DNA from: Opitutia bacterium
GTDB taxonomy: Bacteria > Verrucomicrobiota > Verrucomicrobiia > Opitutales > Opitutaceae
Direction of reading: 5' to 3'
NCBI GenBank assembly: GCA_016187945.1
Contig: JACPIT010000009.1
Coordinates: 434,001 to 498,000, forward strand
DNA length: 64,000 bases
Shown here: piece by piece, positions 1-64,000 of the stretch
How the letters are laid out: every line of letters starts with the position of its first letter
Position numbering within the stretch: the stretch's first letter is position 1
Notes under the pieces: model-generated
The model's database searches: none
What the model was told of the DNA's origin: nothing
The model's input: the letters and a program-made list of their open reading frames with translations, nothing else
Program-made: the position numbers and the translations under genes

Positions 1-73
1 CCGCGTGAACGCCGCCCACCGCGCGAGCCTCGCCGCGCCCGCCGTCATCCCGATCCCGTCCGCCCAACCATGA
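1..73 (+). CDS. 3' end of an upstream gene, cut by the window edge
   Basis: Reading from base 2 the frame is open and ends at the TGA at 71-73, giving a 23-residue tail (RVNAAHRASLAAPAV then IPIPSAQP). The stop overlaps the ATG of the next gene at 70 in an ATGA junction, the arrangement used at seven other junctions here, which is the main reason to think it is a real gene end. Nothing can be said about its product. The first frame is also open up to base 70, so an earlier start of the following glycosyltransferase cannot be excluded. Confidence 0.4.
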   Translation, partial: RVNAAHRASLAAPAVIPIPSAQP

Positions 74-1356
74 GCGTCCCACCGATCGACAAACGGCGCA
101 CGGCCGATCTCCCGCAACGCGTGCTCTTCGTGAACGACGTGGGCTTCCAATACGGGGCCGGCATCGCCCAAGCACGCCAGATCGAGGCCCTCCTCGCCCT
201 CGGCATCGAAGTCGGCGCCCTCGCGTGGGCGACCGGCGAGATCAAACTCGAGCATGTCGCCACGCGCCCCGTCGACCCGCAGCTCTGGCTCGGCCTGCGC
301 GAAGTCAACGGCCTCGAAGGCGACAAATTTCTCAGCGACCGCGCCGTCATTGCCGGTCTGCAATTGGAAGTCGCCCGCTTCAATCCGTCCGTGGTGCTCG
401 TCGGCAATCTCCATGCCGCACGCTGGAGCCTGCAGGTCCTCCCGGCGCTCCGCGAGATCGGGTGCCGCGTCGTCGCCTTCGTCCACGACGCCTACCTCTA
501 CACCGGACGCTGCGCCTACCCCGGAAATTGCGAACTCTACCTGACTGGCTGCAACGAGACCTGCCCCACCGCCGACGTTTACCCCCAGCTCGCCCCGCCG
601 CTCATCGCCGGCGCGTGGCAGCTCCGGCGCGAAGTGTTCGGCGGCGCGCACGGCATCGAAATCGTCGCGAACAGCCGTTGGAGCGAGCGCATGTTCCGCG
701 CCGCGGTGCCGCAATGCCCGCTCGTCGACACCGTTCATCTCGGCGCCGACGACCGCGTATTCCAGCCCGGCGACCGCTCCGCCGCCCGCCGCCATCTCGG
801 TCTGCCGGACGACAAACCCGTCGTGCTCTGCGCCGCGGTGAATTTTCAGGAATCCCGCAAAGGCGGCCCTGAACTCCGCGAGATCATCGCCGCTCTGCGA
901 GGCGAGGCGACGTTCGCCGCCTTCGGACACAACGCCGCGGAAATCCCCGGACTCATCGGTCTCGGCTATCATCTCCAGGCGCACCAACTCGCCACGATCT
1001 ATCAGGCGGCCGACATCTATCTCGGCACCGCGACCGAGGAGGCCTTCGGGCAGACGCTCATGGAAGCCCAGCTCTGCGGCGTGCCGGTGGTGGCTTTTCG
1101 CACCGGAGGTGTCGAGGAGATCGTGCAACACGACGTCACCGGAAAACTGGTTCGCAATCGCGACATTCCACAGACCATCGAAGCGATCCGCGCGACGCTC
1201 GCCGACCGCAGCTTCCGGGAGCGCGCAGGTGCACAAGCACGCGCCCACGCCGCACGATCGTTCGGCTTCGAGGCGCACGCACATCGCTGGCAGGCGTATC
1301 TGACCCAACAGCACTCTCCTGGTCCCGCCGAGGCGGGACGCGGTGCGGCGCGATGA
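70..1356 (+). CDS. GT4-family glycosyltransferase with a cysteine loop
   Basis: This is a cytosolic GT-B fold glycosyltransferase of 428 residues with no membrane segment. The N-terminal Rossmann half begins FVNDVGFQYGAGI (20-32). Residues 139-165 hold HDAYLYTG followed by Cys148, Cys154, Cys161 and Cys165, matching the 'HD..W.TG.C.Y..GC....GC..CP' loop of a WcaC-like branch of GT4 enzymes. The C-terminal donor site has the EX7E pair Glu324 and Glu332 in EEAFGQTLMEA, then GVPVVAFRTGGVEEIV. The ATG at 70 overlaps the previous stop, and the gene's own stop overlaps the next start by 4 bases (1353-1356), so it is probably translated together with the GT-C gene that follows. Donor and acceptor sugars cannot be read from the sequence. 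Confidence 0.85.
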   Translation: MSVPPIDKRRTADLPQRVLFVNDVGFQYGAGIAQARQIEALLALGIEVGALAWATGEIKLEHVATRPVDPQLWLGLREVNGLEGDKFLSDRAVIAGLQLEVARFNPSVVLVGNLHAARWSLQVLPALREIGCRVVAFVHDAYLYTGRCAYPGNCELYLTGCNETCPTADVYPQLAPPLIAGAWQLRREVFGGAHGIEIVANSRWSERMFRAAVPQCPLVDTVHLGADDRVFQPGDRSAARRHLGLPDDKPVVLCAAVNFQESRKGGPELREIIAALRGEATFAAFGHNAAEIPGLIGLGYHLQAHQLATIYQAADIYLGTATEEAFGQTLMEAQLCGVPVVAFRTGGVEEIVQHDVTGKLVRNRDIPQTIEAIRATLADRSFRERAGAQARAHAARSFGFEAHAHRWQAYLTQQHSPGPAEAGRGAAR

Positions 1357-4193
1357 TCGTCTTCTCGGTCCATTTTCTCCTGCTGGCGATCCTCTCTGGC
1401 GCGAGCGCCCGCCCGCTGACTCGGACGAGGAGCGAGCGCGCCCTCGCCGCGCTTTTGTTGGCGTGGGGGAACGTGGTGCTGACTTGCCTGCTGCTCTCGG
1501 CGGTCCATCAACTCGGCAGTTCCGGCTGGTTCTTCACCACCTCGGTCGCGCTCGCCGCGTGCGCCTGGTTTTTTCTGCGCCGGCTGACGCCGCTCGCCCC
1601 CGAGACCGCCGCGCCCGCTCCCGCTCGGTGGCTGAGGATTGCGTTCGTCGCCACGGTGGCCCCCATCGCGCTCGCCAACTTCAGCGTCGCGCTCAGCTAC
1701 GAGCCGAACAACTACGACTCGCTCACGTATCACCTGCCCCGCGCGATGTTCTACCTCGGGCAAGGCAGCCTGGGGCACTTCGACACCGGCAACGACCGGC
1801 AGATCTATTTTCCGTTTAACTATAATCTGCTGCATCTCTTCGGGCTCATCTACGGCCCGCCGCGGCAGGTTCTGACTTTATTCAACCTGCTCATGTGGGC
1901 CGCGGCCGGCGTGGCGGTCCACCGGCTGTCTCGTCTCGCGCTCCTCTCCGCCAACGTCTCGCTGCTGGCGGCGTGGTTCGCGCTGCTGGCGACGCAGACG
2001 CTCGCGCAAGCGACGTCGACCACCAACGACCTGCCGCTGGGCGCCGGTCTCGTCATCGCCTTGGTGTTCGCGTTGCGCTGGTCGCGATCGCACCAACGCC
2101 GCGACGCCATGCTCGCCGGTCTCGCGGCCGGATTGACCGCCGGCACCAAATTGACCGCGGTGTTCTTCGCACCCGCGGCGGGATTGCTCGCGCTGGTGTG
2201 GGGCTATCGCTGCTGGCGCGGAAGCCAGCTCGTGCAATTCGGTCGAGCGATTCGCGCCTGGGTGCTGCCCGGATTGCTCGCGCTCGCCGTGGCCGCTCCG
2301 TTCGCGATCATCAATCTGGCGGCGAAGGGCCAGTGGATGACCAGGAGTTACGACTACACGCTCAATCGCCCGCTCTCCGTCGGCTCGGCCGTGCAGACGG
2401 CCAAGGGTTACCTCGCACAGCTTTTTCTCGAGCCGCTCAGCCGGTTCGATTTCGATCAGGAGCGCATCAAGCGGATGAACGCGTGGGCCGATCGCACGCT
2501 GTTTTCCCACTGGAACGAAGCGCACGCGTTTTCGAAGTTCTACCTCTTCCCTCCCGACCTCACCGAGGACCATGTCTGGTTCGGTCTGACTGGTCCCGCC
2601 GTGCTGCTCGCCGCGCTGTGGTGCCTCGCCCGCTGGCGACGCATGGCTCCGCCAGTCGTCTGGTTGGCGTGGATCGGCCTCGGTTGGTTCGCCGTCTATT
2701 TTCTGCTCAACCGCTGGTCGCTCTACAATCAGCGCTACATGGTGCCCGCGATGCTGTTGATGACGCCTTGCCTCGCGGTCATGTGGGAAATCGATTGGAT
2801 CGGCAGCGCGGCTCGCCGAGGGTTTCGGGCGGCCCTTGCGGCCGTCGCGGTGGGCACGCTTTGGTTGGCCGGAACGTATCTGACGCAGAACACGCGTCGC
2901 CCGTTCATCCCGTTCTGGTCCGCCCGCATCGCACCGGCCGCGTTGCCGACGCTGCCCCCGCGCCTGGCCGATCGCCTCGCGATGGAACCTCACGTCAACA
3001 TCCAGGCCACCGACGGCAACGAGCGCATCTTCCTGCTGATGGCCGCGGGGCACCACCAGCGTTTCACTTCGTTCGCGCGACAGGTGCCGGACGCCTACAA
3101 CGTTTTTTCGCAGTGGGGTCTCGCCCGCAAAGTCGCCTACGTGAACATGGCGCAGCAGTCGTCCTACACGTTGGTGAAGATTCCGACGAAGCGCACGGCG
3201 GGAGTCGAGTTCCTGGGCTCGATCGGCACCGGCGTCGAGACACAGGACTACCTCGGTCTTCCGCCCAAGGCGAACGAACGACCGCCCCGCGGCAGCAACC
3301 GTCAGGTTCTCGTAGTGCTCAGCTACGCGCCCAGCGAACCCAATCGCTATCTGTTCACTCGCATTCAAATCGTCGGCTTGAATCCCGCCGATCAGGCGAG
3401 GCTGCGCGTCGGCGTCGAATACCAGGATCGCACCGAGGAAGTGTTGGCGACCTTCGACCGCTCAGGCGAAGCACCTGCATCCATCACCAAGCCCTTTCGC
3501 CGCTTCTTCGTTCGCGTCACCGACGAGGCGAGCGGCCAAGGGATCGGATCGGTCAGCGTCCCACGACTGATCCGGGAAAAGCCGCCGGAATTCGGGACGC
3601 CCTTCGAGCCGACCGTCATCTTCACGGACAAACTCGTCGCGAACGATCCGGTCAGCTACATCGCGACCACCGGCCTCGATAACGCCGAAGGCCCCTACCC
3701 ACAATGGCACCTCCCGCTGATTCGCTGGGCCCGGCAGCCGAGCGTGAAGCTCGAGATACCGGCAGACGACGATCTGGTGACGCTGCGGTTGACGTTCAGC
3801 CTCCGCAGCTTTGTGCGTGAGCGCGCCACGATCGCGCTGCTGCACAACGGCCAACTCGTGAAATACTACGACCTCGACGATCACAATGCGTGGATCGACG
3901 AGTCCCTCGCGCTCAAGCCCGCACCAGGCAAAAACGTGATCGAGTTCCGCAACGTCGCGCTCGGCTCGGCCGCAGACTGGCCGGACTATCTCGCCCGCTA
4001 TCCCGACGTGAAGGACTTCGTCGTTGCGCAGAAAATCCCGCCGGAGCAAGGTGCGCGCGAGCACTACGAAGCCTTTGGCCGCAAGGAGCGTCGCGTGCTT
4101 CATTTCAAGCACGACCTCGCCCCGTCGACTGTCGCCGATTCGCGCTACTATATTTTTCGCGACTTGGTGGTGGAAGGCCTGCGCGAACCGTGA
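1353..4193 (+). CDS. GT-C-like membrane glycosyltransferase with periplasmic beta domains (paralogue 1 of 4)
   Basis: A 946-residue polytopic membrane protein. Roughly residues 1-500 are hydrophobic helices. The first large outer loop carries NNYDSLTYHLPRAMFYLGQ (119-137), the loop type that holds the catalytic Asp (here Asp122) in GT-C enzymes using polyprenyl-phosphate sugars, followed by TTNDLP and GTKLTAVFFAPA. Residues ~540-946 are soluble and beta-rich, presumably periplasmic. Near the end, after a strand reading NVIEFRNV, comes DWPDYLARYPDV (from 875) and GAREHYEAFGRKERR, then a last strand YYIFRDLVVEGL. Two more intact paralogues follow directly. The core is GT39/PMT-like only by motif and topology; sugar and acceptor are unknown. 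Confidence 0.75.
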   Translation: MIVFSVHFLLLAILSGASARPLTRTRSERALAALLLAWGNVVLTCLLLSAVHQLGSSGWFFTTSVALAACAWFFLRRLTPLAPETAAPAPARWLRIAFVATVAPIALANFSVALSYEPNNYDSLTYHLPRAMFYLGQGSLGHFDTGNDRQIYFPFNYNLLHLFGLIYGPPRQVLTLFNLLMWAAAGVAVHRLSRLALLSANVSLLAAWFALLATQTLAQATSTTNDLPLGAGLVIALVFALRWSRSHQRRDAMLAGLAAGLTAGTKLTAVFFAPAAGLLALVWGYRCWRGSQLVQFGRAIRAWVLPGLLALAVAAPFAIINLAAKGQWMTRSYDYTLNRPLSVGSAVQTAKGYLAQLFLEPLSRFDFDQERIKRMNAWADRTLFSHWNEAHAFSKFYLFPPDLTEDHVWFGLTGPAVLLAALWCLARWRRMAPPVVWLAWIGLGWFAVYFLLNRWSLYNQRYMVPAMLLMTPCLAVMWEIDWIGSAARRGFRAALAAVAVGTLWLAGTYLTQNTRRPFIPFWSARIAPAALPTLPPRLADRLAMEPHVNIQATDGNERIFLLMAAGHHQRFTSFARQVPDAYNVFSQWGLARKVAYVNMAQQSSYTLVKIPTKRTAGVEFLGSIGTGVETQDYLGLPPKANERPPRGSNRQVLVVLSYAPSEPNRYLFTRIQIVGLNPADQARLRVGVEYQDRTEEVLATFDRSGEAPASITKPFRRFFVRVTDEASGQGIGSVSVPRLIREKPPEFGTPFEPTVIFTDKLVANDPVSYIATTGLDNAEGPYPQWHLPLIRWARQPSVKLEIPADDDLVTLRLTFSLRSFVRERATIALLHNGQLVKYYDLDDHNAWIDESLALKPAPGKNVIEFRNVALGSAADWPDYLARYPDVKDFVVAQKIPPEQGAREHYEAFGRKERRVLHFKHDLAPSTVADSRYYIFRDLVVEGLREP

Positions 4194-4217
4194 GCCCGCC
4201 GATCGCACCGCCGGACC

Positions 4218-7070
4218 ATGACCATACTCTTGATTCATCTGCTGCTGTTGTCGCTGCTCTCGTTTGCGGCTGCCCGCCGGGTGCTGACCGGGATGCTCGA
4301 TCGGATCGTCGCGGCCGCGTTTGTCGCTTGGAGCAACATCGTGGCGACCAGCCTGCTGCTCTCCAGCGCGGCGAAGCTCGCCGACGCCGCGTGGCTGTTC
4401 CGTGTCTCGATCGTGCTGGCGCTGGCGCTGTTTCTCGCGGTGCGAAAATTCGCACGCCCCGTCGCTCCCGAAACGACAGCCGCCGCCAGCGACTCGCTCA
4501 ATCCGTGGCTGCTCGGCGCTGCGCTCGGAAGCCTCGGGCTCATGCTGATCTCGAATCTCGCGATCGCCGCCGCCTACGAGCCGAACAACTACGACTCGAT
4601 GACCTACCACCTGCCGCGGGTGCTCTACTACCTCGGCCAAGGATCGCTGGCGCACTTCGAGACGGCCGACTTCCGGCAGGTCTACTATCCCTTCAATTTC
4701 AATCTGCTCCAACTGGTCTGCTTCGCCTACGAAGCGCCGCTCCGAGCCGTCAATTTCCTCAACGTCGCCGCGTGGGTCGTGACCGGACTTTCCGTATTCC
4801 GGATCGCTCGCCTGTGCGGCGCCAGCGTGAACGCATCGGTGGCGGCCGCCTGGCTGACGCTCACCGCCACGCAAGTGCTCGCGGAGGCGACCAGCACGAT
4901 CCTCGATTTGCCGGCCGCGGCGGCGCTCGCGGCCACCCTGGTCTTTGTTCTGCGCTGGCGCGACCAGCGTCGCACCGCCGATGCCCTGCTCGCCGGTGTG
5001 GCGGCCAGCATGTGCGCCGGCACCAAGCTCACCGCGGCCTTCTTCGCCCCGGCCGCCGCCGTGCTCTTCGTCGCGATCGCCTGGCGGCACTGGCGGCGCG
5101 GAGCGGTGCGCGAGCTGTTGACCGGCATTCGCGCCTGGCTGCTTCCAGTCGCACTCGCGGGCGTGCTGTGCGCGCCGTTCGTGCTCTTCAATCTGCGGGC
5201 GACGGGACGCCTGATGACCGACCGCATGGATTTCACGCTGAACAAGCCGTTCTCCGTCGCCTGCGCGCTTCAGACCACCAAGGGCTACCTGGTTCAGATG
5301 TTCTGCGAGCCGCTGGGCCGCTACTCGTTTGATCGGGAGCACATCGATGCGGTGAATCACTGGTTCGCGCAGCACGTCTTCCAAACCTGGAATCCGGCCC
5401 ACGCGTTTTCCGAGCTCTACCTGATCCCGCCCGATCTGAACGAAGACCACGTGTTCTTCGGTTTCGCCGGTCCGCTGTTTCTCCTCTGCGCGCTGTTCTG
5501 TCTCGTCCGCGACGCGCGCCTGCGCCGGCCCATTTCATGGATCGCGCTGCTGGGCGTCGGCTGGTTCGCGTTCTACTTCGCGACCAACAAATGGTCGCTC
5601 TACAACCAGCGGTATTTCATCTCCGCCGTGGTCATCCTCGGGCCTTGCGCCGCCGCCGTGTGGGACGCGCGCGTCGGACGGAATGCGGCGGTGAGGGCGA
5701 TCCTCGGCGCGATTTTTTGGTTCACGGCGCTGAGCGGACTTTGGTTCTCCGGACACTATCTGCTCAACAACCACATCCGCCCGCTACCCGGCGTCCAATC
5801 GCAGCCGGCGCAGACACTCCCGGCGCTGCCGGACACTCTCGCGGAGCGGCTCGCGCAGCAAGCCCGCCTCCAAGTCGTCTCCTACGGCACCAACGAGCGG
5901 ATTTTCCCGCTCTTGCACGTCGGTCGCCGCCAGCGCGTGACCTCCGGCTCTGCCATCCTGCCCGGCACCTACACGCTGTTCTCGTTCTGGGAGGCGACGC
6001 GGAACTGCATCTACAGCAATCTCGCCTACTACGCGTCCTACACGCTCGTTTCCGTCCCGGCCAAAACCACCGCCGGCGTCGAATTCCTCGGTAACATTCC
6101 CGGCGCCGGAGATGCGTTCGACTACGTCGGATTGCCAGCCGATGCCGATTCCGTCGCGGCCACTCGCGCGACGAGCAACATCGCTGTCATCGCGGAATAT
6201 TCCGCTGACACGAACGACCGCGTGCGCCTCGGGCACGGCCGCATCCGCGTCGTCGGCGTGAATCCCCGCGATTCCGCCCACGTCGTCATCGGCGCGGAGA
6301 TGGCCGACGGCGCCGTGCGGTCGCTGCTGTCGGTTTCTCACTCGGACTGGACCCGCGTCGCCGTGCCCGCGCCATTCAAGCGCCTGGTCATCCGCGTCGT
6401 CGACGACGCCACCGGCCGGCTTCTCGGATCGGGCGAGATGCCGTTCACGGTTTGGAAACTGATCCTCGAGACCAAACTGCCTCCCGCGCCCGACGCGCTC
6501 TTCAGCACGGAGCTGGTTTCCGGCGAACCGGCTCGCGTCCTCTCGGTGAACGGTCTCGCCGCGCTCGAGGGCCCTTACGCGCAATGGGACATGCCCGTCT
6601 TCCGCTGGGCCAAGCAACCCGCGCTGCAGATCACCGTTCCGCCTTATCCCAACTGCGCCCGCCTGCGGCTCAAGTTCAGCCTCCGCCTCCAGGTGCGCGA
6701 CGAGGCCGCGGTCGAGGTGCGGCACAACGGTCAACCCGTGCAAACTTTCCTGCTGAGCGGGCGCTTCGACTGGCACTCGCGAACGATCGACGTCGACGCC
6801 GCCCCCGGCACCAACGTCTTCGAGCTGCGAGACCGCACCAACGAACCCACTCCCGACTGGGTCGCCTACCTCGAGCGCAATCCGGACGTGCGGCGACACC
6901 TCGAATCGAAGGGCGAACCGCTGGAGGCCGGCGCGAGACGACACTACGAGACCAACGGCCGCACCGAAGGGCGCTTCCTGCCGGTGCGCGCCGGCGCGGC
7001 GGAGAAGCCGCGCGACTCGCTCTATTTCGCGTTTCGCAATCTCCGCGTGGAAGGGTTCCCCGCTCGATGA
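4218..7070 (+). CDS. GT-C-like membrane glycosyltransferase with periplasmic beta domains (paralogue 2 of 4)
   Basis: The 950-residue second member of the quartet aligns end to end with the preceding protein. It keeps NNYDSMTYHLPRVLYYLGQ (124-142) with candidate catalytic Asp126, then an altered ILDLP where the others have TNDLP, and GTKLTAAFFAPA. The C-terminal half again has a GLAALEGPYAQWDMPVFRW strand pair and the DWVAYLERNPDV ... ARRHYETNGRTEGR element (880-919), the form closest to the consensus 'NPDV...HY...G..EGR' seen in many glycan-related proteins. It begins 24 bases after the previous stop with no Shine-Dalgarno sequence. It probably transfers a sugar from a polyprenyl-phosphate donor outside the cytoplasmic membrane; its specificity may differ from its neighbours. 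Confidence 0.75.
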   Translation: MTILLIHLLLLSLLSFAAARRVLTGMLDRIVAAAFVAWSNIVATSLLLSSAAKLADAAWLFRVSIVLALALFLAVRKFARPVAPETTAAASDSLNPWLLGAALGSLGLMLISNLAIAAAYEPNNYDSMTYHLPRVLYYLGQGSLAHFETADFRQVYYPFNFNLLQLVCFAYEAPLRAVNFLNVAAWVVTGLSVFRIARLCGASVNASVAAAWLTLTATQVLAEATSTILDLPAAAALAATLVFVLRWRDQRRTADALLAGVAASMCAGTKLTAAFFAPAAAVLFVAIAWRHWRRGAVRELLTGIRAWLLPVALAGVLCAPFVLFNLRATGRLMTDRMDFTLNKPFSVACALQTTKGYLVQMFCEPLGRYSFDREHIDAVNHWFAQHVFQTWNPAHAFSELYLIPPDLNEDHVFFGFAGPLFLLCALFCLVRDARLRRPISWIALLGVGWFAFYFATNKWSLYNQRYFISAVVILGPCAAAVWDARVGRNAAVRAILGAIFWFTALSGLWFSGHYLLNNHIRPLPGVQSQPAQTLPALPDTLAERLAQQARLQVVSYGTNERIFPLLHVGRRQRVTSGSAILPGTYTLFSFWEATRNCIYSNLAYYASYTLVSVPAKTTAGVEFLGNIPGAGDAFDYVGLPADADSVAATRATSNIAVIAEYSADTNDRVRLGHGRIRVVGVNPRDSAHVVIGAEMADGAVRSLLSVSHSDWTRVAVPAPFKRLVIRVVDDATGRLLGSGEMPFTVWKLILETKLPPAPDALFSTELVSGEPARVLSVNGLAALEGPYAQWDMPVFRWAKQPALQITVPPYPNCARLRLKFSLRLQVRDEAAVEVRHNGQPVQTFLLSGRFDWHSRTIDVDAAPGTNVFELRDRTNEPTPDWVAYLERNPDVRRHLESKGEPLEAGARRHYETNGRTEGRFLPVRAGAAEKPRDSLYFAFRNLRVEGFPAR

Positions 7071-7124
7071 TCGCTTCCCCGCCCGCCACTCCACCACGCC
7101 CCTCCGGGAACGAAACGTTGCCTT

Positions 7125-7136
7125 CGGACCGGTCCG
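7125..7136. repeat. 12-base perfect palindrome in a spacer
   Basis: CGGACCGGTCCG is a perfect palindrome in the 93-base spacer between two GT-C paralogues, 27 bases before the downstream ATG. It could be an operator-like site or chance in GC-rich DNA. No -35/-10 pair is recognisable beside it. Confidence 0.25.
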
Positions 7137-7163
7137 GCTGAGAACGTCGACGCGTTTCGCGCC

Positions 7164-10010
7164 ATGTATCTGTTCGTGTTCCACAGCGTCTTCCTGATCG
7201 GAGCCTCCTCCGCCGCCGCGGCGCGGCTCGTCGCGACGCTGTCCGATCGTTTGATCGCCACCTTCGTCGTCGCGTGGACCAACATCGTCGTCACGTGCCT
7301 CCTGCTCGCCTCGCTGCATCGTCTCGGCGACTCGGGCTGGTTTCTGCGCACGTCACTCGTGCTTGCGGCGCTCACCTGGTTCCTGCTTCGCCGCCGGGCA
7401 CCCGCCGCTCCCGCGCCGCGTGCGGCTGGCGAACGTTTCTCTCCCGCGCTCGTCGCGGTTTTCTGCCTGAGTCTGGCGCCGATCGCTTGGGCGAATCTTC
7501 GCATCGCCGCGACCTACGCGCCGAACAACTTCGACTCGCTGGCGTATCACCTTCCCCGCGCCATGTTCTATCTCGGGCAGGGAACGCTCGCCCACTTCGA
7601 CACGGGCAACGACCGCCAACTGTTTTTCCCCTTCAACTACAATCTGCTCCAAGCGTTCGGCTTCGTGCACGGCGCCCCGCTTCAGGCGCAGAATTTTTTC
7701 AATCTCGCGACGTGGGCGATGGCCGGCATCGCCGTCTACCGGCTCAGCCGACTCTGCGCTTGCACTCCGAATGCCGGACTCGTCGCGACCTGGCTGGCGC
7801 TGACCTCGACGCAAATTCTCGCGCAAGCCACCGCCACAACCAACGACCTGCCGACCGGCGCCGCGCTGCTCGGCGCACTCGTGTTCGCCCTGCGCTGGCG
7901 CGAGACGCGAATCGCGAGCGACGCGACGATCGCCGGTCTCGCGCTGGGCCTCGGCGTCGGCTCGAAGCTCACGGTCATCTTCTTCGCTCCGGTCGTCGGT
8001 TTGATCGGCGCCGGATGGCTGCTCCAGAGCTGGCGCACCGGCCGATTGCCGGCGTTTTTCGCCGGCGTCCGCGGCTGGATCTGGCCCGGCCTCGTGGCCG
8101 TCGCGCTGGCCTCGCCTTTCGCAATCGTCAACCTCGTCGAAAAAGGCAAGTGGGTGACCAACACCTACGACTACACCCTGAATCGACCGTTCAAGTTCGC
8201 CTCGTCGATCCAGACCGCCGAAGCCTACCTCGCCCAGCTATTCATCGAACCCGTGCAACGTTTCACGTTGGACGTCGGTTTCACCGAACGGTTGAACGCC
8301 TGGGGCAGTCGCGTGCTTTTCCCGCATTGGAACGGTGCCTACGCGTTTTCGCCGTTCTACCTCTTCCCGCCCGATCTCAACGAAGATCACGTGTGGTTCG
8401 GCTTCACCGGCGCGTTCGTGGTCTTGGTTGCGATCGGCAGCCTGTTGCGTTTTCGCCGGGTGAGTCCTCCCGTGTTGTGGCTGGCCGCGCTCGGCCTGGG
8501 GTGGTTCGCAACGTATTTCCTCCTGAACAAGTGGTCGCTCTACAACCAGCGCTACTTCGTGCTGCCCGTGCTGGTGCTTTGTCCCGGCCTGGCTGTCGTC
8601 GCCGATGCGCGCCTGACGCGTCCGCTGCTGCAACGCGGCCTCCACTTGCTCCTCGCACTCCTCGCGCTCTCGGCGCTGTGGATGAGCGGCATTTATCTGT
8701 TCAAGAATTCCAGCCGCTCCTACGAGCCGTTCTGGTCCGGCTATGTCCCGCCTCCGGCCCTGCCCGCGCTGCCGCCCGTGATGGCCCAGCGCCTCGCCGA
8801 ACAACGCCGGATCAACATCGACACTGCCGACGGCAACGAGCGCATTTTCCTCCTCATGAGCGTCGGCGAAGGCCAGCGCTTCACCGCCTCGGCTCACGTC
8901 CGACCCGGCGTCTACAATGTCTTTTCCGAATGGCGATTTCCCCGCCGCGTCGCCTACAGCAACATCGAGCAGACCTCCTCCCACACGATCGTGCCGGTCG
9001 CGGGCAAGCACACGGCGGGAATCGAGTTTCTCGGCACCATCGGCACCGGCGTGGCGGCGCTGGATTACTACGGTCTCGCCCCCGAGCCCGATCAAACGGC
9101 CGCCACGGACCGGGATTCAAACATCCTCGTCAAGTTGCTCTACGCCCCGCGCGAGCCCGGTCGCTATGCCGGCATGCGGATCAAAGTCGCCGGCCTGAAC
9201 GCGCCCGATCGCGTGCGTCTCCGCGCGGAGGTCGAATATGCGGACGGCTCGATTGCTCCCCTCGTCTCTTTCACCGCGAGCGGCGAACAGCCGGCGCCGA
9301 TCACTCGCCCCTTCCGCCGCATCCTTCTGCGAGCGGAAAAACTGAGTGACGGCCAGACGGTGGGCAGCACGGCGATTCCCTATCTGTTCCGCGTCCTGCC
9401 GCCGGAAATCGATGTGCCCGATTCGCCCGACCTGCTCTTCGCCGATGAACTCGTGCTGCCCAAGCCCGTCACATCGTTCGTCGTCACCGGCCTCGCAGCC
9501 CCGGAGGGCCCTTACCCGCCGCGCGATCTTCCGCTGGTCCGCTGGGCGAAGTCGCCCGTGGTGCGGATCGAGATCCCGCCCACCCGTCTGCTCGACCATC
9601 TCGAGTTCGAATTCAGTGCCCGTCTCCAAGTGCGGTCCGCCGGCAGCATCGATGTGGTTTTCAACGGCGAGCCCGTCGCCAATTTTGCGCTCGGAGGCCG
9701 CGACAAATGGGTCGACGGCAAGGTCCGCCTCACTCCCGCCGCGGGGACGAATGTCATCGAGCTGCGCAACGTCGTCGTCAGCGACGAGCCCGACTGGCTC
9801 GACTATCTCGAACGCTATCCCGACGTGAAAGCCTACGTCGTCGCGCAGGGCATTCCGCTTGAACAAGGCGCGCGCCGCCACTGGGAATCGTTTGGGCACA
9901 AGGAAACCCGCACGCTGCACATGCGCCGCAGCGTGGTCACTCTCGACGATCCCGCTCAGCTCTACTACCTGTTCCGCTCCATCCGCATTTTCGGCTACCG
10001 CCAACCATGA
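7164..10010 (+). CDS. GT-C-like membrane glycosyltransferase with periplasmic beta domains (paralogue 3 of 4)
   Basis: The 948-residue third paralogue is closer to the first than to the second: the loop reads NNFDSLAYHLPRAMFYLGQ (121-139, candidate catalytic Asp124), and HFDTGNDRQLFFPFNYN, TTNDLP and the periplasmic TADGNERIFLLM segment are shared. The late element is DWLDYLERYPDV ... ARRHWESFGHKETR (877-916), with Trp for Tyr in the HYE part. The gene follows a 93-base spacer that holds a 12-base palindrome (7125-7136) and no clear promoter. Its stop overlaps the start of the acyltransferase by 4 bases (10007-10010), linking acyl decoration of the glycan to this enzyme set. Confidence 0.75.
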   Translation: MYLFVFHSVFLIGASSAAAARLVATLSDRLIATFVVAWTNIVVTCLLLASLHRLGDSGWFLRTSLVLAALTWFLLRRRAPAAPAPRAAGERFSPALVAVFCLSLAPIAWANLRIAATYAPNNFDSLAYHLPRAMFYLGQGTLAHFDTGNDRQLFFPFNYNLLQAFGFVHGAPLQAQNFFNLATWAMAGIAVYRLSRLCACTPNAGLVATWLALTSTQILAQATATTNDLPTGAALLGALVFALRWRETRIASDATIAGLALGLGVGSKLTVIFFAPVVGLIGAGWLLQSWRTGRLPAFFAGVRGWIWPGLVAVALASPFAIVNLVEKGKWVTNTYDYTLNRPFKFASSIQTAEAYLAQLFIEPVQRFTLDVGFTERLNAWGSRVLFPHWNGAYAFSPFYLFPPDLNEDHVWFGFTGAFVVLVAIGSLLRFRRVSPPVLWLAALGLGWFATYFLLNKWSLYNQRYFVLPVLVLCPGLAVVADARLTRPLLQRGLHLLLALLALSALWMSGIYLFKNSSRSYEPFWSGYVPPPALPALPPVMAQRLAEQRRINIDTADGNERIFLLMSVGEGQRFTASAHVRPGVYNVFSEWRFPRRVAYSNIEQTSSHTIVPVAGKHTAGIEFLGTIGTGVAALDYYGLAPEPDQTAATDRDSNILVKLLYAPREPGRYAGMRIKVAGLNAPDRVRLRAEVEYADGSIAPLVSFTASGEQPAPITRPFRRILLRAEKLSDGQTVGSTAIPYLFRVLPPEIDVPDSPDLLFADELVLPKPVTSFVVTGLAAPEGPYPPRDLPLVRWAKSPVVRIEIPPTRLLDHLEFEFSARLQVRSAGSIDVVFNGEPVANFALGGRDKWVDGKVRLTPAAGTNVIELRNVVVSDEPDWLDYLERYPDVKAYVVAQGIPLEQGARRHWESFGHKETRTLHMRRSVVTLDDPAQLYYLFRSIRIFGYRQP

Positions 10011-11158
10011 ACGCCGTCCCGTCCTCGCCCACGCCCGCCACGGAGCGAAACCTCTACATCGACGCGCTCCGCGGCTGGAGCATATTCGGCGTCGTCTGCA
10101 TTCACTTCGCCGGCAGCTTCGTCACGTCCGACAGTTTCGCGTGGAGCCCCTCTTTTCTCCTCGGTCTCGCGCTCAACCAAGGGTTCATCTTCGCCGTCCC
10201 GCTCTTTGTTTTTCTCTCCGGGCTGCTCGCGTCGTCCTCCCGCCGCGAAGTATCGCTGGCCGACTACTATCGCGGCCGGTTCCGTCGTATTGTCGTTCCC
10301 TATCTCGTCGCCAGTCTCGCGGCGTTCTTCCTTCTCAACCACTACCTCGCCTGGCTCGATCTGCACTACGCAGGCCGTCGCGCCGTCTGGCTGCTCGAGC
10401 GCTTGTTGCTGAAGGGCGTCGAGCCGACCTTCTATTTCATCCCGATGATCCTGCAGCTCTACCTGCTGCAACCGCTCTTCAAGGCCCTGCCCCGCTGGCT
10501 CAACCGTCTGTCGCCCGCTCTGACGACCGATCGCGCCGCGCTCGGCCTGATGGCGTTCTTCCTCGCGCTCCACGTCACGCTCGGCGTCCTTTGCAATCGC
10601 AACGTCCTCGATTACTACGTCTGGGGGCGCCCCAACGGCCTGTTCTGGGCGTTCTACTTTTTCGCCGGCCTGCACTTCGAAAGCGTCCGCCACGCCGTGA
10701 CGCCGCGTCTCGCCCGCGCCGGCCGCGCGATCGCGCTCCTCGCAGCGGGACTGGCCGTGGTTTGGAACTTCAGCATGATTTTCGACATCGACGTCGTCGG
10801 CGGGAGCTTCGAGCGCAATCGCCTCGATTACGCCTATGTCCGGCCCGAAATGCTGATCTACGATCTCGCGGTCGTGGCCATCCTCGCAACGGGCCTCCTC
10901 CTCGGCTCGACCGCTCGTCGCGGCCTCGCGACCTACGTCGGACGCTTCACCTTGGAGATTTACCTCTGGCACATCATCGTCCTCTACTACGGCGCGTGGC
11001 GCTACGCCGGCGCGATCGCGTCGTGCCGCGAGCTGCCCGAGTTGATCGTCGTGCTCGCCGCGTCCGCGACGCTGCTCATCGCCTTCGCGGCCGACGGCTG
11101 GTATCGCCTCAAGGACTTCGTGCGGCACCATCGCCTCCGTCTCGTGCGCGTCGGCTAA
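10007..11158 (+). CDS. Acyltransferase-3 (OafA/NodX-like) membrane protein
   Basis: This 383-residue polytopic protein belongs to the acyltransferase-3 superfamily, which moves acetyl or other acyl groups onto sugars of exported glycans. The N-terminus carries the family signature NLYIDALRGWSIFGVV followed by CIHF, with Asp19, Arg22 and His33 as the usual conserved residues. About ten hydrophobic helices follow, with FYFIPMILQLYLLQP (about 143-157) in the position of the 'W.l...e..fYl..P' region. Its ATG overlaps the stop of the preceding GT-C gene. No SGNH esterase-type extension is present, so any second catalytic step needs another protein. O-acetylation of the product of this locus is the simplest role. 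Confidence 0.88.
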   Translation: MNAVPSSPTPATERNLYIDALRGWSIFGVVCIHFAGSFVTSDSFAWSPSFLLGLALNQGFIFAVPLFVFLSGLLASSSRREVSLADYYRGRFRRIVVPYLVASLAAFFLLNHYLAWLDLHYAGRRAVWLLERLLLKGVEPTFYFIPMILQLYLLQPLFKALPRWLNRLSPALTTDRAALGLMAFFLALHVTLGVLCNRNVLDYYVWGRPNGLFWAFYFFAGLHFESVRHAVTPRLARAGRAIALLAAGLAVVWNFSMIFDIDVVGGSFERNRLDYAYVRPEMLIYDLAVVAILATGLLLGSTARRGLATYVGRFTLEIYLWHIIVLYYGAWRYAGAIASCRELPELIVVLAASATLLIAFAADGWYRLKDFVRHHRLRLVRVG

Positions 11159-11239
11159 CGGCCCGAAATCGCTGTGGACACGAGGCACGGAGCCGGGCTT
11201 TTTGGTCGATTCAAACCTAACGGCCTCACGACAGAAATC

Positions 11240-12190
11240 ATGGCTTCTTCCCCTTCTCCCTCCCCCTTGCGCGTCGCGGTGGCGATTCCTTGTTATCAGG
11301 AAGAGAAGACCATCGCGAAAGTCGTCACGGATTTCAAAGTCGAGCTGCCGGACGCCGCCATCTACGTCTTCGACAACAACTGCACCGACCGCACCGCCGA
11401 ATTCGCCCGCGCCGCCGGAGCCACGGTGATCCGCGAGAAACGGCAGGGCAAAGGCTACGTCGTGGCGTCGATGTTCGAGCTGATCACCGAAGACGTCATC
11501 GTGATGGTGGACGGCGACGGCACCTACGACTCCTCCGCGGTTCACCGCCTGCTCGAACCGATCTTCCGCGGCGACGCCGACATGACCGTCGCCGCGCGCC
11601 TGCAGCAATACAGCGACAAGTCCTTCCGCAAATTCCACGTCGCCGGCAACCAGCTCGTCTGCGCGATCATCAACCGCATCTTCAACGCGCGCATCTCGGA
11701 CATCTTTTCCGGCTACCGCGCGTTCACGCACGAGTGCGCGCTCTCGATCCCGATCACGTCGCGCGGCTTCGACGTCGAGACGGAACTCACGGTGCAAAGC
11801 CTCTACCGCGGCGCCGTCATCCAGGAAATCGAAGCGCCCTACGGCGAGCGTCCGTCAGGCAGTTTCTCCAAGCTGCGCACTTTCCCCGACGGCTTCCGCG
11901 TGCTGCTGCGCCTGTTTCTCCTGATGCGCGCCTACAAGCCGCTCACGCTCTTCGGTGGCCTGGGCCTTCTCGCGCTCGCAGGCAGCGCCGCCTTCGCGGT
12001 GTTGCCGTTCGTCGAACTCGTCGAATACCACCGCGTCGTCAGCCGCGCCTCCGCCATTCTTTCGATCACCAGCTTCATGCTCGCGTGCCTCAGCTTCTCC
12101 CTCGGCCTCGTGCTGAGCACCACGAATCAAAGACTGCTCGAGCTCGAACGCGTGCTCATCAAGCGAGTCCGGCGCTTCAACGCCGAATGA
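11240..12190 (+). CDS. GT2 polyprenyl-phosphate glycosyltransferase (DPM1-like) with C-terminal membrane anchor
   Basis: A GT-A fold family 2 enzyme of 316 residues. VAIPCYQEEKTI (15-26) is the nucleotide-binding start, DNNCTDRT supports UDP/GDP binding, and VMVDGDGTYD (88-97) supplies the metal-binding DXD. Two hydrophobic segments close the protein (about 240-300), typical of synthases that load one sugar onto undecaprenyl phosphate. I chose the ATG at 11240 because the frame extends 22 codons upstream without homology-like sequence. Such enzymes make the donors that GT-C transferases consume, so it fits with the surrounding GT-C genes. It differs clearly from the second synthase at 21881, lacking that protein's QDPPE and GEYIGRIYEE motifs. 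Confidence 0.82.
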   Translation: MASSPSPSPLRVAVAIPCYQEEKTIAKVVTDFKVELPDAAIYVFDNNCTDRTAEFARAAGATVIREKRQGKGYVVASMFELITEDVIVMVDGDGTYDSSAVHRLLEPIFRGDADMTVAARLQQYSDKSFRKFHVAGNQLVCAIINRIFNARISDIFSGYRAFTHECALSIPITSRGFDVETELTVQSLYRGAVIQEIEAPYGERPSGSFSKLRTFPDGFRVLLRLFLLMRAYKPLTLFGGLGLLALAGSAAFAVLPFVELVEYHRVVSRASAILSITSFMLACLSFSLGLVLSTTNQRLLELERVLIKRVRRFNAE

Positions 12191-12196
12191 CGGCAC

Positions 12197-12799
12197 GTGG
12201 CGCTCATGGGCACCAAGGACTTTAACGCACTCGATCTCTTCATCTGCCGCTGGCGCTCGCGCGCCGTGCGCAAGCTCGTGCCTTCCGGCGCCACCGTGCT
12301 GGACTTCGGTTGCGGCCATCAGGCGATGTTCCTGCGCTCCGTGCAGCACGACATCAAATATGGACTCGGCATCGACTACGACGCCACGCCGGAGCGTCCC
12401 GCCCCCAATCTGGAATTGCGGCAGTTCCGGTTCGAGAACCGGTTCGACTTTCCGGACGCCAGTTTCGATCTCGTCACCATCCTCGCCGTGCTCGAGCACA
12501 TCCCGCTCGATCGAGTCGACGTGCTCTTTCGCGAGTTCTCCCGCATCCTCGTCCCCGGCGGCCGCATTCTGGTGACGACGCCCACGCCGGCGGCGAAGCC
12601 TGTGTTGGAGTTTCTCGCGTTCCGCCTGAAAATCATCTCCGCCGCGGAAATCGCCGATCATCGCCACTACTACACCGAACAGGATCTGATGAAATTGGCC
12701 GCGCGGAACGGCCTGACTTGTCCCGCCTATCGTCGTTTTCTCTGGGGTTTCAACGGGGTGGCTGTCATGCAAAAGCCCGGCCTCGGCGCCGCCGTCTGA
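12197..12799 (+). CDS. Class I SAM-dependent methyltransferase
   Basis: A compact 200-residue soluble protein with the Rossmann signature VLDFGCGHQAMF (34-45) as motif I, FPDASFDLVTILAVLEHI as motif IV, and a post-core strand RILVTTPTPA. It begins 6 bases after the GT2 synthase, at GTG 12197 or ATG 12206. The SxxxE/HYYTEQDL region near 155 is common in the methyltransferase-11/23 group found in glycan clusters. The likely role is methylation of a sugar or lipid-linked sugar intermediate, but the substrate is not evident. Confidence 0.8.
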   Translation: MALMGTKDFNALDLFICRWRSRAVRKLVPSGATVLDFGCGHQAMFLRSVQHDIKYGLGIDYDATPERPAPNLELRQFRFENRFDFPDASFDLVTILAVLEHIPLDRVDVLFREFSRILVPGGRILVTTPTPAAKPVLEFLAFRLKIISAAEIADHRHYYTEQDLMKLAARNGLTCPAYRRFLWGFNGVAVMQKPGLGAAV

Positions 12800-12814
12800 T
12801 TCGCCGCCCCAGCG

Positions 12815-15460
12815 ATGGACCTGCTGTTCATTCATCTGACTTTGCTCTTGTGGTTGTCGGTGGCGGCATCCCGCCGCTGGACCGACTGCGCTTCGGAAAC
12901 GCTGTTGGGCGCCGCCGCTCTGGCGTGGATCAACCTGCTGGTCACGGCACTGCTGCTGTCGTGCGTCCACCGATTCGGCGACGTGCGCCTCGGTCTGATC
13001 GCCTCCGTCGGATTGGCGGGAGGAGTGGCTTTGCTGGCGTGGCGCCACCCATTGGCCGATCGCCGTCCCGCCGACAGCGCCGTCGGGCATCCCGCGCCGC
13101 ACTACAGCGTCATGCTCACGCTGGCGCTGCTCGCAGCGGGCAGCGTCGTCGTCGCAGCCTTCTACGTGTCGCTCGATCCCAACACACTCGGCAACGCTCT
13201 GCCGCGCGCGCTGCAATATCTGGGCGACGGCAGTCTTTTCTCCGGCGCCAGCGGCGAGGCGAGCCGCACCTACTTCACTCACAACTACGGCGTCCTGCAC
13301 GCGTGGATACTCGCCTACAAACCGGAGCTGACTGCGCTGAACTTCGTCAATCTGACGATTTGGCTGCTGAGTGGGTGCGCCGTCCACCGCTTCTGCCACG
13401 TCGCGGGAGCCAGCCGCGACGCCTCGTTGCTCGCCACCGGATGCGCCCTGACGGCACGACCGGTGCTCACGCAGGCGATCACACTGGATCACCACCTTGC
13501 GGCTGGCGCCGCGCTCGTTGCAGGCGCCGCCTTTATCCTCGCGTGGTCCAAAGACGGACGGAAGTCCTCGGCCTTTTGGGGCGGCGCGTTCGCCGGACTC
13601 GCGGGAGGCAGCAGTCTCGGCGCGGCGGCGGTCGTCGTGTCCCTTTCGGCTTTGGCCGCCATGGGACCGCTCCGCGTGCGTCAGCGCGGCGGCTGGAGTT
13701 TCATTCTGCCCGGGCTGGCCGTCGGGCTGCTCCCGACGCTCGTCAGCTTCGCCCTGGCGGTCGGCCACGATTCCCTCGCCCGACTCGTCGCCAACGCGAT
13801 TGCGAGCGAAACGGCGACGCTGGATTTCGCACCGGCTCGCGGCGTCGGCGGAGTCGTGACGAACCTCGTGACGAGCACGGGAATCGCCGGATCTCTTTGC
13901 CTCGGCGCGGCGCTCTTCAGCATCGGCCGCGCACGCCGCGAAGCGAATCCCATTTCCCGGTTGGGCCTGCTCGGACTCGGCTGGGCCCTCGTCATGGCGC
14001 TGCCGGCGCTGGCGACCCGCCACTCGCCGCAACTCGCACCGGCGCTTCTCCTGACCGCTCCGTGCATCGCCGCCGCCCTGGATCTGGCAGCACTCGCGCG
14101 GAGCCGCTGGATCGCGATTGCCGCGGTATTCCTGATAATTTCCGTTTGGTCCGGCCGCTCCGACCTGATCCACGACGCTCGACGTCCCTTGGGACCGCTG
14201 CTCGATGCGAGCCAGCCGAGGCTCAGTTCCACCAAGCTTCGGGCCGCGCTGAAACAGCGGTTCGACCAACAGACACGGATCAACATCAGCCCGCCCGCGG
14301 ACCAGGGCCCTTCGAGCGACTCGTCCGATCTCGCCGTGCGTTCACCCAGCTACGACCGCGTGCGAACGGACGCCTACAATATCTTTTCCCGGCCGCACAA
14401 CGCCCACAACCGCGCTTTGAGCCGTTTGCACCTTGGGCCCGCCTACGTTTTGATTCCGTTTCCCGGCAAACCGACACCCGGCGTCGAGCCGCTCGGCAGC
14501 ACCGCCGATGAGGCAGCCGACCGCGACTATTTTGGCATCGCCGGCCGGGCCGACCTCCAAGTGCTCGACAATAACGGCCTCTTGCTCGCGACGGTCGAAC
14601 GGCAAACCAGCACCGAAGCACAGCCCCGACTGTTAATCGACGCCCAGGGACTGAATCGACCCGACGACGCCTGTCTCGAAGTCTTCGCGGAAACCGAAGA
14701 CGGACAAAGCGCGCTGCTCGCGACGTTCTCCCGCTCGGGAGAACAAACCGCCGCGCTCCCGGCCTCCGTCCGCGCGCTTCGTTTTCGCCTGCGGAACGCC
14801 GGCGCCGAAGGCGCGCCCCGAGGCACCGCGGTTCTCGAAGCGCTGCCGCCGGACCAATACGTCGCGTCCGCTTCCCGCGATCCACGAGTCTCGTTCGCCC
14901 ATGAGCTGGTGGCGCGTGACGCTCCTCCGTCGATCGCGACAGATCGCAAGCTCCTGCCCGCCGAGGGGCCTTTCCCCGATTCGGCGCTGCCCCTCATCCG
15001 CTGGATGCGCTCCGACCGCATCGCGCTTCGCGTCCCTGCGGTCGCCGGCGTCAAGACGCTGCGGCTGAGCCTCAGCGCGCGGCTCTATCGAAGGCACCAG
15101 GGCATTCTGGAGATAATCTGCAACGGGCAGCCGGTGCGGCGCCTCGAATTCGACGATGCCGAGCGCTGGCAGGACATCTCACTGGAGTTTGCCGCTCGCA
15201 CCGAAACCAACACGATCGAACTGCATGAGCTGCCACCCCCGCCGGGGCCCGACTGGGGCGAATATTTGAACCGCTATCCCGACGTGCGGCGTCATGTGGA
15301 AATGATGCGAAAACCGCTCATCGACGGCGCGCGCGAACACTACGAAGCCTGCGGACGCGCGGAAGGCCGCACCGTCGTGCTCGTCGCAGCGCCGCAACTC
15401 GCCCCCGACACCTATTTCTATATGTTCCGCAGCCTGCGCGTGGAGGGACTCCGTCCATGA
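12815..15460 (+). CDS. Degenerate GT-C-like membrane protein (paralogue 4 of 4), probably catalytically dead
   Basis: This 881-residue protein matches the three paralogues at 1353-10010 over its whole length, including helices, the periplasmic half and the final DWGEYLNRYPDV ... AREHYEACGRAEGR element (813-852). Its catalytic loop has decayed: where the others read NNYDSLTYHLPR it has LDPNTLGNALPR (120-131), with loss of three positions and of the Asp, Tyr and His. TTNDLP has become TLDHHL, and GTKLTAVFFAPA has become GSSLGAAAVVVS. The frame is intact and the soluble domain well kept, so this is not an ordinary pseudogene; a binding, scaffolding or partner role is possible. Its stop overlaps the next ATG by 4 bases. 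Confidence 0.75.
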   Translation: MDLLFIHLTLLLWLSVAASRRWTDCASETLLGAAALAWINLLVTALLLSCVHRFGDVRLGLIASVGLAGGVALLAWRHPLADRRPADSAVGHPAPHYSVMLTLALLAAGSVVVAAFYVSLDPNTLGNALPRALQYLGDGSLFSGASGEASRTYFTHNYGVLHAWILAYKPELTALNFVNLTIWLLSGCAVHRFCHVAGASRDASLLATGCALTARPVLTQAITLDHHLAAGAALVAGAAFILAWSKDGRKSSAFWGGAFAGLAGGSSLGAAAVVVSLSALAAMGPLRVRQRGGWSFILPGLAVGLLPTLVSFALAVGHDSLARLVANAIASETATLDFAPARGVGGVVTNLVTSTGIAGSLCLGAALFSIGRARREANPISRLGLLGLGWALVMALPALATRHSPQLAPALLLTAPCIAAALDLAALARSRWIAIAAVFLIISVWSGRSDLIHDARRPLGPLLDASQPRLSSTKLRAALKQRFDQQTRINISPPADQGPSSDSSDLAVRSPSYDRVRTDAYNIFSRPHNAHNRALSRLHLGPAYVLIPFPGKPTPGVEPLGSTADEAADRDYFGIAGRADLQVLDNNGLLLATVERQTSTEAQPRLLIDAQGLNRPDDACLEVFAETEDGQSALLATFSRSGEQTAALPASVRALRFRLRNAGAEGAPRGTAVLEALPPDQYVASASRDPRVSFAHELVARDAPPSIATDRKLLPAEGPFPDSALPLIRWMRSDRIALRVPAVAGVKTLRLSLSARLYRRHQGILEIICNGQPVRRLEFDDAERWQDISLEFAARTETNTIELHELPPPPGPDWGEYLNRYPDVRRHVEMMRKPLIDGAREHYEACGRAEGRTVVLVAAPQLAPDTYFYMFRSLRVEGLRP

Positions 15461-17121
15461 GCGGTCCGTCGGCAGGCACTCCGCCGCTCGCGACGGCAAG
15501 GGCGCATCGCCTCGTGTATGGCAGCCTCGCGCTGGTCGCCCTGCTGCTCGCCTGGCTCCTGATGTGGCACATCTCGAGCGACGATCCGTGGTATCGGAAT
15601 GCGGACATGAACATCCACAATGTCGCCGACGCCCTGAGCCTGAACTCCGGCTATCCGCTCGGCATCGTGGATCAACCCGCCACCACGACCAAGCTGCTGC
15701 TGGCTTTCGATTTTCGCCTTCGCAACGCCGTGGGCGCCCAGCCCGTCTGGACGCTCAAGCGCTTTGCGCGCAGCCCCGATCCGATCGCGGAACTCGCCGA
15801 GCTCGTCCGGATCGGCCGCGCACACAGTCGGACGCTGGTCGTTCTGTTCACCCTCTTTGCCGCCGGCTTTGTCGGCCAAATCACCCGCCGCTTCGAGATC
15901 GCGTGCCTGGCCGTGGTGCTGTTATCCGGCTGCTCCGGTCTGCTGTTTCACGGTCTGCTGCTGCGACCCGAATTGCTCTGCACGATCTTCGGCGTGATGG
16001 CCATGCACTGCGGCTGGCTCGCCACTCGCACGGACCGGTCGCGCGGACGCACGCTCTGGCTGGTGCTCGCGGGCGCGTGCAGCGGTCTCGCGATCCTCTC
16101 GAAGCTGCCCGGATTGATCTATCTGTTTCTCGTTTTCGGCTGGTGCGCTGTCGCTCCGTTGCTTGCGTCCCGCGAAGCCCGGAAGCCGTCCGGCCCGCCT
16201 CCGTTCGGCGCTGGCGTGTCGATGATTCTTCCGGCAATCGCGCTCGCGGTCTTCGCTTCGTTGCTATCGCTCGCCGCGAGCGGCGCCGATCTCCATCCCA
16301 CCGCCGCGCTGCGATTGCGGCTGCTGGCGGGGCTCACGGCCTTGCTGCCGCTCCTGCTCTTCGTGCGGAGCCCGTTTCGCTTCACGACTTACCTCGTCGA
16401 TCGCACGCTCGAATTCGCATTTCTCCTCGGCGGGCTCTTGGGCGCCTGCGTCGGCTGGTTCGCGCTCCTGCACGCCACGCTGCCGCCGCCGGCCGCAGCC
16501 AGCTACGCCGCCAAAGTGCTCAACGTCGTCTTTTTCCCCGACCCGCTGGCCCAGCTCTACACGCAGTCGGGCTCCGTCCACCGCCTCCGCGAGCTGCTGC
16601 GCTTTTTCGCGGAGTCCCCCGTGTTGCTGGTGGCAACCACCGTGTTTGTCGTCGCTCTGTTCTGCTTTCGTCGGGCCGATCTTCGTCTGCGCGTCTTCGC
16701 ATTGTTTTTTTTCGCCCAGTCCCTCGGCATGATGTGGCTGATGAGCAAGCGGCAGTATTTCAACCAATACAGCATTTTCGTCGAAGTGCCCCTGGCGCTC
16801 ACGTGGTGCTTCGGACTCGCGGCCCTGCAAGAGTGGTGGCAGCACCGCTCCGAAGCGAGCGAGCGGCGCTGGCCGGCAGCTCTCGTCCTGACGGCTGCCT
16901 TCATCCTCATCCTCACGATGCCGCTGAAGTTGATTCCCAAGTATCGATCCAATCAGGACGACGCTGCTCTGCCGGTGCCAGACCTGACCATCACCTTCTT
17001 ATATGACCACGATGTCCATCCGGCCGCCTATCTCGCCGCGATGAAAGCCCGCTATCCGTCGCGGCCGGATTTCGTGCAAGCCCTGAACCGCTTTCTCGCC
17101 GATCCGTCGAACCGTCGCTAG
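15457..17121 (+). CDS. Polytopic GT-C-like membrane protein
   Basis: A 554-residue integral membrane protein with about ten helices and no large soluble C-terminal domain. The first outer loop follows helix 1 (about 20-37) and reads HISSDDPWYRNADMNIHNV (38-56), with the Asp42-Asp43 pair in the place expected for a GT39/ArnT-type catalytic Asp. A second loop near YSIFVEVPLAL precedes the last helices. The ATG overlaps the stop of the degenerate paralogue. It is related in organisation, not closely in sequence, to the other GT-C proteins here; 'GT39-like' is the safest description. Confidence 0.65.
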   Translation: MSGPSAGTPPLATARAHRLVYGSLALVALLLAWLLMWHISSDDPWYRNADMNIHNVADALSLNSGYPLGIVDQPATTTKLLLAFDFRLRNAVGAQPVWTLKRFARSPDPIAELAELVRIGRAHSRTLVVLFTLFAAGFVGQITRRFEIACLAVVLLSGCSGLLFHGLLLRPELLCTIFGVMAMHCGWLATRTDRSRGRTLWLVLAGACSGLAILSKLPGLIYLFLVFGWCAVAPLLASREARKPSGPPPFGAGVSMILPAIALAVFASLLSLAASGADLHPTAALRLRLLAGLTALLPLLLFVRSPFRFTTYLVDRTLEFAFLLGGLLGACVGWFALLHATLPPPAAASYAAKVLNVVFFPDPLAQLYTQSGSVHRLRELLRFFAESPVLLVATTVFVVALFCFRRADLRLRVFALFFFAQSLGMMWLMSKRQYFNQYSIFVEVPLALTWCFGLAALQEWWQHRSEASERRWPAALVLTAAFILILTMPLKLIPKYRSNQDDAALPVPDLTITFLYDHDVHPAAYLAAMKARYPSRPDFVQALNRFLADPSNRR

Positions 17122-17135
17122 GAAACTTCCCGGGA

Positions 17136-18707
17136 ATGTCTTTGAAGTCGCCCCTGTCGCTCCGTCTGTCCCGCTTCCTGCCCGGCCTGCTTTGTCTCGC
17201 CGCGCTCGCAGCCGTCCTGCTGATGATCGACCTCAAAGGCATCAGCACCGACGAGGGCTTTCGCCTGTGGATCACCAACGGCGGCCAACCCCGCGCCTTG
17301 GGAGCGACTCCGGACGCCACGTGGACCGATGTCCTCGCCGCGGTGAATCCCTACGCCTACCAGCCGGGATACTATTTGCTGCAAAACACGCTGATGCGGG
17401 CCGCTGCGCGGCAGGATCTGAATTTTTTCCGCCTCACGAACATCGCGTTCTTCGCGCTGTGCTTGTGGGGTCTGCTGCGATTGAGCCGCCCGTGGGCCGC
17501 TTGGCCTCGCGCCTTCCTCGTCGGGCTGTTCGCGTTCAACGCCTACCTGATCATGCACGTGCTGCAGATCCGCGAATACATCGTCGCAACCGCGTTCTAT
17601 ATCTGGAGCACCCAGATAGTGCTCGCGCTCGACCGCCGCCAGCTCGGCGACGAATGGAAGGACATCGGCTGGTTCGTAGGCTACGGCCTGCTTCTGAGCG
17701 CAACGTTCTACGTCCAGACGTGGATCGTGTTTCCGGCGATCGGCCAAGGGGCGTTCCTCGTGCTGCGCCGCCGGCCGCAGTTCTGGCGCTTCCACGCGCA
17801 CCTCGCGGTCTGTTACCTGCTGGTCTTCTCCTCGACGTGGCCCTACCTGCAATCCCATTCGCAGAAGGTCAACGTCGGGCTCTGGGAACGCGAACACGTC
17901 ACCCTCGTCGGGCAGCTTCTCCAAGGCTTCAACCTCGTCCTTTCCGGCCATCTGCCGCGCCACGACACGTTCACGATGGCGCTCCCTTGGGCCTGGCTCG
18001 GCCTGCTCGCCGCCGGTGCGTGGTGGACGATCCGCCGCCGGAGCGAATTGCCCGCGGCATTCGTGGCCGAGACCTCGCGGCAAGCCTGGCTGATGCTCGT
18101 GTGCATCGCCATGCCGCTGGCGTTCCAAGTCGCCTACTTCTTCAAAGTCGAGCCGCTGTCCGTCTGGCCCCGCTATTTCATCGTCCACTACTTTTTCCTC
18201 ACCTGGCTCATCGCGCTCGCTTTCCGCACGCTGCACGAAGCCAGCGGCGCGCCGACGCGCCGGCGCACGGCACTGACCGTTCTCACCACTGCAACCGCCT
18301 TGCTCGCGGTCTCCGCCGCCTATCAGGTGAACAGCTTCCGCCGCGATCCGTATCTCGACACGAGCCTCTCCACGGTATCCGACTGGCGGGTCGGCACCGC
18401 TGCGCTCGCCCCGACCCTGCGGCCGGACGATGTGCTGCTTACTCACGACTTCATCACGCGAGCCACGCTAACCTTCACGCATCCCACAGCGCACCGCGTG
18501 CTGATTCTCGACGAATTGGAAAAAGTCGCGCTGCCCGAACGCGGCCGTCTCGTCTACCTCGAGCAGGCGCTATATCGCCAGAACACCAGCGATGTCGTCG
18601 TCCGCCTGCGCGCGTTAGGATTCCGCCGCATCGAGGCGAGCGCCCTCGTCGACGCCAACGGCACCCCGCTCTCCGAGTGGAAACTGTTCGCGTTCACGCG
18701 CGACTGA
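17136..18707 (+). CDS. Polytopic GT39-like membrane glycosyltransferase
   Basis: This 523-residue protein has a first helix at about 13-31 and then GISTDEGFRLW (35-45), the 'DE' outer-loop motif typical of GT39/PMT-like GT-C enzymes (Asp39, Glu40). PYAYQPGYYLLQNTLMR and LQIREYIVATAFY follow, the second matching the 'R.Y.l...f' helix of the family. About 100 soluble residues end the protein. A possible weak ribosome-binding site (AGGAAA) lies about 14 bases before ATG 17136, one of very few in the window. It presumably adds a sugar from a polyprenyl-phosphate donor outside the membrane. Confidence 0.72.
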   Translation: MSLKSPLSLRLSRFLPGLLCLAALAAVLLMIDLKGISTDEGFRLWITNGGQPRALGATPDATWTDVLAAVNPYAYQPGYYLLQNTLMRAAARQDLNFFRLTNIAFFALCLWGLLRLSRPWAAWPRAFLVGLFAFNAYLIMHVLQIREYIVATAFYIWSTQIVLALDRRQLGDEWKDIGWFVGYGLLLSATFYVQTWIVFPAIGQGAFLVLRRRPQFWRFHAHLAVCYLLVFSSTWPYLQSHSQKVNVGLWEREHVTLVGQLLQGFNLVLSGHLPRHDTFTMALPWAWLGLLAAGAWWTIRRRSELPAAFVAETSRQAWLMLVCIAMPLAFQVAYFFKVEPLSVWPRYFIVHYFFLTWLIALAFRTLHEASGAPTRRRTALTVLTTATALLAVSAAYQVNSFRRDPYLDTSLSTVSDWRVGTAALAPTLRPDDVLLTHDFITRATLTFTHPTAHRVLILDELEKVALPERGRLVYLEQALYRQNTSDVVVRLRALGFRRIEASALVDANGTPLSEWKLFAFTRD

Positions 18708-18710
18708 ACG

Positions 18711-20012
18711 TTGCGTTCCTGCCGCTGCTTCAGGCCCTTGCCCGTCCATTCCCACATCGATCAACCGACCGACTGGTCCCGCCTCACGCGCTGCATCATT
18801 CTGCGCGGATGGGCGTTCGCCGACGACGGCCGCGCGCTCACCGGCGCACGCCTCCTCACCCGCGATCGATCGTTGCACGGCGTCGTCGGGCTCCCGCGGC
18901 CCGATGTCCGTTCCGCCCTGCCCATCGCGCCAACCGACGACACCGGCTTCGAAATCCGAGGCACGCTGCCCGCCGGCTCGCAACAGCTCCGCGTCGAGCT
19001 GCTTTTTTCCGACGGCTCCACGGCGCTCGCCCTCGACCGCACCGTGCGCATCCCGCGCCAGTTGCTCCCGCTTTGGCTCGGCGGGGGGCATTGGACCGAG
19101 CTGATGTTTTTCCAGATGCCATCGCACATGGCTTATCCGCCGCGTCCGATCTCGTTGGAGGAATTTCCGCCCCCTCGCGCCGCGCGACGCCCGCGCCTCT
19201 CCGTCGTCACGCCGGCTTATCGACACGCCGCCTATCTGGAACGCACGATGCGTGGCGTGCTCGAGCAGGACACCGCCGTCGACTACATCGTGCAGGACGG
19301 CGGCTCGCGCGACGGCACCGTCGAAATTCTCCAGCAGCTCGCCCGCGAATTCCCCACGGCCGGCGACGCCGCGCGGCCGCGCCTCGTCGCGTGGACAAGC
19401 GAGCGCGACGCCGGCCAAGCCGACGCCATCGCGCGCGGCTTTGCCCGCACCGCCGGCGCGCCCAGCGACGTGATGGCCTACATCAACTCAGATGATTTTT
19501 ATCTGCCGGGAGCGCTTCGGTTCGTCGCGGACTATTTCGGCCGCCACCCGGAAGTCGACGTGCTCTACGGTCACCGCGTCGTCGTCGACGAGCAATCGCG
19601 CGAGATCGCCCGCTGGTTTCTGCCGCGCCATGACGCCGCCGTGTTGCGCCTGAACGATTTCGTTCCGCAGGAAACGCTCTTCTGGCGCCGTCGCCTCTGG
19701 GACCGCGTCGGCGGACTCGATACGTCGTTCCAATTCGCGGTCGATTGGGATCTGTTACTCCGCTTCGATGCCGCCGGAGCGAACATAGTGCGCGTGCCTT
19801 ACTTTCTCGCCTGCTTCCGGGCGCACGCCGCGCAGAAAACGTCGGCCGTCATGCACAGCACCGGCCAAAGCGAGATCACGCGCCTCCGGGAGCGAACGCA
19901 CGGCCGTCCTTTTCCCGCCAACGAAATCGAGGGCCACCCGCTGCTGGTCCGCTACCTCCGCCGCAGCGCATTCCTCGAGTTCGCTTGGAATCTTGGCCTG
20001 CGGTGGCCGTGA
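18711..20012 (+). CDS. GT2 glycosyltransferase with an N-terminal GW beta domain
   Basis: This protein has two parts. Residues ~20-115 form one GW-type beta domain: CIILRGWAFADDG, LPRPDVRSALP, DTGFEIRG and the closing LPAGSQQLRVELLFSDG, the same layout as in the giant transferases at 41-55.6 kb. Residues ~162-400 are a GT-A family 2 domain with SVVTPAYRHAAYL, VQDGGSRDGT, the metal-binding NSDDFYLPGAL (Asp261, Asp262) and a late VDWDLLLRF. No ATG is available before the domain; TTG at 18711 (3 bases after the previous stop) or TTG at 18738 are the candidate starts. The GT2 part most resembles cytosolic enzymes that elongate a glycan. Confidence 0.8.
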   Translation: MRSCRCFRPLPVHSHIDQPTDWSRLTRCIILRGWAFADDGRALTGARLLTRDRSLHGVVGLPRPDVRSALPIAPTDDTGFEIRGTLPAGSQQLRVELLFSDGSTALALDRTVRIPRQLLPLWLGGGHWTELMFFQMPSHMAYPPRPISLEEFPPPRAARRPRLSVVTPAYRHAAYLERTMRGVLEQDTAVDYIVQDGGSRDGTVEILQQLAREFPTAGDAARPRLVAWTSERDAGQADAIARGFARTAGAPSDVMAYINSDDFYLPGALRFVADYFGRHPEVDVLYGHRVVVDEQSREIARWFLPRHDAAVLRLNDFVPQETLFWRRRLWDRVGGLDTSFQFAVDWDLLLRFDAAGANIVRVPYFLACFRAHAAQKTSAVMHSTGQSEITRLRERTHGRPFPANEIEGHPLLVRYLRRSAFLEFAWNLGLRWP

Positions 20013-20139
20013 GCTTGGCAAGGTGTTGGATCGCTCGCCCTGGCGCCCACCGGGAAACCCCATCGTCGCTGCATGTCCGTCCCTGAGCTGGCAAATTCAA
20101 CTCGCGCCGACATCGAAGGCTAACTTACGTCAGCCCTAT

Positions 20140-21741
20140 ATGACTTCCCTCCAGTCACCACATCCTCAGCGCCACAAATCGCTGAAGACCGCCTTTTATG
20201 TGGTGACGTTTCTTGTTTCGGCAGCCGTCTACGCCTCTCTTTTCCGCTACGTTTGGCGATTTGTTTGTTATCCCATCGAGCTCGAGTGGCGAGAGGGAAC
20301 CATGTGGATTCACGCTCTCGCTCAGTCCTACGGAGTTAACATATTTGAGAACGGGAAAATTGCGTATGCGAACGCCAATCACGGGATATTTGACCACCTC
20401 ATCAAGGCTTTGTTTGTGCGCGTCTTTCCAGCCCTCGAACCACAATACATTTTAAGGTCTTTTGTTCTGCTGTTTCCGGTAATTTCACTGCTGGCGACGT
20501 TCGCGCAAACCCGGAAAGTTCTGCCGTCGTTCGCGGCCGTGGTCAGCTCGATCTGTCTGAGTTCTGCGATGCTGATAATCGTCCACGACATCGGACATTG
20601 GAACGCCTCCATCGGCCGCAGCGATCCCACGGCATTCACCCTTCTTGTCCTCGCCTATCTCTGTTACTCCACGTGCGAAGCCGGGAGACTCGCGCGGACA
20701 GCCCGCCACGCGTCATACCTCGCGATCGCCTTGGTCTGGAGCACGAATTGGAGAATTTTTCCCGTCGCACTGGCTATCCCGATCGTCATGGAGCAGCGGC
20801 GCGACACGCTCCGAGTCGGTGAGTTGATCCGCATCTATCTCTTGATCGCCGGGTATACGCTCGCGACGTGCACCTTTTTCATCGCGGTATGGTTCCACGC
20901 GGACATATCGCTCTACTACCGCTATTTCTTCGGCTTTTTCAGCGCCAAATCACCCTGGCCTCCTTGCTCTGCGCCCTTCAGCACCATGATTCAGTATGTG
21001 CGCACTCCGGCCTTCGCTCTGATCATCGTCTTTTCCGTCGGGCCCATGCTCGTTGAGCTGTGGAAATCCTTCGCGACGAAATTCTCGAATTTGCCGAGAG
21101 TCCTGGCGGCACTCGCCGTGTTGGGAAGCCTCGTCGTATCGATCGCCGCTTTCAAAATGAACTTCATGGCCGCGGGCTACTGGTATCTCTGCCCACAGGT
21201 CATCATTCTTTTGATTTATTATAATACTCGGTATAAGCCGAATCCCGGGGTCGCCGCGATGGTTCTTGTTGGCAGCCTGGCCGTTCTTTCGCGATCAAAC
21301 AACGTGCCTCTCGCGAGGTGGCAATACGACCGGCTGGGAGAGAGTCGGTCCGATGCGCGCAAATATACCGACACGCTCGTCCTGCTCGATCGGACTTTCG
21401 GCATTTACTCGGAGGAAGCCCACCTTTTCAAACGCTCGGGCCCGCTTCCCCCGATCGACATGGGCGATGTCGTTGAGGCTTTCGCGAAAGTGGACTACTA
21501 CGGCGTGCGCTTCACTTCGGTATTTAACGAGCAGAAATCCAAAATCGTTTCCCACGCGCCCATGCTCGTGTTCGTGGGAGGATGCGCGTCTTCCGCGGTG
21601 AAGCAGCTCGCTGAGGATGGAGAGTATTGCCTGCTGCTGAAATCTCCAACGATTCAGATTGGAGGCGGCCTGTATGTGCGCACGGATCATATCCAAGACG
21701 TGCAGCGTTTCTTGGCCACACACAGCACGAACACCTTTTGA
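20140..21741 (+). CDS. Polytopic GT-C-like membrane protein of atypical, A/T-richer composition
   Basis: A 533-residue membrane protein with a first helix at about 18-37, then an outer loop LEWREGTMWIHALAQSYG (48-65) whose Glu/Arg/Glu cluster stands where GT-C enzymes keep their acidic catalytic residue. About ten further helices and a short soluble tail follow. I start it at ATG 20140; 49 more codons are open upstream but read as non-coding. Its DNA is plainly richer in A and T than its neighbours (many AAA, ATA, TTT, AAT and TTA codons), with spacers of 127 and 139 bases either side, while most junctions here are under 30. This suggests horizontal acquisition. No transposase or repeat brackets it. 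Confidence 0.65.
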   Translation: MTSLQSPHPQRHKSLKTAFYVVTFLVSAAVYASLFRYVWRFVCYPIELEWREGTMWIHALAQSYGVNIFENGKIAYANANHGIFDHLIKALFVRVFPALEPQYILRSFVLLFPVISLLATFAQTRKVLPSFAAVVSSICLSSAMLIIVHDIGHWNASIGRSDPTAFTLLVLAYLCYSTCEAGRLARTARHASYLAIALVWSTNWRIFPVALAIPIVMEQRRDTLRVGELIRIYLLIAGYTLATCTFFIAVWFHADISLYYRYFFGFFSAKSPWPPCSAPFSTMIQYVRTPAFALIIVFSVGPMLVELWKSFATKFSNLPRVLAALAVLGSLVVSIAAFKMNFMAAGYWYLCPQVIILLIYYNTRYKPNPGVAAMVLVGSLAVLSRSNNVPLARWQYDRLGESRSDARKYTDTLVLLDRTFGIYSEEAHLFKRSGPLPPIDMGDVVEAFAKVDYYGVRFTSVFNEQKSKIVSHAPMLVFVGGCASSAVKQLAEDGEYCLLLKSPTIQIGGGLYVRTDHIQDVQRFLATHSTNTF

Positions 21742-21829
21742 CGGGGACCACGGCGCCGCAAAATCGCACGGCGGACGCCTTCTCGATTCCAGCGCGCGGC
21801 CCGGTATCCGGCGCCACCGCTCGCCGTCG

Positions 21830-21841
21830 CCGGTGCACCGG
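21830..21841. repeat. 12-base perfect palindrome in a spacer
   Basis: CCGGTGCACCGG lies in the 139-base spacer between the A/T-rich GT-C gene and the GT2 synthase, 40 bases before the ATG at 21881. It may be an operator-like site at the start of a new transcription unit, or chance. Confidence 0.25.
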
Positions 21842-21880
21842 TATTGCTTTCCGACAGGCTCTTGGTGACGATGCAAAATC

Positions 21881-22819
21881 ATGCAGTTATCCGTCGTCGT
21901 GCCCGTTTACCGGGAGGAGAAGAGCATCCCTGAATTTCTTCGGCGGCTGCAGCCCATGCTCGCGCCGATCACTGCCGACTATGAGATCATTTTCTCGATG
22001 GACCCCTCGCCCGACCGGACTAGCGAGGTTATCCTCGCACACCGCGCGCGCGACCCGCGCATCAAGCTCCTGCAGTTCTCGCGTCGCTTCGGCCAGCCGA
22101 TGGCGACGCTCGCGGGCATGGCTTATTCGCGCGGCGACGCCGTCATCGTGATGGACGTCGATCTCCAAGACCCGCCCGAACTCGTCACGGAGATGATCGC
22201 GAAATGGCGCGAGGGCTACGAAGTCGTCCTCCCTCAACGCCGTCAGCGCACGGGCGAGCCGTGGCTCAAGATACTCGTCTCCGCCGTCGGCTACCGCATC
22301 ATCAACCGCATCGCCGAGGTCCAGATTCCGCCGAACACCGGTGATTTCCGCCTCATGTCGCGCCGCGTCGTCGACGAAGTCGTGCGCCTGAAAGAAACCC
22401 ACGGCTTCCTGCGCGGCATGGTCGCCGTCGTCGGCTTCCGCCAGTGCATCATCCCGTTCGATCGCCCGGCGCGCCTGCACGGGCAGACGAACTACAACCG
22501 TTTCCTCGGCTCGCTGCGCATCGGCTTCAACGGCATCTTCTGCTTCAGCACCTACGCGCTCCAGCTCAGCACGCTCTTCGGCTTCGTCATCGCCGGCGGC
22601 TCGCTCCTCCTCGCCGCGATCTATCTCTTCTACAAATTCATGGGTTGGACGATTCTCTGGGGCAACCCGACCACCATCATCCTCATCTCCTTCCTCGGCG
22701 GCATCCAACTCATCAGCGTCGGCATCCTCGGCGAATACATCGGTCGCATCTACGAGGAGGTCCGCGGGCGCCCGCGCTTCATCGTCGAGCGCTCCGCCGG
22801 CTTCGAGCCCCGCGCCTGA
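21881..22819 (+). CDS. GtrB/ArnC-like polyprenyl-phosphate glycosyltransferase (GT2)
   Basis: A textbook member of the family that transfers one sugar from a nucleotide donor to undecaprenyl phosphate on the cytoplasmic face. The 312 residues contain LSVVVPVYREEKSI (3-16), MDVDLQDPPELV (91-102, metal-binding Asp92/Asp94), NTGDFRLMSRRV and HGQTNYN. Two membrane helices (about 228-250 and 263-285) are followed by the signature GEYIGRIYEEVRGRPRFIV. The usual 'R.FG....A' element is FSRRFGQPMATLAG, normal apart from a basic residue before the Phe. The product, a polyprenyl-phosphate sugar, is what GT-C transferases use, so this gene probably feeds one or more of the fourteen GT-C-like proteins here. 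Confidence 0.92.
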   Translation: MQLSVVVPVYREEKSIPEFLRRLQPMLAPITADYEIIFSMDPSPDRTSEVILAHRARDPRIKLLQFSRRFGQPMATLAGMAYSRGDAVIVMDVDLQDPPELVTEMIAKWREGYEVVLPQRRQRTGEPWLKILVSAVGYRIINRIAEVQIPPNTGDFRLMSRRVVDEVVRLKETHGFLRGMVAVVGFRQCIIPFDRPARLHGQTNYNRFLGSLRIGFNGIFCFSTYALQLSTLFGFVIAGGSLLLAAIYLFYKFMGWTILWGNPTTIILISFLGGIQLISVGILGEYIGRIYEEVRGRPRFIVERSAGFEPRA

Positions 22820-22821
22820 CC

Positions 22822-23553
22822 ATGCCCGCCGCGAAGTGGCCGAAAATTCTCCCGCCGCTCACGCCCGAGCAACAGGCGCGCAACCACGAGTTCATGCGCC
22901 TCTGGCACGAGGAACTCGGCGGCCGCCCGCGCTACGGCGCCGTCGAGCGCTTCAACCACCTCTTCCCCGTCCGCCACTCGCGCCCGGGATTCCGCACCAC
23001 GCTCGAGATCGGCGCCGGCCTCGGCGCGCACCTCGACTACGAACGCCTCACGCCCGAGCAGGAAGCGAACTACTTCTGCAACGAATACCGCGAAAACATG
23101 GCCGCCGCCATCCGCGGGCGCTTCCCGCGCGTGCGCACCGTCGTGGGCGATTGCCAGCAACGGATGGATTTTCCCGACGGTTTCTTCGACCGCATCCTCG
23201 CCATCCACGTCCTCGAGCACCTGCCCGATCTGCCCGCGTGCCTGCGCGAGCTCCATCGCCTGCTGAACAAGGACCGCGGTCAGCTCCTGATCGTCATCCC
23301 CACCGAGGGCAGTCCCGCCTACGGCCTCGCTCGCCGGATGTCCGCGCAGCGCCTGTGGTATCGCCACTTCACCGCGCCCTACGAGGAGTTCTACACCCGC
23401 GAGCACATCAACCTCGTGCCCGAAATCCGCGCCGAACTCGCGCCGCTCTTCACCATCGAGTCCTCCCGCCACTTCCCGCTGTTGGTCCCGTTCCATTTCT
23501 GCAACCTCTGCATCGGATACTCGCTCCGCCCGCGGCCCGCGCCGCTCGCGTGA
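22822..23553 (+). CDS. Class I SAM-dependent methyltransferase
   Basis: A 243-residue soluble protein. TTLEIGAGLGAHL (59-71) is SAM motif I; FPDGFFDRILAIHVLEHL and LLNKDRGQLLIVIPTEG are the motif IV and post-core segments of the methyltransferase-11 type. I take ATG 22822, 2 bases after the GT2 synthase stop; the frame is open far upstream but only as an out-of-frame reading of that gene. A roughly 45-residue N-terminal helical extension (EQQARNHEFMRLWHEEL) precedes the core. The substrate is unknown; position suggests methylation of a lipid-linked or nucleotide sugar. Confidence 0.8.
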   Translation: MPAAKWPKILPPLTPEQQARNHEFMRLWHEELGGRPRYGAVERFNHLFPVRHSRPGFRTTLEIGAGLGAHLDYERLTPEQEANYFCNEYRENMAAAIRGRFPRVRTVVGDCQQRMDFPDGFFDRILAIHVLEHLPDLPACLRELHRLLNKDRGQLLIVIPTEGSPAYGLARRMSAQRLWYRHFTAPYEEFYTREHINLVPEIRAELAPLFTIESSRHFPLLVPFHFCNLCIGYSLRPRPAPLA

Positions 23554-23557
23554 ACTC

Positions 23558-24553
23558 ATGAAACACGTCTTCGTCACCGGCGCCGCCGGCTTCATCGGCT
23601 CCACTCTCGTCGACCGCCTCCTCGCCGACGGCGTGCGCGTCACCGGCTGGGATAATCTCTCCACCGGCCAGCTCCGCTTCCTCGACGGCGCGATCGCGAA
23701 CCCGCACTTCATGCTCATGCGCGGCGACAACCTCGACCTGCCCGCGCTCACCGCCGCGATGCGCGGCGCCGATTTCGTCCTCCACCTCGCCGCCAACGCC
23801 GACATCAAAGACGGCTGGTCGCATCCGAAAAAAGACCTCGAGCAAAACACCCTCGCGACCTTCAACGTCCTCGAGGCCATGCGCGCCAACGGCGTGCGCC
23901 GCATCGCGTTCTCCTCGACCGGCTCCGTCTACGGCGAAGCCCTCGTCACACCTGACCGCCCCACGCCCGAGACGGACTCGTTCCCCATCCAGACCTCGCT
24001 CTACGCCGCCTCGAAGACCGCCGGGGAAGGCCTGATCTCCGCTTACGCCGAAGGCGGCCAGCTCGACGAGGCGTATCTCTTCCGCTTCGTCTCGATCCTC
24101 GGCGAGCGCTACACGCACGGCCACGTCTACGATTTCTACAAGCAACTCCTCGCGCACCCCGACCATCTCCGCGTGCTCGGCGACGGCCGCCAGCGCAAGA
24201 GCTACCTCTACGTGCAGGACTGCATCGACGCCATCCTCCACGTCACCCGCGCCCACACCGCGCGCGACGCCCGGCACCGCACGCAAGTCTACAACCTCGG
24301 CACGCCCGAATTCGTCGAGGTCAACCAGAGCATCGGCCACATCTGCCGCGAGCTCGGCCTCTCGCCTCGCCTCGAACACACCGGCGGCGACCGCGGCTGG
24401 ATCGGCGACAATCCCTTCATCTTTCTCGACACGAAAAAAATCTCGGCCACCGGCTGGCGTCCGAAACTCACGATCGCCGACGCCGTCGTCCGCACCGTCC
24501 GCTGGCTCCGTGAGAATCCCTGGGTCTACGAGGCCCGCGGCGCGAAAGCGTGA
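23558..24553 (+). CDS. NAD-dependent nucleotide-sugar epimerase/dehydratase (extended SDR)
   Basis: A 331-residue extended short-chain dehydrogenase of the UDP-glucose 4-epimerase type. VFVTGAAGFIGS (4-15) binds NAD, LHLAANADIK follows, and the catalytic triad is visible as SSTGSVYGE (119-127) with Tyr149 and Lys153 in YAASK. The C-terminal half has the substrate-binding GDGRQRKSYLYVQDCIDA segment. It starts 4 bases after the methyltransferase. It would act on an NDP-sugar in the cytosol; the exact substrate (UDP-glucose, UDP-GlcNAc, or a GDP-sugar from the block downstream) cannot be decided. Confidence 0.88.
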   Translation: MKHVFVTGAAGFIGSTLVDRLLADGVRVTGWDNLSTGQLRFLDGAIANPHFMLMRGDNLDLPALTAAMRGADFVLHLAANADIKDGWSHPKKDLEQNTLATFNVLEAMRANGVRRIAFSSTGSVYGEALVTPDRPTPETDSFPIQTSLYAASKTAGEGLISAYAEGGQLDEAYLFRFVSILGERYTHGHVYDFYKQLLAHPDHLRVLGDGRQRKSYLYVQDCIDAILHVTRAHTARDARHRTQVYNLGTPEFVEVNQSIGHICRELGLSPRLEHTGGDRGWIGDNPFIFLDTKKISATGWRPKLTIADAVVRTVRWLRENPWVYEARGAKA

Positions 24554-24562
24554 CGATCCACC

Positions 24563-24628
24563 ATGAGACCCGCGAAACCGCTGCTCGATTCCAGGGCCGG
24601 CCTTCGTAGCCGGGCCGCTTCCGCATGA
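24563..24628 (+). CDS. Possible 21-residue leader ORF coupled to the next gene
   Basis: An ATG at 24563 opens 21 codons (MRPAKPLLDSRAGLR then SRAASA) that end in a TGA overlapping the ATG at 24625 as ATGA. It fills most of the 71-base spacer. It could act as a translational-coupling leader. However, any ATG followed by A creates the same overlap, so the support is weak. Confidence 0.15.
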   Translation: MRPAKPLLDSRAGLRSRAASA

Positions 24629-26274
24629 ACTGGCTGCGCACCGACCGCGCCCTCTGGCTCGCCGCCGCGGTGCTGATGGTGGCGGAATTTTCCCTCTTCG
24701 ACCGCATGACGTCGCGCCACCACGCGTCGCTCTACCCGCGGTGGAACGACCAGATCCAATACCTCACCGAAGCCTACACCGCCTACGAGAAGTCCCGCGC
24801 CGCCGGCTTCGGCGCCGGACTCGAACACACGCTGACGAAGACCGCGCTCCAAGGCACGCTGCACGACACCGCCGCGCTCTGCGTCTTCACGCTCGCCGGC
24901 TCCGCCTCGCGCAGCGCCGCGCTGAGCCTCAACCTGCTCGTCTTCCTCGCCTGGCAGGCCGCGCTGCTCTTCACGGTGCGCCGGCTCACCGGTTCGCGCG
25001 CGCTCGCGTGGATCGCGTTCGGCCTGGCGTTGTGCGTCGCGTTCCCGTGGTCGAACCAACCGGGCTCCGCCGTCGACTTCCGCCTCGATCACGCCGCGAT
25101 GTGCCTCCTCGGCGTCGCCGCCTGCGCCGCGCTGCTGACCGACGGCTTCCGCCGCACCGGCTGGTCGTGTGCGTTTGGCGCGGCGGTCGGCGTGACGCTG
25201 CTCACGCGCTTCCTCACCGGCGCCTACTTCGCCGTGATCTTCGTCGCCCTTGCCGTCTGGTTGCTCTGCGGCGCCGACCGCTGGCGGCGTCTCGCGCGTC
25301 TCGCGGCCGCCGGCGCCATCGCCGCGGCGATGGCCGGCCCGGTTTTCTGGCACAACCGCGAGGCGATCTACACCTACTACTGGGTCGGCCATGTCACCGG
25401 CGCCGAGAGCGCCGCGCGCCTGCCCGGGCTCGACGCGCTGCACTCGCTTCAATTCGTCTTCGGCAAACTCGCCGCGCTCCACCTCGGCGCGTTCCTCGGC
25501 TGGACCGTCGCCGCGCTCACCGCCGCGTTCGCGCTGCTCGCGCTCGCCGCGCGCCGCCGCGACGGCAGCACGCCGCCCGCGCGCCGCGACTGGCTGTTCG
25601 TCGCCGCCGTCTTCGTGCTGCTGCCCGGACTCGTGCTCTCGTTCCACAGGCAGAAATCGGAATTCGTCCTCGGTGTCCTCGTGCCTGGCGCGCTGCTGCT
25701 CGCGCTCGGCCTCTGGGCCTGGCTCGCCGATCGCGCGGATTTTTCCGGCGCGCGCCGCTGGTCCGCCCGCCTGCTCGGCGCGCTCGCTCTCGGAGCGGTC
25801 GCGGCGGGCGCGACGTTCTTCGTCCAACGCCAGCTCGCGCCCGCCTACGACGCCGACTCGCTCGCCAGCGCGCGCACGGTGAACGCCGTTTCCGACCGCA
25901 TCTTCGCCACCGCCAAGGCGCGCCACATCACCGATCCCTACATCGCCGTCGACCAGATCGTCGATTACCTCGACGCGCCGATTCTCGCCGTCACTTGCTA
26001 CGAACGGAAAAAGACCTGGATGAATTTCGTCATCCAGCTTCCCAACAGCATCCTCGAGGAAAAAGACGAGGCGGTCTTCTACAAGGTGAAGCTCTGCCAC
26101 TTCGTCGTCCTCACCGACCAGATGCAGGGCAACGGCTACTGGCCCTACGATCGCCAGATGCGCCGCCTCTACCCGCAGCTTAAGGCCTGGTGCGAAGCGA
26201 ACCTCGAGCGCCTCGAATCGTTCGAGATCTACGGCCGCAAGCTCTCGCTCTACACCCAGAAGCCTCGCTCCTGA
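24625..26274 (+). CDS. Polytopic GT39-like membrane protein
   Basis: A 549-residue membrane protein with helix 1 at about 8-25 and a loop RWNDQIQYLTEAYTAYEKS (39-57), in which Asp42 is the candidate GT-C acidic residue. FRLDHAAMCLLG and FLTGAYFAVIF follow among ten or more helices, then about 130 soluble residues ending YGRKLSLYTQKPRS. It is not closely similar to the quartet at 1353-15460 or to the WEDYY group at 55.9 kb. It starts at ATG 24625 after a 71-base spacer and is followed 10 bases later by the sugar-nucleotide block. It probably transfers a sugar or phosphosugar outside the membrane. Confidence 0.65.
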   Translation: MNWLRTDRALWLAAAVLMVAEFSLFDRMTSRHHASLYPRWNDQIQYLTEAYTAYEKSRAAGFGAGLEHTLTKTALQGTLHDTAALCVFTLAGSASRSAALSLNLLVFLAWQAALLFTVRRLTGSRALAWIAFGLALCVAFPWSNQPGSAVDFRLDHAAMCLLGVAACAALLTDGFRRTGWSCAFGAAVGVTLLTRFLTGAYFAVIFVALAVWLLCGADRWRRLARLAAAGAIAAAMAGPVFWHNREAIYTYYWVGHVTGAESAARLPGLDALHSLQFVFGKLAALHLGAFLGWTVAALTAAFALLALAARRRDGSTPPARRDWLFVAAVFVLLPGLVLSFHRQKSEFVLGVLVPGALLLALGLWAWLADRADFSGARRWSARLLGALALGAVAAGATFFVQRQLAPAYDADSLASARTVNAVSDRIFATAKARHITDPYIAVDQIVDYLDAPILAVTCYERKKTWMNFVIQLPNSILEEKDEAVFYKVKLCHFVVLTDQMQGNGYWPYDRQMRRLYPQLKAWCEANLERLESFEIYGRKLSLYTQKPRS

Positions 26275-26284
26275 ATTCCGCCGC

Positions 26285-27547
26285 ATGAACGTCGCCATCC
26301 TCGGTCTCTGGCATCTCGGCTCCGTCACCGCCGCCTGCATCGCGCGCCACCATCGCGTCGTCGGCGTGGACTTCAACGTCGACACCATCGCGCACCTCGC
26401 CACCGGCCGCGCCCCGCTCCACGAACCCGGCCTCGACGAGCTCCTCGCCGCCGGCCTCGCGCGCGGCGCACTGCGCTTCTCCGCCGACCCCGCCGCCGTC
26501 GCCGACGCCGACGTGCTCTGGATTTGCCACGACACGCCGGTCGATTCCGACGATCGCTCGAACACCGGCTGGGTCATCGAGCAAATCGAGCGCGCGCTCC
26601 CGCACCTGCGCGCCGGCATGCCCGTGCTGCTCTCCTCGCAAATGCCCGTCGGCACCTGCGCCCGCCTCGCCGCCGCGCATCCGCGACTCTCCTTCGCGTG
26701 CTCGCCGGAAAACCTGCGCCTCGGCAAGGCCATCGAAGCCTTCGAGCGCCCCGCCCGCATCGTCGTCGGCGCGCCCGACGCCGCGCGCGCGACCTTGGGA
26801 AAACTCCTCGCGCCCATCGGCGCGCCCATCGTGTGGATGCGCCCCGCGTCCGCCGAGATGGTGAAGCACGCGCTCAACGGCTTCCTCGCGCTCTCGATCG
26901 CGTTCGTCAACGAAGTCGCCACTCTCGCCGAGAACGTCGGTGCCGACGCCAAGGAAGTCGCCGACGGTCTGAAGAGCGAGCCGCGCATCGGCCCGCGCGC
27001 CTACCTGAATCCCGGCGGCCCGTTCGCCGGCGGCACGCTCGCGCGCGATGTCGTCACGTTGAGCGAGCTCGGCACCGCGCAACAGCTCCCGCTCGCGCTC
27101 ATCCCCGCGATCAAGGAAAGCAACGACCGCCACCGCGGCTGGGCCGCGCGCAGACTCGCCGCCACGCTCGCCGGCACGCCGCGCCCGACCGTCGCCGTGC
27201 TCGGCCTCGCCTACACGCCCGGCACCAGCACGCTGCGCCGCAGCGCCGCGGTGGAGCTCTGCCGCGCGCTCGCCGCCGCCGGTGCGACCGTCCGCGCGTT
27301 CGACCCGCTCATCCGCGAAACCGACGCCGAACACCGCGATCTCGCTCTCGCCGCCTCGCCCGCCGACGCGCTGCGCGGCGCCCACGCCGTCGCGATCTGC
27401 ACGGAATGGCCCGCGCTGCGCGAACTCGATTGGCCCGTCCTGCTCGCCGCGATGGCGCGCCCGGTCGTCGTGGACGCCAACCGCCACGTCGAAAAACTCG
27501 TGGCTGGCCAGCCGGGCCTCGTTTACCTCACCGTCGGTCGCCCATGA
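26285..27547 (+). CDS. UDP-glucose/GDP-mannose dehydrogenase family protein lacking the catalytic Cys
   Basis: This 420-residue protein has the three-part layout of nucleotide-sugar 6-dehydrogenases: NAD-binding VAILGLWHLGSV (3-14), the ICHDTPVD loop, SPENLRLGKAIEAFERP (140-156, Glu142), the EMVKHALNGFLALSIAFVNE helix (191-210, Lys194 and Asn198) and a C-terminal NDP-sugar domain. The catalytic cysteine, which in UDP-glucose dehydrogenase sits in FGGSCFPKD, is replaced: here the motif is FAGGTLARD (247-255) with Thr251 at that place. Without the Cys thiohemiacetal, the usual alcohol-to-acid double oxidation is doubtful; a single oxidation or another redox step on a sugar nucleotide is more likely. 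Its stop overlaps the SDR start by 4 bases. Confidence 0.82.
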   Translation: MNVAILGLWHLGSVTAACIARHHRVVGVDFNVDTIAHLATGRAPLHEPGLDELLAAGLARGALRFSADPAAVADADVLWICHDTPVDSDDRSNTGWVIEQIERALPHLRAGMPVLLSSQMPVGTCARLAAAHPRLSFACSPENLRLGKAIEAFERPARIVVGAPDAARATLGKLLAPIGAPIVWMRPASAEMVKHALNGFLALSIAFVNEVATLAENVGADAKEVADGLKSEPRIGPRAYLNPGGPFAGGTLARDVVTLSELGTAQQLPLALIPAIKESNDRHRGWAARRLAATLAGTPRPTVAVLGLAYTPGTSTLRRSAAVELCRALAAAGATVRAFDPLIRETDAEHRDLALAASPADALRGAHAVAICTEWPALRELDWPVLLAAMARPVVVDANRHVEKLVAGQPGLVYLTVGRP

Positions 27548-28404
27548 AGCTTTCCGGTCTCAACACTCTTGTCACTGGCGGCAGCCAGGGCCTCGGCCGT
27601 CACATCGTCGAGGCGTTCCTCGCCGAAGGCGCGCACGTCACGTTCTGCGCGCGCACGGCGGAAGACGTCGAGCGCACGCGCGCCGAGCTCGCGCCGCGCC
27701 TCGCCCCCGGCCAGCAGCTCGCCGCGATCGCGTGCGATGTCAGCGATCCCGCGAGCGTCGCCGCGCTTTTCGCCCGCGCCGCCGCGTTCGGTCCGCTCGA
27801 TGTCGTCGTCAACAACGCCGGCATCTACGGCCCGATCGGCCCGACTGAGGAACTGGATCTCGCCGAGTGGAACCGCACCTGGGCCATCAACGTCACCGGC
27901 GTCCTCCTCTGCTGCCAGCACGCCGCGCGCGCCATGAAACCGCGCCACGCCGGCCGCATCGTCAACATCTCCGGCGGCGGCGCGACGAACCCCATGCCGC
28001 GCCTCGTCAGCTACGCCGCCACGAAAGCCGCCGTCGTGCGCCTCACCGAAACGCTCGCCGAGGAATACCGCGCCGACGGCATCACGGTGAACGCCGTCGC
28101 GCCCGGCGCGCTGCGCACCCGCATGACGCAGCAGGTTCTCGCCGCCGGCCCCGAGCGCGCCGGCGCCGATTTCTACGCGAAGAACAAGAAATGGTCCGAG
28201 GAGGGCGCCGTCGATCCGCGCCTCGCCGCCGCGCTCTGCGTCTGGCTCGCCGGCCCCGAGGGCGCCGCCGTCACCGGCAAGCTCATCAGCGCGCAATGGG
28301 ATCCGTGGCGCGATTTCGCCCAGTTCCAAGCCGAGCTGAAAGGCGACATCTACACGCTGCGCCGCATCGTGCCGGAAGATCGCGGCCGGAAATTCCCCGC
28401 CTGA
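27544..28404 (+). CDS. Short-chain dehydrogenase/reductase
   Basis: A classical SDR of 286 residues: TLVTGGSQGLGRH (8-20) for cofactor binding, VNNAG (89-93), NISGG with Ser143, and the catalytic SYAATK (Tyr157, Lys161). After the core, where classical SDRs usually stop near 250, it has a tail containing SAQWDPWRDF and YTLRRIVPEDRGRKF that I associate with SDRs of surface-sugar clusters. The ATG at 27544 overlaps the dehydrogenase stop. With its neighbours at 26285 and 28413 it forms a three-oxidoreductase module that probably remodels one nucleotide sugar, possibly the GDP-heptose made downstream. Confidence 0.87.
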   Translation: MKLSGLNTLVTGGSQGLGRHIVEAFLAEGAHVTFCARTAEDVERTRAELAPRLAPGQQLAAIACDVSDPASVAALFARAAAFGPLDVVVNNAGIYGPIGPTEELDLAEWNRTWAINVTGVLLCCQHAARAMKPRHAGRIVNISGGGATNPMPRLVSYAATKAAVVRLTETLAEEYRADGITVNAVAPGALRTRMTQQVLAAGPERAGADFYAKNKKWSEEGAVDPRLAAALCVWLAGPEGAAVTGKLISAQWDPWRDFAQFQAELKGDIYTLRRIVPEDRGRKFPA

Positions 28405-28412
28405 CGCGCGCC

Positions 28413-29426
28413 ATGTCCGACGCCCCGTTGCGCTACGCCATCGTCGGTTGCGGTCTGATCGGTCGCAAACGCGCCGCCGCGCTCGCACCCGGCCAGCTCC
28501 GCTACGCCTGCGATCTCGACGCCACGCGCGCCGCCGCGCTCGCCGCCACCGCCCCGGGCTGCGTGGCGACGACGGAATTCGCCGCCGCGCTCGCCGATCC
28601 CGCCGTCGACGCGTGCATCGTCGCCACGCTCAACGGCTCGCTCGCGCCACTCGCGCTCGCCGCCGTGCGCGCCGGCAAGCATGTGCTCGTGGAAAAACCC
28701 GGCGCGCTCAACGCCGCTCAGCTCCGCACCGTCGCCGCGGCCGCGGGCGAGACCAGCGCGAAAGTCCGCCTCGGCTACAACCACCGCTTCCATCCCGCGC
28801 TCCAGAAGGCCCGCGAGATTTTCGAGTCCGGCGCGCTCGGTCCCATGATGTTCCTGCGCGGCCGCTACGGCCACGGCGGACGCAAGGGCTACGACCGCGA
28901 GTGGCGCGCCGACCCGAAACTCTCCGGCGGCGGCGAACTCATCGATCAAGGCGTGCACCTGATCGACCTCGCCAGTTGGTTCCTCGGCGAGTTCGCGACG
29001 ATCGACGGACACGCCGCGACCTACTTCTGGGACATGCCGGTCGACGACAACGCGTTTCTCTCCCTTCGCACCGCGGCCGGTCAGACCGCCTGGCTGCACG
29101 TAAGCTGCACTGAGTGGAAGAACCTGTTCTCGCTCGAACTCTATGGCCGCGACGCGAAAATCGCCATCGACGGCCTCGGCGGCAGCTACGGCGTCGAGCG
29201 CTGCACGTTCTACAAGATGCTCCCGCAAATGGGCCCGCCGGAGACGATCGTCTGGGACTACCCCGTCGCCGATAGTTCGTGGGCACTCGAACTCGCGGCG
29301 TTCGCCGACGACATCCGCCAGAACCGCGAACCCAACCCCGGCCTCCGCGAAGGCATCCGGGCCCTGGAGATCGTGGAAAAAATCTACCGCGCCAGCGGCT
29401 ACACGGTAAACAGTTCCAGTCTTTAG
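28413..29426 (+). CDS. Gfo/Idh/MocA-family oxidoreductase
   Basis: A 337-residue NAD(P)-dependent sugar oxidoreductase. YAIVGCGLIGRKRAAAL (8-24) is the dinucleotide-binding start, VEKPGALN (93-100) holds the conserved Glu-Lys-Pro of the family (Lys95), and GGGELIDQGVHLIDLASWF (172-190) has the His182 region in the substrate site. I start it at ATG 28413, 8 bases after the SDR. Members oxidise or reduce hydroxyls of sugars, including NDP-sugars at C3. The following 68-base spacer changes composition sharply, so the heptose genes may be separately controlled. Confidence 0.88.
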   Translation: MSDAPLRYAIVGCGLIGRKRAAALAPGQLRYACDLDATRAAALAATAPGCVATTEFAAALADPAVDACIVATLNGSLAPLALAAVRAGKHVLVEKPGALNAAQLRTVAAAAGETSAKVRLGYNHRFHPALQKAREIFESGALGPMMFLRGRYGHGGRKGYDREWRADPKLSGGGELIDQGVHLIDLASWFLGEFATIDGHAATYFWDMPVDDNAFLSLRTAAGQTAWLHVSCTEWKNLFSLELYGRDAKIAIDGLGGSYGVERCTFYKMLPQMGPPETIVWDYPVADSSWALELAAFADDIRQNREPNPGLREGIRALEIVEKIYRASGYTVNSSSL

Positions 29427-29464
29427 TATTTTCCTAGAGCAGTGAGAGCCGCCATCGCTCGCCC

Positions 29465-29497
29465 AAATCGAAAATCGAGAATCCAAAATCGAAAATG
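29465..29497 (+). repeat. A-rich degenerate tandem repeat running into the start codon
   Basis: Units AAATCGA, AAATCGAG, AATCCAA and AATCGAA follow each other at 7-8 bases and end in AATG, so the ATG of the heptose kinase (29495) is part of the last unit. The block is far richer in A than the surrounding DNA. It may act as an unstructured, A-rich translation-initiation region in a genome without Shine-Dalgarno sequences. Confidence 0.6.
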
Positions 29498-30478
29498 ATC
29501 ATCACCCGCTCCCCACTCCGCATTTCCCTTGGCGGCGGCGGCACGGACCTGCCCTCCTACTACCACGAACACGGCGGCTTCCTCGTCGCCGGCGCGCTCG
29601 ACAAATACGTCTACCTCACGCTCCACCGCACGTTCGTGCCCGACCTCATCGTGAAGTATTCGAAGCTCGAACGCGTCGCCGACGCCGCGCAACTCGAGCA
29701 TCCGATCGTGCGCGAGGCGTTCGCGCTCCTCGGCATGAACGGCCACAGCCTCGAACTCACCTCGATGGCCGACATCCCCGGCGGCACCGGCCTCGGCTCG
29801 TCCGGCAGTTTCACGACCGCGCTCCTGAAAGTCCTCCACACGGCCAACAAAAACCTCCTCTCGCCCGCCGAGCTGGCCGAGCAGGCCTGCCACATCGAAA
29901 TCGAAAAACTCGGCGAGCCCGTCGGCAAACAGGACCAATACATCGCCGCCGTCGGCGGCATCACCGCCTTCACCTTCCACCGCGACGGCCGCGTCGAGTT
30001 TCGCCCCTGCGCGATCTCCGAGGAGACGCTCTTCAACCTCGAGGACAACCTCCTGCTCTTCTTCACCGGCTACTCGCGCTCCGCCTCCGCGATTCTCAAG
30101 GACCAAAACGACAAGTCGAAGCAGCACAACGCCGCGATGCTCGACAATCTGCATTTCACGAAGGATCTCGGCTACCGTTCCCTCGAGACGCTCGAGTCCG
30201 GCAACCTCGAGGAGTTCGCGCGCCTCATGGATGTGCACTGGCAGCGCAAGAAATCCCGCAGCACCGGCATGAGCAACGACCGCATCAACGAGTGGTATGA
30301 CCACGCGATGGCCAACGGCGCGCTCGGCGGCAAACTCATCGGCGCCGGCGGCGGCGGGTTCCTGATGTTCTACGCCGGCAACAAGACCCGCCTCCGCCAC
30401 GCCATGCGCGAAAAAGGCCTTCCCGAAGTCCGCTTCCGCTTCGACTTCGAGGGCACGAAAGTCGTCGCGCAAAACTGA
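29495..30478 (+). CDS. hddA: D-glycero-D-manno-heptose 7-phosphate kinase (GHMP kinase)
   Basis: A GHMP-superfamily kinase of 327 residues, the usual length for HddA. It opens with the family's IITRSPLRISLGGGGTDLP (2-20). The ATP-binding motif 2 is ADIPGGTGLGSSGSFTTAL (92-110), with QDQYIAAVGG after it, and motif 3 is KLIGAGGGGFLMFY near 285. It would phosphorylate heptose 7-phosphate at C1 to give the 1,7-bisphosphate on the GDP-heptose route. It stands first in a run kinase, guanylyltransferase, isomerase, phosphatase, which supports this over fucokinase-like alternatives. The ATG lies in an A-rich repeat with no Shine-Dalgarno sequence. Confidence 0.88.
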   Translation: MIITRSPLRISLGGGGTDLPSYYHEHGGFLVAGALDKYVYLTLHRTFVPDLIVKYSKLERVADAAQLEHPIVREAFALLGMNGHSLELTSMADIPGGTGLGSSGSFTTALLKVLHTANKNLLSPAELAEQACHIEIEKLGEPVGKQDQYIAAVGGITAFTFHRDGRVEFRPCAISEETLFNLEDNLLLFFTGYSRSASAILKDQNDKSKQHNAAMLDNLHFTKDLGYRSLETLESGNLEEFARLMDVHWQRKKSRSTGMSNDRINEWYDHAMANGALGGKLIGAGGGGFLMFYAGNKTRLRHAMREKGLPEVRFRFDFEGTKVVAQN

Positions 30479-30484
30479 GCCGCG

Positions 30485-31189
30485 ATGATCGCCACCGATC
30501 TCCCCGTAGCATTGCTCGCCGGCGGCAAAGCCACGCGGCTCGGCGCCATCACGCAGACGATCCCGAAGCTCCTCGTCGAGGTCGCGGGCGAGCCGTTTTT
30601 CAACCACCAGCTCCGCCTCCTCAAGGCCGCCGGCCTCACGCGCGTCGTCCTCTGCATCGGCCACCTCGGCGACCAGATCGTCGCGCGCTACGGCGACGGC
30701 TCCGCGTGGGGCGTGCGCATCGACTACTCGTTCGACGGCGAAAAACTCCTCGGCACCGGCGGCGCGCTCGTCCGTGCACTCCCAAAACTCGGCGCAGCCT
30801 TCTACGTCCTCTACGGCGACTCCTACCTGCCGATCGACTACGCCGCCGTCGGCCACGCCTTTCTCGCCTCCGGCCAGCCCGCGCTCATGACCGTCTACGA
30901 AAACCGCGGCGCCTACGACACGAGCAACGTCTGGTTCGAGCACGGCCAGCTCCGGCTCTACTCGAAAACCGACCGGCTCCCGGAGATGCGCCACATCGAT
31001 TACGGCCTGAGCCTGTTCCGCGCCGACGCCTTCGCCGATTGCCCGCGCGACGCCGTCGTCGACCTCGCCACCGTGCAATCCGCCCTCAGCCGGCGCGGTC
31101 AACTCGCCGGCTTCGAGGTGCGCCAGCGCTTCTACGAAATCGGCTCGCCCACCGGCCTCGCCGAACTCGACCAACTCCTCCGCCGCTGA
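30485..31189 (+). CDS. hddC: Heptose 1-phosphate nucleotidyltransferase (HddC-like)
   Basis: A 234-residue nucleotidyltransferase. VALLAGGKATRLGAITQTI (8-26) with Lys28 in PKLLVEV is the nucleotide-binding signature; Ala17 stands where most relatives have Gly. LLGTGGALVRAL and YGDSYLPIDY (metal-binding Asp) complete the active site. It follows the kinase by 6 bases. The expected reaction is heptose 1-phosphate + GTP to GDP-heptose + diphosphate. The nucleotide is inferred from co-location with HddA, since related enzymes use other NTPs. Confidence 0.83.
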   Translation: MIATDLPVALLAGGKATRLGAITQTIPKLLVEVAGEPFFNHQLRLLKAAGLTRVVLCIGHLGDQIVARYGDGSAWGVRIDYSFDGEKLLGTGGALVRALPKLGAAFYVLYGDSYLPIDYAAVGHAFLASGQPALMTVYENRGAYDTSNVWFEHGQLRLYSKTDRLPEMRHIDYGLSLFRADAFADCPRDAVVDLATVQSALSRRGQLAGFEVRQRFYEIGSPTGLAELDQLLRR

Positions 31190-31199
31190 CCACCGCCCC

Positions 31200-31239
31200 T
31201 CATTCCCTCACTCCCTAATTCCCTCATTCCCTGAATCCC
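31200..31239 (+). repeat. Five tandem 8-base repeats directly before a start codon
   Basis: TCATTCCC, TCACTCCC, TAATTCCC, TCATTCCC and TGAATCCC follow without gaps (consensus TCATTCCC), then CC and the ATG at 31242. The array fills nearly the whole 52-base spacer before gmhA. The strand is almost free of G, so the leader should be unstructured. Confidence 0.8.
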
Positions 31240-31241
31240 CC

Positions 31242-31850
31242 ATGTCCTACGCCGCCCAACACCTCCGCGAAACCGCCGAGATCGTCTCGCGCCTGAACCC
31301 CGCCGACTGCGAAGCCTGCGTCACCGAACTGCGCGCCACCCGCGACCGCGGCGGCCGTCTCTTCATCCTCGGCGTCGGTGGCAGCGCCGCCAACGCCTCG
31401 CACGCCGTGAACGACTTTCGCAAAATCGCCGGCCTCGAAACCTACGCGCCCACCGACAACGTCTCCGAACTCACCGCCCGCACCAACGACGAAGGCTGGG
31501 CCACCGTCTTCGTCGAGTGGCTGCGCACCTCGCGCCTCAACGCGAAGGACTGCGTGATGGTCTTCTCCGTCGGCGGCGGCAACCTCGAGCAAAACGTCTC
31601 CCCCAACCTCGTCACCGCACTCCAGTTCGCCCAGGAGGTCGGCGCCCGTATCGTCGGCCTCGTCGGCAAGGACGGCGGCTACACCGCGAAAGTCGCAAAC
31701 GCCTGCGTGATCGTCCCGGTCGTCAACCCCGCCAACATCACGCCGCACTCCGAGGCCTTCCAAGCCGTCGTCTGGCACCTCTTCGTCTCCCACCCGAGCC
31801 TGAAAGTCGCGCAGACGAAATGGGAATCCGTCGCCGCGACCAAACCCTGA
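31242..31850 (+). CDS. gmhA: Sedoheptulose 7-phosphate isomerase (SIS domain)
   Basis: A single-SIS-domain protein of 202 residues, the normal size for GmhA. FILGVGGSAANASHAVNDF (41-59) corresponds to the 'GNGGSAA.A.H...' phosphosugar-binding loop, and VFSVGGGNLEQNVSPN and ITPHSEAFQAVVWH supply the second phosphate site and the active-site His region. It converts sedoheptulose 7-phosphate to D-glycero-D-manno-heptose 7-phosphate, the substrate of the kinase two genes upstream. It starts right after five 8-base repeats. Confidence 0.88.
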   Translation: MSYAAQHLRETAEIVSRLNPADCEACVTELRATRDRGGRLFILGVGGSAANASHAVNDFRKIAGLETYAPTDNVSELTARTNDEGWATVFVEWLRTSRLNAKDCVMVFSVGGGNLEQNVSPNLVTALQFAQEVGARIVGLVGKDGGYTAKVANACVIVPVVNPANITPHSEAFQAVVWHLFVSHPSLKVAQTKWESVAATKP

Positions 31851-31948
31851 CCGCCGCTCCGCCGTCGTCACCCCGCCTTGATCTTGTCCCTCGAACCACC
31901 ACGGCCGATACGGACACTGCGGCTCACGCCCCGTTTCGTGCCCGGACG

Positions 31949-31975
31949 ATCCGTGTTATACGAGTAATCCGTGGT
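31949..31975 (+). repeat. Three tandem 9-base repeats containing the start codon
   Basis: ATCCGTGTT, ATACGAGTA and ATCCGTGGT are consecutive 9-base units (consensus ATCCGTGTA). The GTG at 31971 that opens the phosphatase gene is inside the third unit. They end a 120-base spacer whose first 90 bases show nothing recognisable. Confidence 0.65.
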
Positions 31976-32549
31976 CAATCGTTCCGAGTCTCTGCCCGCC
32001 CTGCGCCCCGCCGTCTTCCTCGACCGCGACGGCACGCTCAACGCCCCGGTCATCCGCGACGGCCAACCATATCCGCCCGCGACGCTGGAGGAATTCCAAC
32101 TCCTCCCCGGCGTCGCCGAGGCCTGCCGCCAGCTCCACGCCGCCGGCTTCGCGCTCGTCGTCGCCACCAACCAGCCCGACGTCGGCCGCGGCACCACGCC
32201 CGCCGCACTCGTCGACGCCATGCACGCGCACCTGCGCGAACTCATTCCTGAAATCGAACGCATCGAAGTCTGCCTCGCGCCCGGCCAGGGCATCGACCAT
32301 CCGGAAAATCGCCGCCGCAAACCCGAGCCCGGCATGCTCCTCGACGCCGCCGCCGCGCTCCACCTCGACCTCGCGCGCTCGTGGATGATCGGCGACCGCT
32401 GGCGCGACATCGACTGCGGCGCCCGCGCCGGCGTGCGCACCGTTTTTCTCGACCTCGGCTACCGGGAACAACTTCGCGCCGCACCCGACTTTACCGCTCC
32501 TAATCTCTCCGCCGCCGCGCGGATCGTCCTCGCCAACCCGCGCCCCTGA
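31971..32549 (+). CDS. gmhB: D-glycero-D-manno-heptose 1,7-bisphosphate phosphatase (HAD family)
   Basis: A 192-residue HAD phosphatase of GmhB/HisB-N type. AVFLDRDGTLN (14-24) carries the nucleophile Asp18 and acid/base Asp20, VVATNQPDVGRG is motif II, KPEPGM (Lys117) motif III and MIGDRWRDIDCGARAG (Asp142) motif IV. GmhB enzymes usually bind Zn through a Cys/His cluster before the motif III Lys; here the loop is CLAPGQGIDHPENRRRKP (101-118) with only one Cys and one His, so the zinc site seems lost. Start is GTG 31971; no ATG lies before motif I. It removes the C7 phosphate to leave heptose 1-phosphate for the guanylyltransferase. Confidence 0.85.
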   Translation: MVNRSESLPALRPAVFLDRDGTLNAPVIRDGQPYPPATLEEFQLLPGVAEACRQLHAAGFALVVATNQPDVGRGTTPAALVDAMHAHLRELIPEIERIEVCLAPGQGIDHPENRRRKPEPGMLLDAAAALHLDLARSWMIGDRWRDIDCGARAGVRTVFLDLGYREQLRAAPDFTAPNLSAAARIVLANPRP

Positions 32550-32568
32550 GTGTTGCTTCGCGCTTCTC

Positions 32569-33288
32569 ATGCCCGGGCTCTCCGACCTCCAGATCAAGAT
32601 CTTCGCCGACGGTGCCGACAAGGCCGGCATCGTGGACCTCTACGGCAAGCCCTACATCAAGGGCCTGACGACCAACCCGACCCTGATGAAGAAGGCGGGC
32701 ATCACCGACTACGAAGCCTTCGCCCGCGACGTCCTCGCCATCGTCACCGCCAAGCCGATCTCGCTGGAGGTGTTCGCCGACGACTTCCCCGAAATGCGCC
32801 GCCAGGCTCTCAAGCTCGCCGCCCTCGCGCCCAACGTCTACGTCAAGATCCCGATCACCAACACACGCTCCGAGTCCGCCGCCCCGCTCATCCGCGAACT
32901 CTCCGCCGCCGGCGTGCAGCTCAACATCACGGCCATCCTCACGCTCGACCAAGTCCGCACTGTCGCCGCCGCGCTCAACCCCGCCGTGCCGTCGGTCGTC
33001 TCCATTTTCGCCGGCCGCATCGCCGACACCGGCGTCGATCCGATGCCCCTCATGCGCGAAGCCCGCACGCTCCTCGCCGGCCAGCCGAAGGCCGAGCTGC
33101 TCTGGGCCAGCGTCCGCGAAGTGTTGAACATCGTCCAAGCCGAACAATGCGGCTGCGACATCGTCACCGTCACGCACGACGTCCTCGCCAAAGCCGCCAA
33201 GATGCTCGGCATGGACCTCACCGCCCTCTCGCTCGACACCGTGAAGATGTTCGCCAACGACGCCGCCAGCGCCGGCTACCGGCTCTGA
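32569..33288 (+). CDS. tal: Transaldolase (short form)
   Basis: A 239-residue class I aldolase of the short transaldolase/fructose-6-phosphate aldolase-like branch. Asp14 lies in KIFADGAD, KGLTTNPTLMKKAGI (31-45) is the diagnostic N-terminal motif, and Lys93 in VYVKIPIT is the Schiff-base lysine. It follows gmhB by 19 bases. Transaldolase can form sedoheptulose 7-phosphate from fructose 6-phosphate and erythrose 4-phosphate, which is what GmhA consumes, so it probably drives precursor supply for the heptose made here rather than serving central metabolism. Confidence 0.87.
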   Translation: MPGLSDLQIKIFADGADKAGIVDLYGKPYIKGLTTNPTLMKKAGITDYEAFARDVLAIVTAKPISLEVFADDFPEMRRQALKLAALAPNVYVKIPITNTRSESAAPLIRELSAAGVQLNITAILTLDQVRTVAAALNPAVPSVVSIFAGRIADTGVDPMPLMREARTLLAGQPKAELLWASVREVLNIVQAEQCGCDIVTVTHDVLAKAAKMLGMDLTALSLDTVKMFANDAASAGYRL

Positions 33289-33339
33289 GCCAAATAAACT
33301 TCCCATCGAGGCGACCCGTGCGTTGAGTTGCCGCGTCCC

Positions 33340-33801
33340 ATGACGCCCGCCGCTCCCGAGCCTGCCGATCTCACGAACCGGCTGCGCCAGCAGTTGATTC
33401 TTGCCCAGGTCCGCATCATGGAACTGGAGGACGCCCGCGACTCGCTCGCGCCGAAACTCGCCGAGCTCGAAGCGCTCCTCCGCGCCGCGCAACAGCTCGC
33501 CGACCAGAAACTCGACGAGGCCGCCCACGCCTCCCGCGTGCTCGCCGACACGCAAGCCCAAGCCGCCGCCCTGGACCAGCAACTCGCCCAAGCCGCGCGC
33601 GATCTCGCCGCGCAATCCGCCGCGCTCGCCGAAAACACCGCGACCAACGCCCGCCTCGAGGCCGACCTGCGCGCCACGCGTGCCGAACTCGACGCCGAGC
33701 GCGCGCGCCTCGCCGACACCGCCGCGCAACTCGCCCGCGTCACCGCTTCGCGTTCCTGGCGCTGGACCGCCTGGCTCCGCGCCCTCGGCGGCTCGTCATG
33801 A
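33340..33801 (+). CDS. Coiled-coil protein, translationally coupled to a GT4
   Basis: A 153-residue protein that is mostly one long coiled coil (about 12-135), rich in Ala, Leu, Glu, Gln and Arg (e.g. RIMELEDARDSLAPKLAEL), with no signal peptide. The end reads TASRSWRWTAWLRALGG; a 'SRSWR.TA.LR' tail recurs, in my recollection, at the ends of coiled coils in capsule and O-antigen proteins. ATG 33340 is preferred over TTG 33328. Its stop overlaps the next ATG by 4 bases. Coiled coils in such loci can measure chain length or hold enzymes together; no function is shown here. Confidence 0.65.
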   Translation: MTPAAPEPADLTNRLRQQLILAQVRIMELEDARDSLAPKLAELEALLRAAQQLADQKLDEAAHASRVLADTQAQAAALDQQLAQAARDLAAQSAALAENTATNARLEADLRATRAELDAERARLADTAAQLARVTASRSWRWTAWLRALGGSS

Positions 33802-35717
33802 GCGCGCCGCGCCCGCTCGGCGAAATCGAGTCGCCGCGTCCGCTGCGCGCCGCCGACGGACACCTCGCCGGCTCCGGCTGGTGCCTTTTTCCGGGCGAGC
33901 CGCTCGCCCCCGCGATCCGTCTTCGTGTCGGCGAAACTGTCCTCGCCGCGACGAGCGACCAGCCCCGTCCCGACGTCGCGCAACTGCTCCCGCACGAGCC
34001 CGCCGCCGCGCGCAGCGGCTTCGCGTTCGCCGGCAACGTGCCCGCCGGCGCTCACGTCGCTCTCTTCGAAGCGCGCGCGCCCAACGGCGCGTGGCTGCCG
34101 TTCAAACCGCTCTCGCTCGCCGCCGATGCCGCGCCCTTCGCCGCCGTCGTCGACACGCCGATCTCCACCGGCACGCTCCGCGACCGCGTGAAAGTCGCCG
34201 GCTGGGCTCTCGACCCACGCTCGCCCGTCGTCGACCTGCGCGTCCGCTACGGCCACCGCGAGATCGCCTGCGCCATCAATCAGCCGCGCGCCGACGTCCC
34301 CACGCTCTTCCCCTCCGTTTCGCATGCTGCGCACGCCGGTTTCGTCACCGAGGATTTCCTCGTCGCCGGCCACGGTCCGGTCCGCGTGCGCGCGCGCCTC
34401 GCCGACGGCCGCACCGTCATCGCGCCCACCGCGGTGAGCTTCGGCGTCGCCACCGACGAAAACCATTCCGCCGATCTCGACCTCACCGCCGCGCGCGTGC
34501 CGCTCCCCGGCTACACCCCGCCGCCGCCCGCGCCGCCGCCGCGGCCCGCCGCGCGTCCGCTGAACGTTCTTTTCGTTCTCCCGGGCAGCTTCGCCTCGAA
34601 CAACGCTCTCCACGCCGCCGGCCTCGCCAACGAACTCGCTACCGCCGGCCATCGCTGCGCCGTCGCCGTCGCGCACGACGTCGAGACGATCGCACACCAC
34701 GCCGCGCCCGCGTTCGCCGCGCTCACGCACGCCGCTGCGCCCGCCTATCGCTTCGCCGACGGCCGCCCCGCCAACGTCGTGCACGCGTGGACCACGAGCG
34801 AACTCGTCCGCCGCGCCGCGACCGCCATTCTCGAGCGCCACCCGGCGCGCCTCGTCGTTCACCTCGAAGACAACGAACAACAAATCCTCGCGCACGCGCT
34901 CGGCCGCGACTTCGCCGAACTCAGCGCGCTCGACGATGCCGAGCTCGACCGCCTCGTCCCGCCCGATCTCTCGCATCCGCGCCGCAGCCGAGATTTCCTC
35001 GCGCGCGCCGACGGCGTCACGCTCATCACGGCGCGCCTGCGCGAGCTCGCGCCGGTCGCCGCCCGCTGCCACACGATCTGGCCCGCCGCCGACGCGCGCT
35101 ATTTCCACCCGCGGCCGCGCCCCGACGAATTCCGCCGCGCCCTGCAACTCCCGCCCGATACGACGATCCTCTTCTATCCCGGCAACGTCCACGCGGCGAA
35201 CGCCGCCGAGATGCGCGAGCTCTACGCCGCCGTCACGCGCCTCAACGCCGGCGGCGTCCCCGTCACGCTCATCCGCACCGGCAACGACCGCGTCGATTTC
35301 CTCGGCGTCCACGCCGCGCGTGCCCGCGAGCACGTGATCGAACTCGGCCAGATTCTCCACCACCGCCACCTGCCGCCGCTCCTGGCGCTCGCCGATATTT
35401 TCGTGCAACCCGGCGCGCCCGACGCGTTCAACGACTACCGTTTCCCCTCGAAACTCCCGGAATTTTTCGCGCTCGGCCGACCCGTCGTGCTGCCGCGCGC
35501 CAACCTCGGCGAAAAAGTCCGCCACGGCATCGACGCCTATGTGCTCGAGCGCGCCGACGCCGCCGGCATCGAGCGCGCCGTGCGCGAGCTGCGCGCCAAC
35601 CCCGCGCTCGCCGCCCGCCTCGCCGAGGGCGCCGCCGCGTTCGCCGCCGAGCATTTCAGTTGGCGTCGCAGCGCGGAGACGCTTGCCAGTTTCTACGCCT
35701 CGCTGGCACCGTCGTGA
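33798..35717 (+). CDS. GT4 glycosyltransferase with two N-terminal GW beta domains
   Basis: A soluble 639-residue protein in three parts. The first GW domain is at ~8-108 (LAGSGWCLFPGEPLAP, QPRPDVAQLLP, ARSGFAFAG). The second is at ~120-216 (VKVAGWALDPRSPVVDLRV, QPRADVPTLFP, HAGFVTEDF). A proline-rich linker (237-252) leads to a GT-B domain at ~254-639. The GT-B donor half has FYPGNVHAANAAEM and a variant EX7E region, DAFNDYRFPSKLPEFFALG, with Asp at the first position. Unlike the five giant transferases downstream, the two GW domains are joined directly, without a helical spacer. It is coupled at both ends (ATGA with the coiled-coil gene, GTGA with the epimerase). Confidence 0.78.
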   Translation: MSAPRPLGEIESPRPLRAADGHLAGSGWCLFPGEPLAPAIRLRVGETVLAATSDQPRPDVAQLLPHEPAAARSGFAFAGNVPAGAHVALFEARAPNGAWLPFKPLSLAADAAPFAAVVDTPISTGTLRDRVKVAGWALDPRSPVVDLRVRYGHREIACAINQPRADVPTLFPSVSHAAHAGFVTEDFLVAGHGPVRVRARLADGRTVIAPTAVSFGVATDENHSADLDLTAARVPLPGYTPPPPAPPPRPAARPLNVLFVLPGSFASNNALHAAGLANELATAGHRCAVAVAHDVETIAHHAAPAFAALTHAAAPAYRFADGRPANVVHAWTTSELVRRAATAILERHPARLVVHLEDNEQQILAHALGRDFAELSALDDAELDRLVPPDLSHPRRSRDFLARADGVTLITARLRELAPVAARCHTIWPAADARYFHPRPRPDEFRRALQLPPDTTILFYPGNVHAANAAEMRELYAAVTRLNAGGVPVTLIRTGNDRVDFLGVHAARAREHVIELGQILHHRHLPPLLALADIFVQPGAPDAFNDYRFPSKLPEFFALGRPVVLPRANLGEKVRHGIDAYVLERADAAGIERAVRELRANPALAARLAEGAAAFAAEHFSWRRSAETLASFYASLAPS

Positions 35718-35719
35718 GC

Positions 35720-36622
35720 ATGTCCGTGCAGCCCCAGCGCGTTTTCGTCACCGGCGGCAGAGGCCGACTCGCCTCGCTCGTCGCCGATTATTTTCGCGCG
35801 CCCGCGCACGCCGTCACGCTCTTCTCGCGCGACGCAGCGCCGAATTTCCGTTCGCTGGAGGCGCTGCTCGACCCGGCAGCGTTGGCCGAGGCCGATGCGA
35901 TTTTCCATCTCGCGTGGAGCACACTGCCCGCCACGTCGGAGCAATTCCCGGGCAGCGAAGCCCAGCACGATCTTCCGTATTTGGAGAAGTTGCTCGCAGC
36001 GCTCGCCGCGGCGCCGAACGGGCGGCGCGTTCGCCTGGTGTTTTTCTCCACCGGCGGCGCGGTCTACGGCGACGCTCCCGGCCGCCCGAGTCGCGAGGAC
36101 GATCCCTGCCGGCCCATCGGCGCCTACGGCCGGGCGAAGCTCGCCGCCGAGCAACTCATCGCCGAGCGGGCCGCGCGCGACGGCTTGAGCTGCGTCGTCC
36201 TGCGCATCTCGAACCCCTACGGCTATCCCGTCCCCAGCAACCGCGCGCAGGGTCTGATCCCGCACGCGCTGCGTTGCAGCGTCACCGGCCAGCCGCTCGC
36301 GCTCTGGGGCGACGGCACGGCGCGAAAGGATTTCCTCTACTACACGGATTTTCTCTCGGCCCTCGAGCAGGTGCTCGCCCACGAACTCACCGGCACCTTC
36401 AACCTCTGCGCCGGCGAATCGCATGCGGTCGGCGAGGTCATCGGTCTGGTCGAGCGGGAAATCGGTCGCCCCATCGCGCTCCGCCCCCAACCCGCACCGC
36501 CGTGGGACGTGCACGACAGCCGCCTCGACAACGCGAAGCTGGTGGCCGCCACCGGTTGGCGCCCGCAAGTCGCACTCGCGGAGGGCATCCGCCGCGCCGC
36601 CGTCGGCTACGCCGCGCATTAG
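35720..36622 (+). CDS. NAD-dependent epimerase/dehydratase (extended SDR) with altered glycine motif
   Basis: A 300-residue extended SDR. RVFVTGGRGRLASLVADYF (7-25) is the cofactor loop, in which the third glycine of TGxxGxxG is Ala18. VFFSTGGAVYGDAPG (107-121) and Tyr136/Lys140 in YGRAK give the catalytic triad, with VLRISNPYG after it. Either ATG 35720 or GTG 35714, which overlaps the preceding stop, may be the start. It probably epimerises or dehydrates an NDP-sugar. Confidence 0.83.
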   Translation: MSVQPQRVFVTGGRGRLASLVADYFRAPAHAVTLFSRDAAPNFRSLEALLDPAALAEADAIFHLAWSTLPATSEQFPGSEAQHDLPYLEKLLAALAAAPNGRRVRLVFFSTGGAVYGDAPGRPSREDDPCRPIGAYGRAKLAAEQLIAERAARDGLSCVVLRISNPYGYPVPSNRAQGLIPHALRCSVTGQPLALWGDGTARKDFLYYTDFLSALEQVLAHELTGTFNLCAGESHAVGEVIGLVEREIGRPIALRPQPAPPWDVHDSRLDNAKLVAATGWRPQVALAEGIRRAAVGYAAH

Positions 36623-36625
36623 CCG

Positions 36626-38734
36626 ATGAACGAGCCTGCCCGCTCTCCTGCCACCGCGCGCGCCGGTTCGCGTCCGGGCGATTGGATCTTGCTGTGGGTT
36701 TTTCTCGCGGCGGCCGGCGGCGCGTTGTGGATGCTCACCGAACGCTGGGACGCCTCGATCCTCGACCGCTACGAATTTCGCCAACTGCAAACCGCGCTCA
36801 GCGCGTTCTGGATGCAACGCGCGGGGTTTCAGTTCGACTACCTCACGCCGTTGTTCGGGCCGCCGTGGTCGATCCCGATGGAGTTTCCGACTTATCAGGC
36901 CATCGTCGCGACCGTCGCCAGCCTGGGCGGGCTGCCGCTGGAGCAGGCCGGGCGGCTGGTCGGCGTGCTCTTCTTCGCGGCCACTCTGCCCGCGCTCTAC
37001 GACTTGCTCGGAGTCGCCGGCCTGACGCCGTCGCGCCGGCTGCTCGCGCTCACGCTCGTCGTCACCTCGCCGATCTACCTCTTCTATCCGCGCACGTTCA
37101 TGATCGAGACGACGGCGTTGTGCCTCGCGGTCTGGTTCCTGTGCGCGCTGCGCCGGACGCTCGAGACGCGCGGCCTCGGCTGGTTGATCGCCGCAGTGCT
37201 GCTCGCCCTGCTCGCCGCGCTGACGAAGATCACGACCTTCGCGGTCTACGCGGTGCCCGGCGCGGCGCTGACGCTCGTCGCACTCGGGCGCGCGCATCGT
37301 TCCGGCGCGGGGGCCGCGTGGCAACGGCTCGGCGCTCCCGCCTGGCGCGCGCTCCTGCCGGTCGCGGTGGCGCTGGTCGCGACCGCCGCGTGGGTGGCGC
37401 ACGGCGACGCGATCAAACACTCGAATCCCTACACGGGCTTCCTCGCGTCCACCGAATTGAGTCGCTGGAACTACGGCCCGCTCGCGCTCCGCGCCGAACC
37501 GTCCTTCTGGCAGCACATCGGGGAGAACATCACGCGCCATCTCCTCTCCGAAGGCGCCCTCGCGATCGCGCTGGTTTGCGCCGCACTGGCCACTCCCCGC
37601 GCGCGCTGGACGGCGCTCGTCGGCCTGATCGGCTTTCTCGCCGGTCCGCTCATCTTCGCCAACCTCTACCACGTCCACGACTATTACTACGCCGCCAACG
37701 CCCTGCTGCTCGTCGCGGCCGCCGGCGTGGCGCTCGCCTCGGCGTGGGATCACCCGCACTTCCCCGCCGCCGCGCGCTGGACGGCGCTGGGCGCGATCCT
37801 CGCGCTGCAATACTACGCGTTCGATCGCGGCTACCATTATTACTATTGGAAAGCCGCGCCGCCGCCGCCCGACCTCGCCGCCATCGCCCGCGAGGCGACG
37901 CCGCCCGACGGCGTGCTGCTCGTCTCGGGCGACGACTGGAACCCGCTGCTGCCCTACTACGCCCAGCGCCGCGCCGTGATGGTGGCCGGCGGACGCGACG
38001 ACGAACCCAGAGTTCTCGAAGACGTTCTCGGCCGACTCCCGACGGATTCCATCAAGGCGATGTTGCTCGTCGGCGATGATGTCCGCCGGAATCGCGAACT
38101 CGTCCGCGCGCGCGCGGCGCGCTTCGGGCTCGCGCCGCAACCCTTCGCTTCGAGCGACACCGCGGATCTCTATCTGCCCGCCGACGCGATCGCGCCGGCG
38201 CTGGAGCGGCTCCGCGGCCGCCACTTCGCCTCCGCGCGCGTGCTGCTCGCGTCCGCGCCGGCCCCGAGCATCCCCGACGCGAAAGAGCAGGAATTCCGCG
38301 CGGACGAATTTCCGATGGCGGCGCCCGCCCCGTCGCGCGCGCGCAGCCAGTTCGGCGTCACCGTCGGCGACTTGGACGGCCGGCGCGTCATCTTCGCCCA
38401 CGCCGCCTCCGAGATTTATTTTCAGCCTCCTCCCGGAGCCACCCGCATCGCGGCGATCGTGGGACTCGCCCCGTCCGCCTCCGCCAAGCCGCCGCCGGAA
38501 GCGAGCGACGGCGTGACCGTGGAAATCGTCGAGCTGCAAGCCGACGGGCTGCGCCGCTCGCTGTGGCGCCGCGAGCTCGCGCCCGCGACGCGCCCATCCG
38601 ACCGCGGCCCGCAGGAGATCGACTTCGCGAGCGCCGTGCCTTTTTCCGGTCAACTCGTGTTCCGCGTCGATCCCGGTCCGGCTGGCAACTTCGCCTACGA
38701 CCAAGCCTACTGGGCGCGGATCGAGATCCGCTGA
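36626..38734 (+). CDS. GT39-like membrane glycosyltransferase with C-terminal beta module (YRQ type)
   Basis: This 702-residue protein has helix 1 at about 18-37, then DRYEFRQLQTALSAFWMQ (47-64), the 'E.RQ.QTA..A' outer loop of one GT-C group, and MEFPTYQAIVA. Ten or more helices reach about residue 400. Residues ~570-702 form a beta module: VIFAHAASEIYF, ASDGVTVEIVE, LAPATRPSDRGPQEIDF and QAYWARIEIR. The same module ends the unrelated WEDYY-type proteins at 58243 and 60848. Its closest relative is the adjacent minus-strand gene, whose stop lies 11 bases away. Confidence 0.75.
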   Translation: MNEPARSPATARAGSRPGDWILLWVFLAAAGGALWMLTERWDASILDRYEFRQLQTALSAFWMQRAGFQFDYLTPLFGPPWSIPMEFPTYQAIVATVASLGGLPLEQAGRLVGVLFFAATLPALYDLLGVAGLTPSRRLLALTLVVTSPIYLFYPRTFMIETTALCLAVWFLCALRRTLETRGLGWLIAAVLLALLAALTKITTFAVYAVPGAALTLVALGRAHRSGAGAAWQRLGAPAWRALLPVAVALVATAAWVAHGDAIKHSNPYTGFLASTELSRWNYGPLALRAEPSFWQHIGENITRHLLSEGALAIALVCAALATPRARWTALVGLIGFLAGPLIFANLYHVHDYYYAANALLLVAAAGVALASAWDHPHFPAAARWTALGAILALQYYAFDRGYHYYYWKAAPPPPDLAAIAREATPPDGVLLVSGDDWNPLLPYYAQRRAVMVAGGRDDEPRVLEDVLGRLPTDSIKAMLLVGDDVRRNRELVRARAARFGLAPQPFASSDTADLYLPADAIAPALERLRGRHFASARVLLASAPAPSIPDAKEQEFRADEFPMAAPAPSRARSQFGVTVGDLDGRRVIFAHAASEIYFQPPPGATRIAAIVGLAPSASAKPPPEASDGVTVEIVELQADGLRRSLWRRELAPATRPSDRGPQEIDFASAVPFSGQLVFRVDPGPAGNFAYDQAYWARIEIR

Positions 38735-38745
38735 AGCGCCTCAAC

Positions 38746-40890
38746 TCACTCGAACGCGAGCAGGCCGCGAATCCAGATCCAGTCGCGCGTATCGCGCCCG
38801 CGGGGCCCCGCGCCGATGTCCAGTTCCACCTCGCCGTCCTGCGCCAGACGGAACGGGATCGCCAGCATCACCGGGCCGCGATCGGCCGTGTTGCGCACCG
38901 GATCGATCAGTCGCTCGCCGAGCGTTGTGGCGCGATCGGCCGCGTCCAACGCGCGGAGCGCGATCGCCACGCCATCGGTGGCGTCCTGTCCCGGCGGCGG
39001 GTTGTAAGCCGCCGGGTTGAAGACGACCTGCATGCGCAGGACGTGCGCGCCGCGCGGCAGACGGAAAACCAGCCGCGTCCGCGGATGCGCGCTGAACGAA
39101 AGGACATTCGCGATCGCCTCCCGCGCCGGCTCGAACGAGGTGAAAAAGCGCACCGGCATCGGCCGCATGGAGGCGAACAATCGCGCGCGGCGCACCGGCG
39201 AGAGCGAATCGGTTTCAACCCAGCGCCCGGCGAGGGGCGCCGGCGGCGGCTCGACTCCCGGCGCCCAGTCGAGTTCGGGGAGTCGCCCTTCCTGCATCTC
39301 GCGGATCGCCGCCGGCTCCCGCTCGGCGCGCAGAAAGATCGCCGTGTCGCGCCAGACAAACAGGGGACGCGCGCTCAGCCCGCGCGTCCGCACACTCTCC
39401 ACCAGGCGCGAGTCCTCCTGCCACGGCTTGCCCGCGATCAGCAGCGCGCCGATGGTCTCGTCGCGGAGCGCGGCCAGCGCCCGCTCGATGCGCGCGGGAT
39501 CGTCCTCGCTGTCCCCTCGCAACATCAGCGCTCGCCGCTGCGCATAGTAGGGCGTCATCGCGTTCCAGTCCTGCCCGGCGATCGCCAGCACCTCGTCGGG
39601 CGCCGTCAGCCGACGCAACGACAGCGTGAGCCCGTTGCCGCCGCTCAGAATGGCGGCCTGCGTGGGATAGTAGTGCTCGACGTAGTAGAACGCCTGCCCC
39701 GCCACCAGCAGCGCGGCGAGCCCCGGCCCCAGCCAGCGCCAGCGCGGCGTCTCGCTCACGCCCACGAGGACGAGGCCGATCGCCAACATCAGGAACACCG
39801 TGTTCGCGACGTAGTAATAGTCGTGGTAGGCGTAGAGAATCGGGAACACCGCCAACGGCGCCACGAACACCGTCGCGCAGAACGCCACCGCCCGCCACCG
39901 ATGGCGGCCCGCCACCCACAGCACCGGCACGCACGCCGCCACGAACGGCAGCCAGGTCAGCTCGTCGCGCACGATCCGCCATTTCATGCCCCACAAGGCC
40001 GGCGACAGCCGCAGTTCGTTGTTGCCGAAATTGAAGGTGCGCATGTGCACCGAGTTCAGAAAATCCGCCAGACCGTTGAGCGCCTTGATCGCGTCGGCCT
40101 GCCCCACCCACCACAGCGTCGCGGCGAACGCCGGCGCCAGCGCCGCCGCCATCCAGCCGAGGTCCACGCGCCAACGCCCGTCGCGGCGTCCGCGCCACAG
40201 CCGCGCCAGCGCCCACGCTCCCGCCGGCAACAGGTAGAGCAGAAACGTCGTCACCTTCACCAGACCGGCGCCCGTTCCCGCGACCGCCGCGAGCGCCAGC
40301 CAGCCCGCGCGCCGCGTCTTCACCGCCCGCTCGAACGCCACCCAGAACCACACGGCGAACATCAGCGCCATCGTCTCGATCAGAAACGCCCGCGCGTAGA
40401 AAATGTAGAACGGACAACTCGCCAGCAACGCCAGCACCAGGCCGCGGCGCCCCGGCGCCACGCGCCAACGCCCCAGCAGGAGGAAGATCGCCGGCAGCGT
40501 CAGATAAAAACACGCCATGCTCACCGCCCGCCCGGCCTTCGTCAGCCCCCAGCCGGTCGCCTTGCCCGCGAGGACGACGCTCCACTGGTAGAGCGGAAAC
40601 TCCATCGGCGCCGACCACGGCTTGCCCAGGACGGGCGTCGGATACGCGAGCGAGAAATTATTCTCCTGCTTGATCCAGTAAGCCGAGAGCGCCGTCTGCG
40701 CCTGCCGGTATTCCACGCCCGGCAGACTCTTGCTCTCCCACCCCACCGACATGCCCCACGCGTGAAACGCGAGAGCGAGCACGAACAGCCCGAGCGAAAG
40801 ACAGGTTTCGACGCGGCTGGGCGCGGGCGCGAGCGGAGCGGGGCGAGGCGACACTCGTTCCACCCAACGTCCCGCCCCGGGGGTTGCCAA
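38746..40890 (-). CDS. GT39-like membrane glycosyltransferase, inverted paralogue of its neighbour
   Basis: The only minus-strand gene here encodes 714 residues parallel in order to the protein at 36626: GVEYRQAQTALSAYWIKQ (58-75), MEFPLYQWSVV, ARAFLIETMALMFAVW, and a C-terminal beta module with DATDGVAIALRAL, IDPVRNTADRGPVMLAIPF and DWIWIRGLLAF. The start is uncertain: TTG at 40890 has a TAA three codons upstream, and GTG at 40863 or 40854 would also precede the first helix (about 30-46). It is transcribed away from the giant transferase array and needs its own promoter in 40891-40984. Confidence 0.75.
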   Translation of the reverse strand: MATPGAGRWVERVSPRPAPLAPAPSRVETCLSLGLFVLALAFHAWGMSVGWESKSLPGVEYRQAQTALSAYWIKQENNFSLAYPTPVLGKPWSAPMEFPLYQWSVVLAGKATGWGLTKAGRAVSMACFYLTLPAIFLLLGRWRVAPGRRGLVLALLASCPFYIFYARAFLIETMALMFAVWFWVAFERAVKTRRAGWLALAAVAGTGAGLVKVTTFLLYLLPAGAWALARLWRGRRDGRWRVDLGWMAAALAPAFAATLWWVGQADAIKALNGLADFLNSVHMRTFNFGNNELRLSPALWGMKWRIVRDELTWLPFVAACVPVLWVAGRHRWRAVAFCATVFVAPLAVFPILYAYHDYYYVANTVFLMLAIGLVLVGVSETPRWRWLGPGLAALLVAGQAFYYVEHYYPTQAAILSGGNGLTLSLRRLTAPDEVLAIAGQDWNAMTPYYAQRRALMLRGDSEDDPARIERALAALRDETIGALLIAGKPWQEDSRLVESVRTRGLSARPLFVWRDTAIFLRAEREPAAIREMQEGRLPELDWAPGVEPPPAPLAGRWVETDSLSPVRRARLFASMRPMPVRFFTSFEPAREAIANVLSFSAHPRTRLVFRLPRGAHVLRMQVVFNPAAYNPPPGQDATDGVAIALRALDAADRATTLGERLIDPVRNTADRGPVMLAIPFRLAQDGEVELDIGAGPRGRDTRDWIWIRGLLAFE

Positions 40891-40984
40891 ACGAATTTAT
40901 GCCGGCCGCCGCCGCGACTCTCGTCCGGGCAGGAACAGGCTTTACTCGGCTCGCCCGACGCCCGCTTAATTTTCCGATCCATTC
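40891..40984. promoter_or_regulatory. Divergent intergenic region, presumed to hold two promoters
   Basis: This 94-base gap separates the leftward GT-C gene from the rightward array of giant transferases, so both must start here or further away. It is A/T-richer at its two ends (ACGAATTTAT at 40891-40900; CTTAATTTTCCGATCC at 40964-40979), where -10 elements might lie. No convincing -35/-10 pair at standard spacing was found. Confidence 0.35.
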
Positions 40985-43900
40985 ATGTCCGAATCCGCCG
41001 CTCCCAGATTCCATCTCGACAGTCCCGGCTCGTGGCGGCCCGAAGTCGTGGGTCTGGAAATCGTCGGCTGGCTCTACCCCGGCGAAAACGGCACCTGCCT
41101 CGACATCCGCGCGCGCGTCGATCGCCGCCCCTACCTCGGCCTCTACGGACTCGAGCGCCCGGACACGCAGCAGGTTTTCGGCGGCAGCGTCGCCGCGCTC
41201 CGCACGGGCTTCATCCAGCGCGTCGTCGTCTGGCATGGCGCGCGCGAACTCGCGCTCGACTACCACGACGGCGCCGCGTGGCGGGAGTTTTTCCGCACCG
41301 CGCTCGACACTTCCGCGCTGCCCGCTTCCGCCACGAAGCCGCCGAAGCTCCTCCGCGCCGCCGTCGTCTACCAGACGCTCCATTACCTTTACCGGCACTT
41401 TCATCAGGCGGGCTGGCGCACGATTCGCGACGAGACCGAGGCCGTCCTGCGCGAAGTGCTCATCCCCACGACCGACGTCGCGATCGGCGACCGCTTCGTC
41501 GGCCACATCGAGAATCCCGGTTTCTGGATCAACGCCGGCTACGGCAAATTCCGCGTCACCGGCTGGATCTTCGGCGTCGGCCGCCACATCTCCCAACTCA
41601 GCGCCACCACCGGCGTCCTCACGGAAAACCGCCTCGTCTTCCCCAAGGACCGCCCCGACGTCGCCGCCCACCGCGCCGACCACCCGAACGCGCTCAAGTC
41701 CGGCTACTACGGCCTCGTCGACATCCGCGCCGACACGCCCAGCCCGGCCAATCTGAAAATTTTCGCCGAGACCGGCGACGGCACGCGCCCGCTCGCCTTC
41801 GCCCGCCGCATGTATCTCGACCGCCGCGACGAGCACTCCGGCCCCGTGCAGATCTACCGGCCGTTCCTCTTCGCCCAAGTTGTCGGCGCCCTGCTGCGCG
41901 CGCGTGTGCTCGGCCGTTTCCAATTCGACAGTTGGCCCGAGGCCCGCGCCGAGATCGCGCGCCTCAAAGCCCACCTCTCCTCCAGCCTCGGCCGCGGCGA
42001 GCCGCGCAAAGTCCCCGCCGTCATCGCCCGCCGCCGCGACCAGGATCCCTACACGCGCTGGTGCTGGCACAACCGCCTCACCCCGCGCCTCCGCGCCGTG
42101 CTCCAGCAGGACGCCGACGCCCTCGCGAAAGCCGGCGGCCCGCTCATCAGCGTCGTCGTCCCCGCCTACAACACACCGGAGAAATACCTGCACGAACTCC
42201 TCGATTGCCTGAAGCAGCAGCTCTACCCGCACTGGGAACTCTGCATCGCCGACGACGCCTCGCCGAAGCAGCACGTCCGCCGCCTGCTCGAGGAAGCCGC
42301 GAAAACCGACGCGCGCATCAAACCGGTTTTCCGCTCCGAAAACGGCCACATCTCCCGCGCCACGAACTCCGCCCTCGACGTCGCCAGCGGCGAATTCGTC
42401 GCGCTGCTCGACCACGACGACGTCCTCCCGCACGACGCGCTGCTCCATGTCGCCCAAGCCATCGCGCGCCACCCGACCGCCGGCTACCTCTACACCGACG
42501 AGGACAAGATCGACGACACCGGCCGCCGCTTCGACCCGCAATTCAAGGGCGGCTGGTCGCCCGAGATGGCGATCACGCACAACTACACGCACCACCTCAC
42601 CGCCATCCGCCGCGACATCGTCGAACGCGCCGGCCGCCTCCGCCCCGAGTTCAACGGCGCGCAGGACATCGATCTGTTTCTCCGCTGCTGGGAATTGATC
42701 GACGACCGCGATGTCGTGCACGTGCCCTTCATCGGCTACCATTGGCGCGCGCACGCCGAGAGCACCGCGAGCCGCGGCGACCAGAAAGGCTACCTCTTCG
42801 CCGCCGCGCGCAACGGCATCGCCGAAGCCGTCGCGCGCCGGAAACTCCGCGCCGAGCCCGTCCTGCCCGACTTCGCGAAAAACTACGCGCTCTGCCTCCA
42901 CCAGTTGAAATGGGACGCCGCGATCCTCGCCGAAAATCCGGTGACGATCGTCATCCCGTCGAAGAATCGGCCTGACCTCCTCGCGAAGTGCCTCGACTCC
43001 CTCGCGCGCACCACGCCGCGCGAGCACGTGAAGGTCATCGTCGTCGACGACGCCTCCGACGATCCCGCCGCGCTCGACTACCTCGCCGCGTTGCCTGCGC
43101 GCGCCGATCTGCGCGTCGAGGTGCTGCGCGCGCCCGCCAACGGCGGCGTCTTCAACTACTCGCGCCTCGTCAATCTCGGCACCGCGCGCGCCGACACGCC
43201 GCTCGTGCTCCACCTGAACAACGACGTCGAAGCGCTCACGCCGGGCTGGCTCGAGGACATGGTCGGCTGGATGTCCGTCCCCGGCGTCGGCGTCGTCGGC
43301 GCCACGCTCGTTTATCCCGACGACACGCTCAACCACGCGGGCATCTCGCTCAGCCGCGAGGACGGCCTCCCGCACGTGCTCTTCGAGCGCGAACCCGTCG
43401 ACGACCTCGGCTACCTCTTCCTCCCACACGCCGCCCGCAACGTCGCCGCCGTCACCGGCGCCTGCCTGCTCACGCGCGCGTCGCTCTACCGCGAGTTGCA
43501 CGGCTTCGACGAGGAGCACCTCCAGGTCGCCTACAACGACGTCGACTACTGCCTGCGCGCCGGCGCCGCCGGCCACCGCACTGTCGTCACGCCGCAAGCC
43601 GTCCTCCGCCACATCGGCAGCGCATCGCGCGGCAACGCCTACGCCGAGCGCGAGCACCTCGCCTACATCGCCCGCCACGGCGCCGCGCGCGATCCCTACC
43701 ACAGCCAGTCGCTCGACTTCCCGCCGCGCAACCTGCCGCTCAATCCCTACCACCAGCGCTACGCGCAAACCGCCCGCCCGTTCCGCGCGCTCGTCGTCAC
43801 GCACAACCTCAAGTTCGAGGGCGCACCGATCTTCATCTTCGAGCTCGCCCGCTTCCTCGCCGAGCAACCCGGCGTCACCGTGCGCGTCGTTTCGCCGGAG

Positions 43901-44947
43901 GAAGGCCCGCTGCGCGCGCGCTTCGAGTCCGCCGGCCTGCCGGTCGAGATTTGGAACACCGCCGCGCTCGGCGCCGCGAAGACGCCCGACGATTTCCAGC
44001 GCGCGCTCGCGGCCTTCGCACCAGCGCACCCGTGCGCCGGCGACGACGTCGTCATCGCCAACACGATGCTCTCCTACTGGGCGATCCAGCTCGCCCACCG
44101 CCTCGGCAAGCCGAGCGCGTTCTACATCCACGAGAGCAACGCCGTGAAACGTTTCTTCTCCTCGCCGCACGCCACCGCGCTGCCGGACGTCGTCGAGGAT
44201 TCCTTCCGCCGCGCCCAGCGCGTCGTGTTCACCGCGCGCTCGACGCACGACATCCACGAGGCGCTGAACCACGAGGATAATTTCCGCACGCTGGCGAGTT
44301 GGGTCGATTTCTCCCGCATCGAGCAATTCGCCGCCACGCACGACCGCGCCGCGCTGCGCCGCAAGCACGACCTCGACCCCGACGCCGTCATCGTCACCAA
44401 CATCGGCTCCGTCTGCGAACGCAAGGGCCAGCACATCTACATCCGCGGCATCGATCTCCTCCGCAAGGAGCTCGCGACGTTCTTCCCCGGTCGCAAGGTC
44501 CAGTGGGTGATGGTCGGCGCGCGCGACGGCCTCTACATGGAGGCGTTGCAGGAGGACATTCAGCTCATGAGCCTGCAGGAGGTGAAAATCTTCCGCGAGA
44601 CGCCCGACATCTACGACTTCTACCACCTCTCCGATCTGCTCGTCTGCACGAGCTTCGAGGAGTCGTTCCCGCGCGTGATCCTCGAGGCGATGGTCTTCGG
44701 CACGCGCATCGTCAGCACCGACGTCAACGGCATCGCCGAGATGCTGACCAACACCGACGAAGCCTACCTCGTGCCCGCCGGCGACCCGTTCAAGCTCGCC
44801 GCCGCGCTCAAGGCCGCGCTCACCGACCACTTCGCCGGCAACAACAAGATGATCTCGATGGCCCGCGCCCGCGCCGCCCGCCACTACCACCACGCCCGCG
44901 CCCTGCCGCGACACCTCGAGGTGATCCGCGAGGCCTGGCTCGGCTGA
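40985..44947 (+). CDS. Giant tri-catalytic glycosyltransferase: GW-GW-GT2-GT2-GT4
   Basis: A soluble 1320-residue protein with five domains. GW domain 1 is at ~18-107 (GLEIVGWLYPGENG, LERPDTQQVFGG, RTGFIQRV) and GW domain 2 at ~167-280 (FRVTGWIFGVG, RPDVAAH, KSGYYGLV), with a helical spacer between. The first GT2 domain (~388-620) has SVVVPAYNTPEKYL, ADDAS and LLDHDDVLPHDAL (Asp476, Asp478, Asp479). The second GT2 (~652-900) has TIVIPSKNRPDLL, VVDDASDD and HLNNDVEAL (Asp747). The GT4 domain (~933-1320) has THNLKFEGAP, ERKGQHIYI and the EX7E pair Glu1226/Glu1234. All three active sites look intact, so it could add up to three sugars. It leads a tandem array of five related genes. Confidence 0.87.
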   Translation: MSESAAPRFHLDSPGSWRPEVVGLEIVGWLYPGENGTCLDIRARVDRRPYLGLYGLERPDTQQVFGGSVAALRTGFIQRVVVWHGARELALDYHDGAAWREFFRTALDTSALPASATKPPKLLRAAVVYQTLHYLYRHFHQAGWRTIRDETEAVLREVLIPTTDVAIGDRFVGHIENPGFWINAGYGKFRVTGWIFGVGRHISQLSATTGVLTENRLVFPKDRPDVAAHRADHPNALKSGYYGLVDIRADTPSPANLKIFAETGDGTRPLAFARRMYLDRRDEHSGPVQIYRPFLFAQVVGALLRARVLGRFQFDSWPEARAEIARLKAHLSSSLGRGEPRKVPAVIARRRDQDPYTRWCWHNRLTPRLRAVLQQDADALAKAGGPLISVVVPAYNTPEKYLHELLDCLKQQLYPHWELCIADDASPKQHVRRLLEEAAKTDARIKPVFRSENGHISRATNSALDVASGEFVALLDHDDVLPHDALLHVAQAIARHPTAGYLYTDEDKIDDTGRRFDPQFKGGWSPEMAITHNYTHHLTAIRRDIVERAGRLRPEFNGAQDIDLFLRCWELIDDRDVVHVPFIGYHWRAHAESTASRGDQKGYLFAAARNGIAEAVARRKLRAEPVLPDFAKNYALCLHQLKWDAAILAENPVTIVIPSKNRPDLLAKCLDSLARTTPREHVKVIVVDDASDDPAALDYLAALPARADLRVEVLRAPANGGVFNYSRLVNLGTARADTPLVLHLNNDVEALTPGWLEDMVGWMSVPGVGVVGATLVYPDDTLNHAGISLSREDGLPHVLFEREPVDDLGYLFLPHAARNVAAVTGACLLTRASLYRELHGFDEEHLQVAYNDVDYCLRAGAAGHRTVVTPQAVLRHIGSASRGNAYAEREHLAYIARHGAARDPYHSQSLDFPPRNLPLNPYHQRYAQTARPFRALVVTHNLKFEGAPIFIFELARFLAEQPGVTVRVVSPEEGPLRARFESAGLPVEIWNTAALGAAKTPDDFQRALAAFAPAHPCAGDDVVIANTMLSYWAIQLAHRLGKPSAFYIHESNAVKRFFSSPHATALPDVVEDSFRRAQRVVFTARSTHDIHEALNHEDNFRTLASWVDFSRIEQFAATHDRAALRRKHDLDPDAVIVTNIGSVCERKGQHIYIRGIDLLRKELATFFPGRKVQWVMVGARDGLYMEALQEDIQLMSLQEVKIFRETPDIYDFYHLSDLLVCTSFEESFPRVILEAMVFGTRIVSTDVNGIAEMLTNTDEAYLVPAGDPFKLAAALKAALTDHFAGNNKMISMARARAARHYHHARALPRHLEVIREAWLG

Positions 44948-44954
44948 GTCCCCG

Positions 44955-47195
44955 ATGGCCGAAACCGCGTTCAGTCACTCGCAGATCGAGTCGCCCGCGC
45001 CCGGCGCGACGCTCGCGCCCGGCTGGCAGGTGCTGCGCGGCTGGGTGTGGCCGAAAGCCGGACGGCACTTCGTCGACGTCCGCGCGCGCATCGACGGCCG
45101 CGCGTTTCCCGCCGTGCACGGCCGCCCGCGCACCGACCTCGCCGCGCACTTCAAGACCGGTCAACGCTACGCGCTCGCCGAGTTCTTCATCATGGTCGAA
45201 CTGCGCCCGGGCGTCGTCGAAATCGTTTTCGAAGCGCTCGAGATCGAGGGCCACTGGACCGCGTTTCAAACCGTCACCTGCCAAGTCGCGGGCGAACGCG
45301 TCGACCAAACCGCGCCCGCCGGCCCGCGTCCGCTCAAGTGGCACGACTTCACCCGCGGCCTCGACTTTCTCCTCCGCACGCGCCGCACGCAGCCCGAAGC
45401 CTCGTGGGTGCAACTCGCCGCGCGTCTCGCGGCGGATTTGCCCGTCGTGCAGGATCAGTTGTTTCCGCCCGAGCCCTTCGTCGGCCACGCCGATGAGCCC
45501 GCCGCGGTGAACCGCTGCCGCTTCGGCCTGCTGCCGGTCGTCGGCTACCTTTTCCACCGCACGGAAAAAATCGCGCGCCTCTGGTGCACGGCAGACTTGC
45601 AGGCGCTGCAGCCGCTCAAGCTCGGACGCGCGACCGAGAACCTCGTGCCGCATTTTCCGGACTACCCGATCGCCGCAGCGTGCGGCTACGAGGGCTACGT
45701 CGACGTGCCGGCCCAACTGCCGAATCCCGTCGTGCTGCGCCTCTATGCCGAGATGCCGGACGGCTCGCTGCATCTCGTGCAAGTGCGCAGGACGCGTCGG
45801 CACGATGCCGAGATCGAAAAACTCCCCTACGCCGCACCGACCGCGCCCGCCTTCGACGAAGCGTTGCTCGCCTGGCGCAGCGCGCTCCGCGTGCGCGGCC
45901 ACGCAGTGGAGCTCACGCCGCAACTCGACGCCGACCTCGCGCGCCTGCGCGCCAGTTACCTCGCCGACGCCGCCGCGCGGCCGGCCGTCGCGACGCGAGC
46001 GGCGGTCGCGGCCTCGCAGCCTCTGCGCCGCGTGCTGCTTGCCACACACAACCTGAACCTCGAAGGCGCGCCGCTCTTCCTCCTCGATCTCGCCCGCTAC
46101 CTCGCCGCGCAAGGCCTGAAACTCTCCGTCGTCAGCGCCGCCGAAGGCCCGCTGCGCGAGCGCTTCGCCGCGCTCGGCGCCGCCGTGCAGGTGATCGACG
46201 CCGCGCCCGTTTTCTCCGCCGCCGACGAAACCGCCGCACAAGCCGCCCTCGCCGCGCTCGCGACGCAATGCGACTTCGCCGCGCCGGATCTCGTGATCGG
46301 CAACACGTTCACGACCTTCTGGGCCGTGCACGCTGCCAAGGCCGCCGCTCGCCCCGTGCTCTACTACGTGCACGAGAGCACGAGCCCGTCCGCCTTCTAC
46401 GGCGGCGGCTTGGCGCCGGCCGTGCTCGGCCTCGCGGAGTCCGCGCTCACCGCCGCCGACATCGTCAGCTTCACCAGCGACGCCACCCGCCGCTACCACG
46501 CGTGGCCCGGCCATTCCGTGCGCGCCGCGCTGACCCCCGGCTGGGTCGACCTCGCCGCGCTCGACGCGTGGCGCGCGACGCGCGACCGCGCCGCGCTGCG
46601 TGCGCAACTCGGCACCGGCCCCGACGAGTGGCTCGTGACGAACGTCGGCACCGTCTGCGACCGCAAAGGCCAGCTCGCCTTCGCGCGCTCCGTCGCGCTC
46701 TTCAACCAACGCCACCCCGCGCTCGCCGCGCGCACGCGCTTCGTGCTGCTCGGCGGACGCGACGCGCCCTACGACCATTTCCTGCGCGAAATCCTCGGCG
46801 GCCTCGCGCTGCCCAATCTCGTCGTCCACCCGGAGACGCCGGAATTTCTCGGCTACTACGTCGCCGCCGACCTGACCGTGTGCTCGAGTCACGAGGAGTC
46901 CTCGCCGCGCGTCGTGTTCGAGGCGATGGCGTGCGGCACGCCGCTGCTGGCCTCGGACATCCCCGGCATCAGCGAGATCGCGCGCTCCGGCGTCGAGGCG
47001 ACGCTCGTGCCGCCGGGCCACACGCCCGCCTGGGCCGACGCGCTGGCCGCGCTGCTGCAATCGCCCGAGACGATGCGCCGCCAGGCCCGCGCCGCGCGCG
47101 AGCGCGTCGCCGCCGAGTTCGCCGCCGAGCGCGTGCTGCCCCGCCACCTCGCGCTCGCCAGAGCCGTCGCCGCCGGACAACCTGCCGCGTCATGA
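44955..47195 (+). CDS. GT4 glycosyltransferase with two GW domains (array member 2)
   Basis: A 746-residue protein that keeps only the outer parts of the array leader. GW domain 1 is at ~22-112 (WQVLRGWVWPKAG, GRPRTDLAAHF) and GW domain 2 at ~175-282, poorly conserved (PVVGYLFHR replaces the GW strand; YEGYVDVPAQLPNP). The GT4 domain covers ~357-746: LLATHNLNLEGAPLFLLDL, YYVHESTSPSAFY, VCDRKGQ and EESSPRVVFEAM with Glu648/Glu656. No GT2 domain is present. It lies 7 bases after the leader and its stop overlaps the next ATG at 47192, so the array is probably one transcript. Confidence 0.85.
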   Translation: MAETAFSHSQIESPAPGATLAPGWQVLRGWVWPKAGRHFVDVRARIDGRAFPAVHGRPRTDLAAHFKTGQRYALAEFFIMVELRPGVVEIVFEALEIEGHWTAFQTVTCQVAGERVDQTAPAGPRPLKWHDFTRGLDFLLRTRRTQPEASWVQLAARLAADLPVVQDQLFPPEPFVGHADEPAAVNRCRFGLLPVVGYLFHRTEKIARLWCTADLQALQPLKLGRATENLVPHFPDYPIAAACGYEGYVDVPAQLPNPVVLRLYAEMPDGSLHLVQVRRTRRHDAEIEKLPYAAPTAPAFDEALLAWRSALRVRGHAVELTPQLDADLARLRASYLADAAARPAVATRAAVAASQPLRRVLLATHNLNLEGAPLFLLDLARYLAAQGLKLSVVSAAEGPLRERFAALGAAVQVIDAAPVFSAADETAAQAALAALATQCDFAAPDLVIGNTFTTFWAVHAAKAAARPVLYYVHESTSPSAFYGGGLAPAVLGLAESALTAADIVSFTSDATRRYHAWPGHSVRAALTPGWVDLAALDAWRATRDRAALRAQLGTGPDEWLVTNVGTVCDRKGQLAFARSVALFNQRHPALAARTRFVLLGGRDAPYDHFLREILGGLALPNLVVHPETPEFLGYYVAADLTVCSSHEESSPRVVFEAMACGTPLLASDIPGISEIARSGVEATLVPPGHTPAWADALAALLQSPETMRRQARAARERVAAEFAAERVLPRHLALARAVAAGQPAAS

Positions 47196-49411
47196 GCGAG
47201 GCCGCCGGTTGGCAGTTCGACATCGAGGTTCATCCGCCAAGCTGGCACTTCCCCGTCGGCGCGTCGTGGCTGGCGGGCTGGATCGGCGTCAGCGGCGACC
47301 ACTACGCCACGGATTTGCGCGTCTGGATCGACCGCCGGCCGTTCCTCGGCCTGCCGGGCCTGCCGAAGCCGGGCATGGATGAGCGTTTCCTCGGCCGCGC
47401 CGGCCCGCCCTTCACCGGTTTCGTCGCGCAAGTCACGCCGCACCGCAACGCGAAGCTGCTGCGCGTCGAAGTCCGCAACCCCGCCGGCGAGTGGCGCGAG
47501 ATTTTCCGCACCGCCATCACCGTCGCCCCTGACGCTCCCGCGGCGCTGACGCCTCCGCCCCTCGCAGACCGTTTTCCCGAGCTGCTGCTCGATCTCCTCC
47601 GCCAACGCCGGCGCGTTCCCGGAAAATCCTGGACCGCGCTCGCCGACGAGATCGCCGCCGGCGCGCTCGCCACGCCGCTCGACACGTTGCCCAACCCGCC
47701 CTTCCACGGCGCGCTCGAAGAACCGCGCGCCACCGGGCGCACGACCGATCACCGGCTGATCGTCACCGGCTGGCTCGCGCACCGCGCCGGAAAAATCCGC
47801 CGCCTCACCGCAATCGTAGACGGCCGGAACACCTCGCCCCTCATCCACGGTCTGGCCCGCGGCGATGTCGGCACGGTTTTCGCCGGCCTTTCGGAGGGTG
47901 AGCGCGTGCAGTTCGTCGGGCAGGTCGACGTCGTGCCCGAGCCCGGCGTGCCGGCGCTGCTGAAAATTTTCGCCGAACTCGAGAGCGGCGAGAAGCACCT
48001 CGTGTTTGCGCAACGTTTCCTCCCGCACGTCGCCTCCGGTCCCGAGCTCCTTCTGCCTCCGCTCTCGCTCGGCGTTTTCGTCCGCGCGTGGTGGTCGCTG
48101 CGCGCGGCGGCGGCCCGGCTCGGGAGCGGCGCCGGTCCGCTCGCGCGGGAGATCGCGTCCCTGCGCCGGGCCTGGGCCCGCTTCCGCGAGGAAGCTCCGA
48201 CCTCGCGCCGCCACTATCCGTTGCCCGCCCCGCACCCGTTGTCGCGCCGCGCCGCACCGCTGCGCATTCTCGCGGCAACCCACAATCTGAACTTCGAGGG
48301 CGCGCCTCGCCTGCTGTTCGAGCTGCTTGCCTATCATCGTCGCGAGGCCGGCGCCGTCGTCCACGTGCTCTCCCCGGCCGAGGGCCCGATGCGCGCTCTC
48401 TTCGAGACCGCCGGCATGACGGTGCAGGTCGTCGACCTCGAGCCAGCGCTCCGCGCGAGCGACGACACGGAGTTCCAGTCCGCGCTTCAATCCGCGGTGC
48501 CGCTCGACTGGAGCGGAGTCGACTTGGTGGTGGCGAACACACTCGTGTCGTTCTGGGCGGTGCATCTCGCCGCCGCCGCGCACAAGCCGAGCCTGCTCTA
48601 CGTCCACGAAAGCGCCCCGCTCCGCCGCTTCTTCGCCACCCGGCCGCTGCAACTGGCGGCCGAGCGCGCGTTCAGCCTGGCCACGCAGGTCGCTTTCACG
48701 GCCGCCGCGTCGCGGCACATCTTCACCCAGCTCGATCCGCAGGCCCGCTTCCGGGTGTTGCCGACCTGGCTGAACCTGGCGGCGATCGACGCGTTCGCCG
48801 CACAACACGCGCCCACCACTCTGCGCGCGCAACACGGCGTCAACCCCGCCGCCCTCGTCGTGCTCAACCTCGGCGCCGTTTGCGCCCGCAAGGGCCAGCA
48901 TGTGTTCGTGCGCTGCGCGGAACTGCTCGGCGCGGAGTGGCGCGCGCAACATCCGGACCGCCCGCTCGAGTTCGTGATGGTCGGCGCGCGCGACGACGCC
49001 TACCAGACGGCGCTGCAGCAGCAGGTCGACGAGGCCGGCCTCGACTGCGTGCGCTTCGTGCCGGAGACGCGCGAGAACTTCGACTGGCTCCGCCTCGCCG
49101 ACGTGCTCGTGTGCACGAGCTTCGAGGAATCCTCGCCACGCGTCCTGCTCGAGGCGGCGGCTTTCCGCACGCCGATTGTCACTACGGATGTGAACGGCAT
49201 TCCCGAACTCGTCACGGCGGACGAAGCCTGGCTCGTGCCGCCGGGCGACGCGCGACAACTCGCCGCCGCGCTGCGCGCCGCGCTGGCGGCCCTCTCGGCC
49301 GGCGATCACACGCGCACGGAGCGCGCGCGCCTCGTGGTGGAAAAACGCTTCGACGAACGCGTCGCCCTGCCGCAGCACCTCGCCCTCGCCAACGCGACGG
49401 CCGACCGCTAA
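47192..49411 (+). CDS. GT4 glycosyltransferase with two GW domains (array member 3)
   Basis: A 739-residue paralogue. GW domain 1 is at ~10-112 (ASWLAGWIGVSGDHY, LPGLPKPGMDERFLG) and GW domain 2 at ~170-280 (LIVTGWLAHRAGKIRRLTA). A helical linker (~290-335) is followed by the GT4 domain from ~356: ILAATHNLNFEGAPRLLFEL, LYVHESAPLRRFF, VCARKGQHVF and FEESSPRVLLEAA (Glu646, Glu654). I start it at ATG 47192, which overlaps the previous stop as ATGA; the longer open frame upstream is an out-of-frame reading of the neighbour. It is closest to the next gene, and they share the LATPLD.LP linker (159-167). Confidence 0.86.
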   Translation: MSEAAGWQFDIEVHPPSWHFPVGASWLAGWIGVSGDHYATDLRVWIDRRPFLGLPGLPKPGMDERFLGRAGPPFTGFVAQVTPHRNAKLLRVEVRNPAGEWREIFRTAITVAPDAPAALTPPPLADRFPELLLDLLRQRRRVPGKSWTALADEIAAGALATPLDTLPNPPFHGALEEPRATGRTTDHRLIVTGWLAHRAGKIRRLTAIVDGRNTSPLIHGLARGDVGTVFAGLSEGERVQFVGQVDVVPEPGVPALLKIFAELESGEKHLVFAQRFLPHVASGPELLLPPLSLGVFVRAWWSLRAAAARLGSGAGPLAREIASLRRAWARFREEAPTSRRHYPLPAPHPLSRRAAPLRILAATHNLNFEGAPRLLFELLAYHRREAGAVVHVLSPAEGPMRALFETAGMTVQVVDLEPALRASDDTEFQSALQSAVPLDWSGVDLVVANTLVSFWAVHLAAAAHKPSLLYVHESAPLRRFFATRPLQLAAERAFSLATQVAFTAAASRHIFTQLDPQARFRVLPTWLNLAAIDAFAAQHAPTTLRAQHGVNPAALVVLNLGAVCARKGQHVFVRCAELLGAEWRAQHPDRPLEFVMVGARDDAYQTALQQQVDEAGLDCVRFVPETRENFDWLRLADVLVCTSFEESSPRVLLEAAAFRTPIVTTDVNGIPELVTADEAWLVPPGDARQLAAALRAALAALSAGDHTRTERARLVVEKRFDERVALPQHLALANATADR

Positions 49412-49420
49412 CTCCGCGCC

Positions 49421-51655
49421 ATGTCCGTCGCCTCCGGTCTTCAGTTCGCGATCGAAATCCACCCGCCCGGGTGGATGTTTCCCGCGGGCAAATCGTGGAT
49501 CGGCGGCTGGCTGTTCGCCGGACGCGATCGCCTGGTCACCGATCTCCGAGCCTGGATCGACGGCCGCGCCTTCCTCGCGATCCACGGCCTGCCGAAGCCC
49601 GCGCTCGATCCGCAGCTCCTCGGCCGCGCCGGCCCGCCCTACGCGGGCTTCGTCCTCCTGCTCGAGCCGCACCGCGGCGCCTCGCTGCTCCGGCTCGAAT
49701 ACCGCGACACGACCGGGGGGTGGACCGAGTTTTTCCGCACGCCGATCCGCGCGGCCGAGGACGCCCCGGGTTGTCCACCGCCCCGTCCGCTCGCCGCGAC
49801 GCTCGCCGACGCCGTGCCCGCGCTCCTGAAACTTCATGCGCAACGGCTTGGTCAACCGCTCGACGGACTCGCCGACGAAATCGTTTCCGCCACGCTCGCC
49901 ACGCCGCTCGATTCCCTGCCGGTGCCCCCGTTCCAAGGCGCGCTCGAAGAGCCAAAGGAAACCGGCTGGCTGCGCTACGGCCGTCTCTCCGTCAACGGCT
50001 GGCTGGCGCACCGCACCGCGCGTATCACGCGCATCACGGCGCTGGCTGACGCCGTGCAGGAATCGACGCTGCGCTCCGGCCTGCCGCGCCCCGACATCGC
50101 CGAGCTGTTTCCCGACTTGCCCCGCGTCGCCCAATCCGAATTCCGCGGCCACGTCGACCTGCCCGCGACGCACAGCGCGCCCGCGCTCGTGAAGGTCTTC
50201 GCCGAACTCGACAACGGCGAGAAACACCTCGCCTTCGCGCAACGCTTCACGCCACGGGTGATCGCCGGCGCAGACAGCCCGCTGCCGCCGTTTTCGCGAC
50301 GGACGTTCGCGCGCGCCGCGTGGGCGCTGCTTCGCTCCGCGCGGCGGCACGGCCTGCCGCGCGGCTCCGCCGGCGAATTGCTCGCGGCGCTCCGCCACGC
50401 GTGGGCCGCCTATCGCGCGGAAGCGCCGGCGCCCGTGCGCCATCGCAGCGTGCCCGGCGCGCCGGCGCCGAGCGGCGCGACGCCGCGCCCGCTGCGCGCG
50501 CTCGTCGCCACGCACAACCTGAATTTCGAGGGCGCGCCGTGGTTCATCTTCGAGCTCGCGCGCTACCTCGCCGCGCAACCCGGCGCGAGCGTCCGCGTCA
50601 TCTCGCCGCAGGACGGCCCGATGCGCGACGTGTTCGAGCGCGCGGGCATGCCGGTGGAGGTCGTCGACGTTTCCTCCGCGCTCACGGCCGAGACTCCCGC
50701 CGCGTTCCACTCCGCGCTCGCGCGCGCGTTTCGGCCGGATTGGAGCCAGATCGATCTGCTCGTCGCCAACACGATGGTCGCGTTCTGGGCGGTGCTCGCC
50801 GCGCGCGCCGCCGGCAAACCGTCGCTGCTCTACGTCCACGAGAGTTCGCCAGTCCGCCGCTTCTTCCGTCCGCTGCTGCCGGCGCCGCTCTTCCCGCTCG
50901 TCGAGGACGCGTTCCGCGCCGCCACGCACGTCGTCTTCACGGCGGATTCGTCGCGGCTGGTCTTCGATTATCTGAACGCACGCGATCACTTCCGCCTGCT
51001 GCCGAGCTGGGTGGACGCGGCGCGCGTCGACGCGTTCGCGACCGCGCATGTCGCGGCCGACTTGCGCCGCAAACACGGGCTCGATCCGCGCGCCGTGCTG
51101 CTCGTCAACATCGGCTCGGTCTGCGAGCGGAAGGGCCAGCATATCTATGTCCGCACCGCCGAGCTCCTGCGCGACGAGTTGCGCCACACCTATCCCGACC
51201 GGCCGGTTCAATTCGTGATGGTCGGCGCCCGGCCCGGACCTTACCTCGACATCCTCCGCAGCGAGGTCGAGCTGCACGGCCTCGACAACGTCGTGTTCCT
51301 CCCCGAGACGGGCGAGATTTTCGATTTCTACCTGCTGGCGGACGTTTTCGTCTGCACGAGTTTCGAGGAATCGTTCCCGCGCGTGCTACTCGAGTCCGCG
51401 GCTTTCGCGCGCCCGATCGTCAGCACCAACGTCAACGGCATCGCGGAGATGTTGGGCGCCGACGAAGCCTGGCTCACGCCGCCAGGCGATCGCTACCGGC
51501 TCGCGGAAGCCATCAAGCTGGCGCTCGCCGCTCATTTTGCCGGCGACCGCACGAAAGCCGCGCGCGCCCGCGAGTCGGTGCTGCGCCGCTATCGGCAGGA
51601 CGCGTCGTTGCCTGGGCACCTCGCGCTGGCGCAGCGGGCCGCCGCCGGAGATTGA
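49421..51655 (+). CDS. GT4 glycosyltransferase with two GW domains (array member 4)
   Basis: The 744-residue fourth member. GW domain 1 is at ~10-112 (KSWIGGWLFAGRDRLVT, HGLPKPALDPQLLG) and GW domain 2 at ~170-280 (LSVNGWLAHRTARITRITA, LPRPDIAELFPDLP). The GT4 domain from ~358 has LVATHNLNFEGAPWFIFEL, YVHESSPVRRFF, NIGSVCERKGQHIYV and FEESFPRVLLESA (Glu650, Glu658). The first 115 residues are nearly the pattern of member 3, pointing to recent duplication, whereas the GT4 half is closer to the array leader (NGIAEML after the EX7E). This mosaic suggests recombination between members. Confidence 0.86.
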   Translation: MSVASGLQFAIEIHPPGWMFPAGKSWIGGWLFAGRDRLVTDLRAWIDGRAFLAIHGLPKPALDPQLLGRAGPPYAGFVLLLEPHRGASLLRLEYRDTTGGWTEFFRTPIRAAEDAPGCPPPRPLAATLADAVPALLKLHAQRLGQPLDGLADEIVSATLATPLDSLPVPPFQGALEEPKETGWLRYGRLSVNGWLAHRTARITRITALADAVQESTLRSGLPRPDIAELFPDLPRVAQSEFRGHVDLPATHSAPALVKVFAELDNGEKHLAFAQRFTPRVIAGADSPLPPFSRRTFARAAWALLRSARRHGLPRGSAGELLAALRHAWAAYRAEAPAPVRHRSVPGAPAPSGATPRPLRALVATHNLNFEGAPWFIFELARYLAAQPGASVRVISPQDGPMRDVFERAGMPVEVVDVSSALTAETPAAFHSALARAFRPDWSQIDLLVANTMVAFWAVLAARAAGKPSLLYVHESSPVRRFFRPLLPAPLFPLVEDAFRAATHVVFTADSSRLVFDYLNARDHFRLLPSWVDAARVDAFATAHVAADLRRKHGLDPRAVLLVNIGSVCERKGQHIYVRTAELLRDELRHTYPDRPVQFVMVGARPGPYLDILRSEVELHGLDNVVFLPETGEIFDFYLLADVFVCTSFEESFPRVLLESAAFARPIVSTNVNGIAEMLGADEAWLTPPGDRYRLAEAIKLALAAHFAGDRTKAARARESVLRRYRQDASLPGHLALAQRAAAGD

Positions 51656-51733
51656 GCCGATGACCGGGCGCGTTCGGCCGCATGCGGGACTTGCCCCCGC
51701 GCCCCGCCGCCGCCTACATGGACGACTCTCCGC

Positions 51734-54700
51734 GTGAACGAAAACGACGCCTACATCTTCGATGTCGAGCAGCCCCGCGATTGGGTTTTCGCCGGCGAAC
51801 CCGTCTGGGTAGCCGGCTGGTTCGTCTCGAAAATCGGCACGGGATTCTCCGACATCCGGGCGATGATCGACGGCGTGCCGCACTTGGGCATCCTCGGCCT
51901 GCCGCGACCGGAGATCGAAGCGCGCTACCGGCCAGGTTCGCGGCTGCCGCACGCCGGTTTCCTGCTCCGACTCCAGCCGCATCGCGGCGCTCGCGAAGTC
52001 CGGCTCGAACTCCTCGACGCGGACAACCACTGGACCGAATTTTGGCGCACCCCGATCCGCGTGAAACACGGCCCGCGCTCCCCAGGGCGCTACCAACTCG
52101 GCGTGCTGCCCGACCACGCGCACGTCCTGCTGCAGGCGCTGCGCGCCGATCCGTCCGTCGATCTCGCACCGCTGGCCGACACGTTGATCGAGAGCGGCGT
52201 CGCCGTCCCACTCGACACGCTGCCGAACCCGCCGTTTTTCGGCGCGCTCGAGAAACCCGAACTCGTCGGCGGCGTGCAATACGGCAAGGTCCGCGTCGAA
52301 GGCTGGCTCATCCACCGCGAGCAGCGCATCCGCCGGCTCATCGGCAGCACGCACCCCAGCGTCGAAAACGAATTCTCCTACGGCGATCTCCCGCGCCCCG
52401 AAGCCGCGGAACTTTTCCCCGGCCATCCGCACGCGGCCCGCTCGCAGTATTTCGGCCTGCTCGACATCGACGAGAACGTTCCGGGCCCGGCGGCGATCAA
52501 GATGTTCGCCGAACTTGAGGACGGGACGAGTCACTTGGTTTTCACCCGCCGCTTCTACCCGCGCGCATGCCATCTCTGGGAGCGCCCGCTGCCGGCGTTC
52601 GATCGGCGCGTGTTCCTGCGGTGCGTGCTGGCGCTGCGCGCGGCGGCGCAGCGGCGGCGCGTCGAACTCGGCCCCTGGTCGGAGCGCTGGACCGCTCTCC
52701 GCGCCGCTCACGCGCTCTACCGGCGCGAGGCGCCCGCGACGCTGCCGGACCGGACCGCGCCGGATACGTTCGCCGCCTGGCAGCGCAACAACCGCCTCAG
52801 CGGCCGGCTCACGTCGATCCTCCGCCAATCCGCCGCCGCGCTCGGCGAGCGTCCGCGTTTTCAACTGCTCGTCGACGCCCGCGACTGCACCGACCTGCAA
52901 CTCTCCCAACTCGCGACCTCGCTGGCCGGCCAGCTCTATCCGAACTGGGAAGCGCACTTCGTCGGCGCCGAGGCGCGGCCGGGCTTCGACCCGCGCTGCC
53001 GCTGGCATCCGCTGCCGGGCGCGGGCGAAATTGCAGCGCATCTGAACACGCTGCTTCGCGCCGGAACGGCCGAGTTGGTCACGCTGCTGCCGGGCGACGC
53101 CCGGCTCTCTCCTGACGCGCTGGTCGAGATCGCCGAGCGCTTCGCCGCGCGGCCCGAGCTGGAGCTGGTCTACACCGACGAGGATGCGATGGACGACGCC
53201 GGTTCGCGCTCCGAGCCGTGCTTCAAACCGGAATGGAGCCCCGCGCTGCTGCTCTCCGGCCTTTTCCCCGGCCACCTCGCCGTCGTGCGCCGGGAAAAAC
53301 TGATCGCGGCCGGCGCGTTCCGTCCCGAGTTCGCCCACGTCGCGTGGTTCGACGCGTTACTCCGCCTCAGCGACCGCTGGACGGACGCTCACGTCGCGCA
53401 CGTCGCGCAGATTTGCTACCACCGGCGCGCCGGGCGCCCCGGCCCGCTGACCGCGACCGGCCCCGCGATCGAAGAAGCGCGCCTCGCCCTCGTCGACACG
53501 ATGATCCGCCGGCACTGGTCCGCCGCGCCCTTTTTGCCGGCCGCGGCGCACGCGCGGCGCGAGAACTTCCATCAACTCCGCTGGAGCGGCGACGTGCTCG
53601 CGCAGCTTCCCGTCACGATCGTCATCCCGACGCGCGACCGGCTGCACCTCTTGCAGGAATGCGTCGAGCTGCTCGAGGAAACCGTCGACTGGCGCTGGGC
53701 GAAACTCGTCATCGTCGACGATCATTCCCGCGACACCGACGCGCTGCGCTACCTCGAACGCATCCAGACTCGCCCCGACCTGCGCTGCGTCGTCGTGCGC
53801 ACTCCGGACGCGCAGGCGCCGTTCAACTACTCGCGCCTCGTCAACGCCGCGCTGCCGCACATCGACACACCGCTGGTGCTGCACCTCAACAACGACATCG
53901 ACGCGCTGGAGCCCGGCTGGCTCGAGGAGATGGCGGCGTGGTTCCGCCAGCCGGACGTCGGCGTCGTCGGAGCGAAACTCGTTTTCCCGGACCGGACGCT
54001 CAATCACACCGGCATCTTGATCGGCCCGCACGGCGGACTCGCCGACACGCCGTGGGCGCGGCGCGCCGAGGCGGAAGTGCCGCCACTCTGGCATGCGGTC
54101 GCGCGCGAGGTCTCCGCCGTGACGGGCGCGTGCCTGCTCACCCGCGCCGATCTCTATCGCCAGCTCGGCGGATTCGAGGAACGCGATTTCGGCGTCGCCT
54201 ACAACGACGTCGACTATTGCCTGCGCGCCCGCGCCGCCGGCTACCGCGTGATCTACACGCCGCAGGCGAAGCTCATGCACTTTGGCAGCGCGACGCGCGG
54301 CGTGACTTTCGACGAAGCCGAGCACCTCGCCTGGCTCGATCGCTATGCGGGCTACCGCGACGCCTGCTTCAGCCGCCAGTGCGAGCTGCACGGGACCGAA
54401 ATCCGCTGCGCACCCGCCGCCGGCGGCCGGCCCGAGCGGGCGCGGCCGCTCGAGGTGCTGCTGCTCACACACAACCTCAACCTCGAAGGCGCGCCGCTGT
54501 TCCTGCGGGAATACGCGACGCATCTCGTGCGCGCGCAAGGCTGGCGCGTGACCGTCCTCGCCGGCCAGGACGGCCCGCTGCGTTCCGACTACCAGCAGCT
54601 CGGCGCCGAGGTGATCGTCGCCGACGAGGCCGCTCTGCTACGGAGCGCGAACGAGGAGATTTTTCACCAGCGCCTCGGCGAAATCTCCGGACGCGTCGAT

Positions 54701-55606
54701 TGGGACCACGTCGACCTGGTCGTCGCCAACACGCTGCTCTGCTTCTGGGGCGTGCTGCTCGCCCGTCGCGCCGACCGCCCGAGCCTGCTCTACATCCACG
54801 AAAGCACGTCGGTGTTCCGGGCCTTCGAGACGAAACTCGCGCTCCCGTTGCACTCGCTCGTGCACGAAGCGCTCCAGCAGAGCACGCGCACGCTGTTCCT
54901 GTGCGAGGCGACCCGCCGCTACCACGCCGACGACGACCGCGGCAACTTCGCGATCGTGCCGAGCTGGATCGACCTCGCGCAGGTGCAGTCCTTCCGCGCC
55001 ACGCACGACCGCGCGGCGCTCCGGCGCAAACACGGCCTGCGGGACGACGAGGTCGTCGTCGCCAACATCGGCACCGTGTGCGAGCGCAAGGGCCAGCACG
55101 TCTTCCTGCGCGCCATCGCGCATTTCAACCGGCACTACCGCGGCGCGGCGCCGGTGCGCTTCCTCCTCGTCGGCGCGCGGCCCGGCATTTACCTCGAACT
55201 GATCGAGCGCGACATCGCGGCGCTCGGCCTGACCAACCTCACGCTCGTGCCGGAGACGCGCGAGGCCTTCGATTTCTTCGCGGCGGCGGATCTTTTCGTC
55301 TGCACGAGTTTCGAGGAGTCGTTCCCGCGCGTGGTGATGGAGGCGATGGCGTTCCGCACGCCGATCGTCTCCACCGACGTGCACGGCATCCCGCAGCTCA
55401 TCGGCCAGCGGCAGGACGGCTATCTCGTGCCGCCCGGCAACGCCGTCGCGCTGTCGCGCCTGATGCTGACTTGCCTCGCCAAGGAGCGCAGCGGCAAGTC
55501 GCTCGCGCCGGCCGCGCACTCGAAGATCCGCCGTTTCCACGACGGCGCGCAGGTGCTGCCCCGCCACGCCGACCTCGCCCGCGAGGCCTGGCTGGCGCAC
55601 GACTGA
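51734..55606 (+). CDS. Giant glycosyltransferase GW-GW-GT2(degenerate)-GT2-GT4 (array member 5)
   Basis: A 1290-residue protein with the same five-domain order as the array leader. The GW domains are at ~18-110 (PVWVAGWFVSKIG, LPRPEIEARY) and ~170-276 (VRVEGWLIHREQR, LPRPEAAELFPG). The first GT2 domain (~376-610) has lost its catalytic features: LLVDARDCTDLQL replaces the VVVPAYN start, VGAEA replaces ADDAS, and LLPGDARLSPDAL replaces LLDHDDVLPHDAL, although a later TDEDAMDD is kept. The second GT2 (~627-880: TIVIPTRDRLHLL, HLNNDIDAL) and the GT4 domain (~905-1290: THNLNLEGAP, ERKGQHVFL, Glu1195/Glu1203) look intact. Start is GTG 51734; no suitable ATG exists. Confidence 0.86.
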   Translation: MNENDAYIFDVEQPRDWVFAGEPVWVAGWFVSKIGTGFSDIRAMIDGVPHLGILGLPRPEIEARYRPGSRLPHAGFLLRLQPHRGAREVRLELLDADNHWTEFWRTPIRVKHGPRSPGRYQLGVLPDHAHVLLQALRADPSVDLAPLADTLIESGVAVPLDTLPNPPFFGALEKPELVGGVQYGKVRVEGWLIHREQRIRRLIGSTHPSVENEFSYGDLPRPEAAELFPGHPHAARSQYFGLLDIDENVPGPAAIKMFAELEDGTSHLVFTRRFYPRACHLWERPLPAFDRRVFLRCVLALRAAAQRRRVELGPWSERWTALRAAHALYRREAPATLPDRTAPDTFAAWQRNNRLSGRLTSILRQSAAALGERPRFQLLVDARDCTDLQLSQLATSLAGQLYPNWEAHFVGAEARPGFDPRCRWHPLPGAGEIAAHLNTLLRAGTAELVTLLPGDARLSPDALVEIAERFAARPELELVYTDEDAMDDAGSRSEPCFKPEWSPALLLSGLFPGHLAVVRREKLIAAGAFRPEFAHVAWFDALLRLSDRWTDAHVAHVAQICYHRRAGRPGPLTATGPAIEEARLALVDTMIRRHWSAAPFLPAAAHARRENFHQLRWSGDVLAQLPVTIVIPTRDRLHLLQECVELLEETVDWRWAKLVIVDDHSRDTDALRYLERIQTRPDLRCVVVRTPDAQAPFNYSRLVNAALPHIDTPLVLHLNNDIDALEPGWLEEMAAWFRQPDVGVVGAKLVFPDRTLNHTGILIGPHGGLADTPWARRAEAEVPPLWHAVAREVSAVTGACLLTRADLYRQLGGFEERDFGVAYNDVDYCLRARAAGYRVIYTPQAKLMHFGSATRGVTFDEAEHLAWLDRYAGYRDACFSRQCELHGTEIRCAPAAGGRPERARPLEVLLLTHNLNLEGAPLFLREYATHLVRAQGWRVTVLAGQDGPLRSDYQQLGAEVIVADEAALLRSANEEIFHQRLGEISGRVDWDHVDLVVANTLLCFWGVLLARRADRPSLLYIHESTSVFRAFETKLALPLHSLVHEALQQSTRTLFLCEATRRYHADDDRGNFAIVPSWIDLAQVQSFRATHDRAALRRKHGLRDDEVVVANIGTVCERKGQHVFLRAIAHFNRHYRGAAPVRFLLVGARPGIYLELIERDIAALGLTNLTLVPETREAFDFFAAADLFVCTSFEESFPRVVMEAMAFRTPIVSTDVHGIPQLIGQRQDGYLVPPGNAVALSRLMLTCLAKERSGKSLAPAAHSKIRRFHDGAQVLPRHADLAREAWLAHD

Positions 55607-55669
55607 GCAGCGGGCAAGAGGCCGGGAGTATCGCGCTCCGTTCCCGTTTCCGCACCTCGGCGCGGCGAG

Positions 55670-55733
55670 GGCAGGGCGGCGACTCCGCTCGCCGCCGAGG
55701 ATTTGCGGCGCGGAGCGGAGTCCACGCCCTGCC
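55670..55733. repeat. Imperfect palindrome with 21-base arms (REP-like hairpin)
   Basis: Arms 55670-55690 and 55713-55733 are inverted copies with 19 of 21 matches (GGCAGGGCG, two unpaired bases, GACTCCGCTC). The 22-base loop holds a further GCCGC/GCGGC pair (55691-55695 and 55705-55709). It lies in the 252-base spacer after the transferase array. There is no T-run, so it is not a classic intrinsic terminator; it resembles dispersed palindromic elements of intergenic DNA, and could also stabilise or end the upstream mRNA. Confidence 0.7.
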
Positions 55734-55858
55734 TTGCATGCTGCCGCGCTTGCTCAAGGGACGCGCGGAACTTCCGGGACCGCGTCCCCAAGTATCAGTC
55801 CGTATTTCGAGCGTCACGAAATGGCGGTTTTCTGTTCCTCACGTGTCCTTTTTTAATC

Positions 55859-57925
55859 GTGAGCCCACCCGCAGTCTCTGCCCCACCGCCCGTCGCCTTC
55901 GCTTCAGTCCGGCGGCACGTATGGTTCGTCGCGATCGCCGTGACGATCCTCGCGCTGACTTTCGCCGCCCATACACAGCACGCGTGGGAGGACTACTACA
56001 TCACCTTCCGCAGCAGCAAAAATCTGGTGCAGGGCAACGGCCTCGTGTTCACGCCGGGCGAGCGCGTGCACACCTTCACGTCGCCGCTGGGCGTGCTGCT
56101 GCCTGCGTTGGCGAGCGCGCTGGCCGGCGCTCGCTCGGATGGCGCCGCGCTGTGGCTTTTCCGGATCATGAGCGCGGTCGCTCTCGGCGGCGCCGCCGCC
56201 TTCGTCTTTGTCGGCTTGCGCCGGTTGCGCGTCGGCGCCGTCGCCCCGTGGATCGGCGCGGGTGCGCTCGGACTCGAGGCGAAGGTGCTCGATTTCAGCA
56301 CCAACGGCATGGAGACGGGATTCCTGCTGCTCTTCCTCGCCTACGCGTTCTGGGCGTTGTGCGCCGCGGAGACGGCGCCATGGCGACATCTCGGCGCGGC
56401 GTGGGCCGGCATCATGTGGACGCGTCCCGACGGGTTCATCTATATCGGGCTGCTCGCGGGAGGCTTTGGCCTGTTCAACAGCTTCGGCGAACGCCGTGTG
56501 CATTGGCGCGAAAATCTCCGCCTGCTGCTCAAGGCCGGACTCGTCTGCACGCTGCTCTATCTGCCGTGGTTCGTCTGGGCCTGGACCTACTACGGCTCGC
56601 CGGTGCCGCACACCATCGTCGCGAAAGGCTCGCTGAACCCCGCGCGCACGCTCGGCGGATTCCTGCAAACGTTCGCGCTGCTTCCGCTCCGCATGTGGTC
56701 GGGCCAAACCACCGTCGAGGGCGCGCTGATGCCGACCTACTATCAGCCGGCGGGCTGGCCGCTGCTCTGCCTTTACTCTGCGCGCGGCTTCGGCGCGATC
56801 GCGCTGCTCGCGTGGCTCTGGCCGAGATTTCCAGCCCCGGTCCGCGCGGCTTCGCTGACGTTTCACGGCGCGCATGCCTACCTGACCTATTTCCCGTTTT
56901 ATCCGTTCCCGTGGTATTTTCCGGCCACGGGAATTCTCTGCGCCATCGTCTGCGGCGGCGTGCTCGGCGCCGCGATGCAGCCGGGGAGCAATCCGCGGGG
57001 GCTCGCCCGGCTGGCGCGCTACGCGGGCATCGCGCTCGTCGCCTGGCTGGTGCTGCTGGAGACGGGCCTGACGCTGGCTTCCGCCGTGCAGATGCGCGCC
57101 AAGCAGCGCCTCGTCTATAGCGGCAACTTGGAACAAATCGGCCGCTGGCTGAAGCAAAACGCCAAGCCGAACGACTACGCCTTCATGGAGCCGCTCGGCT
57201 ACATCGGCTATTTTTCCGGCCTGCGCACGCACGACTTCCCCGGTCTCTCGTCGCCCCGGATGGTCGAGGTCCGCAAGGGCGGCAACGGCTGGGGCCGCAT
57301 CCTCCTCGAACTCGCGCCGGAGTGGGTCGTGCTGCGCGATCCGGAGGCGGAGCGCATCCGCGCCGAGAATCCGGATTTGCTGACCAACCTCTATCGTCCG
57401 GTGCGCGATTTCGATGTCCGTCCCCAGGTCGCGGCAGCGCGCATCCCCGACCATTTCATGCTGAATTTCGACGCCCACTTCACGTTGTATCGCCGGGCGA
57501 TCCCGACGGCGCCCGACCACGCGATCGTCAACATCTATCACCCGTTCGGTTCGGAGGCGCCGATCACCGTGATCGATAATGTCCGCGTGCACATCGTGCA
57601 TGCGCCCGGAACGATGTCCGTGCGCGTGCCGGAGGACGCACTGGAGGCCGAGATCCGCTTCGGTTTCGTATCCGACGCGTATGCCAAGGAGCCGAAGACC
57701 GACGGCGCCACCTTCCGCGTATTTTGGGCCGACGGTGCGATGGTGAAGGAGCTGGCCTCGCGCACGCTCGATCCGGTGAACCGGCCCGGAGACCGCGGCC
57801 TGCAGACGTTCAAACTCCCGCTGCCCGCCTCGACCTCGGGACGCCCGCGCCTGCTGCTGAACACGCGGCAAGGGCAGACGATGACGAAGGACTGGACCGG
57901 CTGGAGCTCGCCGGTCTACCGCTGA
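55859..57925 (+). CDS. GT-C membrane glycosyltransferase, WEDYY type, with C-terminal beta module
   Basis: A 688-residue membrane protein if started at GTG 55859; the frame extends 52 codons upstream into low-quality sequence and has no ATG near the first helix (about 21-37). The first outer loop is WEDYYITFRSSKNLVQGNG (43-61) then FTPGERVHTFTSPLG, the 'DD.YI..R...NL..G.GLV.N.GERV....SPL' pattern of a GT-C group that includes mycobacterial arabinosyltransferase AftB. About ten helices follow, then a soluble part ending in a beta module: VHIVHAPGTMSV, KTDGATFRVFWADG, TLDPVNRPGDRGLQTFKLPL, KDWTGWSSP. It heads a group of three close relatives. Confidence 0.78.
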   Translation: MSPPAVSAPPPVAFASVRRHVWFVAIAVTILALTFAAHTQHAWEDYYITFRSSKNLVQGNGLVFTPGERVHTFTSPLGVLLPALASALAGARSDGAALWLFRIMSAVALGGAAAFVFVGLRRLRVGAVAPWIGAGALGLEAKVLDFSTNGMETGFLLLFLAYAFWALCAAETAPWRHLGAAWAGIMWTRPDGFIYIGLLAGGFGLFNSFGERRVHWRENLRLLLKAGLVCTLLYLPWFVWAWTYYGSPVPHTIVAKGSLNPARTLGGFLQTFALLPLRMWSGQTTVEGALMPTYYQPAGWPLLCLYSARGFGAIALLAWLWPRFPAPVRAASLTFHGAHAYLTYFPFYPFPWYFPATGILCAIVCGGVLGAAMQPGSNPRGLARLARYAGIALVAWLVLLETGLTLASAVQMRAKQRLVYSGNLEQIGRWLKQNAKPNDYAFMEPLGYIGYFSGLRTHDFPGLSSPRMVEVRKGGNGWGRILLELAPEWVVLRDPEAERIRAENPDLLTNLYRPVRDFDVRPQVAAARIPDHFMLNFDAHFTLYRRAIPTAPDHAIVNIYHPFGSEAPITVIDNVRVHIVHAPGTMSVRVPEDALEAEIRFGFVSDAYAKEPKTDGATFRVFWADGAMVKELASRTLDPVNRPGDRGLQTFKLPLPASTSGRPRLLLNTRQGQTMTKDWTGWSSPVYR

Positions 57926-58242
57926 GCGAAGGCGGAGCGCGGCTCCGGCCGAGAGATCGTCGCCCAGCCGTCGCCGCGCCGAAGGCCGATGCCGCCTGGG
58001 CGCGCAACGCCCGCGCCCTGTCGCGCCGACCTTGGCGCGGGCCCGCCCTCGCCCGGACGCTTCCCCCGCAGCGCGAAGCACGCGACGCAGCGTGGTAGCG
58101 GCATTCGTGAGAATTTCGCCGCCGCCGAGGCGCGAAAACCTCACGGTTTCCGCTACGCAGTGAAATATCCGGGGCCGGGCCGCGCCTCGCTTGGAGGCTT
58201 GATGCCGCTCCCGCTCCCACCCTTAGTAGCCCGTTCGTCCTC
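57926..58242. other. 317-base non-coding spacer with small hairpins
   Basis: No convincing gene is present. Directly after the upstream stop a 6-base stem (CGGAGC at 57933-57938, GCTCCG at 57942-57947) could form with a 3-base loop, and a second hairpin pairs GCGAAAACC (58132-58140) with GGTTTCCGC (58145-58153), 8 of 9 matching around TCAC. Neither has a T-run. It is the longest gap in the window, so a promoter for the next gene is plausible, but none could be identified. Confidence 0.4.
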
Positions 58243-60726
58243 ATGAATCGTTCCGAAAAGTTCGCGCCCAGCGCGGTCGTGTTTCTCGTCGCCGCCGCCA
58301 TCGCGCTCGGCTTCGCGCTCTACACGAATCATGTCTGGGAAGATTACTACATCACCTATCGCTCGAGTCGGAATCTCGCGACGGGCCACGGGCTGGTCTT
58401 CAACCATGGCGACCGGCTGCACACGTTCACCTCGCCGCTCGGTGTGCTGCTGCCCGCGGCGGCGAGCCTGCTCACGGCCAACACGTCGGACGCGGGCGCG
58501 CTGTGGATTTTCCGCTTCATGTGCGCCGCGGCGCTCGGCGGCGCGGCGATGCTGCTGTTCCGCCTCGCGCGCCGGTCCAGCTACCTTCCGCTCGCGCTCG
58601 CGATCGTCGTGGGCGGCTTGCTGACGGACGCCAAGACCCTCGACTTCACCATCAACGGCATGGAGACGGCGTTCATGCTGCTCTTCATCGCCTACGCGTT
58701 CTGGGCCCACCTGACCGCCGGGCCGCGGCAATGGGCGCATCTCGGCGCGGCGTGGGCCGGGCTGATGTGGACACGCCCGGACAGCTTCATCTACGTCGGC
58801 CTGATCGCGGCGGGGTTCTGGCTGTTCGACGCCGACCCGTCGACCGGTGCCGACCGCCGGGCGCAACTGCGGCTTTTCGTCCGCGCCGGACTGCTCACGA
58901 CCGCGCTCTATCTTCCGTGGTTGCTCTGGGCCTGGGCCTACTACGGCACTCCGGTGCCGCACACGATCGCAGCGAAAGGCGGCATCGGCGACCCGCACAC
59001 GATCGGCGGACTGCTCCGCACCGCGGCGACGTTGCCCTGGCTGGCCTGGGCAAAGTCGTCGTCGCTCGAGCTCACCTTCCTGCCGTCCTACTATATGATC
59101 GGCGGCTGGCCGGACGCGGTCGTCTTCGTCTCGCGCACGCTCGCGACGATTTGCTCGCTCCTGTGGCTGCTGCCGATCCTGCGCTCGTGGGCGCGCGTCG
59201 CGTCCTTCGCGTTTTTCGGCGCGCACGTCTACCTCACCTACTTCCCGTATTTTCCGTTCCCGTGGTATATCCCGAGCACGACCGTGCTGGCTTTGATCGC
59301 GCTCGGCGGCTTCGTGCAATGGCTGGCGGCGGACGCTTCCGCGCCGCACGCGCGCCGCGCACTCGCGCTGGCGCTCGCGGCGCTCCTGCTCGTCCCGAAC
59401 GTTTGGTGCGTCTGGGCCGTGGCGCGGCAGGTCCGCAGCCAGCAGCAAATCGTGGAGGACGGCAACCGCCGCAAAATCGGCGAATGGCTGCGCGCGCAAT
59501 CCCAGCCGGGCGACACGGTGTTCATGGAGCCACTCGGCTACATCGGCTTCTTCTCGGGGCTGAAAACCTACGACTGGCCCGGCATGTCGTCGCGCGAAAC
59601 GGTCGCCGCCCGCGCCGAAGTCGGCGCGTCGTGGGGCGCCATCCTGCGCTATCTGCAACCCTCGTGGATCGTCCTGCGCCCGTTTGAAGTGCCGCGCGTC
59701 GAGCGCGAGGCGCCGGGCTTCCTCCACAATTTCTACTCCGTGGCGCAGGAGTTCGATCGTTCCGCCGAGGTCGCCCGGCTCGACGTGCACGGTCGGCGCT
59801 ATCTCGAGCACGACGCCCACTTCATCGTCTATCGGCGTCGCCCCGCGCCGCTGGAGGATCCGGCCGAAATCAAGCTGCGGAATTGCGACGAGCCGGTCGC
59901 GCCGACCCGTCGCCAAGTATCGGCCAAGGCTTTTCGCACCGAGTTCAACCTCCGCAACGTCTCCGTGGTCGGCGCGCCCTCCGTCGTCGTCTTTCCGCTT
60001 GGCGACGACGCCGCGACGCTCACCGGCGGGCTCGGCCAGCTCGACCGCGACTGGTTCGAGCGCGCCGCGCCGCTTGCGGTCCGCTTCCGCATCACGCTCG
60101 TGCGGGCCGACGGCACGGAGGTGCCGCTCCTCGATCGCTCGCTCAACCCCGCGGCCGCCCCGGAAGACCGCGGCATCCGCGACTTCAAGCTCGCGCTGCC
60201 GTGGCCGACGCGCGGCGAGCTGCGCTTCATCACCGAAGGCCCGGCGCGGGCGAATCCGTTCTGGGCCGACCTCGCGGTCACCCCCCTGCGCGCGGCGCTC
60301 GACTTCGAGGGCCAACGCGTGCCGCCGGTCGCGAGTCGCGCGCAGTTCGGTTTGGCCAACACGGAGGAGGAAGGCCTGCCGTGCCTCTTCGCGCACGCTC
60401 CGTCCGAGCTGGTCTACCCGTGGCGCGACGGCATGAACCATCTCGACCTGCGCTTCGGCATCCTGCGCGCCGCGTTCACCGGCGGCCGCAGCACGGAAGG
60501 AGTCGTGTTCGTCGTCGAGGCCGAGCAAACCGACGGCACGCGCCGCGATCTGTTCCGGCGGCATCTCGACCCGTCCCGCGTGCCGGCCGATGCCGGCGCG
60601 CAAACGGTCAGCGTCGCGATTCCCGCGCTGCCCGGCGGCCGCATTCGTCTTCGCACCGAACCGCCCGTTGCCGGGCACGTCGCCAACGCGTGGAGCTACT
60701 GGGCCGATTTCCGCGCACGACGTTGA
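58243..60726 (+). CDS. GT-C membrane glycosyltransferase, WEDYY type, with two C-terminal beta modules
   Basis: This 827-residue protein has VWEDYYITYRSSRNLATGHG (31-50) and FNHGDRLHTFTSPLGVLLP, candidate acidic residues Glu33/Asp34, and about ten helices to about residue 400, including YFPYFPFPWYIPST. It is ~140 residues longer than its two relatives because the C-terminal beta module is present twice: ~555-690 (VRADGTEVPLLDRSLNP, EDRGIRDFKLALP) and 696-827 (PCLFAHAPSELVY, STEGVVFVVEAEQTDG, HLDPSRVPADAGAQ, AWSYWADFRA). The second copy is closer to the module of the YRQ-type protein at 36626 than to the first copy. It starts at ATG 58243. Confidence 0.78.
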   Translation: MNRSEKFAPSAVVFLVAAAIALGFALYTNHVWEDYYITYRSSRNLATGHGLVFNHGDRLHTFTSPLGVLLPAAASLLTANTSDAGALWIFRFMCAAALGGAAMLLFRLARRSSYLPLALAIVVGGLLTDAKTLDFTINGMETAFMLLFIAYAFWAHLTAGPRQWAHLGAAWAGLMWTRPDSFIYVGLIAAGFWLFDADPSTGADRRAQLRLFVRAGLLTTALYLPWLLWAWAYYGTPVPHTIAAKGGIGDPHTIGGLLRTAATLPWLAWAKSSSLELTFLPSYYMIGGWPDAVVFVSRTLATICSLLWLLPILRSWARVASFAFFGAHVYLTYFPYFPFPWYIPSTTVLALIALGGFVQWLAADASAPHARRALALALAALLLVPNVWCVWAVARQVRSQQQIVEDGNRRKIGEWLRAQSQPGDTVFMEPLGYIGFFSGLKTYDWPGMSSRETVAARAEVGASWGAILRYLQPSWIVLRPFEVPRVEREAPGFLHNFYSVAQEFDRSAEVARLDVHGRRYLEHDAHFIVYRRRPAPLEDPAEIKLRNCDEPVAPTRRQVSAKAFRTEFNLRNVSVVGAPSVVVFPLGDDAATLTGGLGQLDRDWFERAAPLAVRFRITLVRADGTEVPLLDRSLNPAAAPEDRGIRDFKLALPWPTRGELRFITEGPARANPFWADLAVTPLRAALDFEGQRVPPVASRAQFGLANTEEEGLPCLFAHAPSELVYPWRDGMNHLDLRFGILRAAFTGGRSTEGVVFVVEAEQTDGTRRDLFRRHLDPSRVPADAGAQTVSVAIPALPGGRIRLRTEPPVAGHVANAWSYWADFRARR

Positions 60727-60847
60727 GACGGCGCGCGACAGAGTAGCGGGTTTCTCCGTCCCGATTGTCCCCACGGGTCTGACCGGCGCGTTGAGTGCAA
60801 CCTTGCTCAGGCCTTTTCTCCGTGGCAAACGCACCTGCCCGAGTCTC

Positions 60848-62875
60848 ATGCCCATGACCCGCCTCAACTCCTCCCAAGCCACGCGCCTCGTCTTCGCGAT
60901 CGGCTTTCTCGTGGCGCTGGCGTTCGCGCTCTACACCGACCACGTCTGGGAGGACTACTACATCACGTTCCGTTCGAGCAAGAATCTCGCGACCGGCCAC
61001 GGCTTGGTCTTCAATCACGGCGACCGCCTGCACACGTTCACCTCGCCGCTCGGTGTGCTGCTCCCGGCGGTGAGTTATCTGCTCACCGGCAACACCAGCG
61101 ACACGGGCGCGCTCTGGATCTTCCGCGCGATGTGCGGCGCCGCGCTGGGCGGCGCGCTGGCGTTGCTGTTCCAGTGGGCCCGCCGGATCGGCTACCCGCT
61201 CGTCGCCGCGGCGTTTCTCGCGGCCTTCGTGGCGTTCGACGCCAAGGTGCTCGATTTCACGATCAACGGCATGGAGACGCCGTTCATGCTGCTGTTCCTC
61301 GCCTACGCGCTGTGGGCGCACTGGACGCCGGGACCGCGGCAAGGGGTGCATCTCGGCGCGGCGTGGGCCGGGCTGATGTGGACGCGCCCCGACAGCTTCA
61401 TCTACATCGGGCTCGTCGCGGCCGGCGTCTGGCTGTTCAACGATCCGCAGCGCACCGGCATGGATCGGCGCCGCCTGCTGGCGCTGTTCGTCCGCGCCGG
61501 ACTCGTCACCACCGCGCTCTACGGCCCGTGGCTCGTCTGGGCCACGTGGTATTACGGCACGCCCGTGCCAAACACGATCGTCGCCAAGGGCGCGCAGAGC
61601 GGCGGCTTGTCCGCCGGCGTGCGGTTCCTGGAAAATTTCTGGAAAATGCCCTGGCTGATCTGGCAGGGAAAAACCTCGGCCGAAGGCGCGTTTCTCCCTT
61701 CGTATTACACGTTCCCGACGTGGCCCGCCTGGACGTTCGCCGTCGCGCGCGCCTCGGCTACGCTTGCTTCCGTGCTGTGGCTGCTCCCGCGCGTCCGCGC
61801 CGAGGTGCGCGTCGCCTCGCTGACCTTTTTCGGCGGCGCGGCCTACCTGTCCTTCGTCCCGTATTTCCCCTTCCCGTGGTATTTCCCGAGCACGTTCCTT
61901 TTCGGGGCTGTGGCGCTCGCGGGTGCGGCCGGCCAGCTTTGGGGGGTGCGGCACATCGCGACGCGCACCATGTGTCTCGCGGCGATGGCAGCGCTCCTGT
62001 GCGGCGGCCTCGTGCTGACGATCGGCACGGCGCGTCAGGTGCGCACGCAGCAGACCCTGATCGAAGATGGCAACCGCCGCGTCATCGGCGAGTGGCTGAA
62101 CGCAAACGCCCAACCCGGCGATACGGTGTTCATGGAACCGCTCGGTTATATCGGCTACTTCTCCGGCCTGAGAACCTATGACTGGCCGGGCATGTCCTCC
62201 GGCGAGATGGTCCGCGCGAAACTCGTGGTCGGCACGAACTGGGACGCGCTCGTCCGCTACCTCCAGCCAACGTGGCTCGTGCTCCGGCCCGACGGCATCG
62301 GCGATCTCCCCGCGTTCTCACCCGACCTCGCCACCGCGAATTATCAATTCGTGCGCGAATTCAGCCGGTTCGACGACGTGCGCAGCGTCGACGTGCCCGG
62401 CCGGGCCCTCCTCGAATTCGACGCGCGCTTCCGCGTCTATCATCTGAAAAAACCGACGCGCCACGACACCGACGGCATGGAAATCGCGAGTCCGTTTCCG
62501 CCGAGCGTGCGCCAGATCGCGGGCGTGAGCGTGCAACTCGTGCACGCACCCGGCACGGTGGTGATCGACGTCCCGGCGAACGCGCACGTCGTCGCCGGCC
62601 AGTTCGGATTTCCGCCCGACGCCATCGCGGGAGACCGCCCCACGGACGGCGCGACGTTCCGGATTTTTTGGACGGACGGATCGCGCCGCGTCGAGCTGTT
62701 CAGTCGCGAACTTCAACCGAGTTCGCAGCCGGCCGAGCGCGCCCTGCAAAACTACCGGCTCGACCTGCCCGCCGCGCGACCAGGCAAGACCGCTCGCCTG
62801 ACCTTCGAGACCGAACCCGGTCGCACCTCGACGAAGGACTGGACTTGCTGGAGTCGGCCGCAATTCGCGCCCTGA
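60848..62875 (+). CDS. GT-C membrane glycosyltransferase, WEDYY type, with one C-terminal beta module
   Basis: A 675-residue protein nearly identical in its N-terminal half to the preceding one: HVWEDYYITFRSSKNLATG (32-50), then FNHGDRLHTFTSPLGVLLP and KVLDFTINGMETPFMLLF. Its single beta module reads VQLVHAPGTVVIDV, PTDGATFRIFWTDGS, ELQPSSQPAERALQNYRL, KDWTCWSRP and is closest to that of the protein at 55859. I start it at ATG 60848 (ATG 60854 also possible), since the open frame upstream overlaps the previous gene. Three bases separate its stop from the next start. The three WEDYY proteins arose by duplication and probably differ in acceptor. Confidence 0.78.
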   Translation: MPMTRLNSSQATRLVFAIGFLVALAFALYTDHVWEDYYITFRSSKNLATGHGLVFNHGDRLHTFTSPLGVLLPAVSYLLTGNTSDTGALWIFRAMCGAALGGALALLFQWARRIGYPLVAAAFLAAFVAFDAKVLDFTINGMETPFMLLFLAYALWAHWTPGPRQGVHLGAAWAGLMWTRPDSFIYIGLVAAGVWLFNDPQRTGMDRRRLLALFVRAGLVTTALYGPWLVWATWYYGTPVPNTIVAKGAQSGGLSAGVRFLENFWKMPWLIWQGKTSAEGAFLPSYYTFPTWPAWTFAVARASATLASVLWLLPRVRAEVRVASLTFFGGAAYLSFVPYFPFPWYFPSTFLFGAVALAGAAGQLWGVRHIATRTMCLAAMAALLCGGLVLTIGTARQVRTQQTLIEDGNRRVIGEWLNANAQPGDTVFMEPLGYIGYFSGLRTYDWPGMSSGEMVRAKLVVGTNWDALVRYLQPTWLVLRPDGIGDLPAFSPDLATANYQFVREFSRFDDVRSVDVPGRALLEFDARFRVYHLKKPTRHDTDGMEIASPFPPSVRQIAGVSVQLVHAPGTVVIDVPANAHVVAGQFGFPPDAIAGDRPTDGATFRIFWTDGSRRVELFSRELQPSSQPAERALQNYRLDLPAARPGKTARLTFETEPGRTSTKDWTCWSRPQFAP

Positions 62876-62878
62876 ATC

Positions 62879-64000
62879 ATGGCGAATTCCCCGCGCACCG
62901 CTTCCGTCGTCATGCTCACGCTCCTCGCCGTCGGGCTGTGCGTCGGGACGTGGTGGCTGCGCGCGCCGGGCTTCGGTTTCAAGACGTGGAACGTCGACGA
63001 GGCGATCCACGCCAGCGTCGCGCGCACGCTGCTCGACGGCGGCGTGCTCTACCGCGACGCGGTCGATCAGCGCACGCCGCTGACCTACGTCGCGATGGCC
63101 GCCATCCTCGGCGTCGCCGGGACGGATAATCTCGCCGCCGTTCACGCCTGCCTCGCTGTCTTGATCGCCGCCACCGGCGCGCTGCTTTTTCTCGCCCTGC
63201 GCGGACGCGCCGGCGCCGCGGCGGCGGCGTGGGCCGCGGTGCTTTATCCGGCGCTCGCGACGGCGCTGTTCTACGTCGGCGACGCCAACGCCTTCGTCAC
63301 GGAATGGTTCGTCGCTTTCTTCGCCAGTGCGGCCGCGTGGTGTTTTTTCTCCGCCGCGCAACCGCGGAGCTTCCTCACCGGCGTCTGTGTCGCGCTGGCT
63401 TTCCTGTCGAAACAACCGGGCGCGCTCGATCTCGCCGCGCCCGCCGTCGTGCTCGCCCTCTGGCCCCGCCTCGCGGGAGAAAACCTCCGCCGCGACCGCG
63501 CGCTGCTCCGGCTGGCGGCCGGGGCCGCGCTGCCGGTGCTGCTCGTGCTGGCCTACTACGCCGCCCGCGGCGCGCTGGGCGACTTCGTCTTCTACACCTG
63601 GAGCTACAACGTTCGTTTCTACGGGCCGGCGATCGGCGCGGCGGACCGCGTCGCCACGGCCCTGCTGCCGTTTCAACTGCTCGCGACCGCGGCGCCGCTG
63701 TTGCTCGCGCTCGCGGTCGCCGGCGTTGCGACAGCGATTTCCCACCTCGTGCAGCGCGAGCCGACACCGACGGAGAAGCTGGGCAATCCCCTGCGGCTCT
63801 ACCTGCTGGTCTGGGGCCTGAGCGCAACCGTCGGCACAGCCGCGGGCGGTCGCGGATTCGACCACTACGCGATCCAGGTTCTCCCCGTGCTGTGCGCGGG
63901 CGCCGGGTGGGCGCTCGGCTGGCTCTCGTCGCAAGCGTTCGGGCGCGGCGTGTCGGGCCTCCGGCGCGTCGCGGCGACGCTCGCGCTCGTCGTCGTCGTC
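62879..64000 (+). CDS. PMT/ArnT-like GT39 membrane glycosyltransferase, 5' part
   Basis: The frame from ATG 62879 is open for 374 codons to the window end. Helix 1 (about 10-26) is followed by FKTWNVDEAIHASVARTL (34-51), the 'DE' motif of GT39 (Asp40, Glu41), and VLYRDAVDQRTPLTYV, the classic first outer loop of PMT/ArnT-like enzymes. AFLSKQPGALDLAAPA, TWSYNVRFYGPAI and GGRGFDHYAIQVLPV are further family features. It differs clearly from the other GT-C groups here. The C-terminal part, and any beta module, lies beyond the window. Confidence 0.82.
   Translation, partial: MANSPRTASVVMLTLLAVGLCVGTWWLRAPGFGFKTWNVDEAIHASVARTLLDGGVLYRDAVDQRTPLTYVAMAAILGVAGTDNLAAVHACLAVLIAATGALLFLALRGRAGAAAAAWAAVLYPALATALFYVGDANAFVTEWFVAFFASAAAWCFFSAAQPRSFLTGVCVALAFLSKQPGALDLAAPAVVLALWPRLAGENLRRDRALLRLAAGAALPVLLVLAYYAARGALGDFVFYTWSYNVRFYGPAIGAADRVATALLPFQLLATAAPLLLALAVAGVATAISHLVQREPTPTEKLGNPLRLYLLVWGLSATVGTAAGGRGFDHYAIQVLPVLCAGAGWALGWLSSQAFGRGVSGLRRVAATLALVVVV

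What the first reader, a model, noticed from the sequence alone, without database searches (positions are those of the whole stretch)
3975..15370. 'YPDV...GA..HYE..GR.EGR' element inserted in the last beta domain of four GT-C paralogues
Seen: all four large paralogues carry DW..YL.RYPDV ... AR.HYE..G..E.R at 3975-4094, 6855-6974, 9792-9911 and 15251-15370, between the penultimate strand (NVIE[FL]R) and the last strand (YY.FR.L.V.G). Related 'NPDV...HY...GR.EGR' elements occur elsewhere as free or tandem units in glycan-related proteins. Here it is nested in a periplasmic domain of a transferase, and it is kept even in the catalytically decayed copy, which suggests binding (glycan, peptidoglycan or partner protein) rather than catalysis.
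Basis: partly seen in the sequence, partly recalled or inferred. Interest (0 to 1): 0.7.

Follow-up and report, generated by a model that had tools for sequence, protein, structure and literature searches.

The report
Helical mini-domain inserted in membrane glycosyltransferases
Four related membrane enzymes that probably build a cell-surface sugar polymer each carry the same small helical module, slotted into a domain that looks sugar-binding; the module also turns up in other glycan enzymes and secreted proteins, is in neither of the two general protein-family libraries searched, and may help hold the growing sugar chain.

Summary
All four GT-C paralogues carry the 40-residue element at the stated coordinates, between the last two strands of the C-terminal beta-sandwich. 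AlphaFold2 folds it as three short helices at high confidence, so it is not a disordered tail. It is present in 27 of 29 homologous reading frames from 17 related loci; the other two end before this domain. It is absent from a sister GT-C family whose strands run straight through the site: most simply one insertion, later doubled in tandem in two genomes. It belongs to a wider module family (profile match E 2.8e-11; 200 column shuffles at best 0.0011) seen singly or in tandem in glycosyltransferases, methyltransferases, RTX and small secreted proteins. Pfam, NCBIfam and PDB sequences gave no match. The five copies found in this genome lie within 16.5 kb of one glycan cluster, the fifth in a GT2-type gene just upstream of the window. 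Best reading: a non-catalytic binding module added to an Emb-like GT-C with a CBM-like domain, most likely holding the glycan acceptor. Ligand binding is inferred, not shown.

The parts
1353..4193 (+). GT-C paralogue 1 (946 aa), catalytic Asp motif PNNYD kept
   Evidence: (PMT_2 E 9e-07)
3975..4094 (+). Inserted helical module, D875-R914; helices 876-882, 884-892, 897-909 in the model
   Evidence: pLDDT block means 81-94 over it
3933..3974 (+). Penultimate strand before the insertion (aa 861-874)
4149..4181 (+). Last strand after the insertion (aa 933-943), reached through a weakly modelled linker (block mean pLDDT 60)
4218..7070 (+). GT-C paralogue 2 (950 aa)
   Evidence: PMT_2 E 2.1e-06
6855..6974 (+). 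Inserted helical module of paralogue 2 (NPDV form)
7164..10010 (+). GT-C paralogue 3 (948 aa), whole protein modelled
   Evidence: PMT_2 at its cut-off; mean pLDDT 84.9; Foldseek: Emb complex, oligosaccharyltransferases, PglB, ArnT
9792..9911 (+). Inserted helical module of paralogue 3; helices 878-884, 886-894, 899-911 in the model
12815..15460 (+). GT-C paralogue 4 (881 aa), catalytic Asp and two conserved motifs lost
15251..15370 (+). Inserted helical module kept in the decayed paralogue
70..1356 (+). Glycosyltransferase (Glycos_transf_1) of the same cluster (context)
10007..12799 (+). Context genes: acyltransferase (Acyl_transf_3), GT2, methyltransferase

Best explanation
The element is a member of a widespread family of about 40-residue non-catalytic modules (three short helices, single or tandem). 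One copy was inserted between the last two strands of a CBM6/35-like beta-sandwich at the C-terminus of an Emb-like periplasmic GT-C glycosyltransferase, before the paralogues arose. I think it works as an accessory binding surface that helps this domain hold the acceptor glycan next to the membrane active site. The decayed paralogue would keep the module because it still holds the glycan or positions the partners without transferring sugar. Shown: fold prediction, family membership, conservation, absence from the sister family, cluster co-occurrence. Inferred: one insertion event, periplasmic side, CBM-like nature of the host domain. Not shown: binding and the ligand.
For: Fold: three confident helices between the last two strands. 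Insertion: eight sister-family proteins, one of them from this same genome, show no module. With residues 873-930 (module and linker) cut out, the profile alignment runs across the site to the last strand (93 columns, E 2.8e-07); with them left in it stops at the site (78 columns, E 1.7e-06); one of the 9 rows on the sister side was a wrong-frame artefact. Module family: hhalign A1 against A6 (A6 holds no window copy) Prob 97.2, E 2.8e-11; 200 column shuffles of A1 at best 20.7 and 0.0011. A6 finds 3 of the 4 window copies at E 2e-5 to 2.5e-4 (limit 0.001), missing the 4218 copy. Glycan link: of 20 module-bearing proteins scanned, 8 are glycosyltransferases, 7 methyltransferases, 1 PhyH dioxygenase, 1 RTX protein, 3 without family. 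Binding rather than catalysis: module identity between the proteins without and with the catalytic Asp is 0.48, against 0.32 in the membrane part. Same cluster: the five copies found in this genome lie in 16.5 kb, and in 12 of 17 homologous loci an upstream frame, by its place the GT2 gene, also has the module. Host domain: whole-protein Foldseek is led by an EmbA-EmbB complex, and CBM35 chains are among the matches of the C-terminal model. A glycan is the simplest ligand shared by a GT2 protein (presumably cytoplasmic), a periplasmic domain and secreted RTX proteins.
Against: No binding data. The most conserved residues (W, Y, PD, A, H, G, E, R) could be the core and caps of a mini-fold rather than a binding face; no model coordinates were available to decide. 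The last strand is better kept than the module between proteins without and with the Asp (0.59 against 0.48), and within the three proteins without the Asp the module (0.49) is hardly better kept than the rest of its domain (0.47). Some carriers are not beside polysaccharide genes: the small secreted three-module protein of one genome lies beside RNase E/G, RodA, DUF2062 and histidine-kinase genes, and the second genome looks alike by printed ends. Foldseek matches are weak overall (TMq 0.2-0.3), mix in unrelated beta-rich proteins (for example Cry toxins, iota toxin pore, a phage tail fibre), and do not say which part of the model the CBM35 chains match. In one studied GT-C with a CBM (ORF12, GT136) the CBM bound the glycan but was not needed for transfer (PMC11127046, section 10 read).
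Confidence: 0.45

Rival explanations
1. Protein docking: modules bind each other or a common partner, so that the enzymes of one glycan pathway are held together, as adaptor repeats do.
For: Different enzymes of one cluster share the module; up to five copies in one protein (L095, in two blocks) look like adaptor repeats; two GT-C genomes doubled it in tandem; decayed paralogues keep it.
Against: The same module would need partners on both sides of the inner membrane and outside the cell; no scaffold protein is known to me here, and none was searched for.
Confidence: 0.27
2. Structural cap: the module merely braces the edge of the beta-sandwich or packs against the membrane domain, without a ligand of its own.
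For: One fixed insertion site in the family; strongly kept aromatic, Pro and Gly residues; its 41-residue window is only marginally the most conserved of the C-terminal part (0.6075 against 0.6069 for the next non-overlapping one).
Against: Sister proteins do without it; it is doubled in tandem, and it stands as three repeats after a likely signal peptide (judged by eye) in two small proteins.
Confidence: 0.2
3. Peptidoglycan or cell-envelope anchoring, tying the transferase to the wall.
For: Secreted and RTX carriers; the three-module protein lies near a RodA gene.
Against: 15 of the 20 carriers scanned are glycosyltransferases or methyltransferases, most of which, if cytoplasmic as their families suggest, would not meet the wall.
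Confidence: 0.08

Closest known systems
Mycobacterial EmbA/EmbB/EmbC arabinosyltransferases (GT-C with C-terminal lectin-like CBM); EmbC C-terminal domain, PMC3044687 (passages read)
   Same: GT-C membrane enzyme with a two-part C-terminal region, one part a CBM-like beta-sandwich near CBM families 6 and 36; chains of an EmbA-EmbB complex are the top Foldseek matches of the whole model
   Different: No helical module of this family appears in the passages read; overall similarity here is weak (TMq 0.29), and donor and acceptor are unknown
ORF12 of Citrobacter youngae O1, founder of GT136 (PMC11127046, passages and section 10 read)
   Same: GT-C with a C-terminal CBM that binds the polymer it modifies
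   Different: No inserted helical module mentioned in what I read; there the CBM proved dispensable for transfer under the conditions tested
CBM35 / CBM6 carbohydrate-binding modules
   Same: C-terminal model matches CBM35 chains (2w1w, 106 columns, TM 0.47 by target); weak Pfam CBM_6 match at 820-868 of paralogue 3 (E 0.086)
   Different: Below Pfam's cut-off; a helical module lies between the last two strands; ligand untested
DUF4214 (recalled as a small domain spread over RTX proteins, glycosyltransferases and methyltransferases)
   Same: By recall only, a similar spread of host proteins
   Different: No DUF4214 match listed for 15 window-type or 26 general modules at E up to 10

Membership tests
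YPDV/HY/EGR module family (general, profile A6) | Profile match over F..YL..[NYH]PDV...HY..G..EGR | tested here: met
   hhalign Prob 97.2, E 2.8e-11; shuffled controls at best 20.7 and 0.0011; A6 finds 3 of 4 window copies at E 2e-5 to 2.5e-4
YPDV/HY/EGR module family (general, profile A6) | Occurs in different host proteins, alone or in tandem | tested here: met
   tandem copies inside the GT-C insertion of L077/L110 (apparently one contig) and L111
GT-C glycosyltransferases | Multi-helix membrane part of GT-C fold | tested here: met
   Pfam PMT_2 reaches its cut-off in 3 of 4 paralogues (exactly at it in one), the 12815 protein has no such match; Foldseek of the 7164 protein to Emb complex, PglB, oligosaccharyltransferases, ArnT
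GT-C glycosyltransferases | Catalytic Asp in the first large external loop | tested here: met
   PNN[YF]D in 3 of 4 window paralogues, lost in the 12815 protein; that this is the catalytic Asp is by analogy
Emb-like GT-C with C-terminal CBM | C-terminal extracytoplasmic CBM-like beta-sandwich | tested here: inconclusive
   Weak structural matches to the Emb complex and CBM35; no Pfam CBM above cut-off
Emb-like GT-C with C-terminal CBM | Arabinosyl donor and arabinan acceptor | not testable with these tools
   No substrate data
CBM6/CBM35 | Sequence match to the family model | tested here: not met
   CBM_6 E 0.086, 13.6 bits against a cut-off of 28.9, in one of four proteins
DUF4214 | Match to the Pfam model | tested here: not met
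   None listed at E up to 10 among 15 and 26 modules

The most novel reading that the evidence does not exclude
The module is a general mini-lectin for the cell's own surface polymer. In this cluster the GT2 glycosyltransferase, the periplasmic GT-C enzymes and even a catalytically dead GT-C all grip the same glycan with the same 40-residue fold, and related secreted proteins use it to stay on the coat. It would be a shared 'handle' that passes a polymer across the membrane and out of the cell.
Probability: 0.25. Interest if true: 0.78.

Novelty: new variant of a known kind. Interest (0 to 1): 0.56.

Why it matters
CBM-like domains on GT-C enzymes are known (PMC3044687, PMC11127046); for a helical module slotted into one, and shared with a GT2 protein of the same cluster, I found no paper in searches, which were narrow (mostly motif strings) and limited to open-licence papers. 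The module has no match in Pfam or NCBIfam although it recurs in Verrucomicrobiota, Alphaproteobacteria and Cyanobacteria, so naming it would annotate many unexplained regions in glycan and RTX proteins. If it binds glycan, it gives a small, expressible probe for how bacteria keep hold of long surface polymers during synthesis.

Tried and rejected
Disordered tail: rejected by the models. Homologues lacking it throughout: not so for the family; it is lacking only in the sister family. Catalytic role: not supported, since proteins without the catalytic Asp keep it and it occurs in unrelated enzymes. Known family: none in Pfam or NCBIfam, PHROGs (window-type modules only) or PDB sequences; isolated weak values such as DUF2934 0.011, MHB 0.16 or PDB 2fic 0.15 concern single members or chains. 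Phage origin: no match in 50,697 phage records with one query at E up to 1. Literature on the module: searches (motif strings) gave no paper on it (87 listed one unrelated paper).

Full report
The observation. Two letters of its consensus are not universal: NPDV in the 4218 protein and RHWE in the 7164 protein. In a six-frame profile search of the whole genome these four places score E 1.4e-23 or better; the next is 0.04 at 432880 of the same contig and the last a partial match at 2.16 on another contig. The 0.04 place lies just before the window (window start 434001), in an open frame of 1082 codons with GT2 domains: FNDKAYLRAHPDVADAVAKGHFHSAWDHYMLFGEREYR.

The fold. AlphaFold2 on residues 540-946 of the 1353 protein with 25 further sequences gives mean pLDDT 88. 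The element is three helices (876-882, 884-892, 897-909) between strand 861-874 and the last strand 933-943; only the linker after it is weak (block mean 60). The whole-length model of the 7164 protein (mean pLDDT 84.9) repeats this. Foldseek on the whole model is led by an EmbA-EmbB complex, with oligosaccharyltransferases, PglB, ALG9 and ArnT among the first 31, mixed with beta-rich proteins such as modular xylanases and Cry8Ea1. On the C-terminal part it finds carbohydrate-active modular enzymes and CBM35 chains, but also a phage tail fibre and toxin structures. TM-scores are low, so I use these as a class label only. The side of the membrane is inferred: with 14 helices taken from the model, the catalytic-Asp loop and the C-terminal region fall on the same side, and basic residues lean to the other side in several loops (77-93, 429-434, 482-486), a mild trend.

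An insertion, not an ancestral part. In 17 loci, all titled as metagenome-assembled genomes of Opitutae or Verrucomicrobia, 29 open frames match these proteins. Of these, 27 carry the element, and the other two frames stop before this domain (L063 and L064 are nearly identical). A sister GT-C family, found with the L012 protein in 11 of 115 genomes, includes a copy in this same genome (L120). Of its 13 frames listed (one a wrong-frame artefact, two the same protein) none has a module by the window-type profile, and the general profile gives a single hit at E 9.7. Eight of them were taken, with the artefact, for a profile comparison with the last domain. The alignment runs across the site to the final strand only when residues 873-930 (module and linker) are removed (93 columns, E 2.8e-07; with them 78 columns, E 1.7e-06). 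Two genomes carry two modules in tandem inside the insertion, with periods of 53 and 52 residues (L077, apparently the same contig as L110, and L111). Whether that is one event or two was not resolved.

Conservation. Over 26 family members (the window's four included) mean pairwise identity is 0.61 in the module, 0.45 and 0.44 in the two parts of the C-terminal region before it, 0.28 in the linker, 0.53 in the last strand and 0.51 in the membrane part. Its 41-residue window ranks first of 361 in the C-terminal part, by a hair, and 30th of 908 overall. Three of the 26 lack the catalytic Asp, the 12815 protein among them; two more keep the Asp but lack the NKWSLYNQRY motif. Between the three and the other 23, identity is 0.48 in the module, 0.59 in the last strand, 0.29-0.33 in the rest of the C-terminal region apart from the linker (0.15), and 0.32 in the membrane part. 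Among the three alone the module (0.49) is hardly better kept than the domain around it (0.47).

A wider module family. The upstream-gene type was found by similarity in 10 of 57 relatives and in 45 and 53 plasmid records with two queries at E up to 1 (the genera shown are mostly alphaproteobacteria, with a few cyanobacteria). As profile A6 it was found in 51 of 387 genomes of the phylum (45 of 311 of good quality, where at most 18 candidates per genome were scored). A6, which holds no window copy, aligns with the window-type profile A1 at Prob 97.2, E 2.8e-11; 200 column shuffles of A1 reach at best Prob 20.7 and E 0.0011, and the reversed profile 0.1 and 0.43. In the 20 module-bearing proteins that I scanned with Pfam (16 of the 30 loci and 4 plasmid proteins), 8 are glycosyltransferases, 7 methyltransferases, one a PhyH oxygenase, one an RTX protein and 3 have no family. 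The other 14 loci were not scanned; by their printed ends they look like copies of these, 8 of them of the upstream GT2 gene. Two genomes have a small protein made of a likely signal peptide (by eye) and three modules. In L093 the module sits in the C-terminal part of a different protein that looks multi-helical and has no Pfam family. No model of the module was found in Pfam, NCBIfam or (window type only) PHROGs, and no sequence relative in the PDB.

Cluster context. The copies found in this genome lie between 432.8 and 449.4 kb of one contig, in a cluster with a Glycos_transf_1 protein, a GT2, an acyltransferase, a methyltransferase and a further PMT-like protein. In 12 of the 17 homologous loci an upstream frame, by its place the GT2 gene (not scanned with Pfam there), also shows the general module; the other five were not followed further upstream.

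How it most likely works. EmbC work indicates that a GT-C enzyme can use a C-terminal CBM to hold its acceptor polymer (PMC3044687, passages read), and ORF12/GT136 shows such a domain binding the polymer although transfer does not need it (PMC11127046, section 10 read). I therefore read the host domain as an acceptor-holding domain and the module as an addition to its binding surface. The same module in a GT2 protein of the same cluster, in periplasmic domains and in secreted proteins suggests a ligand present in all those places, and the glycan itself is the simplest. That step is inference. Protein docking fits nearly as well, and a purely structural role cannot be excluded because the conserved residues could all be core.

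Verdict. Observation confirmed; interpretation partly supported. Module identity and insertion are well founded (my estimate 0.9); function as a glycan-holding module is my best guess (0.45). It is a new variant of a known kind, GT-C with a CBM-like domain, carrying a module that is absent from the family libraries searched.

Noticed in passing
L038:10825-14073 (G000:C12, just before window base 1): GT2-type protein with the canonical form of the module in its middle; same cluster as the window's GT-C genes.
   Followed up: yes
L112:7052-7726 and L113:6693-7265: Small proteins that are little more than a likely signal peptide and three tandem modules; in L112 next to DUF2062, RNase E/G and RodA genes, in L113 the neighbours look alike by printed ends.
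   Followed up: partly
L093 (G208:C33:37875-37997): A different, apparently multi-helix membrane protein without Pfam family carries the module in its C-terminal part: possibly a second, independent insertion.
   Followed up: no
G096, G108, G125, G198: Small genomes of the same class with 8 to 12 module copies each, several in tandem; those looked at (L095, L097, L100) are in glycosyltransferases and methyltransferases.
   Followed up: partly
L070:9996-12716 and L073:9989-12736: GT-C homologues that keep the catalytic Asp but lack the NKWSLYNQRY motif: a possible intermediate stage of decay.
   Followed up: no
L096 (G388:C27:61976-62095): Module in front of a phytanoyl-CoA dioxygenase-like (PhyH) domain.
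   Followed up: no
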